Below, piece after piece: positions 1 through 64,000 of a stretch of DNA of 64,000 bases. The position numbers were made by a program, and so were the translations under genes. Origin of the DNA: Patiria pectinifera (lineage: Eukaryota > Echinodermata > Asteroidea > Valvatida > Asterinidae); NCBI GenBank assembly GCA_029964075.1, contig CM057140.1, forward strand, positions 2,994,643-3,058,642, given 5' to 3'. Position 1 is the stretch's first letter; each line of letters opens with the position of its first letter. The notes below the pieces were generated by a model that was given only the letters and a program-made list of their open reading frames with translations, was not told the origin of the DNA and searched no databases.

Positions 1-201
1 GAGAGAAGACAGTGAGAAGAAATTACAATTTTAGAGGTGGGAGGAAAAGCCCAGAAGAATATTCTGGGGAAAACCCACGGAATCAGGCAGGGACTGAAAA
101 CCCAATCCACATATTGGCCCAAGCAGGATTCGAACCCAGGTCACAGCAGTGGAAGGCGGGGAAAGTACCGCTACAGCAACCCGACTCCCCCTTTATGACT
201 T
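1..201 (-). mobile_element. tRNA-derived SINE (copy 1)
   Basis: Read on the minus strand this has a tRNA-like head with a pol III B box (GGTTCGAATCC, near 126-136), followed by a body with the motif GGTTTTCC and a second cctcccac-type motif. A close copy lies at 59696-59896 in the same orientation. The left end may be cut by the window edge. No target duplication was found. Confidence 0.75.
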
Positions 202-240
202 ATACCTGAATTTGATGGTCCTTAACACGTATTAAACAAG

Positions 241-765
241 GCTCCGTATCGACTAATCTGTCAACAGCCATTTTCTGAGGTGGCACCAGGCTCGCATGAG
301 TCGCGCTCAGGTAGTACGCAGGCACTCTGGGCTCCTTCGACCAATTGCGTTATCAAAATGCGCGCGTGCCTTATCTTTAAGAATGCGTGCAGCATGCGCG
401 TGAGCGTGGTACCACCGCAGTAACAGCTTCTAAATCTGGACACCGGATTCCGCTTTAACATAAACTGTGCATGTATTTAACCAATTTTCCTCTGTATTGT
501 TTCTTTGCTGCTGCTTATATTACACACGGAATTACCAGACAAAGGTAGGTCAGTTGTATGTTGGCAGACCTTCCGTGCATTATTCCAAAACATGTGCATG
601 CCATTTGTCTTTTGAGACTTAGTTTGAGGCTAGAACAGTACAAACTGCTTTTGTGTCTAAGTATAGAGGATGTTTGGTTGAGTCTGAAATGAGGTAGCTA
701 AAGGCATTGACTGCATTCCTTTCTTTCCTTTGTTTAGCTTGTTTAGCTCATTTGTAGAATTGTAC
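241..765. other. No recognisable feature; probably intronic or intergenic
   Basis: No coding frame, RNA or repeat was recognised. 290-430 is GC-richer than its surroundings, with several GCGCG runs, and could be a decayed repeat. The stretch ends at the TTA target site of the next element. Confidence 0.4.
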
Positions 766-768
766 TTA

Positions 769-3700
769 GGGCAGCCTTCAAAACTGACTTCGCGAAGTGT
801 TCGCGAACTTCGCGAATATCCAAAGAGCTAGCCAGTTTGCGAACTTCGCGGAGCTACTCATCCATCCGTGGTCAAGTTAATGAGGTAGCGCGAAACTTGC
901 GCCTTTGTTATGTTAATGGTCGTACTGAATAATTCACAGCACTTGCCCGTCTTATTATCATAACGCGAAGTCAGCGAACATGCGTGCAGATGTATTTTCC
1001 AGAGATTGTTCGCAATCAGTGTCCAGAAGTAGCATGTGAAATGTCGATTTTTTTATTGCAGGAATTAGTCAAACAACCGAACGGATATTTGGACAACTTT
1101 CTGTTTTGGTATTATTTAGATGTTTCGGTATTATATAATGCAATCACTCAATTGTCAAAAATAAAGTTGAAGGAAACACCAATTGTCCAGAAACAAATTA
1201 ACGTAAAAACACGAAAGATCGTTTTAAAAGATCGTTTCAAAACGTTCTCTCCATTAAGTGTAATAATTATTTTAATACTTTTTACAATACTACCCGGGAA
1301 CCTAAATTACGGTATTATGCTTAACACGGTTCATTCAAGTAAATGAAACATTAAATGATTGAAATACATTGTACATGTAATTATTTTTATTACCTTCGGT
1401 TTGAAAATGAACCGAAACGAGTTTGGAAAGAAATGCGAATAAACTGAAGACAACTGTTGATCAACTCTCTATCGGGAAGTACAGAAACTGTCACTCATGA
1501 ATTTTTACGAAGCCCACACGTCACTAAAATATCCTTGGCAACATTGTTACTATAGATATGCCTTGCGCAAGACAACCTATATATGGGATGTGTGGGCGGG
1601 TCTTATTGTCTATCAATCAAATCAGTTTGGCGCGCACGTTTCCCAGCTCATCTCATTGGTGGTGAAATGTCGTCATGACGATAAACCTGTCTGTCTTGCG
1701 CAGCGCCGGTGACAATTTCAAGTTCCCACGCCCTTATATTTTGGCGAGTAGCCAAACTGACCAGAATCCTTTTGCACCACATGCGGGCGTCGTTTGGAGC
1801 TGCCGACGGCTGTTTACTGTACAGGTTGTATCAGGCTACGCGGAGTTCGCGAACCTCAGCTGTGCTGCCGTCGTGTTCTCCGTGTCAACATACATCGACC
1901 AACGTATAAAGGTTGCATGGGACCTGACTTCCAGCGCAACGTGTGCTCAGATTAATAATGCCCGTTCCTTTGGAACTACTGACTGCGTATATTGGGCGCC
2001 GATATCAAGGCATTCCGAAGGGACGGCTGGTCTGGCGCAGTGTGAAGGGGAAAAAACGGACAGTTGGCCATAAATTGTGACCATTTGGATTTTTTTTTTC
2101 CCGGAACAGAATTAAGATTTTTAAAACATGCTTAAAGTATACAAGTATAATGTAAACCTGGGGTCCGCTCATAAGTCCGACGCCTCATAGGTCCGACGCC
2201 TCATAAGTCCGACAAAATCGCATCCTCTAAACAAATAAAGGCCCATAAGTCCGACGCCTTATAGGTCCGACGCCTCATAAGTTCGACGCCTCATAGGTCT
2301 GACGCCTCATAGCTCCGACGCCTCGTAAGTCCGACAAATTAAACGCCTCGTTTTTCCGTTGTCGGACTTATGAGGCGTCGGACTTATGAGGCGTCGGATC
2401 TATGAGGCACAGGTTCGCGAAGTCCGCGGCGCCGTAGCTGTCAACGAAATCAACCGGCTCGACGCATCGTAACCATAGAGAAGCACACAAATACTAGTTG
2501 ATGTAGTTTGACACAAGACGTAAATAAAAGAACAAGTTCGTCCTTGCATTCCATGCTCTATGCTCCTTGGTGCAGTACCACACCATGGATGAATTTTCTG
2601 GGCTGCTTCCAGAGGTTGCTGATTTACTTCGTTTTACCCAGCGAATTGAACATGGTGCTAACTTGTTATCTACCAACACTAGCTGCGAAGCACAAATGTG
2701 CCAAAATGTTTGTGGGCGGCCGGACGCACTCAGACAATTTCGAGAAAAAAACACCCTCACGTTTCTCGTAGATGATGGATGGCGTTGAGAAAAACAGCTC
2801 ACTCGTGAAATTCACCACAGTAATAGTTTCGTGAAAGTAGCTGTTCAACTAAACTTACCCATATTCAGTACAGTATATTTATTGTGGAAAATATTCGCAG
2901 CTTTTTATTAGTTTATTTCGTTTACGCTGTCGGCCTGAATGACAATAATTCATGTACATGAACAGCCATGTAAATAACTCGGGACTTTCCCATTTTGAGC
3001 ACGCAATGCATGAGCACGCAATGCATGAGCACGCACCGTTAATAGTCAGCTCCAGGCTGAACAATGCACTGAGGTTATGGGAACATTGTGTGATAGGGCT
3101 CCCGCGAACATTGCAGAGTCCATCACCAAATGCAATGAAGCACCCGTATCCAGTGAGAAATGACACGAACGAGGTGCAGAATTTTGCCTTCCTTGGCCGA
3201 CTGAGTCTTCACATCGTAGATCAGATGAGTCTACATGTTGTTGGTGTACTAATCATCTTGCCTATATAGTACTGTAGCAGTAGCAGATCAACTCTGCAGC
3301 CGCCCATGATACGTGTAGTGCCTACATTCCCATTATTATTATGCCCAATTCACTTCGATGTGTATCAATTATCATACAATTTAAGGTAATCAGTGTATAT
3401 TACAATAATTATAGTTTTTGATTCTCGTTCATAAATCAAAACCCTGCCGCCCAGCTCATATTCAACATAATATCTTGGTGAACTTTGAGTTCGATGATGC
3501 AATAATAAAGTAACTTACTAATTTCATATTTATTTACTCATTGAACTTCAGTGTAAAAGAGCAATCATATTAGAAATGTATAGATCCTAATGGCGATCTT
3601 TGACGAGAAGAAAGTTGTAATAGGATTTGTGTATAAGTTTTATTTTCAAATTCTTTAGATAGACTGGCATTTAAATTAACAATTCTGAGATATTAAAAAA

Positions 3701-5470
3701 AAAAGATAATAATAATGTACAAGCATGCCAAATCCACACCCCCCCCCTCAAAATTGCTTTATTTCAGACTTATGAGTTCACCCGAACACAATAAAGAAAA
3801 CAAAAAGGCTTCAGAATTCCATGGGAGTAAAAATGCAATCATACATGATATAGAACAACATAAACGTTCAGTACATAACTACATGTAAATGCACATGTAC
3901 TGTACATGTATGTACATGTACACGTTGTACTGTACAATCGCGCTTGAAGTCAGCTCCCATGCGACCTTTTACATGTTGGCCCATCCATTGATACAGGGAT
4001 CACGACGGCAGCACAGCCAGCTAGCTAGCTGAGCATGAGGTTCGCGAACTCCGCGTTACGTTTCAGCCCAACAGCCTGCACATTAAACAGCCGTCGGCAA
4101 CTCCACACGATGCCTGGCGCGAAACTGGTCTGGCTGGTTTGGCTCCTTGCCCAAATAAGGCGTGGGAACTTGTGTAGCACAAGACAGACAGGTAGATCGT
4201 CATGACGACGGCGTGTCACCACCAATGCGACGAGCTGTGAAAACGTTCCCGCCAAACTGGAGTTCACTGATAGGCAATAAGACTCGCCCAAACATCCCAT
4301 ATATAGGTTGACTAGTGCAAGGCATTTCCATAGTAACATTATTGTCAAGGATATCTAGTGACGTGTGTCGGCTTCGTAAATATTCATAACACAGTTTCTA
4401 AACTGCATGGTCAAAGTTGATTAAACCGTCCTCTTCAGTGTCTTACTATAATAATTTCTTTCCAATTCTGTAACGAAATGTTCATATACATGTATGTTTT
4501 GAAGAAACGGGAAATGATTTATTCTATCCTAATTGGACGCTTTTTATTATTCCTCTAAAATTACGGTTGATTTTTGAATTGTTTTTACGGTCATTAAGCA
4601 TAAAGATTACTGATTGTTCGGCTAAAATATTTGCGTTTGGGTGCATTACCTCCTTCAAAAGAAAATTTGTTATTTATTGCTATGGCATTTCAAAAAAGAC
4701 GGAAGTATTTATTTTCAGGGTGAAACTCTGAGCATGGCCGGGGAGATCCGCAGCAACTTGAAGTTGTTTTATTGATAACGTATTAGGCCTGATATACTCC
4801 TCTTCAATTCTACCTTGGAGGAAAAATAGAAAGGGCTACATGCAGACAACATCTCCAGTAAATAAGTTCTACAAAATGCGGAAATCGGAAGCCATGGATA
4901 GTACACTTTTCCGTATCACGACAATCGGTGCTTAATTATATAAAAAAGTGCAGTTCATATACAAATAATATAGATCGTATTTTGAGGCGAAACGCTTTCT
5001 GAAAATACATTTTTGCAGTCTTTGTGCTTGATGAATACCGCAGGTGTGAAGTTAAAATATTACCCAAGAGCCAAGAAACTTGCGGCAAGGAATTTTCATT
5101 CCGATTTCAGGAAGTTGATTTCAAGTTGTCAACATTATCAAACGATGTGACGGAAATTTGCCACTTATCAAAAAATATTCGGGAACACAGCGCCTTGCTA
5201 GCTCCTGGTTTAACAAATACCGCCGACGCAACTAAGCCTGAATATTACCGGAGCACTGACCGGTAGCTTACGCGAACTCCGCGTACGCCAGTTTCGCGCA
5301 CTTCGCGAACTCAGCAGCTGTAGCATATTAGCATAGTTTTAGCATAACAAAGGCGCATTGTCATGCGATGCAAATGAACCTGCACAGCTCGAAGTTTACT
5401 CCTAACTTGGAATCAAAATTACTTCGCGAACTTCGCTGACTTCGCGAACGCTCAGTTTTGAAGCCTGCCC
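769..5470. mobile_element. Large foldback DNA transposon, PIF/Harbinger-like, TTA target duplication
   Basis: The left terminus GGGCAGCCTTCAAAACTGA (769-787) matches the inverted right terminus ending at 5470 with one mismatch in 19. TTA flanks both sides (766-768 and 5471-5473). The arms are long, interrupted inverted repeats: about 1380-1970 pairs with about 3910-4500, and gcgcctttgttatg near 900 pairs with 5325-5350. TTCGCGAA and TTCGCG motifs cluster near both ends (787-860, 5270-5455) and recur in the arms (1840, 2412, 4041), as subterminal transposase-binding repeats often do. A 3-bp TTA duplication with GGG termini is typical of PIF/Harbinger. Frames at 984-1346, 2567-2788 and 5024-5266 resemble no transposase I recognise, so it looks non-autonomous. 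Confidence 0.75.
2163..2408. repeat. 16-bp minisatellite with an inverted tail
   Basis: About ten units of GTCCGACGCCTCATAR run in plus orientation, broken by short spacers. About three units then run in the opposite orientation from 2360 to 2408, so the whole can fold into a hairpin. It sits in the core of the foldback element, next to a TTCGCGAA motif. Confidence 0.85.
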
Positions 5471-5541
5471 TTATAGAGACTTGGTAATGTAGTGGTGGTG
5501 GTAGAAGTGTTTTTAATAACATCCATTGACAGAAAATTATA

Positions 5542-6023
5542 CAGGGTGAGTAAAAAAAAACGAAACCCAAATGTCAGAACCATTGTTCTACTAAAGTTCT
5601 GCATGCAGCACTTTCAAAATCTAGGATATGAAAGCCCAATTCATAAGCTTTCTTTTAGTACAAGAATCATTCAAATCACTCATGTACTTTTCAAGTTATG
5701 GAGTTTTAAACATAACCGCCGTTTTAAGGTTCTGTCCACGGATCACAAAAAGTTCAGTGTTCTTTCAGCAAAATGAAAACGAATCACATAAGGATGTGTG
5801 TGAGTTGTTTTCATTTTGCTGAAAGAAAGCACAACTTTAAAACGGTGGTTATGTTTAAAACTCTGTAACTTGAAAAGTACATGAGTTATTTAAATAATTC
5901 TTGTACTAAAAGAAAGCTTATGAATTGGGCTTTCATATCCTAGATTTTGAAAGTGCTACATGCAGAACTTCACCAAAACAATGGTCCCGACATTTGGGTT
6001 TCGTTTTTTTTTTACTCACCCTG
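5542..6023. mobile_element. Mariner-type palindromic MITE, TA target duplication
   Basis: Both halves pair along almost the full length. The termini are CAGGGTGAGTAAAAAAAAACG and its inverse, flanked by TA (5540-5541 and 6024-6025). CAGGGTG ends with a TA duplication are typical of Tc1/mariner MITEs. A single half-length relative lies at 57131-57405. The element ends 74 bases before the RS exon of the SCAF gene, inside the intron. Confidence 0.85.
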
Positions 6024-6097
6024 TAGTTACGAATGTTGACTTGTTCTGAAAAACTCGCAGATTTATTTCCTAAAACTCATATCAATATTTGTTACAG

Positions 6098-9000
6098 ATC
6101 CCGATCTCGGTCCCCTAAGAGAAGGCGATCGCGGTCCCACTCCCGGTCTCGCTCGGGCTCCCGTTCCCGGTCCCGTTCCAAGCGGAAGAAGAGGTCACGC
6201 TCTCGCAGCCGCTCCCGTCGCTCCAAGCGGTCGAGGTCCCGGGACAAGCACGAGAGGCGAAGGGATCGGGACGAGGAGGAACGCCGGAAGGACAAAGAGA
6301 AGCGAGAGAAGGAGAGGGAGAGGGAGAAGAAGGGTCTTCCACCGCTCAAGGAGAAGCATCTCAGTGGTAGGATATTCCTGAGTATAATATATCAGTGGTA
6401 GGATAACATCTGGTAGTATAACATCTGGTTGGAAGGAGATATTTGTGTAACACATCTTAGTGGTAGGAGATTCCTGAGTATTGGATGTCAGTGGTAGGAG
6501 ATTCCCAAGTTTAATGTCTCACTGGTAGGAGATATTGTGTAAAATATCGGTGGTAAGAGATTCCCAAGTATTGAATCTCAGTGTTTGGCGATTCCTGAGT
6601 ATAACATCTCACAGGGGTGTGAAATCTCAGCTTTAAAGCTGATTTCAGCTTTTTTTGTTTTGGATTTCAGCTTTTTTCCCTCACTTGCTGTGTACAAAAG
6701 TATAGGAGATTTCCAAAGTTCAGCTTTTTTTTACCACCTTTTTCAGCTGTTTTCAGCTATTTTTATCGGTGGTCTCTCACACCCCTGATCTCAGTGGTAG
6801 GAGATTCCCAAGTTTAACGTCTCACAGATAGGAGATTCCTGAGTATAACATCTCAGTGGTGGGAGATTCCCAAGTTTAACGTCTCACAGATAGGAGATTC
6901 CTGAGTATAACATCTCAGTGGTAGAAGATTCCTGAGTGTTTAGTCTCAGTGGTAGGAGATTTCTGAGTACTTGGGATACTTTGGAATTCCAAAATGAATT
7001 TCAGACAAGAAATAGCAAACATGACTTTTGACTTGGCCTCAATCACTTTGTACTGACTTGGATGATGAATAACACTCAGACTTTTAGGTAGTTATCTTTT
7101 TTACTTGCAGTGTAGAACTTTTTGTATGTGAAATTGGCACTTACAGATGTATTTTTCTACCCCGTTATTCCTTTCTTTGCAGTCTGTACCAAGACACTCT
7201 GGGTTGGCCGATTGCCCAAGCTTGGAGCCGAGAGTGAACTGAAAAATTATCTCGAGGATTTTGGACCCATTGCAAAAGTTGACGTAAGCATTTTAAAGTG
7301 TATTTCCGTTGAGCATTTCAACAAAAACGTGTATGTGTTAAACATAATATTCAGCGCTCTTAAAAAAATGCAGCCGTTCAGCTCCAAACTTACCTTATTT
7401 GAAAATTGGATTGAACTTTTAATGTGAATTGCAATTAGTGATACCTTACAATTTATGTGGAATCCTTCATTATCTATTTCAACAGTTGGTACCCCCAAGA
7501 GGATGTGCCTACGTCTGCATGGAGAACAGACTGGATGCTTACAAGGCACTGGAGAGGCTGCGGAGAGGCAAGATGTTTGGAAACTCAGCCAAGGTACATA
7601 TAGCATTGATAACGAGCCAGTTCGCTATCTGTATGACTTAGTCCAGGTCAGAGGTTGTTGGGAATAAGATCACTAACGCGATGTTCAGCAAACACCTATT
7701 CCGCTCGTAATTAATGCGGGGGCGTTGTGTGAGCATCTCCTTGTGTGTTCAGTCACTTTTGATGAGCGTTCAATTATCCTGAATGACCTGTGACCCAGAT
7801 CATAGTGCACATGCGCAGTTGAAATACCAAACTGGCTTTTTATTAACCATTTTGGTGATGATAATGGAGAATGTGTTGAACATTGCGTCAATAAAATGAT
7901 CTATGATGCCCTATTAAGTGTGCATGTGGGCTACAAGATACGCGCCTTTCTGATTCTGCTGCAGCATTATTCTGACATCATTTCCTTGCCTTCCAGATTG
8001 CCTGGGCTCCAGGTAGGGGTGTGAAGGAGTACAAGCAGTACAATGACTTTTGGGAGGTAGAGAAGGGGGTGACCTACATTCCCTGGGACCACCTGCCCTC
8101 GGAGGTGGACCTTAACGAGCTGGCAGAGGGAGCAGCCATTGACGAGGCCACACTTCCTCCTGGCATGAAGCTAGGTGAGTCCAAAAGATGACTGTCGCCT
8201 GATGTGTTTTATTCTTTGTGCGAGAACTGTGCCTTGTTTGTTGTAAATAAGCTTGTTCATTAGTGGTACAAGTACTGATGTTTTTTTAATATGTTTGTAC
8301 TTGCAGAGTTGCCAGTTGAAGAAATTGAAGAGGAAACCCCAGCTCCTGGGATAACTCATCCCACTCAGATGGTTGCGACTGCCATGGGAGGCCAACCTGT
8401 GGCCCCTGGGATCATGATGCAAGGCCTGGGTCTAGTCAGGCCCAACATGGCCCAGGCCATACCCACAGTCGACCTCACAGTGCCAAACACCCTTCAGCCC
8501 ATGTCAATCAGACCCAGATTACCTGGCCCTGTTCCACCCACCACTAGCCAACCTCAGGCCACAGTGCCAAGCACCACTCACGAGATGGTCCGCATGCCTG
8601 TGTTCCAATCCGGCGTGTTCCCTCCCTTTGTTGGATACACTCCACAGATGCCACCGCCAGGGTTCCGCTTCGCTCCAGGTTTCCAAGCTCCACCCACAAC
8701 AGCTAGCATTCCAGTTAGTACGGTTCCATCAGGCGTACCTCCGCCTTCACTCTTCCCAAGGGGAGTGCCCCCTCCTACCAGCCAGCCAGGCCTGCCAGCA
8801 ACCACTGCTATGAAAATAGCTACCACCGTGGAATCAAGTAAGCCACACACAAGTGATGACAAGCTGGACTTCAGAATCCCAGGACTTGGTGGAGATCCAG
8901 TGTCTGGTAGAACACAGGAGAGCCATTTGCAGCTGCAAGGAGTGCCAGTGATGGGGGTACCACGTCCAGGCTTCCCCTTCTCTATGGCTTCCCTACAGCG

Positions 9001-11332
9001 CAGCATGCAGCAACAAGGAGGCACTCCAACCAGCCTGATGGGAGTTCATCCAGGCCAGCCGGGAACCCTGCCACCAGCATTCACCCAAGACCTCAGGTTA
9101 GGATTGCGGCCGCCCATGATGAGACCACCTGGGCCTGTCACCATCTCACAACTGGAAGGAAGTAACTCGGATGTAACCAAACAGGCTAAGAATGATGAGG
9201 GCCGACCACCGACCTCTGGAGCAAATGAAAAGGGTGATGTGGGTCCCCCTCAGGGTGTCTTTGCAGTGCCAAAGCCACCAGCCTCAATTCTTGGTAAATT
9301 CAAGGATCACATGGCACAAAGGGTCCCCTCTCCTGGCATGCCCGGAAGGAAGGATATTGATATGAGGGAAGATAAGGTCCCCCCGACTGGCACCAATCAC
9401 TTGGAAGGTGGCCCAGCCACTGGCAACACTGACCAAGACAAGATGGGTCTACGTCCTCCGATGTCTCAGGAGCATATTCTCACTGATGCTAATCGATTTC
9501 CTCCTGGTGTTCGTTTGATGAGACCGCTCATTGGCATCCAAGGGCAGCCGTTGATTCAAAGAGCCGTTGCACCAGGATTTAGGATGAGACTTCCTGGACC
9601 TGGACAGCAGTTTGCAATGCAGGGACAGATGATCCACATCCCAAATCAAGGGATGCAGCCCGGGGGACCCCAACTCCAGATGATGGGCATGAGACAGCTT
9701 CATCCAGGGATGATGGGTGGATCTGTTAGAGGAATGATCCCTCCTCAGGGGATAGCAAGCTCTGGAGGAATGCACAGGCCAGGAGGTATGGCACCCCCAG
9801 GTGGAATGCCTCAACCAGGTGGGATGCCGCCACCTGGAGGAATGCTCCCACAAGGCAGTATGCAACCTCCTCAAGGGGGAATACCTCCTCGTGGAGCTAT
9901 GCCACCGCCCTCTGGAGTACCTCCAAACAGCAGACCACAAGCCAGAGGTAATCAGGCGGGACAACAGGAGGCAGAAACCCGTGAGCCATTCCAGCCAGGC
10001 ATGAGAGGCGGACCACCTCAGATTGAAGGAGGGAGGGTTGACAGCGAGCGCAACCAGGATGGAGCACCAGAACGAAGTGGAGCTGGACGTAGCCGATGGG
10101 GACCTCCTGTGCCTCCTGCTGGGGAGAGAGAACGTATGCTACCTGACCGGGGTAGACCTGCCCCGGAACCCTTGATGGGTAAAGGAGACAAGGATTTCAG
10201 TGAGAGGGACATTGACATGCGAGAGAGGAAGTGGCTTGAAAGGGGCTGGCATGACCGGGATGATCGGGAGAGAGTTGGGATTGGGATGCGTGACCAGGAT
10301 TGGCGATTACCACCTGGAGGCCCAAGAGGACCTGATTGGAACCGAGACCGAGATGACCGTGGCTTTGTGAGACCAGATGATAGAGACATACGCCGGCCAG
10401 ATTTTGGCCGCGAGTGGAAACGACCAGGAGATAGAGACATGGATAGGGAACCATTCCGACCTGATGTGGACCGTGGTCGGGAGCCAGAAAGGAACCGGGA
10501 ACAGGACAGGGGTGGCTTCCGGGACCGCGACCGGGACTTTATGCGAGGACGGGACAGAGATCGAGACAGAGATCGTGACAGAGAGGTCATGCGGAGCCGT
10601 GACAGAGACCGCGATCGTGATAGGAGAGATCGCGACCGGGACCGAGATCGCAGGGAACACTATGACGATAAGCCACGTGAAGGCACCAGAGATCAGCCCG
10701 CTGATGACCAAAAAGTACCCCCTGAGCCCAGTCCTCAACAATCCCAGAAGCCATTGTTGAGTCCTGCACCTGTTGGCCAGCCTCCAAGTGGAATTCTTAA
10801 ACAACCCTCTGAAGCGGCTAAGCCAGAAGCAGTTGCTAAGGATCAAACTCCTGAAGCCAGCAGCTCTACACTCCCGAATCCTTCACAGGCTGTACCTCCC
10901 AAGTCCCCTCTAATCCAAGGTCTACCACCAGCTGCTGATAAAGAGCCTGTGATTGCTGCTGCTGCACCTGAACCGCACAAGCTCAATCCCCTTGCGGAAG
11001 CTTTTGTGCCCAGTGGAGCTGAAGAACCTCCAAGGGCAAAAACCCCTCAGGGACTCTATGCAGATGTCCCGGACCCAGTGCAACCTCAAACTCAGCCACC
11101 TCAACAGGCTCTTGAATCAGGGCCAGAGAACAATGGCCCTTTACCCAACATCCCTCCAATTGAAAATGAGAGAAGGAACTCAGATAATGACCAGGTGAAT
11201 TCAGCCCCACCTTTGGGCAATTCGTTGAGCGACAGCAAAGCCAAAGAAAATCCCCCCACAGAGAGTGCGAGTGAAGTCGCAGTGGGAGGGGAAGGGAATG
11301 CAGTCAGTGCCGAGGAGACTGAAAATACGTGA
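6098..11332 (+). CDS. SCAF4: SCAF4/SCAF8-like CTD-associated RNA-binding protein (5' part missing)
   Basis: Exons: 6098-6366, 7183-7283, 7486-7593, 7997-8174 and 8307-11332 (stop TGA), all GT-AG with consistent phases. They encode about 1226 residues. The first exon is an RS stretch followed by a charged K/E/R helix ending GLPPLKEK. An RRM follows, with RNP2 LWVGRL and RNP1 RGCAYVCM, then the family's conserved extension (EYKQYNDFWEVEKGVTYIPW). The large last exon is Pro/Met/Gly-rich, with GGMxPP repeats near 9760-9930, and has an RD-repeat tract (10200-10660). Known members bind phosphorylated RNA polymerase II CTD through an N-terminal CID and prevent early polyadenylation. That CID is not in the window or was not recognised, so the gene is 5'-partial. 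Human SCAF4 is 1147 aa and SCAF8 1271 aa. One SCAF4/8 gene is expected in invertebrates; the symbol follows the SOD1 linkage. Confidence 0.92.
6357..6976 (+). repeat. Intronic minisatellite built from the exon/5' splice-site junction
   Basis: About 31-bp units of the form CTCAGTGGTAGGAGATTCCT plus a gagtataacat tail. The first unit straddles the exon end, where CTCAGTG is exon and GTAGGA is the donor. About ten degenerate units follow, and a two-unit higher order (about 63 bp) is repeated near 6790-6915. A hAT-like element interrupts the array at 6612-6787. Confidence 0.8.
6612..6787. mobile_element. Short hAT-like MITE, 6-bp target duplication (copy 1)
   Basis: The termini are CAGGGGTGTGA at the left and the inverse TCACACCCCTG at the right, flanked by ATCTCA (6606-6611 and 6788-6793). 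The interior has TTTAAAGCTG and repeated TTCAGCTTTTTT motifs. An inverted-orientation copy is at 60082-60281. hAT families with 6-bp duplications are known; the superfamily call is inferred. Confidence 0.75.
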
Positions 11333-11981
11333 AGCTCTGATGCTGAAGGAGATGGCTGAACAAAACTTTGGGATTTTTGGTCTGGAATCGGTTCTAAAGA
11401 AACCCGGACTCGTGCTCTGCAAGAAATGGGTCTCCTTCTACTTAATCTTATTCAAATTGGCCAATAAGTTGTCACATGGACTTGCAATTGTTCATTGATT
11501 TCCTTTCACTCACGGCATACTTCAAGACCTGCGAATGCTAACTGCTAGTTCACAGATGTTAAGCTGCTCTCTTCGAGACTTAACTTTGTTACCTTCAATT
11601 CTGAATGAGTAGCTGAGTAGCAGAGAGTGTTTGCTTGAAGTATGTCTCGACACGTCTTTGTGTTTCTTTATGATGAACTTAACAGCTGAGTTGATGAAAT
11701 ATTATTTTCACAATTTGTGCGTCTCGAACGTGTCTGCCTTTACTGAAGTGGGCAAAAAGAATTCCAACTTGTTAATTTAACTGGTAGCAGCTTCTGGAAA
11801 GTTTTCATACTTCCTTACAAAAAAACACAAAATCAACTTCAGAATGTGCCTAAATCACTCCTGTTCTTCCTCAAAAAAGAAAAGTTATGCAAATATGAAA
11901 GATTGTTTTCTTTGTTTGGGTAGGGGTGATGTCTCTTGTGCTAGAGACAAAACATTTTCCGTTGGAGTTCTTGATGTCGCT

Positions 11982-12272
11982 TCAGCATTTGTAAATGTGC
12001 AATGTTGTGTTGCAATGGCGAAGATAATAACCATACACCATGCACCAGATGACACCTACAATCCCGGCCAAAATGGTTGGGACACTTCCTGAGCCTGCCA
12101 CGGTCACCCACTCGCCCGCTTCCCAAGTCAATGTTGTTCTCTCCAGCTGATGGAGCACACACCGTGCAACATTGAACGGGGGCCGGGGGGTTGGGGCCCA
12201 GCCAGATTGGGCCAGGATTGTCGATTGATTGATCTGTTTGGTGAAGGCTTTCAGGATTTCAGGGTCTGGGAC
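11982..12272 (-). other. Coding-like open block with one membrane helix, antisense to the SCAF 3' UTR
   Basis: A minus-strand frame is open for 96 codons from a possible acceptor (tctag, G at 12272) to TGA at 11982-11984. It contains a clear hydrophobic helix, PTILAGIVGVIWCMVYGYY, then LRHC and a short tail. The block is GC-richer than the UTR around it. The upstream half also reads sensibly in another frame (with CCTVCAPSAGENN), so a frameshifted pseudogene or terminal exon is possible. The family was not recognised. Confidence 0.25.
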
Positions 12273-13050
12273 CTAGACTCTCTTTGAATCTTCAAAACTC
12301 CTTTGTTGCATGCCTTTTCTAAAACATTGGCTTGCATTACGGAAATAATGAATTCACTGCCATTATTCTTGGGGTGGGGGGGGGGGAGTTAACCCACCAG
12401 GGCGAGTCTTAGAAGTTGAGTCATGTCCCCGAGAAGTGCCAGACGATGACCATAATATGATTCTTTTTTTCTTGCGCATGGTGAATGTTTCTTATCCAAT
12501 TCCTGTTTAATATACAAGGCTTTAAAGTGAAGGTTTTGTCACTGGATGCAAAATTGAATTACCAAAATGTCCCTCTGTTTTAAAGGTGTACAAATTGTTT
12601 TGCTGTTTTTTTTAAATAATATTTTATTTTAAATCGCTCTACGAGAATGTTGTTCTTAAATTTTTGTGATACTTTATGTTCTGGTCTACAAAGCTATCAC
12701 AGTACTAAGACTTGAAAAGTGGGCTTTTATTTGTTATTTTTGTATTTTTGTATTTTTTTTCGGGGGGGGGGGGGATTTCTCAGAAACAAATGCCTACCAG
12801 TAATGTGTCTAATTTCAAATCTGCTGAAATAGTTTTCGGAAGTAAAACGCACATAGTCCAAGATTTTGCTTCATCGCTCTGCCAGTTCACGGCCATAATC
12901 TGCTCAAAACTTCTTTTTTTGGGGGGGGACTACCTATATCATTTTTCGCATGCCCTGTTGCAGCAGCAGCTTTTACTTCAGGTTTAATGGTGTTCTCTTC
13001 AGAACTGTATTAACATCCAGAAATCTCATGTTGTGGTGTCTTTGGAAGGC

Positions 13051-13056
13051 ATTAAA
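13051..13056 (+). promoter_or_regulatory. Candidate ATTAAA poly(A) signal of the SCAF gene
   Basis: ATTAAA variant about 1.7 kb after the stop codon, with a GT-rich element about 40 nt downstream. It is the best candidate I see, as canonical AATAAA is absent from 11333 to 14000. Confidence 0.3.
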
Positions 13057-13100
13057 ATATTCAGAGGTAATTTTTTTATATCGTAAAAATGAGAACTTGT

Positions 13101-14704
13101 GTCTTGGCTTTGGGTGTACATGTACTTAAATTGTCGCGTAAAATTATCACTGCACAAATCAGCATATAAATGCTATGTTCTATTATTTTTGTGTTTTCAC
13201 AAAATTCTGCGAATGCCTATCCAGTGTTTCCCTGTCCATACCAAAAAACAAAACAAAAACACCAAAAAGCAAAAAAAAAAAAATTTAAAAAAATTTAGTT
13301 AACTCATATATTCGTGATGTCCTAGCAGTTTGAACATTTTTTTTTAAACTCCTGTTGATAAAGGCTAGCAGATTGTTTTAGAACATCGATGACAAGGAAA
13401 GTGTTGATTATTCAAATTGAGATGCAGAGTTTATCAACCAGTCAAGTTCCATGATCAACTGCAGGAAAAGTTTACGGAGCTGCAAAGATGAAAATTTGGG
13501 TTGTGGTTTCTGACTTTGATTTCTGATTATTTTAATCCCTTTTTCTGTTTAATTGGTGGACAAATGAGTTCAAACAACTTGATTCTTTGTTTAAGTTGAA
13601 TATTTCATGATTGCAAAAGGTGTTAGTTCTGTGAATGTTTAAGTTGTATTAGTTAGTTGTTTTCAAAGGAGTTGATGAAAAGTATGTGCTGTAACAAATT
13701 GCGCTTGTATCAAGTTCAAGAAATGCTAAAAACCTGTAAATACTAAAGCTGAACAATTGTAGTTTATTGAATTGGAATCAGTTTGTTGAGCTCATTTGAA
13801 GCCGATTGTAATATTTGCATATCTAATTTTTGTGGTTAATCACTGTAGTTTAAAAAGGTAAGGTTTGTAAATATTAACTATAGTCTCAAATAGAGACTCG
13901 ACGATGGACAAGTCGACCGTCACGACGATGGACAAGTCGACCGTCAAGCCTCGCCGAACGTCAGCCAAGATTGCACCGGAAAACGGAAGGACAATTTATG
14001 GAGAACACTTCAAATGAAAGACAGAGACTTCAGAACATTGGAACTTTCTGCCAGCTTCGCACTAGCCTCAAATCGAGCGCCAGTGTAATTACGGGAAGTA
14101 TGTTTGGTTGTGACTTGTTGAAAGTGGATGGGAATATATGCATGCTGTGTTATTGAACTGTAAATACATGTAATTATAAAGACTCGGTGTGGGAAGGGTA
14201 GCTATCCGTGCGGACGCCACCAGTAGAATGATACTGGCAGGCAAAAATGAAGCAAATCTAGAAATATGTCTACACCATACTTGGAAAAAAATACCAGGTA
14301 CAGTTATCTATGCGTATTGTAAATAACGTGTTGCATGGTCTTATGTGCACTTGTGTAAAAACAAAATTGTTACGGCGAATTTCGTCCTTGCAGCATAACA
14401 AAAAATGGTGTTTGCTTTTACTGTTTAATATTTCAGATAGAAGATATGCGTTTTTATTCGATGTGTATTTCGCAAGTGAGGCACTGTGACTAGTTGCCAT
14501 CCTGCACCAGTCTTGAAGAAAAAAAAATTAACAATTTCAGAAATGCTAACAATTTGTGTTAATTTTGGTCGCAACAGTAGTCTCGATTAGCCTACAGACA
14601 CTTTTTAACGGATATACCTCGTTCATTATAATTTGTAAGCTGACTCGTTTGAACCAGGACATTCCGGAAATTCTTTGGGTTTTTATTTTTAGAGATGAAA
14701 GCTA
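13101..14704. other. Intergenic AT-rich DNA, few features
   Basis: Apart from the short ORF at 13904 this holds homopolymer A/T tracts and no recognisable gene or repeat. Confidence 0.4.
13904..14017 (+). other. Short ORF with an internal 24-bp duplication
   Basis: A 37-codon frame starts MDKSTVTTMDKSTVKP: an 8-residue unit duplicated at DNA level (about 13899-13946), followed by a basic stretch PRRTSAK. It is GC-rich against an AT-rich background. No homology was recognised and no splice context is clear. Confidence 0.15.
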
Positions 14705-14915
14705 CAGTGGCGTAACTAGGTCCAATTAGGCGTTTTGGGGAATCATTTTCTGGATTGTTTCAAACAATAGAAAGGCTCCTTTCCTGTTGAAATTTTGAGC
14801 CCAACTATTGAGGAGGCACATTTTGTAAGGGGGTTACACGGGCCTCGACGGAAGGGGAAGGATTCCGTTTCCCCGTGCCCTGCCCCACCTTTCCCCACCC
14901 CGAATTACGCCACTG
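14705..14915. mobile_element. hAT-like MITE with CAGTGGCGTAA ends
   Basis: CAGTGGCGTAACT at the left end and the inverse of CAGTGGCGTAATT at the right. The flanking octamers gaaagcta and gagagcca match in 6 of 8 positions, consistent with a decayed 8-bp hAT duplication. Confidence 0.65.
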
Positions 14916-15439
14916 GAGAGCCAAGCGACCAAGAAAGATTTGCGCTGAATATTTATAATCCTCCCATCGACATGAATATTCACAATCATTTTTGGACAAT
15001 ATGAATATTCATCATTGAATTTACATATCGAAATTCAAATGACGGTTTTATCTCTTGCATTTGTAGAAAGGAAAATGTCATGGGCCCTGTAGCCTATATA
15101 TGAGAAACTAAAATCATAAGGGGGGACAATGCAATGACATTGCTGAGAATGGAACAAACTTAAATCGGGGGCAAAAGTAGAAGGGTGCAAAATGGCTTGT
15201 TCTTTTAATTATGCAATCTAATTGAAAGGTCAAGTATTTACTTTTTCTCTTTACTGTTTTCTGACTTTTGATTGTATATTGTAGCTAAATGTAAGTTTAA
15301 ATATTGGCACACACAAAAAAAACACCAACAAATTTAAATTCTTGGCGGTGAGATTATTTGTTAGTTTCTGATTGTGAGTTTCTTTTATTTTTGTTTTATT
15401 TCCTTCTTGCCTTAACTTGTGTGCAGGAATGTGGTGGGC

Positions 15440-18400
15440 GATAATTTGCAAAAGCGACGGTAAACTACGACGCAGAAATAATATGATGAGGACAAGTACA
15501 TTCAATATTAAGCCATTATTTGGAAGATTTGTGCACAAATAATCGATATACAATTGAGAGAAAAAAATTAAACATGCTTTTCTCTGATTTTGACCCAAAT
15601 TTTCGACGCATTGTTCATGTCTAAGGGCACATCTGTCCAGAAATCGAGTTGGAATGTGTTCTAGGGTCCTTTAGGCATCTTTCCTGGAGGTTTGGCGCAA
15701 TTTCATTTTTTGGCCAAAAATGAAAAAATTGCAAGGGGTTAGCCTTACATTTTTCATCAAAATTTGGCCAAAAAATGACTTTTCTCCAAACGACGCAGAA
15801 ATGATTTTGATGCAAGGAAAGTAACATACAATATTCAAACTGCCATTATTTCGAAGATTTGGGCACAAATAATCGATTTATTGAGAGAAAAATCATATTT
15901 TTCACTGATTTTGACCCAAATTTTCGACGCATTGTTCATGTCTAACGGCACATCTGTCCACAAATCAAGTTGGAATGTGTTCTAGGGTCCTTAAGGCATC
16001 TTTCCTGGAGGTTTGGCGCAATTTCATTTTTTGGCCAAAAATGAAAAAAATTGCAAGGGGGTTAGCCTTGCATTTTTCATCAAATTTAGCCAAAAAATTA
16101 CTTCTCTGCAAACGACGCAGAAATGACTTTTGATGCAAGGAGAGTAACATACAGTACTCAAACTGCCATTATTTCGAAGATTTGGGCACAAATAATCGAT
16201 TTATTGAGAGAAAAATCATATTTTTCACTGATTTTGACCCAAATTTTCGACGCATTGTTCATGTCTAAAGGCACATCTGTCCACAAATCGAGTTGGAATG
16301 TGTTCTAGGGTCCTTTAGGCTTCTTTCCTGGAGGTTTGGTGCAATTTCATTTTTTGGCCAAAAATGAAAAAAATACAAGGGGTTAGCCTTACGTTTTTCA
16401 TCAAATTTGGCCAAAAAAATGACTTTTCTCCAAACGACGCAGAAATGACTTTTGATACAAGGAGAGAAATATACAGTACTCAAAACTGCCATTATTTCGA
16501 AGATTTGGGCACAAATAATCGGTTTATTGAGAGAAAAATCATATTTTTCACTGATTTTGACCCAAATTTTCGACGCATTGTTCATGTCTAAGGGCACATC
16601 TGTCCACAAATCGAGTTGGAATGTGTTCTAGGGTCCTTTAGGCTTCTTTCCTGGAGGTTTGGTGCAATTTCATTTTTTGGCCAAAAATGAAAAAAATACA
16701 AGGGGTTAGCCTTACATTTTTCATCAAATTTGGCCAAAAAATGACTTTTCTCCAAACGACGCAGAAATGACTTTTGATGCAAGGAGAGTAACATACAGTA
16801 CTCAAACTGCCATTTTTTTCGAAGATTTGGGTAAAAATAATCGATTTATTGAGAGAAAAATCATATTTTTTACTTATTTTGACCCAAATTTTCGACGCAT
16901 TGTTCATGTCTAAGGGCACATCTGTCCACAAATCGAGTTGGAATGTGTTTTAGGGTCCTTTAGACATCTTTCCTGGAGGTTTGGTGCAATTTCATTTTTT
17001 GGCCAAAAATTTAAAAAATACAAGGGGTTAGCCTTACATTTTTCATCAAATTTGGCCCAAAAAATGACTTTTCTCCAAACGACGCAGAAATGACTTTTGA
17101 TACAAGGAGAGAAATATACAGTACTCAAAGTGCCATTATTTCGAAGATTGGGGCACAAATAATCGATTTATTGAGAGAAAAATCTTATTTTTCACTGATT
17201 TTGACCCAAGTTTTCGACGCATTGTTCATGTCTAAGGGCACATCTGTCCACAAATCGAGTTGGAATGTGTTCTAGGGTCCTTTAAGCATCTTTCCTGGAG
17301 GTTTGGCGCAATTTCATTTTTTGGCCAAAAATTAAAAAAATTCAAGGTGTTAGCCTTACATTTTTCATCAAATTTGGCCAAAAAATGACTTTTCTCCAAA
17401 CGACGCAGAAATGACTTTTGATGCAAGGAGAGTAACATACAATATTCAAACTGCCATTATTTGGAAGATTTGGGCACAAATAATCGATTTATTGAGAGAA
17501 AAATCATATTTTTCACTGATTTTGACCCAAATTTTCGACGCATTGTTCATGTCTAAGGGCACATCTGTCCACAAATCTAGTTGGAATGTGTTCTAGGGTC
17601 CTTTAAGCATCTTTCCTGGAGGTTTGGCGCAATTTCATTTTTTGGCCAAAAATTAAAAAAATTCAAGGGGTTAGCCTTACATTTTTCATCAAAATTTGGC
17701 CAAAAAATGACTTTTCTCCAAACGACGCAGAAATGACTTTTGATGCAAGGAGAGTAACATACAGTACTCAAACTGCCATTTTTTTTGAAGATTTGGGCAC
17801 AAATAATCGATTTATTGAGAGAAAAATCATATTTTTCACTGATTTTGACCCAAATTTTCGACGCATTGTTCATGTCTAAGGGCACATCTGTCCACAAATC
17901 TAGTTGGAATGTGTTCTAGGGTCCTTTAAGCATCTTTCCTGGAGGTTTGGCGCAATTTCATTTTTTGGCCAAAAATGAAAAAAAATGCAAGGGGTTAGCC
18001 TTACATTTTTCATCAAATTTGGCCAAAAAATGACTTTTCTCCAAACGACGCAGAAATGACTTTTGATGCAAGGAGAGTAACATACAATATTCAAACTGCC
18101 ATTATTTGGAAGATTTGGGCACAAATAATCGATTTATTGAGAGAAAAATCATAGTTTTCACTGATTTTGACCCAAATTTTCGACGCATTGTTCATGTCTA
18201 AGGGCACATCTGTCCACAAATCGAGTTGGAATGTGTTCTAGGGTCCTTTAAGCATCTTTCCTGGAGGTTTGGCGCAATTTCATTTTTTGGCCAAAAATTA
18301 AAAAAATTCAAGGGGTTAGCCTTACATTTTTCATCAAAATTTGGCCAAAAAATGACTTTTCTCCAAACGACGCAGAAATGACTTTTGATGCAAGGAGAGT

Positions 18401-21400
18401 AACATACAGTACTCAAACTGCCATTTTTTTCGAAGATTTGGGTAAAAGTAATCGATTTATTGAGAGAAAAATCATATTTTTTACTGATTTTGACCCAAAT
18501 TTTCGACGCATTGTTCATGTCTAAGGGCACATCTGTCCACAAATCGAGTTGGAATGTGTTTTAGGGTCCTTTAGACATCTTTCCTGGAGGTTTGGTGCAA
18601 TTTCATTTTTTGGCCAAAAATGAAAAAAATACAAGGGGTGAGCCTTACATTTTTCATCAAATTTGGCCAAAAAATGACTTTTCTCCGAACGACGCAGAAA
18701 TGCCTTTTGATACAAGGAGAGAAATATACAGTACTCAAAAGTGCCATTATTTCGAAGATTTGGGCACAAATAATCGATTTATTGAGAGAAAAATCTTATT
18801 TTTCACTGATTTTGACCCAAATTTTCGACGCATTGTTCATGTCTAAGGGCACATCTGTCCACAAATCTAGTTGCAATGTGTTCTAGGGTCCTTTAGGCAT
18901 CTTTCCTGGAGGTTTGGCGCAATTTCATTTTTTGGCCAAAAATTTAAAAAATGCAAGGGGTTAGCCTTACATTTTTCATCAAATTTGGCCAAAAAATGAC
19001 TTTTCTCCAAACGACGCAGAAATGACTTTTGATGCAAGGAGAGTAACATACAGTACTCAAACTGCCATTATTTCGAAGATTTGGGCACAAATAATCGATT
19101 TATTGAGAGAAAAATCATATTTTTCACTAATTTTGACCCAAATTTTCGACGCATTGTTCATGTTTAAGGGCACATCTGACCACAAATCGAGTTGGAATGT
19201 GTTCTGGGGTCTTTTAGGCATCTTTCCTGGAGGTTTGGCGCAATTACATTTTTTGGCCAAAAATGAAAAAAATGCAAGGGGTTAGCCTAACATTTTTCAT
19301 CAAATTTGGCCAAAAAATGACTTTTCTCCAAACGACGCAGAAATGACTTTCGATGCAAGGAGAGTAACATAAAGTACTCAAACTGCCATTATTTCGAAGA
19401 TTTGGGCACAAATAATCGATTTATTGAGAGAAAAATCATTTTTTTTCACTAATTTTGACCCAAATTTTCGACGCACTGTTCATGTCTAAGGGCACATCTG
19501 TCCACAAATGGAGTTGGAATGTGTTCTAGGGTACTTTAGGCATCTTTCCTGAAGGTTTGGCGCAATTACATTTTTTGGCCAAAAATGAAAAAAATGCAAG
19601 GGGTTAGCCTTACATTTTTCATCAAATTTGGCCAAAAAATGACTTTTCTCCAAACGACGCAGAAATGACTTTTGATGCAAGGAGAGTAACATACAGTTCT
19701 CAAACTGCCATTATTTCGAATATTTGGGCACAAATAATCGATTTATTGAGAGAAAAATCATATTTTTCACTGATTTTGACCCAAGTTTTCGACGCATTGT
19801 TCATGTTTAAGGGCACATCTGACCACAAATCGAGTTGGAATGTGTTCTGGGGTCTTTTAGGCATCTTTCCCGGAGGTTTGGCGCAATTACATTTTTTGGC
19901 CAAAAATGAAAAAAATGCAAGGGGTTAGCCTTACATTTTTCATCAAATTTGGCCAAAAAATGACTTTTCTCCAAACGACGCAGAAATGACTTTTGATGCA
20001 AGGAGAGTCACATACAGTTCTCAAACTGCCATTATTTCGAATATTTGGGCACAAATAATCGATTTATTGAGAGAAAAGTCATATTTTTCACTGATTTTGA
20101 CCCAAATTTTTGACGCATTGTTCATGTTTAAGGGCACATCTGACCATAAATCGAGTTGGAATGTGTTCTAGGCTCTTTTAGGCATCTTTCCTGGAGGTTT
20201 GGCGCAATTTCATTTTTTGGCCAAATATGAAAAAAATGCAAGGGGTTAGCCTTACATTTTCCCTCAAATTTAGCCAAAAAATGACTTCTCTCCAAACGAC
20301 GCAGAAATGACTTTTGATGCAAGGAGAGGAACATACAGTACTCAAACTGCTATTATTTCAAAGATTTGGGCACAAATAATCGATTTATTGAGAGAAAAAT
20401 CATATTTTTCACAAATTTTGACCCAAATTTTCGACGCATTGTTCATGTCTAAGGGCACATCTGTCCACAAATCGAGTTGGAATGTGTTGTAGGGTCCTTT
20501 AGGCATCTTTCCTGGAGGTTTGGCGCAATTTCATTTTTTTGGCCAAAAATGAAAAAATGCAAGAGGTTAGCCTTACATTTTTTATCAAATTTGGCCAAAA
20601 AATGACTTTTCTCCAAACGACGCAGAAATGACTTTCGATGCAAGGAGAGTAACATAAAGTACTCAAACTGCCATTATTTCGAATATTTGGGCACAAATAA
20701 TCGATTTATTGAGAGAAAAATCATATTTTTCACTAATTTTGACCCAAATTTTCGACGCATTGTTCATGTCTAAGGGCACATCTGTCCACAAATCGAGTTG
20801 GAATGTGTTCTGGGGTCTTTTAGGCATCTTTCCTGGAGGTTTGGCGCAATTACATTTTTTGGCCAAAAATGAAAAAAATGCAAGGGGTTAGCCTTACATT
20901 TTTCATCAAATTTGGCCAAAAAATGACTTTTCTCCAAACGACGCAGAAATGACTTTTGATGCAAGGAGAGTAACATACAGTTCTCAAACTGCCATTATTT
21001 CGAATATTTGGGCACAAATAATCGATTTATTGAGAGAAAAGTCATATTTTTCACTGATTTTGACCCAAATTTTCGAGGCATTGTTCATGTTTAAGGGCAC
21101 ATCTGACCACAAATCGAGTTGGAATGTGTTCTGGGGTCTTTTAGGCATCTTTCCTGGAGGTTTGGCGCAATTACATTTTTTGGCCAAAAATGAAAAAAAT
21201 GCAAGGGGTTAGCCTTACATTTTTCATCAAATTTGGCCAAAAAATGACTTTTCTCCAAACGACGCAGAAATGACTTTTGATGCAAGGAGAGTAACATAAA
21301 GTACTCAAAACTGCCATTATTTCGAAGATTTGGGCACAAATAATCGATTTATTGAGAGAAAAATCATATTTTTCACTAATTTTGACCCAAATTTTCGACG

Positions 21401-24400
21401 CATTGTTCATGTCTAAGGGCACATCTGTCCACAAATCGAGTTGGAATTTGTTCTAGGGTCCTTTAGGCATCTTTCCTGGAGGTTTGGCGCAATTACATTT
21501 TTTGGCCAAAAATGAAAAAAATGCAAGGGGTTAGCCTTACATTTTTTATCAAATTTGGCCAAAAAATGACTTTTCTCCAAACGACGCAGAAATGACTTTC
21601 GATGCAAGGAGAGTAACATAAAGTACTCAAACTGCCATTATTTCGAATATTTGGGCACAAATAATCGATTTATTGAGAGAAAAATCATATTTTTCACTAA
21701 TTTTGACCCAAATTGTCGACGCATTGTTCATGTCTAAGGGCACATCTGTCCACAAATCGAGTTGGAATGTGTTCTGGGGTCTTTTAGGCATCTTTCCCGG
21801 AGGTTTGGCGCAATTACATTTTTTGGCCAAAAATGAAAAAAATGCAAGGGGTTAGCCTTACATTTTTCATCAAATTTGGCCAAAAAATGACTTTTCTCCA
21901 AACGACGCAGAAATGACTTTTGATGCAAGGAGAGTAACATACAGTTCTCAAACTGCCATTATTTCGAATATTTGGGCACAAATAATCGATTTATTGAGAG
22001 AAAAGTCATATTTTTCACTGATTTTGACCCAAATTTTCGAGGCATTGTTCATGTTTAAGGGCACATCTGACCACAAATCGAGTTGGAATGTGTTCTGGGG
22101 TCTTTTAGGCATCTTTCCTGGAGGTTTGGCGCAATTACATTTTTTTGGCCAAAAATGAAAAAATGCAAGGGGTTAGCCTTACATTTTTCATCAAATTTGG
22201 CCAAAAAATGACTTTTCTCCAAACGACGCAGAAATGACTTTTGATGCAAGGAGAGTAACATAAAGTACTCAAAACTGCCATTATTTCGAAGATTTGGGCA
22301 CAAATAATCGATTTATTGAGAGAAAAATCATATTTTTCACTAATTTTGACCCAAATTTTCGACGCATTGTTCATGTCTAAGGGCACATCTGTCCACAAAT
22401 CGAGTTGGAATTTGTTCTAGGGTCCTTTAGGCATCTTTCCTGGAGGTTTGGCGCAATTACATTTTTTGGCCAAAAATGAAAAAAATGCAAGGGGTTAGCC
22501 TTACATTTTTTATCAAATTTGGCCAAAAAATGACTTTTCTCCAAACGACGCAGAAATGACTTTCGATGCAAGGAGAGTAACATAAAGTACTCAAACTGCC
22601 ATTATTTCGAATATTTTGGCACAAATAATCGATTTATTGAGAGAAAAATCATATTTTTCACTAATTTTGACCCAAATTGTCGACGCATTGTTCATGTCTA
22701 AGGGCACATCTGACCACAAATCGAGTTGGAATGTGTTCTGGGGTCTTTTAGGCATCTTTCCCGGAGGTTTGGCGCAATTACATTTTTTGGCCAAAAATGA
22801 AAAAAATGCAAGGGGTTAGCCTTACATTTTTCATCAAATTTGGCCAAAAAATGACTTTTCTCCAAACGACGCAGAAATGACTTTTTGATGCAAGGAGAGT
22901 AACATAAAGTACTCAAAACTGCCATTATTTGGAAGATTTGGGCACAAATAATCGATTTATTGAGAGAAAAATCATATTTTTCACTAATTTTGACCCAAAT
23001 TTTCGACGCATTGTTCATGTCTAAGGGCACATCTGTCCACAAATCGAGTTGGAATTTGTTCTAGGGTCCTTTAGGCATCTTTCCTGGAGGTTTGGCGCAA
23101 TTACATTTTTTGGCCAAAAATGAAAAAAATGCAAGGGGTTAGCCTTACATTTTTTATCAAATTTGGCCAAAAAATGACTTTTCTCCAAACGACGCAGAAA
23201 TGACTTTCGATGCAAGGAGAGTAACATAAAGTACTCAAACTGCCATTATTTCGAATATTTGGGCACAAATAATCGATTTATTGAGAGAAAAATCATATTT
23301 TTCACTAATTTTGACCCAAATTGTCGACGCATTGTTCATGTCTAAGGGCACATCTGTCCACAAATCGAGTTGGAATGTGTTCTGGGGTCTTTTAGGCATC
23401 TTTTCTTGGAGGATTGGCGTAATTTCATTTTTTGGCCAAAAATGAAAAAAAAATGCAAAGGGTTAGCCTTACATTTTTCATCAAATTTGGCCAAAAAATG
23501 ACTTTTCTCCAAACGACGCAGAAATGACTTTTGATGCAAGGAGAGTAACATACAGTTCTCAAACTGCCATTATTTCGAATATTTGGGCACAAATAATCGA
23601 TTTATTGAGAGAAAAGTCATATTTTTCACTGATTTTGACCCAAATTTTCGACGAATTGTTCATGTTTAAGGGCACATCTGACCACAAATCGAGTTGAAAT
23701 ATGTTCTGGGGTCTTTTAGGCATCTTTCCTGGACGTTTGGCGCAATTACATTTTTTGGCCAAAAATGAAAAAAATGCAAGGGGTTAGCCTTACATTTTTC
23801 ATCAAATTTGGCCAAAAAATGACTTTTCTCAAAACGACGCAGAAATGACTTTTGATGCAAGGAGAGTAACATACAGTACTCAAACTGCCATTATTTCGAA
23901 GATTTGGGCACAAATAATCGATTTATTGAGAGAAAAATCATATTTTTCACTAATTTTGACCCAAATTTTCGACGCATTGTTCATGTTTAAGGGCACATCT
24001 GACCACAAATCGAGTTGGAATGTGTTCTGGGGTCTTTTAGGCATCTTTCCTGGAGGTTTGGCGCAATTACATTTTTTGGCCAAAAATGAAAAAAATGCAA
24101 GGGGTTAGCCTAACATTTTTCATCAAATTTGGCCAAAAAATGACTTTTCTCCAAACGACGCAGAAATGACTTGTGATGCAAGGAGAGTAACATAAAGTAC
24201 TCAAAACTGCCATTATTTCGAAGATTTGGGCACAAATAATCGATTTATTGAGAGAAAAATCATATTTTTCACTAATTTTGACCCAAATTGTCGACGCATT
24301 GTTCATGTCTAAGGGCACATCTGTCCACAAATCGAGTTGGAATGTGTTCTAGGGTCCTTTAGGCATCTTTCCTGCAGGTTTGGCGCAATTTCATTTTTTG

Positions 24401-26810
24401 GCCAAAAATGAAAAAAATGCAAGGGGTTAGCCTTACATTTTTCATCAAATTTGACCAAAAAATGACTTTTCTCCAAACGACGCAGAAATGACTTTTGATG
24501 CAAGGAGAGTAACATAAAGTACTCAAACTGCCATTATTTCGAAGATTTGGGCACAAATAATCGATTTATTGAGAGAAAAATCATTTTTTTTCACTAATTT
24601 TGACCCAAATTTTCGACGCACATTTCATGTCTAAGGGCACATCTGTCCACAAATGGAGTTGGAATGTGTTCTAGGGTACTTTAGGCATCTTTCCTGAAGG
24701 TTTGGCGCAATTACATTTTTTGGCCAAAAATGAAAAAAATGCAAGGGGTTAGCCTTACATTTTTCATCAAATTTGGCCAAAAAATGACTTTTCTCCAAAC
24801 GACGCAGAAATGACTTTTGATGCAAGGAGAGTAACATACAGTTCTCAAACTGCCATTATTTCGAAGATTTGGGCACAAATAATCGATTTATTGAGAGAAA
24901 AGTCATATTTTTCACTGATTTTGACCCAAATTTTCGACGCATTGTTCATGTCTAAGGGCACATCTGTCCACAAATCGAGTTGCAATGTGTTCTGGGGTCT
25001 TTTAGGCATCTTTCCTGGAGGTTTGGCGCAATTACATTTTTTGGCCAAAAATGAAAAAAATGCAAGGGGTTAGCCTTACATTTTTCATCAAATTTGGCCA
25101 AAAAATGACTTTTCTCCAAACGACGCAGAAATGACTTTTGATGCAAGGAGAGTAACATACAGTTCTCAAACTGCCATTATTTCGAATATTTGGGCACAAA
25201 TAATCGATTTATTGAGAGAAAAGTCATATTTTTCACTGATTTTGACCCAAATTTTCGACGCATTGTTCATGTTTAAGGGCACATCTGACCACAAATCGAG
25301 TTGAAATGTGTTCTGGGGTCTTTTAGGCATCTTTCCTGGAGGTTTGGCGCAATTACATTTTTTGGCCAAAAATGAAAAAAATGCAAGGGGTTAGCCTTAC
25401 ATTTTTCATCAAATTTGGCCAAAAAATGACTTTTCTCCAAACGACGCAGAAATGACTTTTGATGCAAGGAGAGGAACATACAGTACTCAAACTTCCATTA
25501 TTTCGAAGATTTGGGCACAAATAATCGATTTATTGAGAGAAAAATCATATTTTTCACCGATTTTGACCCAAATTTTCGACGCATTGTTCATGTCTAAGGG
25601 CACATCTGTCCACAAATCGAGTTGCAATGTGTTTTAGGGTCTTTTAGGCATCTTTCCTGGAGGTTTGGCGCAATTTCATTTTTTGGCCAAAAATGAAAAA
25701 AATGCAAGGGGTTAGCCTTACATTTTTCATCAAATTTGGCCAAAAAATGACTTTTCTCCAAACGACGCAGAAATGACTTTTGATGCAAGGAGAGTAACAT
25801 ACAGTACTCAAACTGCCATTATTTCGAAGATTTGGGCACAAATAATCGATTTATTGAGAGAAAAATCATATTTTTCACTGATTTTGACCCAAATTTTCGA
25901 CGCATTGTTCATGTCTAAGGGCACATCTGTCCACAAATCGAGTTGGAATGTGTTCTAGGGTCCTTTAGGCATCTTTCCTGGAGGTTTGGCGCAATTTCAT
26001 TTTTTGGCCAAAAATGAAAAAAATGCAAGGGGTTAGCCTTACATTTTTCATCAAATTTAGCCAAAAAAATGACTTTTCTCAAAACGACGCAGAAATGACT
26101 TTTGATGCAAGGAGAGTAACATACAATATTAAAACTGCCATTATTTCGAAGATTTGGGCACAAATAATCGATTTATTGAGAAAAAAAAATATCATATTTT
26201 ATAACTAATTTTGACCTCAAGTTTGACGCATTGTTCCTGTCTAAGGGCACATCTGTCCAGAAATCGAGTTGGAATGTGTTCTAGGGTCCTTTTAGGCATC
26301 TTTCCTGGAGGTTTGGCGGAATTTCATTTTTTGGCTAAAAATGAAAAATTGCAAGGGGTTAGCCTTACATTTTTCATCAAATTTGGTCAAAAAAAGACTT
26401 TTCTCCAAATGACGCAGAAATGACTTTTGATGCAAGGAGAGTATCATTCAATATTCAAACTGCCACTATTTGGAAGATTTGGGCACAAATAATCGATTTA
26501 TTGAAGAAATTTTTTTTTTTTTTTTTACTTATTTCGACCCAAATTTTTGAAGCATTGTTTAGGTCTAAGGGCACATCTGTCCTGAAATCGAGTTGGAATG
26601 TCTGATCTAGGGTCCTTTTGGCATCTTTCCTGGAAGTTTGGCGCAATTTAATTTTTGGCCCAAAATTGAAAAATAACTGCAAAAGGGTTAGTTAACCTTA
26701 TATTTTTCATCTAATTTTGCTATCATTTTGAATATTTGGTCACAAATAATCGATTCATTGAGTAAAAAAAATCATATTTTTTTTCACTGATTTTGACCAA
26801 AATTGTCCAC
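15440..26810. repeat. Satellite array, about 35 monomers of 321 bp
   Basis: Head-to-tail units of about 321 bp, clear from recurrence of ggcacatctg(t/a)ccacaaatc every 321-322 bases from about 15626 to 26570. Each unit has two TTTGGCCAAAAA palindromes about 70 bases apart and the block CACAAATAATCGATTTATTG. The edge monomers (before 15600 and after 26200) are most diverged; the centre is nearly uniform. Between about 20.4 and 23.4 kb diagnostic variants recur every 964 bp, a trimeric higher-order unit. Short frames (60-114 aa) appear on both strands of every unit only because stops are rare; none is a gene. Confidence 0.97.
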
Positions 26811-27730
26811 ACTTTCCACAGGACAGTAGCACGCTTGAAATTAAAGTGAAAAAAAAACAAACCAATAGACTTTCTCAATGTTAAGTCACTTTAATAACAA
26901 AAAATCACTTCTATGAAATGGACATCTATATAGGATTTCTTCATAAGACATAATTTTCTGACGTTCTTAGAACATGGCAGTTTTGAACTACTTTTTTTAG
27001 GCTGAAGACTGGCATCTTTAGATTAATCCTGATAGTAAAATGGTTAGATTTGAAACCATGAACATTAGGATGACGTCTTGTTGAAAAATAAACAAACAAT
27101 TTGAGTTTTTATCGTGTTTTTTTTTTGGTAATTGTGAAAAGACTGAAACACTATCAGTATTTTTTACTCCTTCTGTATGTACTCTGACAAAGACAATTGT
27201 GGTTTTGCTAAATAATTAGAAATGCAAATAGCCTCAATCACTGCAACTGAAGCAAACAGATTCGTGGCAATTGTAGGGGTGTCTGCTACCTGTATCAAGA
27301 TGGACGAATACTACAAAATATTCTAATCTCTTGAGAGTTTGACTTGAGAGTCTGAAATTTCCTTCACCTACATTCGATGTTGAAAACATGGAAAGAAAAA
27401 CTAAGAGTTACGGTACAGAACTTTTAATTTTATCACCAAATGAGGATCTGGTACACAAAAGCATGATTAAATTCGAACACATCCAAAATTGCTGCAAGAT
27501 GATCTTATTCCTCAGGCATCCTGAACTGTTCTTCATTTACACTTTATGTGGGAACATTACGAGAAAACGATACAAAGGTAATCACCACAAATGGATTACA
27601 TACAAAAGCATGATCACTCTATTCAAACAAATCCCACAACCAGGGGTACACACTGATGATGATACTATACGAAGATGGGCAGGATTTCGCACTGACGTTC
27701 GCAGGACGTGGAATGGTCCGAGGGCGCTGT
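26811..27730. other. Flank between satellite and SOD1; probably SOD1 3' UTR in part
   Basis: AT-rich. The minus strand downstream of the SOD1 stop has ATTAAA near 27424, a weak candidate poly(A) signal. Nothing else was recognised. Confidence 0.35.
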
Positions 27731-30700
27731 TTACTTGCCGATGCCAATGACACCGCAAGCCAGACGGCCCCCGGCATTACCGGTGGTCAAGCTCAGCTCA
27801 TGGCCCCCCTTGCCTAGATCGTCAACGTCGGCGTGCACCTAAGACAAAGCAAGGAGGATGAAAGTTCTTTTGGTTCACAAATAATAAATAGTCTGCTACG
27901 ACAGGTTAAGAATATACTTTTTCTTTAGAATGTGAATACCACTTTGTATACATTGTTATACAACGCCTGAATAAATCCCCGTCATCTGATTGGTCGATCG
28001 TTGATCACGTCTTGAATTATTCGTACCAATGCACGGCGCGCGCGTGGCGCGCAACGCGCAGTGCAATGGTAGTACTATTGCACTGTGATTAGAAGTACCA
28101 TTGCACTGTCACTGCACATGTTGCCGATGGTGGCGCTGTGGTGTTTAAATTGGCAATAAAAGTTCTGAACTTATTGAACTGTTTGAGTTCTAAACTTATG
28201 GAAAAGTTTTAAGGTGAGATAAATTGAATATTATAGTTCTCAACCTGTTGAACAGTTTGCATAATATGATAACTCTGAACTTGTCAAACTTGTAAACATT
28301 TTTTAACCTGAATAAATTGGCTATTGAAAGTCAACCAATCAGATGACGAGGATTTATTCAGGTGTTATATAAAACAAGTAATGAATGTTTTACGTTCGTG
28401 CAATAGAAAGAATAATTTCATTCGGTGACAGATGAAATGTTCCATTCCACTCCGCTTCGCCTCGTGAAATGGAACATTTCATCTGCCACCTCATGAAATT
28501 ATTCTTTCCATTGCACTCACAAACATTCATTATTTGTATAACATCATCAGGTGAAAAGGCAGTTATCACAATCTACATCTCCTCAAAAAGTCCACTTAAT
28601 GTCGTTCATTGTACCCAATGTTGAACTAGATCGAACCTCGGTGTCTGAGGACTTAAACCTAAAATTATGTAATCCATGTGTTCAAGTCCAACCTGTACAA
28701 GCATATTAATTTTTGTTTTTCGGCAAGCCATTAGATGCCCTTGAAATGTTTATAATGCTTATGAAATTACATTTGTAAGAGGCAAAAATCGAATTTGAAA
28801 TTATTTTTCCCCAACGCAAAATTCATTCATAAATAACAGTGACTTATTTTCAATTTGTTAAAAAAAAATTCTTTTACACAAAAAAAAATCAAGAAATTCA
28901 AGCCCATTTTCAGCTGGGATTATCTGATGACTTACCACCATAGCGCGTCCGATGATGGAGTTAGGGCCAGTCAGCGTGATTATCTTATCAGTGATGTTCA
29001 CGTTGACTTTGCCGTCCGCGCCGGCTTCCACGTTGCCCAAATCTCCAACATGCCTGGACAAAGTATTTAAAAAAAAAAGACACCGAATTGAACCAACGTG
29101 CCCTGTGATGCCGTCATTCAAATTCTCTTACTTGGAATTCAAAACTTAAATTTATAAAATAAAGTTTTTTAATTTTTTACCTGACTTCATCCCCAGGTGC
29201 CCCATGGACCTTGCCGAAGGGGTTGAAGTGGGAGCCAGTGCTGGTACAGCCTAAACAAACAAATATTATTCCATGCTAACATTTTGGTTTTTACAGGAAC
29301 AAAGAATACAGTCACTGAATACTTGGTTTTATATAGAAGAAGAGGTACATTTATCAATTCTTAAGAGACTTAAAGGGAATATACATCATTTGCTTTTGCT
29401 GTAATTTTCAGAAATGGATGGAATTGGGGGGTTGGAAATATATAGCAAATATAGTTACACTGACTTTTTTGAGTTTTTGGGTTCGAAAATGCTATAAAAA
29501 CCAAGAAAAACAATCTTTTTCCTGTAGTCTGGTTCCCTGACTCCATTTAAGAAGAAACAGAGCAGTTTACATATATTGGGGAATTGTAAGGTCAGGGAAC
29601 CAGTCTAGCTGGCTTGTACCCGTTCATAGGTGTGTAATCGATTGCAAACGAGTGCGATGGTCAACTGAACTGGGGCCAGTATTTGAAAAAAAGCCAGTTT
29701 TTTCCAACGCTGGTCGGCCGATCAGCATTGGAAATTGATACAAAAATACCACTTTTCTTGAAAATGACAGTATACCAGGTACCATGATTTTACAGGATGC
29801 TTTACACTGTCATTCACTACCAGTCCAGCAAGGTATTTCAAAATGATTTGGTAGTTTTATTTTTTGATGTTTGCAAATGTTGTATTTTCCCTTTAAGCGT
29901 ATCTAGGAGTAGAACTTTAAAAACAAATCTTGACAAGGATAAATTGCAAATCTTGGCACAATGTAGTGAGAAACTGGTTTATGTTTTTACATGGCCTAAT
30001 ACTGCTCCACAGTAGAACAAGTGGTGAATGGCAACCTCATTCCCAAGGTGTTGAGCAGTACGCGCCCACCACTGCCTGCTCTCTCACCCTGGTATTGGAT
30101 CATTTGCATGTGCAAGATTTTTTAACACTTATGCAAATGAGGAATAGTCTGGTGCCTGCATATGCGTTACATTAACCTTTGTTTTTGTATGAGGTGTCTG
30201 GGTAACAGCATCAATTCGTCGCGCCGTGAGTTTTGGAAGTTAATATGATACAATACAAGCAAATTGCGGTACCGAATCAGGATACAGGAAGAAAGTTTCC
30301 TATCCAGGGCTTACTATTGGAAACGAGGTTGGAAATAAAGTAAGCACTGAGGACAAGGTCGGGTGAAAGGGGAATATTGAATAAATGAATAACATACCTC
30401 CAGTGTAGTCACCAAACTCATGGACGTGAAATCCATGTTTGCCTGGAGCCAGTCCGGTCACCTCACCCGTCACTTTGACGCTATCACCCTGGAACAAGAA
30501 AAAAGGGGAGGGGCAGTCAGCATGCAGTATTATTCCTAGGTAATTGTACACAATCTTAGGTAGGGTGGAATGGAAGTTGACATGGTTGAGGTAAAGATTT
30601 TAATTTTATAATACTGAATTGGCAATATTTTATGTTGTAAGCTAGCCCCATAAATGTGGCCAGTTTACTGGACTGCCTCCGTAAACATAGGCCACACACC

Positions 30701-31275
30701 CACCATGTACAAAAACGTGTCGACGGAGCCAAATTTTGATTTTCACATTTAGGCTTACTTTGTAGGTTTTTTTTGCTTTAGAAGTATTCTCACCCTCTAT
30801 ATAGGCTAATCAGAAAGTGCTGCCTTTTTCAGATGTCTAATTTTTGTGAAATTTCATGTTGAAATTTTGATACGAAAACGTGTAAAAAATAAAAAATGAA
30901 TCTGGAAATTTCACGAAAAATGGACATCTGAAAAAGGCAGCAGTAAATGCTTCAATATTGTCCATGCTATTAATTTGACATTTTAGGCAGATTATCGCAT
31001 TCTGATGGCTGACAGGGGTCATTGCAGGGCAAAATTTGTGATGGTCATGAATGGAATTCTTTCCCTGCATTCTTTCCCATTTCGGACATAGGCATACCGA
31101 GTACCGGCCAAAGTTCAACATGTTCAACTGTTCAATTCAAGGGCAAATTCATGGCGTCAAATTTCCAGCCTTAAATACGAATAAACAAACACCCAAAATC
31201 ACTTACGACTTGCTCAAAAGCAAGCTTGCCGTTCACTGTCTCTCCATGAAGCATGCACACTGCCTTGACAGACAT
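27731..31275 (-). CDS. SOD1: Cu/Zn superoxide dismutase, complete, five exons
   Basis: Exons in transcript order: 31207-31275, 30398-30488, 29181-29250, 28936-29053 and 27731-27838, giving 151 residues. It dismutates superoxide to oxygen and hydrogen peroxide; no signal peptide is present, so the cytosolic form is expected. Copper ligands H44, H46, H61 and H118, zinc ligands H61, H69, H78 and D81, the disulfide pair C55/C144 and the active-site R141 (GRLACG) are all present. The signature [10 protein letters not shown] is intact. The 70- and 118-nt lengths of exons 3 and 4 equal those of human SOD1 exons 3 and 4, so the intron positions are ancient. The gene converges on SCAF4 across the satellite. 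Confidence 0.97.
27955..28550. repeat. Composite nested palindromes in SOD1 intron 4
   Basis: GCCTGAATAAATCC near 27965 and its inverse near 28350-28362 bound an element of about 400 bp with long arms (ATCTGATTGGT). It is followed by a tight palindrome, 28374-28537, whose loop CACTCCGCTTCGCCTCGTG resembles one at 60660-60735. Confidence 0.65.
30818..30943. repeat. Palindromic MITE in SOD1 intron 1
   Basis: GTGCTGCCTTTTTCAGATGTC pairs with its near-perfect inverse ending at about 30943; a second arm pairs GTGAAATTTCA with TGGAAATTTCAC. No coding potential. Confidence 0.65.
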
Positions 31276-31679
31276 TTTGAGAGGTGAATTCAGCTACTTT
31301 GTGCGACAGAAGGTAGACAAATGAAGCTCAGTTTCTGCAGTATCACGCAAGGGAGTACAGGTGAATGAACTTTAACACGCCGCCTGCAAAGTTGTACGGA
31401 GGCTCTGTTTTCCTTTCTCCATGAAAAGTCGAATTGCTAAGACAAAAACCGACATAGCTTAAGCAAAACATTTCCAGAAAAAAAAAGTTTTCCACGATAT
31501 CTGTGCGAATATGTTTTCAAATCATCTAGACTGAGTCCCCCCTCCCCCGGTGAAGATATAACATTATCAAGCCGGATAATCTTACGGTTGCATTGTTTAT
31601 ACAGGCCTCCGTGGTATGGGTAAGCACGAAAAGCGCCCTCGTGTGGTGAAACGTGGTTCTTTGTGATGCTCGTCGTATA

Positions 31680-31985
31680 CTTTGTATGTGAAAGATCGAT
31701 GCGGACTCCACCGCTCGGACCCGGGTTCGAGTCCCGCCTGACCAATATTAACTGGATTAATGGGTAGTCAGCCCCTGACTCCCTGACTGATTCCGTAGGT
31801 TTTCCTCCCACCACTAAATGTGTTGTTTCCTTCCACATCTTCTACCAAGGGATCCCGCATGCCGCGCATGGGAAAAAAAGTCTTATGTATACCATGGAGG
31901 AATGTGTGTTCTTATTCCTCCATGTGTATACTGGCGCTTGCGGTGTTGGATGATGTCGATGTCCAAATAAATAAAATAAAATAAA
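31680..31985 (+). mobile_element. tRNA-derived SINE with AAATAAAATA tail
   Basis: B box GGGTTCGAGTCCC near 31723, body motif GTAGGTTTTCCTCCCACCA near 31795, and an AAATAAAATAAAATAAAT tail at about 31968-31985. The region just upstream of SOD1 (31276-31680) shows no further feature apart from TCCCCCCTCCCCCGG near 31535. Confidence 0.7.
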
Positions 31986-32180
31986 TGTATTTGTCATATT
32001 TTTTTCCATAAAGGTCTGGAATATAGGCCTACATCTTCTGCATCAATTTGTAAACTTTGGTGTATCCAATTTTTGTTTGCATGGTTTTCTATTTTAAAAA
32101 AAGGGAAGCCAAACACGAAACTTAAATTTAACATGTTCACGTGAAAAAAATAAAAGGTCAAATAGGTATTTTACACTAAT

Positions 32181-32306
32181 ATGGCCAACCCTAAGATGGA
32201 AGTTAATGCTAGGTCGCACACTCGGATTTTGGCTGCGAGGAACTTGGACTTAACAGACGCAGATGGCTTGTTTCAAATCAATGAATGGCTTAAGTTCCCG
32301 CGCTGA
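32181..32306 (+). other. Short ORF at the head of a GC-rich block
   Basis: A 41-codon ATG frame, beginning MANPKMEVNARSHTRILAAR and ending WLKFPR, leads into a GC-rich stretch (32300-32650) that contains TGACGTCA (32453-32460) and a 17-G run. It could be a first exon with a CpG-rich promoter or chance. No family was recognised. Confidence 0.2.
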
Positions 32307-32659
32307 GAAACGTGTTCGAGGGAACTACCCCCTCTAGATCATTCCCACCCCGTGTAAGTTGTAACCGTAAACCTTCGCTCGTACCCCCGCTGCGCCCTGC
32401 AAACATGGGATGGGGGGGGGGGGGGGCGGTACGTACGAGCGTACCCAAGTTAGTGACGTCATCCAACAAGCTTCCGGTTCCCCACGGCGGTGAACCAAAC
32501 ACCGGATTATCCATCATGGTGGGTGGGTGGGGGTTGCCTTTCTCTTGTTGCATTCTATATCCGGAATGTGCATGAGAAAGCGGCTGTGTAGGCTGCCATT
32601 CACGGAAATTATGGCCGGGGTACACTTTTGGGTGACTCACTATTTATTACTCAGCTTCA

Positions 32660-33185
32660 CATGTCAGCACTGTCAATGACATTATTCTTCCGTACATCCA
32701 CCACACTTTCCGCAAATTAAAAAACAATACATACATGAATACGCCTATACAGACACGTACACTCATTGGGTGTTCGAGTTCTTATAGGCCTAATTTGGCA
32801 AAATTATCTGCACGTACTACACCCTGACCCATAAGGCAACGTCTGCGCTTCACACTTATAAAGACCGTAATTTAAAATTTGAAGACGTATAATTTTGGTA
32901 TTACATTCAAGCTACCATCAATAATTAAGAAATGTCGGCTATTATGAGTGGAAAACTCTACGATAGCGATCAGTGTGTGCTCTAGTCTCTAGGAAAGCCA
33001 CTGACCAGGTCGACGAAGTTGGACTCGTCTTAGACTCGCAGTTTATTGACATTTATATTTTGGAATGCATGTTGTGTACTCGATTTCAAGGCATATAAAT
33101 CATTTGCATTTGTCCCAAAAGTAACCTACCGAATTATTATCAAACAGCTTACTTGGAATAAAGATCGTACTGGAACTAAGCGTGA
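32660..33185. other. No recognisable feature
   Basis: Intergenic, mixed composition; no repeat ends or coding frame recognised. Confidence 0.35.
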
Positions 33186-33187
33186 AA

Positions 33188-33380
33188 TGATTCCGTCTGG
33201 CTTGCTGTCATTTCAACGATCAGTCGATTGTTTTTGAAATAAAGAGTGCCATGGATGGACGAAATCGTGTTTCGTGATCAATTCAGGTTTTTCATTTCAC
33301 TGTTCATGTTTTTTTCGAAATGTGTAATATCCACTAAGCTGAAACTTCAACAGGTTAGGTTTTGAACATTCTCCTTTGGA
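33188..33380. repeat. Decayed dispersed repeat related to 48478-48600
   Basis: TCCGTCTGGCTTGCTGTCATTT and the downstream GTGTTTCGTGATCAA block match 48478-48600. Its end, agctgaaacttcaacaggtta, resembles the TTAA elements at 44637 and 56475. Confidence 0.5.
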
Positions 33381-33384
33381 TAAT

Positions 33385-33620
33385 TACCACAAAGGCAACC
33401 TTCCTGTTATTTTTTAACAATTTCTTTTCAATTAGCAACCACACAATACTCGGTCCTCGAAACATAAATACACTCAAGTTAAATGTAAAACCACAGCTCT
33501 CCAACGCAGCATTCGCTATCAAGGCTGCAAACTCTGGAACGGATTGCCATCTTTCATTTCTGAAGCGAAGTCTTTAACTGTTTTCAAAACATTGTATAGA
33601 AACTACTTGCAAGGAAATTG
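33385..33620 (+). pseudogene. LINE reverse-transcriptase C-terminal fragment
   Basis: The frame reads HNTRSSKHKY, then RSIRYQGCKLWNGLPSFI and SLTVFKTLYRNYL, the usual C-terminal end of LINE ORF2 (YNTR, the WNxLP motif, SLxxFKxxL). Upstream frames are broken by stops. AT-rich 3' sequence follows, with a 16-G run near 33768. Confidence 0.7.
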
Positions 33621-34764
33621 ATTTTGTTTATTACTCCTTTAACACTCTCACAGTGTTTACATTGTACATTGTTTTATACATACATTCTTGTCTTTATTAA
33701 GTTAATGGAACATCTTAGGTTGGGGTGTGGTAGTTGGGCGTAAAGGGAACACTTGGGATTTTCTCTCGGGGGGGGGGGGGGGGGTTTAAAAGGGAGTGTT
33801 TCATAAGTCCTTGGACTTCTTACAACTTCCTTATAACTTCTCTGCTTTTCATTTATCTTTATTTCATTATGAAGTTATGAAATAAAACTAGATTGATTGA
33901 TTTTGAGTGGTGTTGGAAAGGAACAAAATGCATAGAAAGCAAATGATCCAATATTGCTCTAACACCAAATTATCACCGGACATAAAGAAAAAATCGCGTG
34001 CCATGGTCGAGCTTTTCTTTTTGTGGCATGGTATGAATTCGTCATAACTTTGTCAGAGGCACATAAACAGGCAAAAGTACGGCCTTGCCCCCAACGGAAA
34101 CTGGGCCCAAGCCGATCCCATGCAGTCACCGATATGAGGTGCCGGGCCTGACCCTGTGGTATCACTTCCTTCCTCCGTGCATCATGCATGCACACTGCAC
34201 ACCCATCAGAGTCACCACCAAGCCGTGGCCGGAACGGGCCTAGGTTATCTTAAGTTAAGGCAACATGGCCTGGTTCTTTCATAGTCGGACACTGATGTGT
34301 CATTATGAATAGTTCCATCGTGTAAAACGTGTACCGACATGCAGTTCTTTTTTTCAGGAAGACACTGTTCAGTTTATTTTTAGGGGTTTTCTGTTCAAAT
34401 CGTGAACTCACAAATTTGGTTCACTGACTGAACGTGAGAACAGTTTTCTCATTGGCTTACTGCCGGCCATGTGACACAACAGCGAATCACCAAAGAAAAT
34501 AAACTTCACAACAGCAAAACATCCAAAATTATGGCAACTTAAATTTTGTGTTGAAACAGCTGTAACATTGAGGTTTCTGCCTGAAATAACATCACATAAT
34601 TATTTGCTCACGAATATGGGAATTCGCATTAGCATATAAACCAAAAAGGCACCGAAATCGGCCTTGAAAATGGCAAAACGAAATTGAAAATATAAAGGCT
34701 AAATGGGAGTAAGGACACAATTAAGGTGCATTTTCAAGGATTAGATAATTACATTGCATGGGCC

Positions 34765-35240
34765 TTTCAAAGACATGTCATTGTCACTATATATTAATTG
34801 TGACCTTATATATTGTGACTTACGACTTATAATTTGAGTCACACAAGTCAATCACAAGACTTCACATTTCTAAAGTCAAGTCGCAAGCTATTTTCATCAC
34901 AATAAACTGTGACAAATTTCAGACATATGTCATTGTAAGTTCATTCCTTATAGTTGTGACCTTAATATTGTGAATTACGATTTCAGTAACAGCTAGTCTC
35001 CACAAGTCAATCACAAGACTTCGTAACTCCCAAGGCAAGTAGCAAGCAATTCAAATGAATAATGTGGCAAACTAAAGACATGCCATTGTCATTGTTCATT
35101 CCACATTTCTTATGACCTTATATACTTAATTGTAAATGACGACTTATTTTGAGTTACAGCTAGTCTTCACAAGTCAATCACAAGACTTCGCAATTCTAAA
35201 GTCAAGTCGCAAGCAATTCAAATGAACTGTAACCTTATTA
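34765..35240. repeat. Three tandem units of about 155 bp
   Basis: Units begin near 34771, 34922 and 35077 with AGACATGTCATTGT-like sequence; each contains CACAAGTCAATCACAAGACTT and ends with a CAAGTCGCAAGC block. The copies are clearly diverged. Confidence 0.75.
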
Positions 35241-35316
35241 CTTGCTTCTTGCGACTTATTGTTTGAGTTGTGATGACACTTGACCACAACTTTGCATGCA
35301 GAAAAACAAATCAATG

Positions 35317-35481
35317 TTTGATTGCACAATAATAACGCGCTGTGCTGATGACGTCACACTTTGTTTACTTGTCCGCTTTTCTATGGGGCTAGGAAACCGC
35401 CATCCCTACAAAGGCTCCCATAAGAAAGCACACGTGTAAACAAAGTGTGACGTCATCAGTACAGAGGCTTATTGAGTGCAA
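35317..35481. mobile_element. Palindromic MITE with CRE in both arms
   Basis: GCTGATGACGTCACACTTTG near 35342 pairs with its inverse near 35435-35460; the outer ends TTGCAC and GTGCAA also pair. Each arm carries TGACGTCA. Confidence 0.65.
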
Positions 35482-35751
35482 CAAAGTGTGGCTGCCGGTA
35501 TAAAATGTGCAGAGACCGCACTATACTCGATGTGAAATAATGTTTGACATCATCTATACTTTTCAAACGTTATTTTTAAGCTAAAGCAAATTTCGTCGAC
35601 CTTTTGGCGCCACAAATTATAGACCTCCACATGTTTATTGCGAGTCCTTTAGTTTGTAAAAAATTTTAATAAATAATTGGCCATGTCAATTTCTGGATTG
35701 CTTCACATGACATTTTGAAAACATTTCAGTTCTCCACAGTCATGCTATTTG

Positions 35752-36660
35752 TAATTTTAACCTGATTATCCCAGTTTTCTGTTTTGAAAGTTCCGCTTTC
35801 ACTTCTTATCACGCAATGAAAGAAAACAAAACAAACTGATGTCCAAGCTTACGCACGATCTAAAAAATAGAAAGGTACATAAACAGCGCCAAGGCCGTAG
35901 CCAGCATGGTGGAAGGGGAAGTCGTTTTTGACATGAAGTGGACCTTTTTACCATAAAGTGGACTTTTAGTTTAATATGTAATTAACTGTTGATTGCGCAT
36001 GGAAATACGTAATCTAGAGGAAAAGGTGGACCTACGACTTGAGGGCGTTTCACCCCCGAAATCCCCCCCCCACCCTCTGGCTACGTGCCTAAGCGCAATA
36101 ACTGCAAATTTATTGATCAATCTAAAGTTCATTGGTATTCGTGACCTAAACGTAATTCCCAGTTTTCGGTTTGTAACTTTCACTTCACTTTCTAATCACG
36201 CAATGTTCATCACCGTTAAACCAAATGACTAATGTCCAAGCTTTATTAAAGGCCTACTCGTACGCTGACTAGATTCAACAATCGAAAGGCATGTAGCACA
36301 AGAATTGCAAACTCATTGATTAATTTAAAGTTCTTGTTATCTGTATTCTTAAGGTAACGTTTTTAAGTTTCCCTTTCACGATTTTTCACGCCATTTTCAG
36401 CACCGTCCAACCATAGAGCAAGGGGTCCTTAATTGCTCTATGACAAAACTGACGTCCAAGCTAGCTTACTTAAACTCAATTGTGAAAGATATAGAGCGTA
36501 TACAGCACAATAATACTTCATATGGATCAATCTCAAGTTCACTGTTATTTGTTCTATAAAAAAAACTTGTTGTCCCAGTCTTCTGTTTGTAAGTTTCGCT
36601 TTTTCTTTTTTTATCGCGCAGTGAAATCACCTTAAAACAAATGACTAATGCCCACACCAC
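35752..36660. repeat. Four diverged tandem units of about 200 bp
   Basis: The marker CAGTTTTCTGTTTTGAAAGT and variants recur near 35770, 36160, 36360 and 36570, each followed by TTTCAC...ATCACGCAATG and TGATGTCCAAGCTTA-like sequence. Spacing is 193-210 bases once the transposon at 35889 is removed. Confidence 0.65.
35889..36090. mobile_element. MITE with AGGC-GTAGCCAG ends inside the tandem array
   Basis: AGGCCGTAGCCAG at the left and the inverse of AGGCACGTAGCCAG at the right. Flanks cagcgcca and aagcgcaa match in 6 of 8 positions. The neighbouring array units lack the insert and so show the empty site. Confidence 0.6.
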
Positions 36661-37616
36661 TCAAAATTCGTTAGATTATTCCAAATTAATAATTATTAAT
36701 CAAACCCGTGAAAGAAAGTTAATATAATAATTTTCATTTATCACAACAGAAAGTGAAAGAAAGTTAATATAATCATTTCCGTTTATCACAACAGAATAAT
36801 ATAAATGCATTTAAACTTGCTTTTAATTAGATACAAAATGTATCTAATCAATAATATTATTATAACTGGTACTGGTGTGTAAGTATACACTTTTTTGATA
36901 AAATAAATGTTCGCAAAATGGCCCATTTATATAGCTTTGCTAAAAAGTTGTACATGTACCTTAGGAAGACAAAGTATAGATTAGTGAGTAAGACATCTAA
37001 ATATTTCCCCTAATGCTTCAAGTCTTATTTCTAGACATAATTGTATGGGCGCAAATAACCTACATCGATTCCTCGTGATACAAAGTCCCAAATTTTTTTT
37101 TAAAAATGGTTAGGTTTAATAGTGCCCTTAAAGTTCGGATTTTTAGTGCACAAGTCTACGGGAATGCATCCCAAAGGTACAATTTCCCGTTTATCGAAAT
37201 TACAATTGTTATTACAAAATTTGATACAATTTATATTAAGCCGCCTGCGGTTATATTATAAATTCAAATACACTGATATAGAAATTATAATTCTCCGAAA
37301 TACATTATTTAGTTACTCGGAGCTCTAGGTTTTACATTGCATTCTTACGCGTAGCAACATCATGCTTTAAAGCCGTGCAAAACCAGTTAACCAGGAAAAT
37401 CCTGTAAAAGTGCTTAAACATGACAAAAACTGCCAGCAGTTTCTGCCTTAATGTAAAGAATGTGAAGAAAAGGCGTCTCGTTCTTCACAAAGTATGCAAC
37501 AGTAACATGAAATGTGTTGTCAATGTAACACTAAATGTAGCAAAACATTTTCAAACAAATTCTCAAAGTTTCAAACACATTTTTTGCAAATTTCGCTAGA
37601 CCCCTTGGCCCACCCT
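36661..37616. other. AT-rich intergenic DNA
   Basis: Contains a two-copy tandem duplication of about 50 bp at 36711-36795 (AAAGAAAGTTAATATAATMAT). No gene recognised. Confidence 0.4.
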
Positions 37617-37622
37617 TTTATT
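37617..37622 (-). promoter_or_regulatory. AATAAA poly(A) signal of the Ig receptor gene
   Basis: TTTATT on the plus strand, about 355 bases after the stop codon of the receptor. Position and strand fit; no cleavage data. Confidence 0.45.
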
Positions 37623-37977
37623 AAATAGCACAAGTAAAGCCACATCTTTTGGGGCTTTCATAAATTATGTGCATTTCTGTTGAACCGTGCATCTCAGTTA
37701 CCATCCCCCACCCTGTTTTAGACAGATGGATCATTAATATTGCTTTCACTTCAGGCAGCTATGACTTGGCACAGGGGTACTTTCCTTATGTTAAAATAGT
37801 GCTTCATCTCGTGTTCATCTGTAGTGTACTCGTTTTACTTTCCCTGCAATGTAGGCATACACGTGCGTCAATAACAAGTCCAACGTTACCAACTTATTCA
37901 GTTACATATTACATGAAAGCAACGTGCTATATAATTTCTATGATTGAAGCAAATATTGTTCTACCTATGAAACGACA

Positions 37978-39768
37978 TTAATTGCTAATTTCCATGTATG
38001 TGACCGGTTCTGCATTCTTGGCGTTCGAGTTTCCCGCGCGAACTTGGACTGGTACCTCGCCGATCGCTAGGTATCCCGATGAACTTGATACAGGCGACGC
38101 CTGTCTGGCCATTGGCGCGGTCGTCAAGTGCTTCTCAAGACGGATGGTGGCCATTTCTCGGTTGATTTGCTGCTGGTTGGCGGTCTCTGGATTGACGTAT
38201 TCCCCCGAGGACTGGTAGAGGGCGTTGTCCACGATGGCGCCTGGGGTAGAGACTTGAATTACCTGCGGTGAGCGCTGGTCCACGTTGGTCTCCATGTCAA
38301 AGTTGGGCGCACCGACTTGAGAGTATACAGGCGGCGTGGTCGAACCGACCATGGGTTCTTGGTACCCGTGTGAGTCCACCATGGTTTGCTTGGTCGGCGT
38401 CGCTCCCCATTTCTCGTCTGGGTCGAAGATCGTCGCGTACATGTACATGCCGTCAGTGCCAGAGCCGGGGACTTCGTGTCCCGGGTTGGGCCCCCCGAAA
38501 GTGCTCGGGGATATACGGAGCGGTCGTTTGCTGGTTGTGGGCTTCCCGTGTCGTCGTCTCTTGCATTTGCGGCAACAGCAGTAGACTATGAGAGCTAGGA
38601 GTAGGGCGACTAGGATCGATCCACCGCCGATGATGCCGATGGTGGCCGGGTAGGACCCGAAGATGAGGAACGGTTGGCCCGGTTTGGGGGTTGATGTCAC
38701 TGGTGTGTCCCCAGTACTCGTCTCAACTGTTGGATCAACAACAGTCTGTCCAGGACTTTCCGTCGAGATGACAAACTCCGTGTGTCCTGTGGCTTGCTTC
38801 CCGTTTTCAAAGTACACGGTGCAGTGGACGTCCATGCCTTGGTCTTCCTCTTTCACTGTAAGCAACCTCATCCTACTGGGACCGGTAGAGGAGAAATAAG
38901 CTCGGTTGTTTCCCAGAGAGGGGACGGTGTGCCAGCTTACTGTGTAGGTGAGGCTGGTGATGTTGGGTAAAACGGTGCAGAGGAACTGGGCCATGCCTCC
39001 TATCACGATCGGGTTAGGGGCGGAGCTGACTACCACTTGAGGCTCTGGCAGAACGGTGATGGGACCGACAGTGCACTCCCTCATGCTTGCCTCGCTCCCA
39101 CAACCGGTAAGAGACGCCGTGCAATGGTACATCAACCCCTGGTGATCTTCTGAAACAGTTAATGTGATCTCTCGGGTGTTGGTATTTTGCATGGCGTCAT
39201 GAGTATCTGTTGAGACGACAACGGTTCCATCATCCAGCGTCCACACGGGGACTGCATTCCGTGAAGTACAACCGAAGGACACAACGTCCCCAGTCAGAGC
39301 AACTACAGGCCCCACGGGGTTGCACATGTCGGTACTGTCGTAGTCTACCACCGACGATATCTCTATTGAAACCGACTGGACGACATCATATCCCGAGCCG
39401 GCTCTGTGTTGGTACACCGTACAGCTATAGTTTCCTCGGTCCTGCTTGCAAACCGGCTGGATGGTTAGCAAGGAGATCACATTGCCGGGAGGATCCTGAG
39501 GGATCTCGGACAGGGTGAAGCGGGACGAACCAGGCCCCTGCGGGTCTTGACTCGGTAGCAGGTCTCCGTCCCAAGAGATGGGCTGATTGTCCTTGCTGAT
39601 GGCCACGACCTGGCCGTTGCTGACGGTAACTTGGCATTGCATGACCACCCGTCCGTACTCCGCTGGCTCCGAAGTTGATACCGACATAGAACCCGAAGCC
39701 GGGGGAGCTGTGTTATCAGCAACAGTTCTCACAACCACGAAAACCATCCAAATCACAAAGCGCGCCAT
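37978..39768 (-). CDS. Single-exon type I membrane receptor: three Ig domains, two ITIM motifs
   Basis: Starting at the ATG that gives signal peptide MARFVIWMVFVVVRTVA, the protein has 596 residues; an upstream in-frame extension (to 39984) is probably 5' UTR because only this ATG opens a signal peptide. Ig1 spans C45-C116 (DRGNYSC), Ig2 C167-C216 (W176, YHC) and Ig3 C264-C316 (W279). Likely N-glycosylation sites are N113 and N269. A Thr/Pro stalk precedes one helix (about 375-397) ending in CCCRKCKRRR. The 200-residue tail has ITIM SGYLAI (Y566), ITIM VTYMEI (Y591, at the C terminus), a GRB2-type YVNP (Y524) and tyrosines at 442, 444, 469, 482 and 518. Such tails recruit SHP phosphatases in known receptors. 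No introns are seen. Specific family not recognised; adhesion or immune inhibitory receptor inferred. Confidence 0.85.
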   Translation of the reverse strand: MARFVIWMVFVVVRTVADNTAPPASGSMSVSTSEPAEYGRVVMQCQVTVSNGQVVAISKDNQPISWDGDLLPSQDPQGPGSSRFTLSEIPQDPPGNVISLLTIQPVCKQDRGNYSCTVYQHRAGSGYDVVQSVSIEISSVVDYDSTDMCNPVGPVVALTGDVVSFGCTSRNAVPVWTLDDGTVVVSTDTHDAMQNTNTREITLTVSEDHQGLMYHCTASLTGCGSEASMRECTVGPITVLPEPQVVVSSAPNPIVIGGMAQFLCTVLPNITSLTYTVSWHTVPSLGNNRAYFSSTGPSRMRLLTVKEEDQGMDVHCTVYFENGKQATGHTEFVISTESPGQTVVDPTVETSTGDTPVTSTPKPGQPFLIFGSYPATIGIIGGGSILVALLLALIVYCCCRKCKRRRHGKPTTSKRPLRISPSTFGGPNPGHEVPGSGTDGMYMYATIFDPDEKWGATPTKQTMVDSHGYQEPMVGSTTPPVYSQVGAPNFDMETNVDQRSPQVIQVSTPGAIVDNALYQSSGEYVNPETANQQQINREMATIRLEKHLTTAPMARQASPVSSSSGYLAIGEVPVQVRAGNSNAKNAEPVTYMEISN

Positions 39769-40290
39769 TTTAAGGCCTGATGATAAATTCCTCTGTAATA
39801 CCAAATGCACTGAATATTCCTTCATTATACTGCGATGTACTATCTCACACCAGTACGCCACAAAAACAGACTGATACCAACTTCGACCAGTGTACTTTAT
39901 CGGGGCAACCCGGATGTCTAAACCACACGCACTACCTATTTTGATAGAGGCAGTTTCCTGTGTGGGTGTGTGTATGTGGTGCATTGATGAGCAAAGCCGG
40001 GTGGTTCGCTATAGCTAGGTACAGTCCCAAAAATCCCCCGTCACAAAAACAGTCGTCAAAACGGCGGTTCGGTATGAACTCGTGACGTCACTTTTTGTTC
40101 TCATTTCCGACAGGCTATTTTGGGCTCCGAACCCAAAGAAAAAAAAGATAATGGACACCAAAGGGAGGGCCCAAAACATAATTTTTGGGGCGGGGCAAGA
40201 GGCCTCGATTATATACTTTGCTTTAAAGGGGAAAGGGATGATGTATAAAGTATCGTGCGTTATCTCCACATTGTAATATTGAAACTTGAG
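39769..40290. other. Upstream region of the receptor gene
   Basis: Contains GTGACGTCAC (40082-40091), a CRE-like palindrome about 320 bases above the start codon. No TATA box was identified. Promoter role is inferred from position only. Confidence 0.35.
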
Positions 40291-40292
40291 CC

Positions 40293-40623
40293 GGCCTCAG
40301 ATCGACCTTGCGACGACACAGATCAGTCGGTGACTGACTTTTCAGGATGAAGCTGTGCCTGAGCTACGACCGTCTGGAACATTAAGTCGCCGATTGTGTG
40401 CGACCCGAGTGTAACTGCGACGATATTAATTTAAAACGATCGGCATAAGTCGGCGCTCAAAAAAATCAACAGTCGCAAGAGTAGAAAAAAATTGAACTTC
40501 TCCGACGTGTTCCGCGACCATCACGCGATTTCTTAATTTGGTGACCTGAGCATTTTTTTTCTGCTTGATGCCGTCGCGACGGTTCCGTCGTGGCGCAAGC
40601 AAATCGCGGGTCGACCTGAGGCC
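40293..40623. mobile_element. Palindromic MITE with GGCCTCAG ends
   Basis: GGCCTCAGATCGACC at the left pairs with the inverse of GGCCTCAGGTCGACC at the right; CGACG-rich interior. No clear target duplication. Confidence 0.6.
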
Positions 40624-40649
40624 CGAAAGGTATGTGTAGAGCTGATGGC

Positions 40650-41560
40650 TTGGGAGGGAGATACATGTACATAACGTTTTAATTTCTCTCCCTCTGTTAT
40701 TTGGAAATTAAGCTATGGAAATTAATGCCAGATTTTGTTCCTAGCAAAACGTATAACGTCTCTGTCGCGTCTAACGCGTACGTCTGATATATCAAAGCAT
40801 GCAGATTAATGCGATCTCGCGCCTCGGCCAATCGGAGTCGACTTTACTAAATCATGACGTCATTTCATTCCTAAATCAGGACTTAACCTTAGATTGGTCA
40901 ATTCACATGCAGTGTTTTGTAATACAACAGCCGGGCGCGTATCGCGTAACATAATACAGAGCGCGTGACCACAGCCTTTTTGTTTTATCCTTGTCTATGA
41001 CGAGACAACGGGTAAATGACCGTAGACCGGATATAGAACGCGCCCACTGATTGGTCAAAATCTAGAGGTCAAGATGCGGTTGTCTTGTATAATTACTATC
41101 AGCGAATCTGCTCAAAGATTATAGATCATGGATTACATAGACTACTAACGTATAGGGGGCCAACTTGCAATACCAAATTTAAAGAAAAAAGCAAACAAAA
41201 GAAATGAAATACTTAAAGATTGTTTGTAACAATTCCTAAAGTTGTTTATGACATTTTTTTTTAAATCGAGACAATAGTCAAGTGGTATTTTATGTAATGG
41301 TTGGACGGTATCCAGAAGGAGGAAATAAAAATTAACCACAAGTATGGTGTTCCATACGTGCCATCTCGGCGTCGCATTTTTGCCAGAGCTTATTGTGCAC
41401 TCACACTTGTTTTGAAGTAGGGCATACATGTACATGTATTTATCACATGCTTCCTATGTGAGTTATTATTAACTGGTCTGCACCCTGGAAGAGATGACAT
41501 GATTACTACAAAACTATTACTTATGGTTCTGACAAGGAATAAGTATGTTCAAGTATGTCC
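40650..41560. other. No recognisable gene
   Basis: Mixed AT-rich sequence with several TGATTGG(T/C) motifs (CCAAT inverse) near 40895 and 41049; no coding frame or repeat boundary recognised. Confidence 0.35.
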
Positions 41561-41567
41561 TTTTCCC

Positions 41568-41612
41568 CAAATGTAATAATAATAGTAATAATAATAATAA
41601 TAAAAATAATAA
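41568..41612. repeat. TAA microsatellite
   Basis: About 14 imperfect TAA triplets. Confidence 0.85.
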
Positions 41613-41861
41613 GGTGATCCTTAATTTTGACCCCGTTCCTATATAGGAAGGGAAAGACTCATCAAAACAGTTGACTAAATGACACTCAAAATTGACATTC
41701 TGATACTTCTTGGCACATCTGAACAATTGGCAATGACACCTTCTTGAATATCAGCAGGTTTAATTTTGTGGAAAGAAGGCAGGGCTTTGATTTATGAGGG
41801 AAATTCAGGGGTAAAAGACGACGATGACAACCAGAAAACAGACTCAAAAACCAAGATGGCA

Positions 41862-41982
41862 AACGTGAAAGCTCGATGCAATGAAAGCTCGTTGCTGATT
41901 GGCTGATAAAAAATAAACATCTTTTTAATTTTTTTAGCAGCCAATCAGCATCGGGCTTTCATTATGTAGGGCTTTCACTGTG
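41862..41982. repeat. Palindromic MITE-like inverted repeat
   Basis: GTGAAAGCTC...GCTGATTGGCTG pairs with GCAGCCAATCAGC...GGGCTTTCAC across an AT-rich loop. Confidence 0.6.
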
Positions 41983-42204
41983 TTGTGAGAACTACAACAT
42001 GCACGTCCGACTGCGAAAAAAGGTAGGAAAGTCACATTTTCTTTGAAAGTGCTTTCAAAATTACAACTAACATGACTTTATATGAAGAAAAAAGACTGCT
42101 TTAGCCGGCAAAAGTCACTTTGGTACTGGACAGACATCTGCAAAAGTCAGTTTTGAACAGAACTCTTATAAAATAGAGGTGTCCTAAAAAGTAAGGATTA
42201 CCAA

Positions 42205-42575
42205 TAATAATAACAGTGGGTATTTATAAAGCGCACGTATCCACCAAGACTGGTTCTCAAGGCGCTACATCATTATTACCCCTGCTCATTGGGCCAAAGA
42301 ATCATTCCAAATACCATCTTAGCTCCCTGGGGAGTATGCAGCTGAATGCTGCCATTTTCGGCACAAAGCAGCTCAATCATCCACAATAACCATCTCTGCC
42401 CTTACAGGTACCCATTTACCCCTGGGTGGAGAGAAGCAATGAGTGACAAAGGGCCTTGCCGAAGAGCACACGCACCATGACCCCAGGCTGGACTCGAACC
42501 CACAACCTGCAGCTTTACGTGCAGACCACATATCCAATGCCCTTAACCACAAGACTACAGCTCTCAATGCTAACA
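42205..42575 (-). mobile_element. tRNA-derived SINE, family 2 (copy 1)
   Basis: On the minus strand it runs from a tRNA head with B box GGGTTCGAGTCC near 42500, through AAGGC(C/A)CTTTGTCACT and GGTACCTGTA blocks, to a GTTATTATTATTGG tail. Copies at 49985-50290 (-) and 58903-59245 (+) define the family. Confidence 0.8.
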
Positions 42576-42639
42576 TATATGAAACACAACCAAAACAACC
42601 AACATTTAAAGTAAGGAATGCAGTCACTACGAAATTTTA

Positions 42640-43305
42640 TTTCAAATACATGCACTTTTTCAACATAAGCGGCTTTCTTGTTTTTTTTTTTATTTTAAGA
42701 TTTATTTTCATTACAAAAGTCTTTGTCTTTTATAAAGATAGTACATATATGTAGTTACAAACAATACTGCTAGATCCGTGGAAAAATAATTTAAATCAAT
42801 TATTTTTCATCTACAAAATTTGTCTTTAAATATAAAAAAATATTTCTTCCAATATTTATTCTGATCAAAAATTGCAAGCAATTTATTTGTAAAGCTTCAT
42901 TTATACAATATAGAATTTTTATCGGAATAAGCCAGTTCAACTATATTCTTTTACCAAAATTTATTTACAATATTTTGCATTGTATTTGGTTTTATCACAA
43001 CAAACATCTGTCGGCTGCAAATTATATTCTCTCACTGATAGCATTTAAAAAGTACAAAGTTACATAATTTACCGTTTAAAAAAGAATGAATTTTTTGGTC
43101 TTAACTTCACACCATCTAATTGCTGTAATTTACAAGGCATCATTATTTGAAAATCACTCTATATTTTTAGGGTAAGGTTTTACGTATTCATTCTGCTGAG
43201 TGTGGGAGAATTACTGGTCTAACAAACTAGTTGACGTTACTTCTTAAATTATTGCAATTTAATGATCTTTATTGTCTCAATCTCGGTAAATTCATGTACA
43301 AATAT
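42640..43305. other. AT-rich sequence, possibly LINE-derived
   Basis: Very AT-rich, no coding frame recognised. It lies directly upstream of a LINE fragment in the same orientation. Confidence 0.3.
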
Positions 43306-43309
43306 ATGA

Positions 43310-43559
43310 ATAATTTGATCTCCCTTTGTGTTTTAGCTCATGTTTTACTTTAACTTCAAATGTTCATTGTTATAAAACCAGGAGTATCGCGAAGAAAAAT
43401 CTTCATGTTGGCTTCAATAGAACGACAGTGTTCAAAAATGGAATAGTTCAATGTGGCACGAGTTTCTGGAATAGTCTAAGTATCCCTCTTAAAACGTCTT
43501 TAACTCTATCTACATTTACCAAAAAATTAAAAACACAACTTCTTACATTTTATTTGTAG
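43310..43559 (+). pseudogene. LINE reverse-transcriptase C-terminal fragment
   Basis: An open frame reads YKTRSIAKKNLHV, GTSFWNSLSIPLKTS and TFTKKLKTQLL before a stop, matching the C-terminal YNTR/WNSLP/FKxxLKxxLL pattern of LINE ORF2. A different family or age from the one at 33385. Confidence 0.7.
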
Positions 43560-44485
43560 TCTGTTGATACTTTGCAAACATGCAACAATAGCTTAATGAT
43601 ACTCCTGTTTGTTTGTTTGTTTGTCTGTCATTGTCCTTAGTTCGTACTTAATTGTTCGTCAGTCTGTAAGTGTCCAACAGGTCAGGGAACAAAAGCAATC
43701 GCTTCACCCTATCCCCGTGTTGTTATGTGGATTATGTTTATATTTTCATTATGTTAATAACGGTGTTGTGTAAAATTACTTCGTAGTATATTTTGTATGC
43801 TTAAATGTTAACATAACGATTTAATATTTCTAGTGACATAACAACGTTGAAATAAATGTTCAGCAATGTTAATGTTAACTTCTCTGAAATCGTAGTTGTA
43901 TATACATGTAGTCAGGAACTTGGTGTCAATATAGCCTTGCTCAATGCGTTTGATGCATGTCCGATGATTAACCGTTAACATTACAGTAACTGCGTGCTAT
44001 GCACTCACACGTACTGTACAAAGCATGAACAGCGACCTCACGCGGCTAGGCTACAATGCGCAAATCAGTTGGCGCTGAACCAACACCTTGGAACAACTGT
44101 GCAGCTTGGCTTACATTTTTCCTTATTTTGTCGCCAGATTTCCAGTGATGACCTCGTAAGTGAATACAGATGAGATTATTATTCAGTACTTGGTTCTGGA
44201 GGCTCATATTTTACATGGATAGAGAGCTGGATAGTGTGGTTATGTTCTCCAACAAGTTTGGAGTCTGCAGACCAAATATAACTTGAAATCCAGCAACAAA
44301 ATGACAAAAATTGCCCCAAAAAATTAAGCCATATTGCGACGGTTGTTTCAAGGCGTTTGTTCAGCACCAACCGATTTGCATCTTGTAGCCTAGCCTGAGG
44401 TTGATGTTCGCGCTTCGTACAGTGTGAGTGCATAGCGCATCGATACTGTTTATGATAGCGGCCGACCGATAATCACCTTCCCACC
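43560..44485. other. LINE 3' flank and unclassified DNA
   Basis: Contains a GTTT tetranucleotide run near 43608-43625. A minus frame at 44179-44433 was considered and not accepted as a gene. Confidence 0.3.
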
Positions 44486-44636
44486 GGTCCTTCTAATATC
44501 ATTACTTACTTCCTAGTTCTAGCCACAATGTCGAATGAAGGTTGTGTAGCTTGATGGGTGGGCGGCACTCATAAGAGTGGTGTACACAGTGCCTCTGGGC
44601 AAAGTAAAAAAAACAACACGATTTTGTTTAACTTAA

Positions 44637-45179
44637 AGCTGGAGTCCATCATTTGCAGCTATCCAGAAAGTAACTGGCGTAATTCTTGTTGAAAAAACAT
44701 ACTTGGTTGAAAGATAGTAAGGGGACTAAACTCCCTGTGAAATTATTCTTTCTGGAAAGCTGTCATTTTGAAGAAGTTAACAAAAGAAGGCCTTTCCAGC
44801 GGAGCTTCTTAAGACGCACCGTAGGAAATTTAAATTAGTAGTTCCTTTTGTTTTGCAGCGAAGCGCATGAAAGCATTGGCACGAGGCACAAGCGCGCGCG
44901 GTTGCTATAATTCGTCGGATCAGTGCACGACATCGCGTAGCTGCAATCAGCTCATTGAGAATGTGTCTAGGACGCTGAATTCAGGCCAAATTCAAAACAT
45001 GATTCAGCAACTTTTGATTTGAAATCAAGATCCTAGAATGCTATTTTTCTCGGAATATACAGCTGAAGCTGAGCTGAAACTTCATCAGGTTAGTTGTTCA
45101 ATACCCTTCTTTAGATTTTGACCACGTTTGTTGCTTCAAACGAACAAAATGCACAAATTTCAAATGATGGACTATACCT
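44637..45179. mobile_element. TTAA-target DNA transposon, non-autonomous (copy 1)
   Basis: Ends AGCTGGAGTCCATCATTTG and inverse of AGGTATAGTCCATCATTTG, flanked by TTAA (44633-44636, 45180-45183). The interior matches 56475-56979 along its length. A TTAA duplication suggests piggyBac or Kolobok; no transposase is present. Confidence 0.8.
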
Positions 45180-45194
45180 TTAAACAAAGAAATT

Positions 45195-45265
45195 GACTGG
45201 AGCAAGTTTGAACCTGCAACCTTCTGATTACTGTTCCAGTGCTCTACCACCTGAGCTATCCAGCC
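45195..45265 (-). pseudogene. tRNA-like sequence within the dispersed repeat
   Basis: On the minus strand the 7-bp acceptor halves GGCTGGA and TCCAGTC pair fully. A box TAGCTCAGGTGGTAGAGC and B box GGTTCAAAC are present, but the anticodon stem is mispaired and position 33 is C. Not a functional tRNA. Confidence 0.6.
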
Positions 45266-45683
45266 CAATGCTGGGGGTTCCCCATTCTCTCAACTGAATG
45301 TCTTAAACTTGTTCTAGGGGCGCTAGTTAGAAGCCATAAACCCATATATGGCCAGGTAGCCAGGGATCACGCCCAAAGTCACGATGCTAGCAACATTATG
45401 CAATGCTGCAAACCCGGGAAATAGCAACTTGGATCACTCAGAGAGGATATGGTTTTTCATTACAAATTTTCAAATACACCAAAAAGACAAAATATTTTGA
45501 TGAGTAAAAAAAATTAAGCAAATAAGAGCAACATATTTCAAACAGTACAAAGCTTGAATAAAATTTTGTATCTCTGTATTTGTATTTCTGTACTTGAATG
45601 AATATTAAATATTGGAAGGGAATATTAAATATTGGAAGGAAAATAAAATGTGATCTAAAAAAAACCAAAAAAAACTGTGGTAA

Positions 45684-46044
45684 GGCCCCCCCCCCCAAAA
45701 GTCGGTCTCTGGTCAGTGCGCGCATCGATTTTAACCATGCACGTCAATCTTTTTTTTTCCAAAATGTTCCGCGGTAGCTCTAACAGCGCCCTCTATTGCA
45801 GCAACTCCTCAAATGTTTTACCAAAGAGCACCAAGGAATGGGAAATTGCACCAAGGCAAATGATTGAGGGCACTAAGGCAAAATTATGCAGGACACCAAT
45901 GTACATGAGGACACCAAAAAAAAGCAAAATAGTACCCCACCTTGTCTGTACAATCCAAGCTTGAAAAAAAAAAAAAAAGCCGCGTCGCCGCATCAATTCC
46001 GGAACTTTGGTCTGACCAGAGACCCATTTTTTTGTTTTTTGGCC
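45684..46044. mobile_element. Harbinger-like MITE with GGCC ends (copy 1)
   Basis: GGCC at both ends, flanked by TAA and TAG. The interior shares GTCTCTGGTC arms and the A-run plus GCCGCGT(C/T)GCCGCA block with the copy at 48809-49179. A 12-C run follows the left end. Confidence 0.65.
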
Positions 46045-46156
46045 TAGTATATTTTTTATGCAGTGCACCAAACCGTCAAACTTTAGATCAATAACTAACT
46101 TTGGCAGCAGAATTTTCCCATGAAAAAAATAAAACATTTTACTGTTGCTTTCTGTT

Positions 46157-46415
46157 ATGAACCAGTTCGCACCGGAGCCGGGCCGTGTATACAAGCAAAA
46201 GTTTTGCAGTATTTGGAACGGATGACAGATAAACATGCAGGGAGCGAGGCCGGAAATATCTGTCAGCGATCCGCGCTTGCAGCGAGCGAGGCCAGAAACA
46301 TGAGTGCGCTGCCCGAGGGTGATGGCTTCAACCCGCCTGGCTTGAGGTCGAGTGAAAATAAATCCCGCGCCTCGTTCCGTTCTTGTCAAAATAATCCCGG
46401 CGTGAACTGGTTAAA
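46157..46415. mobile_element. MITE-like inverted repeat with AACCAGTTC ends
   Basis: AACCAGTTCGCACCGG pairs with the inverse of AACCAGTTCACGCCGG. Inside are two copies of GAGCGAGGCC(G/A)GAAA separated by 41 bases. No target duplication resolved. Confidence 0.5.
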
Positions 46416-46580
46416 CGACCACGGCTAAAATTTAGGTAAAATGATCCCATGCATACATGACACTCATTGTCAACAAACAAAAGAAGGCTCTTTTTCTAAA
46501 GGTCTTTAAACCTAGACTTTAAAAGACTCTCCGTTTAAGGAAAAAACTACTGAAAGAATGTAAAAACTGTTTTTACTTAC

Positions 46581-49500
46581 GAATTGCACACGAGAGGCAG
46601 AGAGAGCACCTTTAACATGGCATCAAGATCGATGGCGTCTTGGCCAATCGCATTCATAGCCTTGTTTCCAGGATCCCTGTAATCGAGAAGGTTACACTTC
46701 TAGTATTACTTTAAATTATTTTCTACTGGCCGTGAGCAAAGAAATTTCTTGAAGTCATCTTCCCTATTACAACCAAAGCCCCCTTAGCTCCTTAATTTTT
46801 TTTAACGGTGGCCAGGTCAATATAAGACACAATTTTCTCTTGGCGGAACATCTTGTCGGTTTATTCTCATTCAAGCTTGGCAAGGACTATAGATGTAGGT
46901 CCTGGAGCAAAAGGGCACAAAATTGCACAAATTAAAGAAATTGAGGCCAAAAATGAGAACAGGGGAAAAAACCAAAATCACAAAATCACAAAAGGCTAGA
47001 AAATCATAATGACTGCAAGTGTCCGACAAGACAGCCAAAAATGAACAGGTTTTGAAAGGTCGAGGGGTGGTTAAACTGATGCCATTTTGTAGTTTACTTT
47101 TAATCACGTACCTTCGGTCATCACTTCTTGGTGGTGGTTCCCAGTGATCGTAGTTGGTCTCGAGCACAAACCATCTAGTAGCAAAAATAAGGACATGGCA
47201 CTAAAAACAAAGTTGTATTTCACGATAGAGTCGTAGTAAGCCCATCACAAGTCATCCACTACCGAGTCAAGCCCCATGCTACTGAAGTAAACTGTTCAAC
47301 AGAGGCATTCCTTTGTTACTGTTCATCGCCCGTTACTTGTGACTGGACTTGTGACCTTACTTCTGAATTTGTGCTGTTTGTTTAAAGATCTGGATCGCAA
47401 GCGATGATCTGACACGTCAATCTAGGCCAAGTTCGGGCAAGGACCATTAGTTGACTAGTGGTTGATTTGTGACGTACCTTACGCCTGCGCACTAATAGCA
47501 ACGTGCGAACGTCTCTAGTCAAACGCTGGTCAAAATGTCATCGCAAAACTTCTGGATCCTGGCTCTCTGCTAGCGTTATGAATGCGCGCGGCTATTGGTT
47601 ACCGGCGAAGCAACCAACCCCAGTAGGCTGGTTCCAAATAGTCGACTAGCGTAGTCAACCACCGTCGACTAGACAGAGTTCGGGCAAACGTTAGTTAACC
47701 ATTGGTCAACTATAGTCCTTGCGCGAACTTGGCCAACGCTGCTCCGGACCACGTTTTAATGGATCCTGCTTACGAGGTGGGTTCACAAGATCAAAGATGG
47801 CGATCTGCGCGATAGATGGAAGACAAAGTTAGGGTTTTGGAGTAGATCTGAGGCAGTAGATCTGAGACTGGTGCTTTGCTGGCAAGACACTTACCTGCCA
47901 TTTGAAAGGTCAAGACGCCAGACATCCACAGCTGTAAGACGGTCTCTGGTGATGACAGCGCCCTCTGCTGACTTGGCGCCGCCAACGATGTAATAGTTGG
48001 GTGCCGTCTCAGGGTGGTAGGCGAGGCGCTGCAATGCGCTGTCAAAAGTCGCTGTGTCGTTACGGGAAAGTGCCTGCATCGGGCAACATAACCAAGAAAT
48101 AGAAGTCAACAAGACTGGTTAGCCTAAATCTAATTCACAATTGTCAGTCTTTGAGATAGGTATATGCATCTTTAAAAGCCACAGGCTTTTTGCTAAAGCG
48201 TAAATGTACTCACATCTCGAATCTGGAAGGACGTGAAAACGGTCTTGTCGGAGATTAGCGCTTTCAAAATCTGAATGATGTCATCCAACATTGTACCTTC
48301 ATCTAACAAAGGGAATTTGGGTATGAGATAAATTAAAATCGTCAGCTTTCAAAAATGTGAGTCTGGAGAACCATTGTTAAAGGCATACAAAATAGTTTGT
48401 ATTCATCCAAAAACTACTTCCGTACCCCATTATTATAAAAAAAAGTCTGTACTGGTAATAAACACCCTGTGATATAAATCCGTCTGGCTAGCTGTCATTT
48501 AGAAGACATCACAAAATGTATGTGACATCCAACGATCAGGCATTTGACTGATTTTGAGAAAAAGGGTGTTGATGAAGTGGTGTTTTGTGATCAAAATGTG
48601 GGGAATTTTAAAATTAAGGTCAGTAAAATAAAAACCTTGCAAAACGTGTTAGGGGTTAATTCAGCTTTTCATTTTACACATAGGTTAACAAAAATAAACT
48701 AACTCTTGACTTTCAATACCAGTAACTTCCAACATGAAATTTTACAATCAAATAGGTTTTATAAACCTTCCTAACAGAAATATTAACACAACTACGGGTA
48801 CTGCGTTAGGCCCAAAAAAAAGTCTCCGGTTTCTGGTATGCGCGCGCGCCCCCGTAGCCATGCGCGTCGGCAAAATGAAAAAGGTTTCTTTTCAATGAAA
48901 GATGATGTCTCAAAACCGCCAAACTCACTGGTTTGACTGGAATCCTGCTGCTGCACAATTTTAACATGTTTTTAGATGGGGTTATGATCGAGAATAAGCT
49001 TTATGTGGCCTCTCTGGACTCCCATAAATTTGCACTAAGTTTAGTCGGGTACCATTTGCAGTCATCGGCCTACATTTTGAGGCAAAAAAAATAGGTAAAA
49101 AAAAAAAAAAAAGCCGCGTTGCCGCACCACTTTTTTGGCAAGTTCCATACCAGAAACCGGAGACTTATTTTTTTTGGCCTTATCTTGAATTATCCATTAA
49201 ATGTCATGAAAGACGCCAACAAAATATAGCGACCAAAATCTTATTGTGACTCTTGATTTTTTTACAAACTCTTAGAATTTCACAATGTAATACATTTTGC
49301 CACTCCTAAAGAGCCATCTATTGCACAGTATTACTTAAATTATCTGATTTTTGATATCTAATTTTTTTCATAAAAGAAATCAAAGGTTGATTTTGAAGTT
49401 TGACAAACAACAGCAAAGGTCGTATTAGGCCTTCAAAAACACTCTAAAAGACCATCTGATGTCTCAAAAACAAACATGGATTGCCTAAAGCAAATAAAAA

Positions 49501-52500
49501 GTACTGATTTGCGAACAATTGTCTATTCTAAGGATGTTTTTGTTAAAGTAACTCACCTCTCTCATTCAAAGACACAGTAAAAGCATTTGGCCTTTGTCCA
49601 GTATAAAATCCCACTTGCCCTACAAATGACGTAGAAGTGTACAGCGTCTGCAATGGAACAAATCATGTGAAATGAAATTTAGAATTACCATACACTTACC
49701 ATACTGCCCCAAACTACTGTACCCTACCTACCTATTACTCCCTGTACTTCAGGCAATAAACACAATGTAATACAATGTAATACAATGTAATACAATGTAA
49801 TACAATGTAACACAATGTAATGCAATGTAATACAATGTAATACAATGTAAAACAATGTAATACAATGTAACACAATATAGTAATACAATGTAATACAAGA
49901 CAGAATGACTGTTCACTGGAATTCTTTTCATGAATAATAATCAGCATTTAAGAACGCTCTTTTTAGTGAACTAAATCACAGCGCTTACAGTATTATTATT
50001 ACCCCTGATCATCGGGCCAATTAAACATTCCAATTACCATCTCAGCTCCCTGGGGAGTATACAGCTCGATGCAGCCTGTTAGGCGCAAACAAGCTTATTC
50101 AATCACAATAGCCATTTCTGCCCTCACAGGTACCCATTTACTCCTGGGTGGAGGGAAGCAATGAGTGACAAAGTGCCTTGCTCAAGGGCACACGCACCAT
50201 GACCCCGGCTGGACTCGAACCCACAACCCGCAGCTTTACCCACAGACCACGAATCCAGTGCCCTTAACCACGAAGCCACAGCACTCCACAATCTGGTCTA
50301 CACCATTACAGATTTAGCCCATTCATTCAGTGCATGGTTATCCTATACAATAGCACTGCCCAACTCACCAGTGACGGTCAGTAAGACACTTGGCCAGTCC
50401 TCTGGGACCAGCAATTATGTTTAATCCCTGAATTTATTTCTGTTTTAGCTTAGAGAATTTTTCAGAAAATGCCCTCTTCTACTGACCTTTCCGTGGCTCT
50501 GAAAGTCGACAACTACCGTCCAGTTTCGTAGTGTCGCGGTGTAATCATAGTCCATGTTCCGAGCATGCCATATGTTCCCTTTGCTGTCTTGAGCAACAAT
50601 ACTGGTGCATCCTCTACACAAAAACCAACAAAAAAATTAAAATTGTGACACTAAAACACTGAAAATTTTGCTCTATGCTTAGAGTTATGTGGGCTACAAA
50701 TTGCCCTCAATAGGCCGAGTAAGAAACATATTCAGTTTCTCGTCCAGCCTTTTTGAAAAAAATGAAGGAGGTGGGCACGTTTTTTTTTCTCTCAAGATGG
50801 CCGATTTTCCAAGATGGCAGATGGATTCTTCAATTTTCTTGACTATTTTGCTGACAGAAAATTGTGTCCGAAGGAGCCATAAGCCTTTCTACATCGATAC
50901 AATTTTGTTGAAAACAAATCAAAAGACAACATACTGATAATATACGCAAAATATATTGCAAATGTATAGTTAAAAAAAGGGGGAAAAGGAGGTGGTAGGT
51001 AAAAATGGGGAAAGATTTCCATATACGAAGTTCACTCAACACTCTGTGTACAAACCCTATGAGATTGGACTGAAAAATTGTAAGGTTTTCTAAGAAAATG
51101 CTTGTATTTTCTCACTGCTCAAATTGACTTTGATGACATGAAATTGCTATCTGGGGGCTTGTTAGTCAATACAGAGGAAAATTAGTGAACTTCGTATATG
51201 GAAATCCTTCCAAAAATGGATGAGGGCGGAGACGATAAACTGGTTTATTTTTCTACTTGGCCTTACATTTGAAAATCACACTGCGCTGTAAACCATTTAG
51301 CCGCAAAAAGCGACAATTCTCCCGTTTTCAACTTGCAACATCTGGGCTTCAATTCTTAATATAACAAATTACTTACCCTGAAAGAGTGATGTCATATATA
51401 AGATTATACAGCACGATTTCTCCTACGTCCATCTGAAAGTGCTTGGCGATACCGCGGATCTCACCAGCATACGGCGAAGGCAGATAATAGTCCAGCGCTC
51501 CCGCAATGATCTCAAGAAGTTGCAGTGTCTCTTTGTTCACCATTTTGCTGCAAAAGAATTTTGGAAGCAAAATCAAAACGAATCACACAATCACTGCAAT
51601 ATTTTTTTGGGAAAGAGTTCCGTACCTGGACATCACTTGACACCCTGTGCACAAACCCTATGAGACTGGTCTGAAAGTGTTTTGTCAGTAATACTTCAAT
51701 ATTTTCCATGCTAAATTTGACTTCTGGGCATATTATTACTTTCTGATGGCTGATACTAGAGTGATAGTACCCCTGTTACTATGGGTCTTACGTGTAAGAC
51801 CCATAGGCTGGCATATCAACGCGAACATACTGTATACGCTATGAAAAATATACAATCAACGACCGAAAAAAGTAGAGTTGAACTTAATTGGAGCGGCTGC
51901 TGTATATTTTTACCCCAAGACTTTGCCCAGTACTTCTTGACATACTCATGTTCATTTTGCTAAAAAGTATGTTAATTTTAAGGGTTGAATCGATCCCGAT
52001 GGTGCAAAAAAATTATGAAAACGGTCCCATTTCTGTACTGAAGCAACAGTTTTGAGTTTTAATGTTTTAACGTACACGCGAAGCGCTGTTGGCGTGACGT
52101 TAGAGTCTTTTGGTCTGGGAACCGACCACAGATACTGTCTTTATAATGCATATCACGGGCAGCGTCAGACGGGCCAATCAGTCGTGTTTGCATTGACGTT
52201 AATCATGTTCACGTTGATATGCCTACCTATGAGTCTTATGTAGGGGTAGAGTGATAGGTCACTGAAGCGAAAAAATAGTGATGGCCATATGGGAATCTCT
52301 CCAATTATTCTGACAAAAACCTATTGGGAAAAAATGTTGGAACCTGACAGTGACACCAGGTCAGGTTGCAAATTGTTTTTCAAACAATTTGATACAACTA
52401 CTTACATTTTACAACTAACTATCTTTAAAAAAAATACTAACTTATTGTAACTAGGCCTACATCTACAAACTCGTTATTAAAGAGTTACTTTTTTTTGGAC

Positions 52501-53136
52501 TCGAGTCTTATTAGCCTAGGCTTCGCTCGAATCGAGTCGAGTCTTCTGATGAGGGACTCGAGTCGAGTCGAGTCATTTGCTTGCAGTGACACGAGTCGAG
52601 TCATTTTTACCCTTAGGGACTCGAGTCAAGTCGAGTCACCAAAAATTGTGACTCGAGTCAGACTCGAGTCGAGTCATGGACTCGAGTCATTACAACTCTG
52701 ATAAATAATTGTTAACACTTTAAATTAATAAACACTTTATTGTTGAACACATACGAACAAAAGGTTATTTCCTGAAATATTTTTAATCCTGAAGGCTGAA
52801 CATTAAATGGGTAATACTAATAGAAAGAAAAAAACTCCCGCTTTCCTTTAATTATAATCCAAAATTAACTTTTTAATCACGTCTTTTTTAATAATAATTT
52901 ACGATAATCTCGCTCGGATCATCACTCACGCGCCGCCGGTCGACTTACTCAAAAACTGCCGCGGCCATTTCTCGAAATTCACTGGCATTCCAGTGTTGCA
53001 AGACGGACTCCCATCGCTCTTCCTCGGGCAGATCGATGTTCATGGAATACCTGGGAGCTTTCTTGAGACCCTCGTTCCAAGTTTGAGAGCCTAGGACCAG
53101 GGGAATTGTGAGGAAAGTGAAGAAAATACGCCACAT
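46581..53136 (-). CDS. NAAA: NAAA-like lysosomal N-acylethanolamine acid amidase, downstream copy (last exon not found)
   Basis: Exons in order: 52949-53136, 51377-51547, 50487-50613, 49557-49647, 48214-48302, 47895-48073, 47112-47174 and 46581-46676, giving 334 codons plus two bases. The start MWRIFFTFLTIPLVLGS is a signal peptide (an in-frame ATG lies 4 codons upstream, not shared with the paralogue). The family hydrolyses fatty-acid ethanolamides at acid pH; the proenzyme cleaves itself before the nucleophile Cys. C122 (CTSIVAQ), R138, D141 (HARNMDY) and N289 (ETNYDHW) match human C126, R142, D145 and N287. It lacks the acid-ceramidase insertion after the RN(M)D motif, so NAAA is preferred. 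Exon 8 ends in LSLPLVCN with a good donor; about 25 C-terminal residues are unaccounted for. Confidence 0.9.
47425..47734. mobile_element. MITE with GGCCAAGTTCG ends in NAAA copy A intron 6
   Basis: GGCCAAGTTCGGGCAAGGAC pairs with the inverse of GGCCAAGTTCGCGCAAGGAC; GTTGACTA arms continue inward. No clear target duplication. Confidence 0.7.
48478..48600. repeat. Decayed dispersed repeat related to 33188
   Basis: TCCGTCTGGCTAGCTGTCATTT and GTTTTGTGATCAAAAT match the repeat at 33188-33290. It lies in NAAA copy A intron 4. Confidence 0.5.
48809..49179. mobile_element. Harbinger-like MITE, TTA target duplication (copy 2)
   Basis: Ends GGCCCAAAAAAAAGTCTCCGG and the inverse of GGCCAAAAAAAATAAGTCTCC, flanked by TTA (48806-48808, 49180-49182). 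Same family as 45684-46044. It lies in NAAA copy A intron 4. Confidence 0.75.
49759..49899. repeat. 10-bp minisatellite (TACAATGTAA)n
   Basis: About 13-14 units in NAAA copy A intron 3, absent from the matching intron of copy B near 60960. Confidence 0.9.
49985..50290 (-). mobile_element. tRNA-derived SINE, family 2 (copy 2)
   Basis: Same blocks and orientation as 42205-42575, including GGGTTCGAGTCC (minus strand) and GGTACCTGTGAGGGC. It lies in NAAA copy A intron 3. Confidence 0.8.
51007..51215. repeat. Inverted repeat, relative of the intron-1 MITE
   Basis: GAAAGATTTCCATATACGAA pairs with TTCGTATATGGAAATCCTTC. The interior shares CTGTG(T/C)ACAAACC and CTATGAGA(T/C)TGG with 51609-52302. 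It lies in NAAA copy A intron 2. Confidence 0.6.
51609..52302. mobile_element. MITE in intron 1 of NAAA copy A, shared with copy B
   Basis: GGGAAAGAGTTCC at the left and the inverse of GGAGAGATTCCCATA at the right, with CATCACTTG and GTGATGGCCA inside. It aligns to 62361-62700 in the same intron of copy B, so insertion predates the gene duplication. A second element is nested at 51768-52248. Confidence 0.7.
51768..52248. mobile_element. Nested MULE-like MITE, 9-bp target duplication
   Basis: TACCCCT ends with longer arms (GGCATATCAACG(C/T)GAAC pairs across). Flanked by GAGTGATAG at 51759-51767 and 52249-52257. A 9-bp duplication suggests Mutator-like. Confidence 0.75.
52499..52695. repeat. 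GACTCGAGTC palindrome-rich hAT-like MITE
   Basis: About a dozen copies or half-copies of the palindrome GACTCGAGTC. The right end, read inverted, is CAGAGTTGTAATGACTCGAG, a hAT-like terminus. It lies in NAAA copy A intron 1. Confidence 0.65.
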
Positions 53137-53189
53137 TTTGAAGTACATCCGTGCGCGAAAACACGCTTTTTATGCTGCGTGCATGCAAG

Positions 53190-53319
53190 GGGTCAGCAAC
53201 TCGACCGTCGAGACTACCCGAATGTTGAGACAACTCGACCGTCCATGCGTTAAGGTCGCCCGTAAGATTTATTTGGTGATAGTAGTCGAGTTGTCTCAAC
53301 GGTCGAGTTGTCTGACATT
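53190..53319. mobile_element. Short MITE in the promoter of NAAA copy A
   Basis: Both ends carry two copies of GAGACAACTCGACCGT-like sequence in inverted orientation, flanked by ATGCAAG (53183-53189, 53320-53326). Absent from copy B. It lies 54-183 bases above the start codon. Confidence 0.7.
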
Positions 53320-53331
53320 ATGCAAGATCAT

Positions 53332-53369
53332 CAGGTGCACAAAGTCAGGTGACAAAGTAATGTCATGTG
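53332..53369 (-). promoter_or_regulatory. Degenerate E-box cluster of NAAA copy A
   Basis: CAGGTG (53332, 53346) and CATGTG (53364) occupy the positions of three CACGTG sites in copy B; the flanking AAGATCA, AAAGTAAT and ATGTAAACAC align. Confidence 0.5.
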
Positions 53370-53399
53370 GTTACCTCAATGTAAACACTTAAATGAAAT

Positions 53400-54280
53400 T
53401 GGGGGGGGGGGGGCCTCAATATTTTTTAAAGACTGCCCTATTCCATTGAAAATGCCCTTTTTTTAAACAGCACTTACCCCACCCCACCCCAATATTTGTA
53501 AAAAGAGTGCCCTTCTTTTTGTCAACAAGTGCCCTTTCTTTCTGAGCAAAATATGCCTTAAAAAGTTGTACCTTTTTTTATTGCCATATCAGCTGTATGG
53601 GTGCCTTTTTAAATTTTTGCACAGTATCGCCCTGAAAAAGCACCATATATTGTCTCTTAGTGTCAGTGTGCGTAATCGTTGGTTTTGAACAGCGCCCTCA
53701 TTGACAGAAATCCCCCAAAATAAAATTGACCTTGTAATGCCCCTGCCCCCCGCCCCACCAATAAAATACAATTTCCCCATTATCCACGATAACATCAAAC
53801 ACAAACTGAAACAACAATATTCATAATTATAATTTATTAACTTGTATAGGGAAAAATATATAAGGCCTTTCCAAAAAAAATCTAAAATGCACTGAAAATA
53901 ATAAATTAAATAAAAATAATCTGATCTTTAAAAAAAATGCCCTGAATTCCATTATAAAAATATAAGAAACCAATAAAAAGAGGTTAAGTAGGAACCTTAT
54001 TTTAAACGAAAACCACCTGCAAAAAGAACCAGAAAATACAAAAATCACTATAATAGAGATTCGATGAATACAAATAGTTTTAAAAAAATTACAGTGACCA
54101 ACGAAATATTAATCAACTCTAACTCCCTAGGGTGATTTGCTAGGAACCATTCCCATCCTTGCAAATCCCAAATCCATTTTGGTAAACTGTGCACATAAAC
54201 GTTGGACTCTGTTTGTAGTATGCCTAATCCCACGTAACCCACAGTCAGTTTACTAGTGCAATACTCATCCTAACAGATTC
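53400..54280. other. Inter-gene DNA between NAAA copies, low-complexity part
   Basis: Starts with a 14-G run, then degenerate repeats of TGCCCTTTTT-type sequence to about 53650. A minus frame at 54048-54242 was not recognised. The last exon of copy B was looked for here and not found. Confidence 0.35.
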
Positions 54281-54290
54281 CAACAAACCC

Positions 54291-54774
54291 TAGCCTTTAG
54301 TCAAGTTCCACGCGCCTATACCCGGACCATCCGGACACGTAACGCACCCCGGATACTGGCACGTAAAAAGACTAGCACGAGCGACGAAGTCGCGAGGGCC
54401 TTTACTATCTCGTGGAACTAATCACTTATTCATTTATTCACGTAATATAAATCAAGCAATATAAACCAATCATCTAACGGTGGTTTGCGGTTACCAGCAA
54501 CAGCACCCGCGCCATGGCGCGCGTGCTGTCTGGCGCCAGACGACGGCTGATTTACGTTAGTAATTAATTCTGCATTTTCATTGGTCAATTCACAACGGGT
54601 AATGCATTATGCATGTCTACCAAATTGGTAGACAAATGTAAAGAAAAACATAACCATTCTTCACGAGATGGTAAAGGCCCTCGCGGCTTTGCCGCTCGTG
54701 CTAGTCTTTTTACGTGTCAGCATCCGGGGTGCGTCACGTGTCCGGGTAAGCGCGTGGGACTTGACTAAAGGCTA
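54291..54774. mobile_element. MULE-like element with long inverted ends, 9-bp duplication
   Basis: About 130-bp inverted ends starting TAGCCTTTAGTCAAG, flanked by AACAAACCC at 54282-54290 and 54775-54783. Arms contain CTAGCACGAGCG. Long ends with a 9-bp duplication fit Mutator-like elements. Confidence 0.8.
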
Positions 54775-55203
54775 AACAAACCCTGGTGTTGGGGTTTGGC
54801 TGGTTGGGGATCGTTGCCGGGGGTTACAATGTCTAATGAGAAAGCCATACAACCAACTTCGTCCCTAGTGCTAGTTTATTTCCGACCAAGTTTCCAATAA
54901 TTAAAGCCCTGGATAGGAAACTCTCTTCCTGAATCCTGATTCGAATGAAGTATCAACTCAGCGTTAGAATCTATGAGTGAGTTTCAATTATATAAAAATT
55001 ATATTATTATATATGTTTTTAACAATTCTTCTCCAAAAATCCATACAATCACAAACATAAACTTATACAATATTCCAATGATAACAACCAAACTTATATT
55101 AGTATCATAATCAAATACCTGTAGATCCCAAAACAATGATTAATTGACCAATGACTTTCTCAAAATAAATTAACTGTTCGTGTTTGTGTCTTTAAATTCC
55201 AAT

Positions 55204-55606
55204 GGTCCTTTTAAAATCATTACTTGCTTTCCAGTTTTAGTCACAATGTCGAAAGAAGGTTGCATAGCTTGATGGGTGGGCGGCACTCATAAGAGTGGTG
55301 TACACAGTCATTCTGAGGAAAGTTTTAAAAAAGAAGAAGATTTTTTAAACAGAGACATTGACTGGAGCGGGGTTTGAACCTGAGACCTCTGGATTGCCGT
55401 TCCGGTGCTCTACCAACTGAGCTATTCAGCCCATTTAGTCAATGTCTTTGTTCTAGGAGTTATAAACGCTAAACTATTTGCCGTGTTGCCATGGATCCTG
55501 TGCATAGTCAGGATGCTAACAAGATCAGCAATGCTGCAAACCTGGGAAAAAGCAAACGGGGATCACTCAGAGAGAATACGGCTTTTTGTTTAAAATGTTC
55601 AAATAA
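55204..55606. repeat. Dispersed repeat with embedded tRNA-like sequence (copy 2, intact)
   Basis: Uninterrupted relative of 44486-45476; shows the site where the TTAA element entered copy 1. Confidence 0.7.
55360..55431 (-). pseudogene. tRNA-like sequence within the dispersed repeat
   Basis: Minus strand: A box TAGCTCAGTTGGTAGAGC, B box GGTTCAAACC, six of seven acceptor pairs, weak T stem. Probably a SINE head or relic. Confidence 0.6.
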
Positions 55607-55609
55607 ATG

Positions 55610-56155
55610 ACAATAGGGAAAGTAATTCAAATAATTTTTTTTGATTGTTTAATTTATGCACAAACACAAATCCTGAATTTGTCGGACTGCAAGTGCTACG
55701 GCACGCGATTTACCTTCACGCATGTGTGTACTTGTTCTACATAACCCCCGAGGACCGACACACAATTGGAGAACAACAGATCCTTTCAGTCCTCGGGAGT
55801 TGGGTCTTTTGTTCAAAACGGTCCTCCGTAGTAGGTTTGTGTGCTTAGTCTATGGGAGAGTGTTATATTACAGGGACAAGGAAAACACAAAGCATTGTCC
55901 TATGGAGTACAGTAAAACAAGACTGTGTGAACTGCAGAGTGCAAGTGTATGGATACCGACCAAAACAGCGTGGACTGGCCTCCTATGGCGTAACTATAAT
56001 TGCCTTAAGGGATTAACCAGTTAGTGTTACAATGGGCTAAGTCAAAGATAAACATCGAAAATCCTGGTATAAACAGGGCCCACACTTTTAAAAGGGCAAA
56101 TCACCTCGTGGGAAAAATCTGTAACTACTCATTAAAAACTATTCAAATTACTTAC
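55610..56155. other. 3' flank of NAAA copy B
   Basis: CCCGAGGAC (55748) and GTCCTCGGG (55789) form an inverted pair. No terminal exon recognised. Confidence 0.3.
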
Positions 56156-59100
56156 GGGTTGCACACGAGAGGCAGAGAGAGCACCTTCAACATGGCTTCA
56201 AGATCGATGGCGTCTTGGCCAATCGCATGCATAGCCTTGTTTCCATGAGATCTGTGATCAAGACATCACACCTATTATTATTTGCTACTGGCCATGAGTA
56301 AAGATCGTTCTTGAAGTAACCTTCCCTATTACAACCAAACCCCACAAAGAGGTTCTGGATAACCGTTATTTGGTTTAAAATTGTTTGAATAACCGGATTT
56401 TGCAATCTCCGATTTTTCCCACCACTACTAGAAATTAACACATTTGGAAGGGTCTAGATGGGGTTACTGGTTAAAGCTATAGTCCATCATTTGCAGCCAT
56501 CCGAAAAGTAACTGGCCTAATTATTGTTGAAAAACAAACTTTATTGAAAGATAGTAAGGGAACTAAACTCCCTGTGAAATTATTCTTTCTGGGAAGCTGT
56601 CATTTTGAATTAATCAACGAAAGAAGGCCTTTCCAACGGTGCATCTTAAGATGCACCATAGGAATATTTAAATTAGTAGTTTGTTTTGTTATTCGGCGAA
56701 GTGCGCGCAAGCATTGGCACGACGCACACGCGGTTGCTATAATTCGTCGGATCAGTGCGCGACGTCGCGTATAGCTGCAATTCAAAATAATTCAAAACAT
56801 GATTCAGTAACTTTTGATTTGAAATTGAGATCCTAGAATGCTATTTTTCTCGGAATATACAGCTGAAGCTTAGCTGAAACTTCATCAGGTTAGTTGTTCA
56901 GTATCCTTCATTATATTTTGAACACTTTTGTTGCTTCAAACGAACTAAATGCACAAATTACAAATGATGGACTATATCTTTAAATACATTTGGAAGTTTA
57001 CTTTTAATCACGTACCTACGGTAATCCCATTTGGGTGGTGATTTCCAGTGGTCATAGTTGGTCTCCAGTACAAACCATCTAGCAGCAAAAACAAGGGCAT
57101 GGCACTCAAAACAAAGCAATATTTCACATTATAGGGGAAGTAAAAAAACAAACCCAAATGTCGGGACCATTGTTTTAGTGAAGTTCTGCAAGTGGCACTT
57201 TCAAAACCTACAATATGAAAGCCCGATTTATAAGCTCTCTTTTAGTACAAGAATCATTCAAATCACTCATGTACTTTTCAAGTTATGGTATTTTAAACAC
57301 AAAGTTTCAAAGTTCTCTCCATGGATCACAAAAAGGTGTGCGTTCTTTCAGCAAAACGAAAACAACTCACATACATATGTGATTTGTGTTTGTTTCGCTG
57401 CAAAAACAGTTTGAAATCAGCTATCGCATGCATTACAAAGAATGCCACATTGGTTGGATGTAACAGGACGAAGAACAAGGAAATTTAACAGGCATACAAA
57501 TGGGGCATAATCACATACAAGCTACGTTAAAAGATGCTTTTCACATGAGAAAAACAAACAAAAGCAACGTATCAACCAAAATAAGAAAATGAAAAACACA
57601 AATTCAGCAATAATCATGCAATGGGTGGAAATAAACATGTAACAAATGAACTGATGACTGGAAATTGAAGAAATGACATGACACCAAATCAGAGAAAAAT
57701 ATTATTAAAATTAAGTACAAGACTGAGCACAAATCAATGAAGTACATGTAAATGAACCGTTCATGCAGGATGATAAAACTTGGTACATGGTCGAGCAGGT
57801 GTTGGTGGAAGCTGAAGGGATGTGCTTAAAATTAAGATCAAGGCTAAAAACAAATCAATGAAGTAAATGAACTGTTCATGCAGGATGATAATACTTGGTA
57901 CACGGTCGAGCAGGTGTTGGTGGAAGCAGATGCGATATGGATGAACGAATCGTGCATCACAGGTTGTTGGACAATGAGGACATGGTTACCTTGCGATTGC
58001 TGTGCAGGAGGCAGATCACACGTCCATCTGTGGTCCAGGCGTTGATGGTCTTAGAACTCTGTTGACTGGCCTTGATAAGACAGCCATGCAGCCTGATGTG
58101 AGACTCTCGGTGATCGGAAGCTCGAGCCTTCAAGTAATCGCTTTGAGTGGAAGACTCGCTCCTCTTTGCACAACTGACAAACTTGATGATGATTGGTCAA
58201 GATCGTCGATTTGCAGATGATGGCATGGGTGGCTTGTGCGTAAAGCGCTCGCCTCTCACCAAGGTGACCAAGGTTCGAAACCTGACCGCGGATCGCATGT
58301 AGTAGAGTTGTGCGTTGGTTCTCTCCTGTGCCACGAGGGTTTTTCTCCGGGCCCTCCGGTTTTCCTCCCTCCAGAAAAATCAAACACTTTTGATCTCAGG
58401 CTGTGCTCCGTGGTCATATATGGGTCGATGTGGCCGGCAGCCATAGGCGCCTTTACGTGCCAGCGGCCCTACCACGTTGTAGCCGCGACCTTCGCAATTC
58501 AGCATACCAGCTGCAAGTAAGGATGATTAGCCTCCCAAATTATTATTATATTATTATGAGTTGCCATCCTAGGGAGAAGGCTTGCCAATTTGATGAGTAT
58601 GATCAATATATGAGTTCTGGAGATGACTCTCTGACTTGAGATGATTCAGGCGATCAAGTGCTGATAACTTCTCATTGGGCTTCTCGTCGAATCAAAGGCA
58701 GACTGTTAAGACGACTGTCCTCCTCAAGTTCATCTATTTTTTTCGCGAGGTTATTGTTGATCTTTTTAAGAGAAGAGAATTCATTCTCAAGCGATTTTAT
58801 CCATCTGTAGAGACTCATATACGTCTTGTTAGACTTCTGGAGAGATAGTAGTAGACAGCTTCGTCATAAAGATGTCGGATCGGACCAGCTTCTCAACGAT
58901 GGTTGCCGTGGCCTCGTGGTCTGGAGCATTGACTTTGTGGTATGCAGGTAATTCTGTAGGTTGAGGGTTTGAGTCCAGCCTGGGGTTGTGGTGTGGTGCG
59001 TGTGCCCTTGGGCAAGGCACTTTGTCACTTATTGCTTCTCCCCACCCAGGAGTATATGGGTACCTGTGAGGGCAGAGATGGTTATGTGACTGAATTAGCT

Positions 59101-62100
59101 GTCTTGCGCCTAACAGGCAGCATCGAGCTGTATACTCCCCAGGGAGCTGAGACGGTATTTGGATTGTTTAATTGGCCCAATGGTCAGGGGTAATAATAAT
59201 GTAAAGCGCTCTGATCTTTAAAGGAGCTATATTAAAACCTGTTATTATTCTTATTATAAAGTTTAGACTGGTGATTTGCCAGCAAGATACTTACCTGCTG
59301 CTTGAAAGGTCGAGACGCCAGACGTCTACAGCTGTAAGACGGGCTCTGGTGATGACAGCGCCCTCTGTTGACTTGACCCCACCAATGATGTAATAGTTGG
59401 GTGCCGTCTCAGGGTGGTAGGCGAGGCGCTGCAACGCGCTATCAAAAGTCGCTGTGTCATTACGGGAAAGTGCCTGCATACGAAAACATGACCAAACAAC
59501 ATAAGTCAACAAGACCAGGTATAAGGTGAGTAGAGTTAGTCCCATGCCCATTTGGTGTGCGGTGTCTATTTGTAGTCACTTGAGTTCTCGTTTTTGGGCC
59601 AATATAAGGCTTTTAAGCAAGTCTAATTCATAAATTCATTTAAATCTTATTTTAACTCAGTAGCCCATTCAGTGGAATCACTATAGTCTTCCATGGGGCC
59701 CTTAGTAAAGAGAAGACAATGTGAAGAAGTTTTATTACATGTGGGAGGATTAGCCCCAAAAGAATATTCTTGGAGAAACCCATGGAATCAGGCAGGGACT
59801 GAAAATCCAATCCACATATTGGCCCAGGCAGGAATCGAACCTGGGTCAACAGTGGTGGAAGGCGAGGAAAGTACCCCTACGACAACCTGACTCCCAAATG
59901 ACAGTCCATGAACAGTGGGACAGATATCAAGAGGACTGGATTTGTGATGACCTTGCAATTGGAAAACTAAAAAGACTTTTGATGAAGGAAAGAATTGTAT
60001 TCAATCGAGTTGCTTTTCCAAAAATACACTTTTAGATGTCACATTTTTGTATCTTCTAGATAAAGTTAGGCGTATAACTAACAAAGGTGTGAGTGACCAC
60101 TCATAAAAATAGCTGAAAAAGGTGTAAAAAAGCTGAAAAGGTGTAAAAAAGCTGAAAAAGGTGTAAAAAGCTGACATTTGGAAATCTCCTATACTTTTGA
60201 ACACAGCAAGCGAGGGAAAAAACTTAAATCCAAAACAAAAAAAGCTGAAATCAACTTTAAAGCTGGGATTTCACACCCCTGAACTAATGAAGGGGTTACA
60301 ATGTATATGGCTAAATTAAGACAACTTTTTGTTTGTATCTGAAAAAACCATAGGCTGTTTGCTTAAAGTGTAAATGTACTCACATCTCGAATCTGGAAAG
60401 AGGTGAAAGCGGTCTTGTCGGAGATCAGGGCCTTCAAAATCTGAATCATGTCATCCATTATTGTACCTTCATCTAACAAAGGGAATGTGGGTTTCAGATA
60501 GAATAAACAAAATATACTGTCAGCTGCAAAAAATGTGAGCATAGACAACCATTCTTAAAGTTTGCAAGACAAAAAATTGGCAGAATTATTTCTTCGCTTT
60601 TCCATTGAACATGTTATTCAATTTTTAATTATAAATTAAGGTCCGTAGAAAGAATACCCCTTACAATTAGAATCTGGACTTTTCCACTTCACTCGGCTTC
60701 GCCTTGTGAAATGGAAAAGTCCAGATTTTACCTCCCATTCCAGATTTGCGAACACTATTGTATTTTTTTTTTATGTGGCTCACCTCTCTCATTCAAAGAC
60801 ACAGTAAACGCATTTGGCCTTTGTCCAGTGAAAACTCCCACTTGCCCTATAAATGACGTAGCAGTGTACAGGGTCTGCAAAAAGGAACGAATCACGTGAA
60901 ATCAAATAGAACAATACACTTTACCCCATACTCTCCCAAACTGCCCTACTCACGTATTACTCCCTGTACCCCCGATACCGCCTGAACACAGATGGTTGTA
61001 TTTATTTTGTTTTTTTAAGAATCTTTTACAAACTGTTCTCTCCCACTCACCTTCCCGTGGCTCTGAAAATCGACAACTACCGTCCAGTTTCTGAGTGTCG
61101 CTGGAAAATAATAGTCCCAATTCCGAGCATGCCAGATGTTCCCTTTGCTGTCTTGAGCAACAATACTGGTGCATCCTCTACACAAAAACCAACACATTTT
61201 ACAATTGTGACAATAACAATGCAGTCAGTGACACTATATATACACCCTTATATCCTGTGCAACCCTCGCAGCAGCCACGCGGTGATAAAATTCTCCACAT
61301 TTTCCAAATATGGGCATATTTTTTTTTTCAATGGGCCAATTAGGCCAAGCTTCCATGTGATCCTCACCCCTACAATACACCACAAGCCTGTAGACTCCCA
61401 TTGGCCAGACCCTAACCACTGCAGAGTAAGGAGTGTTGAAAGACAGCAGCCCAAGATGGTGCCTAATGCCTTTGTGTAGTAATTGGAGATCTTAGTGGCC
61501 AACCCCTAAGTGTCGCTGATCCCTTTGTGTCAACCCCTCGCGCGGCCCAGAGCTCAGACAGGTTGTAAACAATCCCTGGCCATGTGAATGACCTACATCG
61601 TCTTGTGCATGTACAGGCATTCCAGGGTTATTGACCTATAAACACATGTGGTGATAAAATTCTCCACGTGGTTCCACCGCATAAATTGTTTTGGGCTTGA
61701 TCCACGAAGGGTAATGGGCTTTAGGTGGTTGCACTCATCAGCTCACCACAGCATGCACAATTATTTGAAATTAGTGTGGTTGTGTAGGGACAGATATGAC
61801 ATTAACCGCGTCATGTCGTACGGGAGTTGAGGCCCAACTAATCTGAGTATCATTAGTTGCCCTACGGAGCACTCTCTGTCTATGTTCCAATGTTTGATAT
61901 AAAGAGATCTAAAATTGAAGAAAATACGTACCCTGAAAGAGTGATGTCGTAAAAAAGATTATACAGCACCATTTCTCCGACGTCCATCTGAAAATACTTG
62001 GCGATACCGCGGATCTCGCCAGCATATGGCGAAGGCAGATAGTAGTCCAGTGACCCCGCAATGATCTCAAGAAGTTGCATTGTCTCTTTGTTTACAAATG

Positions 62101-62987
62101 AGCTGCAAAACACGCAAAGAATTTTTGGAACAAATTAAAAATGAATCACACACAATCACTGTATTAAAATTGTTGAAAAACCCCAATTTGTACATTTTAA
62201 AACATTTGCACATCTTAAAAAAAAACCTAGATATTCCCGTTTGTTGAATTACAAATGCAGAGTGGTCGGGCTGGCATCTTTGAATGTCATAAACTTTGTC
62301 ACGATCCTATGCCCCCCCCCCCCCGTCTCCAAAAAGAGGAGATATCCCCCCCCCCAAGTTGGGAAAGATTCCCATACATGCCATATCTGGCCATCACTTG
62401 TCACCCTGTGCACAAACCTTGAGACTGGTCTGAAAATTTCTAATTGTTTTCTCAGTAAATAGTTCAATATTTTCCCTGCTATTTTTACGTTTTAGGACAT
62501 ATTATGATCACTTTCTGTAGTAACTTGGACCCAACTTAATATCGCCTGTTTGACATTCGGACCTACTATCGCCAGACCGTCCATGTCCGAATGTTAAAAA
62601 GACGACAAGTTTGGTCCAAGTTACTTGGACTACACTTTCTGATGGCTGATAGGTCACTGAAGGGAAAAATGAGTGATGGCCAGATATTGGAATCTTTCCC
62701 GCCCTTGCCTCTCCCCCTTTCCTTTGAGTTTACTCCAAATAAAATTCACATTCTTAGTACAAATTTATCTCGCTCGGTCGTCACTCACGGTCGACTTACT
62801 CAAAAACTACCCTGGCCATTTCCCGATATTCACTGACATTCCAGTGTTTCAAGACGGACTCCCATCGCTCTTCCTCGGGCAGATCGAGGTTCAGAGAATA
62901 CCTGGGAGCTTTCTTGAGACCCTCATTCCAAGTTGGAGAGCCTAGGACCAGGGGAATTGCGAGGAAAATGAAGGAAAGGCGCCACAT
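56156..62987 (-). CDS. NAAA: NAAA-like lysosomal N-acylethanolamine acid amidase, upstream copy (last exon not found)
   Basis: Exons in order: 62800-62987, 61932-62102, 61051-61177, 60784-60874, 60384-60472, 59295-59473, 57016-57078 and 56156-56251. Every exon length and phase equals that of the downstream copy. Start MWRLSFIFLAIPLVLGS is a signal peptide. Nucleophile C122 (CTSIVAQ), R138, D141 (HARNWDY) and N289 (ETNYDHW) are all kept, so both copies look catalytically competent. Differences cluster in exon 3 (YYFPATL against YDYTATL) and exon 7 (KSPPKWDYRR against EPPPRSDDRR), which changes a family-typical DDRR. The final exon (about 25 residues) was not found between 53.4 and 56.1 kb. Introns 6 and 7 are swollen by transposons. 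Confidence 0.9.
56475..56979. mobile_element. TTAA-target DNA transposon (copy 2)
   Basis: Ends AGCTATAGTCCATCATTTG and inverse of AGATATAGTCCATCATTTG, flanked by TTAA (56471-56474, 56980-56983). It lies in NAAA copy B intron 7. Confidence 0.8.
57131..57405. mobile_element. Half-length relative of the mariner-type palindrome
   Basis: Matches one arm of 5542-6023 (AAACCCAAATGTC, CTTTTAGTACAAGAATCATT, TTCTTTCAGCAAAA) without the second arm. It lies in NAAA copy B intron 6. Confidence 0.75.
57708..57945. repeat. Tandem duplication of about 114 bp
   Basis: TTCATGCAGGATGATAA(A/T)ACT and GGTCGAGCAGGTGTTGGTGG recur 114 bases apart. It lies in NAAA copy B intron 6. Confidence 0.75.
58220..58550 (+). 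mobile_element. tRNA-derived SINE, family 1 relative
   Basis: tRNA-like head with B box GGTTCGAAACC (58273), then TTTTTCTCCGGGCCCTCCGG and TTTTCCTCCCT as in the SINEs at 1 and 59696, and an ATTATTATATTATTAT tail. Confidence 0.75.
58672..58815 (-). pseudogene. LINE ORF1-like coiled-coil fragment
   Basis: Minus frame WIKSLENEFSSLKK, then NNNLAKKIDELEEDSR and LNSLPL before TGA. It resembles the coiled coil and ELENxSRRNNL motif of LINE ORF1 proteins. Low certainty on family. Confidence 0.45.
58903..59245 (+). mobile_element. tRNA-derived SINE, family 2 (copy 3)
   Basis: A box TGGCCTCGTGGTCTGGAGC, B box GGGTTTGAGTCC, then AAGGCACTTTGTCACTTA, GGTACCTGTGAGGGC and a TTATTATTCTTATTAT tail. Opposite orientation to copies 1 and 2. 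Confidence 0.8.
59696..59896 (-). mobile_element. tRNA-derived SINE (copy 2 of the 1-201 family)
   Basis: Shares GGCAGGGACTGAAAA, CCAATCCACATATTGGCCCA and the inverted B box with 1-201. It lies in NAAA copy B intron 5. Confidence 0.8.
60082..60281. mobile_element. Short hAT-like MITE, 6-bp target duplication (copy 2)
   Basis: Opposite orientation to 6612-6787. Flanked by AACTAA (60076-60081, 60282-60287). Contains four AGCTGAAAAAGGTGTAAAAA-type units against fewer in copy 1. Confidence 0.75.
60660..60735. repeat. Palindrome with TTCGCC loop
   Basis: AATCTGGACTTTTCCACTTC pairs with its inverse across GGCTTCGCC; same loop as 28374-28537. Confidence 0.6.
61240..61860. other. NAAA copy B intron 2, unclassified
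   Basis: CACGCGGTGATAAAATTCTCCAC recurs in part (near 61277 and 61650: GTGATAAAATTCTCCAC), so a dispersed repeat is likely; ends not defined. Confidence 0.35.
62361..62700. mobile_element. MITE in intron 1 of NAAA copy B, shared with copy A
   Basis: GGGAAAGATTCCCATA and the inverse of GGGAAAGATTCCAATAT; interior aligns to 51609-52302 (CCTGTGCACAAACC, TTTCTGATGGCTGATA). Preceded by C runs of 14 and 10. Confidence 0.7.
62518..62632. mobile_element. Nested MULE-like MITE, 9-bp target duplication
   Basis: Palindrome with AACTTGGACC and GACATTCGGAC arms, flanked by CACTTTCTG (62509-62517, 62633-62641). Confidence 0.75.
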
Positions 62988-63063
62988 TTTCAATGTGTGC
63001 GAAAACACGATTTTCAGCCTTCTCTCCGGCCGGGCCGCGGTGCGCGCACTGCAGGGTCACTGT

Positions 63064-63121
63064 CACGTGATTACGTAAACGCGCCTGACAAGATCACGTG
63101 ACGACAGAGTAATATCACGTG
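63064..63121 (-). promoter_or_regulatory. Three CACGTG (CLEAR-like) boxes upstream of NAAA copy B
   Basis: CACGTG at 63064-63069 (GTCACGTGAT), 63095-63100 (ATCACGTGAC) and 63116-63121 (ATCACGTGAT), 77-134 bases above the start codon. The extended TCACGTGA core is the CLEAR motif bound by TFEB-type factors at lysosomal gene promoters. Regulation is inferred. Confidence 0.6.
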
Positions 63122-63197
63122 ATTACTTAGATGTAAACACACTGGAATGCATGAACTCTTCCTTTCCAATGAATTGAGTGTTTTTCATATTAAAGTG

Positions 63198-63232
63198 TGG
63201 AGTGACGTGGCCTAGTGGTTGGAGCATTTTGA
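63198..63232 (+). mobile_element. Truncated SINE head
   Basis: GACGTGGCCTAGTGGTTGGAGC matches the A-box head of the family-2 SINE; the body is missing. Confidence 0.45.
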
Positions 63233-63239
63233 AATAACA

Positions 63240-64000
63240 AAACTGCAAATTAAAAACCAATTTATGCAGTATGTTTCGCTTATTTTGAGTTATTTTAATA
63301 TACCAAAAAATACCATAAATGTAACCAATGTAAAATTAGGCATAATCTCTACATTCTTAAAAAGAATTAGGAATGAATTAATTCATTAATGACATCCTCC
63401 CTCACAAAATATATTCTTTTGCATATCAAATTGCAATAATTACATATTCAGTTGCATTTAAAAAAATATAAATTGAATAGTAAGACTGTCAACAATCATC
63501 ATTGTAGGCACGATTCTCTGGTACAGAGACATTTTTTTTGTAAAATTTACATCAAATTGCAAAATATCATTTTTTCTTCATATAATGCATTCATTAAATG
63601 GCAATATTTATCTCCAAGAAATTCAGTACTGACATTAAACATCAATCAACAAGGCTTAATTTAAAATACATTGATAAAAAAATAACATTGCCTTTAATTT
63701 AAATAACATATCATTTTATTAAATAATTTTTTTTACAATTCAGTATCACATTGCCTTTAATTTAAATAACATATTTTATTAAATTATTTTTTTTTTAAAT
63801 TCAGTTTTATATTTTTTTCAATGACATCTCCAATTGTTAGGAATTTTCCAACAGTAAAATTTCAGACTCGTTTGAACATATCAACACCAACTGAAAAATT
63901 AAAATACACCGCACCATTAATTTTTTTAACTGTTAAATTAAAAAAGTATGATACATGTATTTTAATTTCATACCATAATTAGAAAAAAGTATATATTTGT
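63240..64000. other. Very AT-rich end of window
   Basis: Holds a two-copy tandem duplication of about 65 bp at 63686-63803 (CATTGCCTTTAATTTAAATA). No gene recognised. Confidence 0.4.

Follow-up and report, generated by a model that had tools for sequence, protein, structure and literature searches.

The receptor gene and its neighbours

The window, meaning the whole 64,000-nucleotide stretch of Patiria pectinifera DNA analysed here, carries on its minus strand a gene for a three-Ig type I membrane receptor (Table 1). The coding part runs from 39768 to 37981 and is followed by a stop codon at 37980..37978. Its 596 codons form one uninterrupted frame with no internal stops, which bears out the initial annotation of the gene as intronless as far as the coding part is concerned. 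The ATG at 39768 lies in the context TTAAAATGG, is followed by a hydrophobic stretch, and is the likely start of the gene; it is likely rather than proven because the frame also stays open upstream to 40008 (676 codons), with a further ATG at 39984. The first AATAAA or ATTAAA is found 358 bases 3' of the stop.

Table 1. Features of the receptor gene, in window coordinates
Feature	Position	Strand	Basis
Coding sequence of three-Ig type I membrane receptor, single frame, 596 aa plus stop	37978..39768	-	frame, Pfam, model
Predicted signal peptide, residues 1-18, MARFVIWMVFVVVRTVAD	39715..39768	-	hydrophobicity and position only
Ig1, V-set-like, residues ~26-139, C45 and C116	39352..39693	-	Pfam, alignment, model
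Ig2, residues ~143-241, C167/C216 and extra family cysteines C149/C232	39046..39342	-	Pfam, alignments, model
Ig3, residues ~244-334, C264/C316	38767..39039	-	Pfam, sequence, model
Transmembrane helix, residues ~377-402	38563..38640	-	sequence, model
Cytoplasmic tail, residues ~403-596, 8 tyrosines	37981..38562	-	sequence
Y444 in YMYATI, Yxx[IVL] site	38437..38439	-	sequence
Y482 in PVYSQV, Yxx[IVL] site	38323..38325	-	sequence
Y524 in YVNP, proposed GRB2 site	38197..38199	-	sequence; YxN without family enrichment
Y566 in SGYLAI, first tyrosine of C-terminal pair	38071..38073	-	sequence
Y591 in VTYMEI, second tyrosine of pair, 25 residues after Y566 and followed by 5 residues	37996..37998	-	sequence

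Sequence, Pfam and modelling agree that the product is a type I membrane protein with an Ig ectodomain. Pfam Ig_3 matches three stretches of it. The domain modelling that the initial annotation had proposed as a check was carried out with AlphaFold on residues 19-403 and a 33-row alignment (mean pLDDT 83.7, pTM 0.60). The model has three strand-rich, Ig-like domains and one helix where the membrane span is expected, and Ig chains match its residues 4-318. The predicted three Ig domains and single helix are confirmed by these results, and the signal peptide is likely by hydrophobicity and position.

Several other features were seen in the window. A satellite array occupies 15512-26717 (321-base unit, 34.8 copies, 94% matches). 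A partial Cu/Zn superoxide dismutase frame on the minus strand at 30300-30599 (Pfam Sod_Cu, 8.3e-9, 30/133 positions) is probably one exon of a neighbouring gene. The plus strand at 6027-11332 has an RS-rich frame, an RRM-like frame that falls short of the Pfam cut-off, and a frame of 1013 aa with many RD repeats, which together we take to resemble a SCAF4/8-type splicing factor; 31-base minisatellites lie within this region at 6357-6969. Two Rfam tRNA matches on the minus strand (45194-45265 and 55359-55431) were not reported by ARAGORN and are possibly tRNA-derived repeats.

Tyrosine motifs in the tail

The tail tyrosines comprise Y524, Y566 and Y591, whose initial numbering in YVNP, SGYLAI and VTYMEI proved exact, and, where at least five more had been counted, exactly five (442, 444, 469, 482 and 518). 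Taken alone, the tail contains two strict ITIMs ([SIVL]xYxx[IVL]) against 0.27 expected, a number reached in 116 of 5000 shuffles, and four Yxx[IVL] sites against 1.13 expected (77/5000 shuffles as high). The GRB2-type YxN occurs once against 0.45 expected, and 1883 of 5000 shuffles are as high, which is chance level. Measured in this way, the motifs of the window gene gain real weight only from its relatives.

A large family of intronless Ig receptor genes

To judge from sequence comparison, the window gene belongs, as an outlier, to a large family of intronless Ig receptors. A search of the genome (G000, 613.5 Mb in 1020 contigs) with the window protein gave at least 44 matches, the window gene included. 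With the two-domain ectodomain of L002, that of L025 and the complete L006 as queries, at least 150, 148 and 92 rows were obtained, respectively. Rows were joined if they shared a contig and a frame length and had starts at most 1200 bases apart, a rule that may count a broken gene twice. The 434 rows thus became at least 215 distinct frames, at least 182 of them uninterrupted and at least 300 aa long (median 487); the other joined frames were 16 with an internal stop and 17 short ones. No more than 150 candidates were scored per search, and the joined counts are, apart from such double counting, lower bounds. The 182 long frames are spread over 17 contigs, with 54 in C6:890-1190k, 28 in C6:4.45-4.75M and 15 in C6:370-580k, and the remainder form smaller groups elsewhere. 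The lineage-specific family that was offered as one explanation for the missing introns is supported, within this one genome, by these numbers. A sea-star intronless Ig receptor family described as such was not found among the titles listed in searches of the open-access literature.

Single-exon genes for multi-Ig proteins are not the rule in this genome. Among the best 150 of 1285 candidate I-set matches, 120 were in frames shorter than 300 aa, and the median was 140.5; the long frames include one of 3812 aa on C2. Ordinary Ig exons in the sea-star genome are mostly short, and the initial view that a single-exon multi-Ig gene is unusual holds here.

Fifty-three family genes were examined in full; they are those nearest to the queries and not a random sample of the 182, and the frames outside the 53 are search rows, some of which may be other Ig genes. 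Left out before the counts were L009 (split in two), L026, L028 and a fragment of L047 (internal stop or truncated), L036_9283 (cut at the region end and without a membrane span) and five rows that were second copies of a gene. The 48-row motif set still includes L002, a truncated copy of L040, which was removed from the 53-gene set.

The window gene has the features that define the family, namely an uninterrupted frame, a signal peptide by hydrophobicity, two to three Ig domains, a membrane span and a tail; members with two and with three Ig domains both occur. Seven columns (C45, Y114, C116, C149, C167, C216 and C232 in window numbering) are invariant in 17 of 17 aligned members and likewise in all 15 rows of a second alignment. 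In the 33-row alignment C45, C116, C167, C216 and C232 are invariant, and C149 and Y114 are present at 90% or more. The window protein shares the extra Ig2 cysteine pair, with C232 just before GP, and C149 and C232 would form a bond within that domain.

Identity between the window gene and its relatives in the genome, which are themselves long single frames, is about 17-32%. The closest by BLAST is the three-Ig gene L040 on C2, with 28% over 320 residues. A tree of the 53 ectodomains, given a midpoint root purely for display, places the window gene next to L003 and L005 (support 95/67). The branch of the window gene is long (1.57), and the grouping was flagged as long branches meeting. Another branch, supported at 97/88, divides the tree, and the window gene is among the 40 rows on one side of it. 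Its nearest tree neighbours, L003 (C6:4.53 Mb) and L005 (C10:19.47 Mb), each have two Ig domains and a short tail that lacks tyrosine, and they are possible decoy or adaptor-dependent forms.

Motifs and geometry of the family tails

ITIM-type motifs are enriched in the tails of the family. Counts were made on 27 non-redundant tails from the 48 rows (the one cut copy included) and compared with 2000 shuffles; non-redundant tails have less than 10% of six-letter words in common, so that kinship among them is still possible and is ignored by the shuffles. Yxx[IVL] was found 66 times against 27.1 in shuffled tails (0/2000 as high), the strict ITIM 16 times against 6.2 (1/2000) and YA[DEKNQST][IVL] 21 times against 0.78 (0/2000). 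YxxM was not enriched in these tails (5 against 5.3), and neither was YxN (12 against 11.3). The latter result, together with the chance-level count in the window tail, leaves the proposed GRB2 site at YVNP without support. YxxP was also enriched in the 27 tails (51 against 22.6), an observation for which we have no explanation.

The position and spacing of the motifs recur as well. A Yxx[IVL] tyrosine is present in the last 12 residues of 21 of the 53 tails, compared with 2.6 in shuffled tails and a maximum of 9 in 2000 runs. Among the tails of all 53 genes with at least two motifs, 20 of 35 have the final two 20-28 residues apart and the last at most 22 from the end, a spacing class that was picked after the values were seen. 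The same geometry occurs in 12 of 21 two-motif tails among 32 non-redundant ones, where shuffling gave a mean of 0.15 and a maximum of 3 in 2000 runs; with the tyrosines fixed in place the mean was 0.56 and the maximum 4. The window gene fits this class with the 25 residues from Y566 to Y591. In ten of the 53 tails YA[DE]L[DE]L is paired with YAx[IVL], the two tyrosines being 20-28 residues apart, and seven tails have no Yxx[IVL] at all.

The window tail is only weakly similar to those of other members. Its best alignment is with L023 (E 0.17), in which VTYMEI is level with VLYAEV and SGYLAI is within two residues of IVYADL. The first tyrosine of its pair is in YLAI, unlike the YA[DE]L[DE]L of the ten tails mentioned above. 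What recurs in its paralogues is the ITIMs, their spacing and their C-terminal position, and to that extent the initial proposal of an inhibitory-type Ig receptor stands.

Probable exchange of tails between similar ectodomains

Ectodomains and tails of the family appear to have been recombined. Among 17 genes of C6:890-1190k (136 pairs), Ig1-Ig2 is at least 72% identical in 19 pairs. Twelve of these 19 have tails of 49% identity or less and seven have tails of 85% or more; the low tail identities are rough because tail lengths differ. For example, ectodomain and tail identities are 82% and 33% for L014/L015, 81% and 29% for L007/L010, and 80% and 30% for L024/L025. The reverse is seen in L013/L017, with tails 96% and ectodomains 79% identical. 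Since the genes are intronless, similar ectodomains with dissimilar tails point to recombination or gene conversion within the single exon. For the 13 pairs whose tails are at least 80% alike, the dN/dS ratio is always below 1, and these pair averages show no positive selection.

A candidate SHP-recruiting receptor

The genome has a candidate phosphatase partner for the paired tyrosines. On the minus strand of C6:19.694-19.722 Mb, three SH2 and two phosphatase matches lie in order within 27 kb, and this region is a candidate SHP-2-like gene. PTPN11 is the first match of the SH2 exon at 19718176-19718334 (E 9.7e-35). It is uncertain whether the phosphatase exon at 19698352 belongs to the gene, because receptor-type phosphatases match it better (2.8e-24) than PTPN11 does (1.3e-18). 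In work on the receptor G6B-b, the C-terminal tyrosines are 26 residues apart, SHP-1 requires both phosphates and SHP-2 is able to bind one (PMC3501490).

With modest confidence, we favour the reading that the window gene encodes an SHP-recruiting inhibitory-type receptor of the expanded intronless family. The V-set-like Ig1 and the two further Ig domains would bind a partner that is probably carried by another cell or by a microbe. A Src-type kinase would phosphorylate Y566 and Y591, and the phosphorylated pair, 25 residues apart, could then be gripped by both SH2 domains of the SHP-2-like phosphatase. The recruited enzyme would damp activating tyrosine signals in the same cell. We infer the ligand class, the phosphorylation, the SHP binding, the inhibitory sign and the cell type of the receptor in this account.

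Other SH2 and phosphatase genes were also seen in the genome. The plus strand of C14:13.05-13.56 Mb has SH2 half-domain matches, seven pairs about 0.4-0.5 kb apart and a further three that are unpaired, which resemble a tandem SH2 gene family and could partner tyrosine tails. At least 158 protein tyrosine phosphatase exon matches, chiefly on C3, C17 and C19, indicate a large phosphatase repertoire beside the receptors.

Alternative readings

The tail motifs may instead direct sorting. YxxPhi is an endocytic signal recognized by the clathrin adaptor AP-2, and the window gene could be an adhesion or uptake receptor whose tyrosines are read in this way and recruit no phosphatase. The broadest enriched class, Yxx[IVL] (66 against 27.1), is compatible with YxxPhi, and several family tails carry many other tyrosines. 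However, sorting signals are not known to require the preference for YA[DEKNQST][IVL] (21 against 0.78) or two C-terminal copies 20-28 residues apart. We consider this reading unlikely.

It is quite unlikely that the window gene is the Patiria kirrelL or a close homologue with a role in adhesion or fusion. KirrelL is an intronless echinoderm Ig membrane gene that is needed for fusion of skeleton-forming cells, and it is present in Patiria (PMC8903837). Both genes thus encode Ig membrane proteins in a single exon, at least in the coding part, but KirrelL is described as a conserved skeletogenic fusion gene, without mention of ITIMs in the portions of that paper used here (PMC8903837), and the two are compared by description only. 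The three-Ig members outside the C6 clusters (L040-L051 and L053-L056) could equally be kirrelL. The region upstream of the window gene was scanned with patterns for Alx1 and Ets1 sites. Its 614 bases contain no TAAT-N2-4-ATTA palindromes, six half sites and two Ets-type sites, and these counts do not differ from the means in 46 family genes (0.04, 6.7 and 2.0; window gene included, measured from another ATG).

We give still less credence to an activating or dual-purpose receptor, whose tyrosines would recruit Syk or SH2 adaptors and not SHP. Tail swaps between like ectodomains do suggest receptors of opposite sign. The spacing within an ITAM is narrower than 25 residues, however, and the window pair exceeds it. 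A charged residue was found in two of 53 membrane spans (19-residue core), both times at the edge of the core, and therefore an adaptor with a charged partner is not suggested. Motifs of the Botryllus FcoR proteins have been read as of either sign (PMC12065747), which is in keeping with a dual purpose.

The initial annotation also raised retroposition, and a gene retrocopied recently from an intron-bearing Ig gene, with motifs inherited or due to chance, would account for the intronless coding part and recall the retrotransposition proposed for the origin of kirrelL (PMC8903837); it is very improbable, as intron absence is a trait of the whole family, whose members are divergent single frames, the long branch suggests that the window gene is old, no A-run of nine or more occurs in the 800 bases after the stop (the first is at 879 bases), and no intron-bearing parent of much higher identity is among the 44 matches listed for the window protein.

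Known systems and wider significance

As a candidate SHP-recruiting receptor, the window gene resembles known inhibitory receptors in motif and layout. In vertebrates, a C-terminal pair is found in ITIM/ITSM Ig receptors such as SIRP-alpha, CD22 and PD-1. The window gene shares the C-terminal tyrosine pair of this group, to which G6B-b also belongs (PMC3501490), but it is intronless, comes from the sea-star lineage, uses YLAI and YMEI and has the extra Ig2 cysteine pair. The likeness seen is one of motif and layout.

There are also invertebrate parallels. The Botryllus FcoR proteins, 520-610 aa long, are Ig receptors whose motifs are ITIM, hemITAM or the bare YxxI/L/V core, and they differ in having a sushi domain between Ig domains (PMC12065747). 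A sushi domain was not found in the window protein, where Pfam to E 10 gave Ig families and weak membrane-type matches. The Hydractinia Alr genes form a large Ig family of the allorecognition complex that combines V-set and I-set domains with motifs of the ITIM/ITAM type (PMC11999971, PMC12065747). That family is cnidarian and has 41 genes, and the sea-star set is larger, with its at least 182 long uninterrupted single frames.

More tentatively, the family may be a sea-star counterpart of KIR, LILR and SIRP built from intronless Ig genes, although we think this rather doubtful as a whole. About 180 or more receptors, many of them clustered, would gain SHP-recruiting or other tails on like ectodomains by recombination inside the exon and would set the threshold at which coelomocytes attack non-self; within this repertoire the window gene would act as an inhibitory receptor with its own ligand. 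Coelomocytes of adult P. pectinifera recognize allogeneic cells, and several histocompatibility genes may be involved (PMC9763293). No gene is named in the parts of that source used here, and the family offers candidates; if the counterpart reading is true, it would be a prime candidate for Patiria allorecognition.

Accounts of ITIM signalling usually place it in vertebrate immunity and treat tunicates and cnidarians as outliers. If an echinoderm has a large clustered intronless family in which the two-tyrosine geometry is the same, this would indicate that the SHP docking rule is either deeply conserved or a point of strong convergence. Cloning and swapping are easy with intronless genes, and the sign of individual tails can be tested directly by means of the natural tail swaps.

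A neuropeptide gene in the genome points, on the evidence of this single precursor, to Patiria, either P. miniata or a species very close to it. A degenerate pattern for the starfish neuropeptide S1 matches once, at C16:976243, and the frame around the match encodes PAGSPVFHSALTY, AFHSALPF, GFNSALMF and GYHTGLPF, with GKR after each of them. The SALMFamides of Patiria miniata include PAGSPVFHSALTYamide, AFHSALPFamide and GYHTGLPFamide, with S1 (GFNSALMFamide) derived from the same precursor (PMC3594158).
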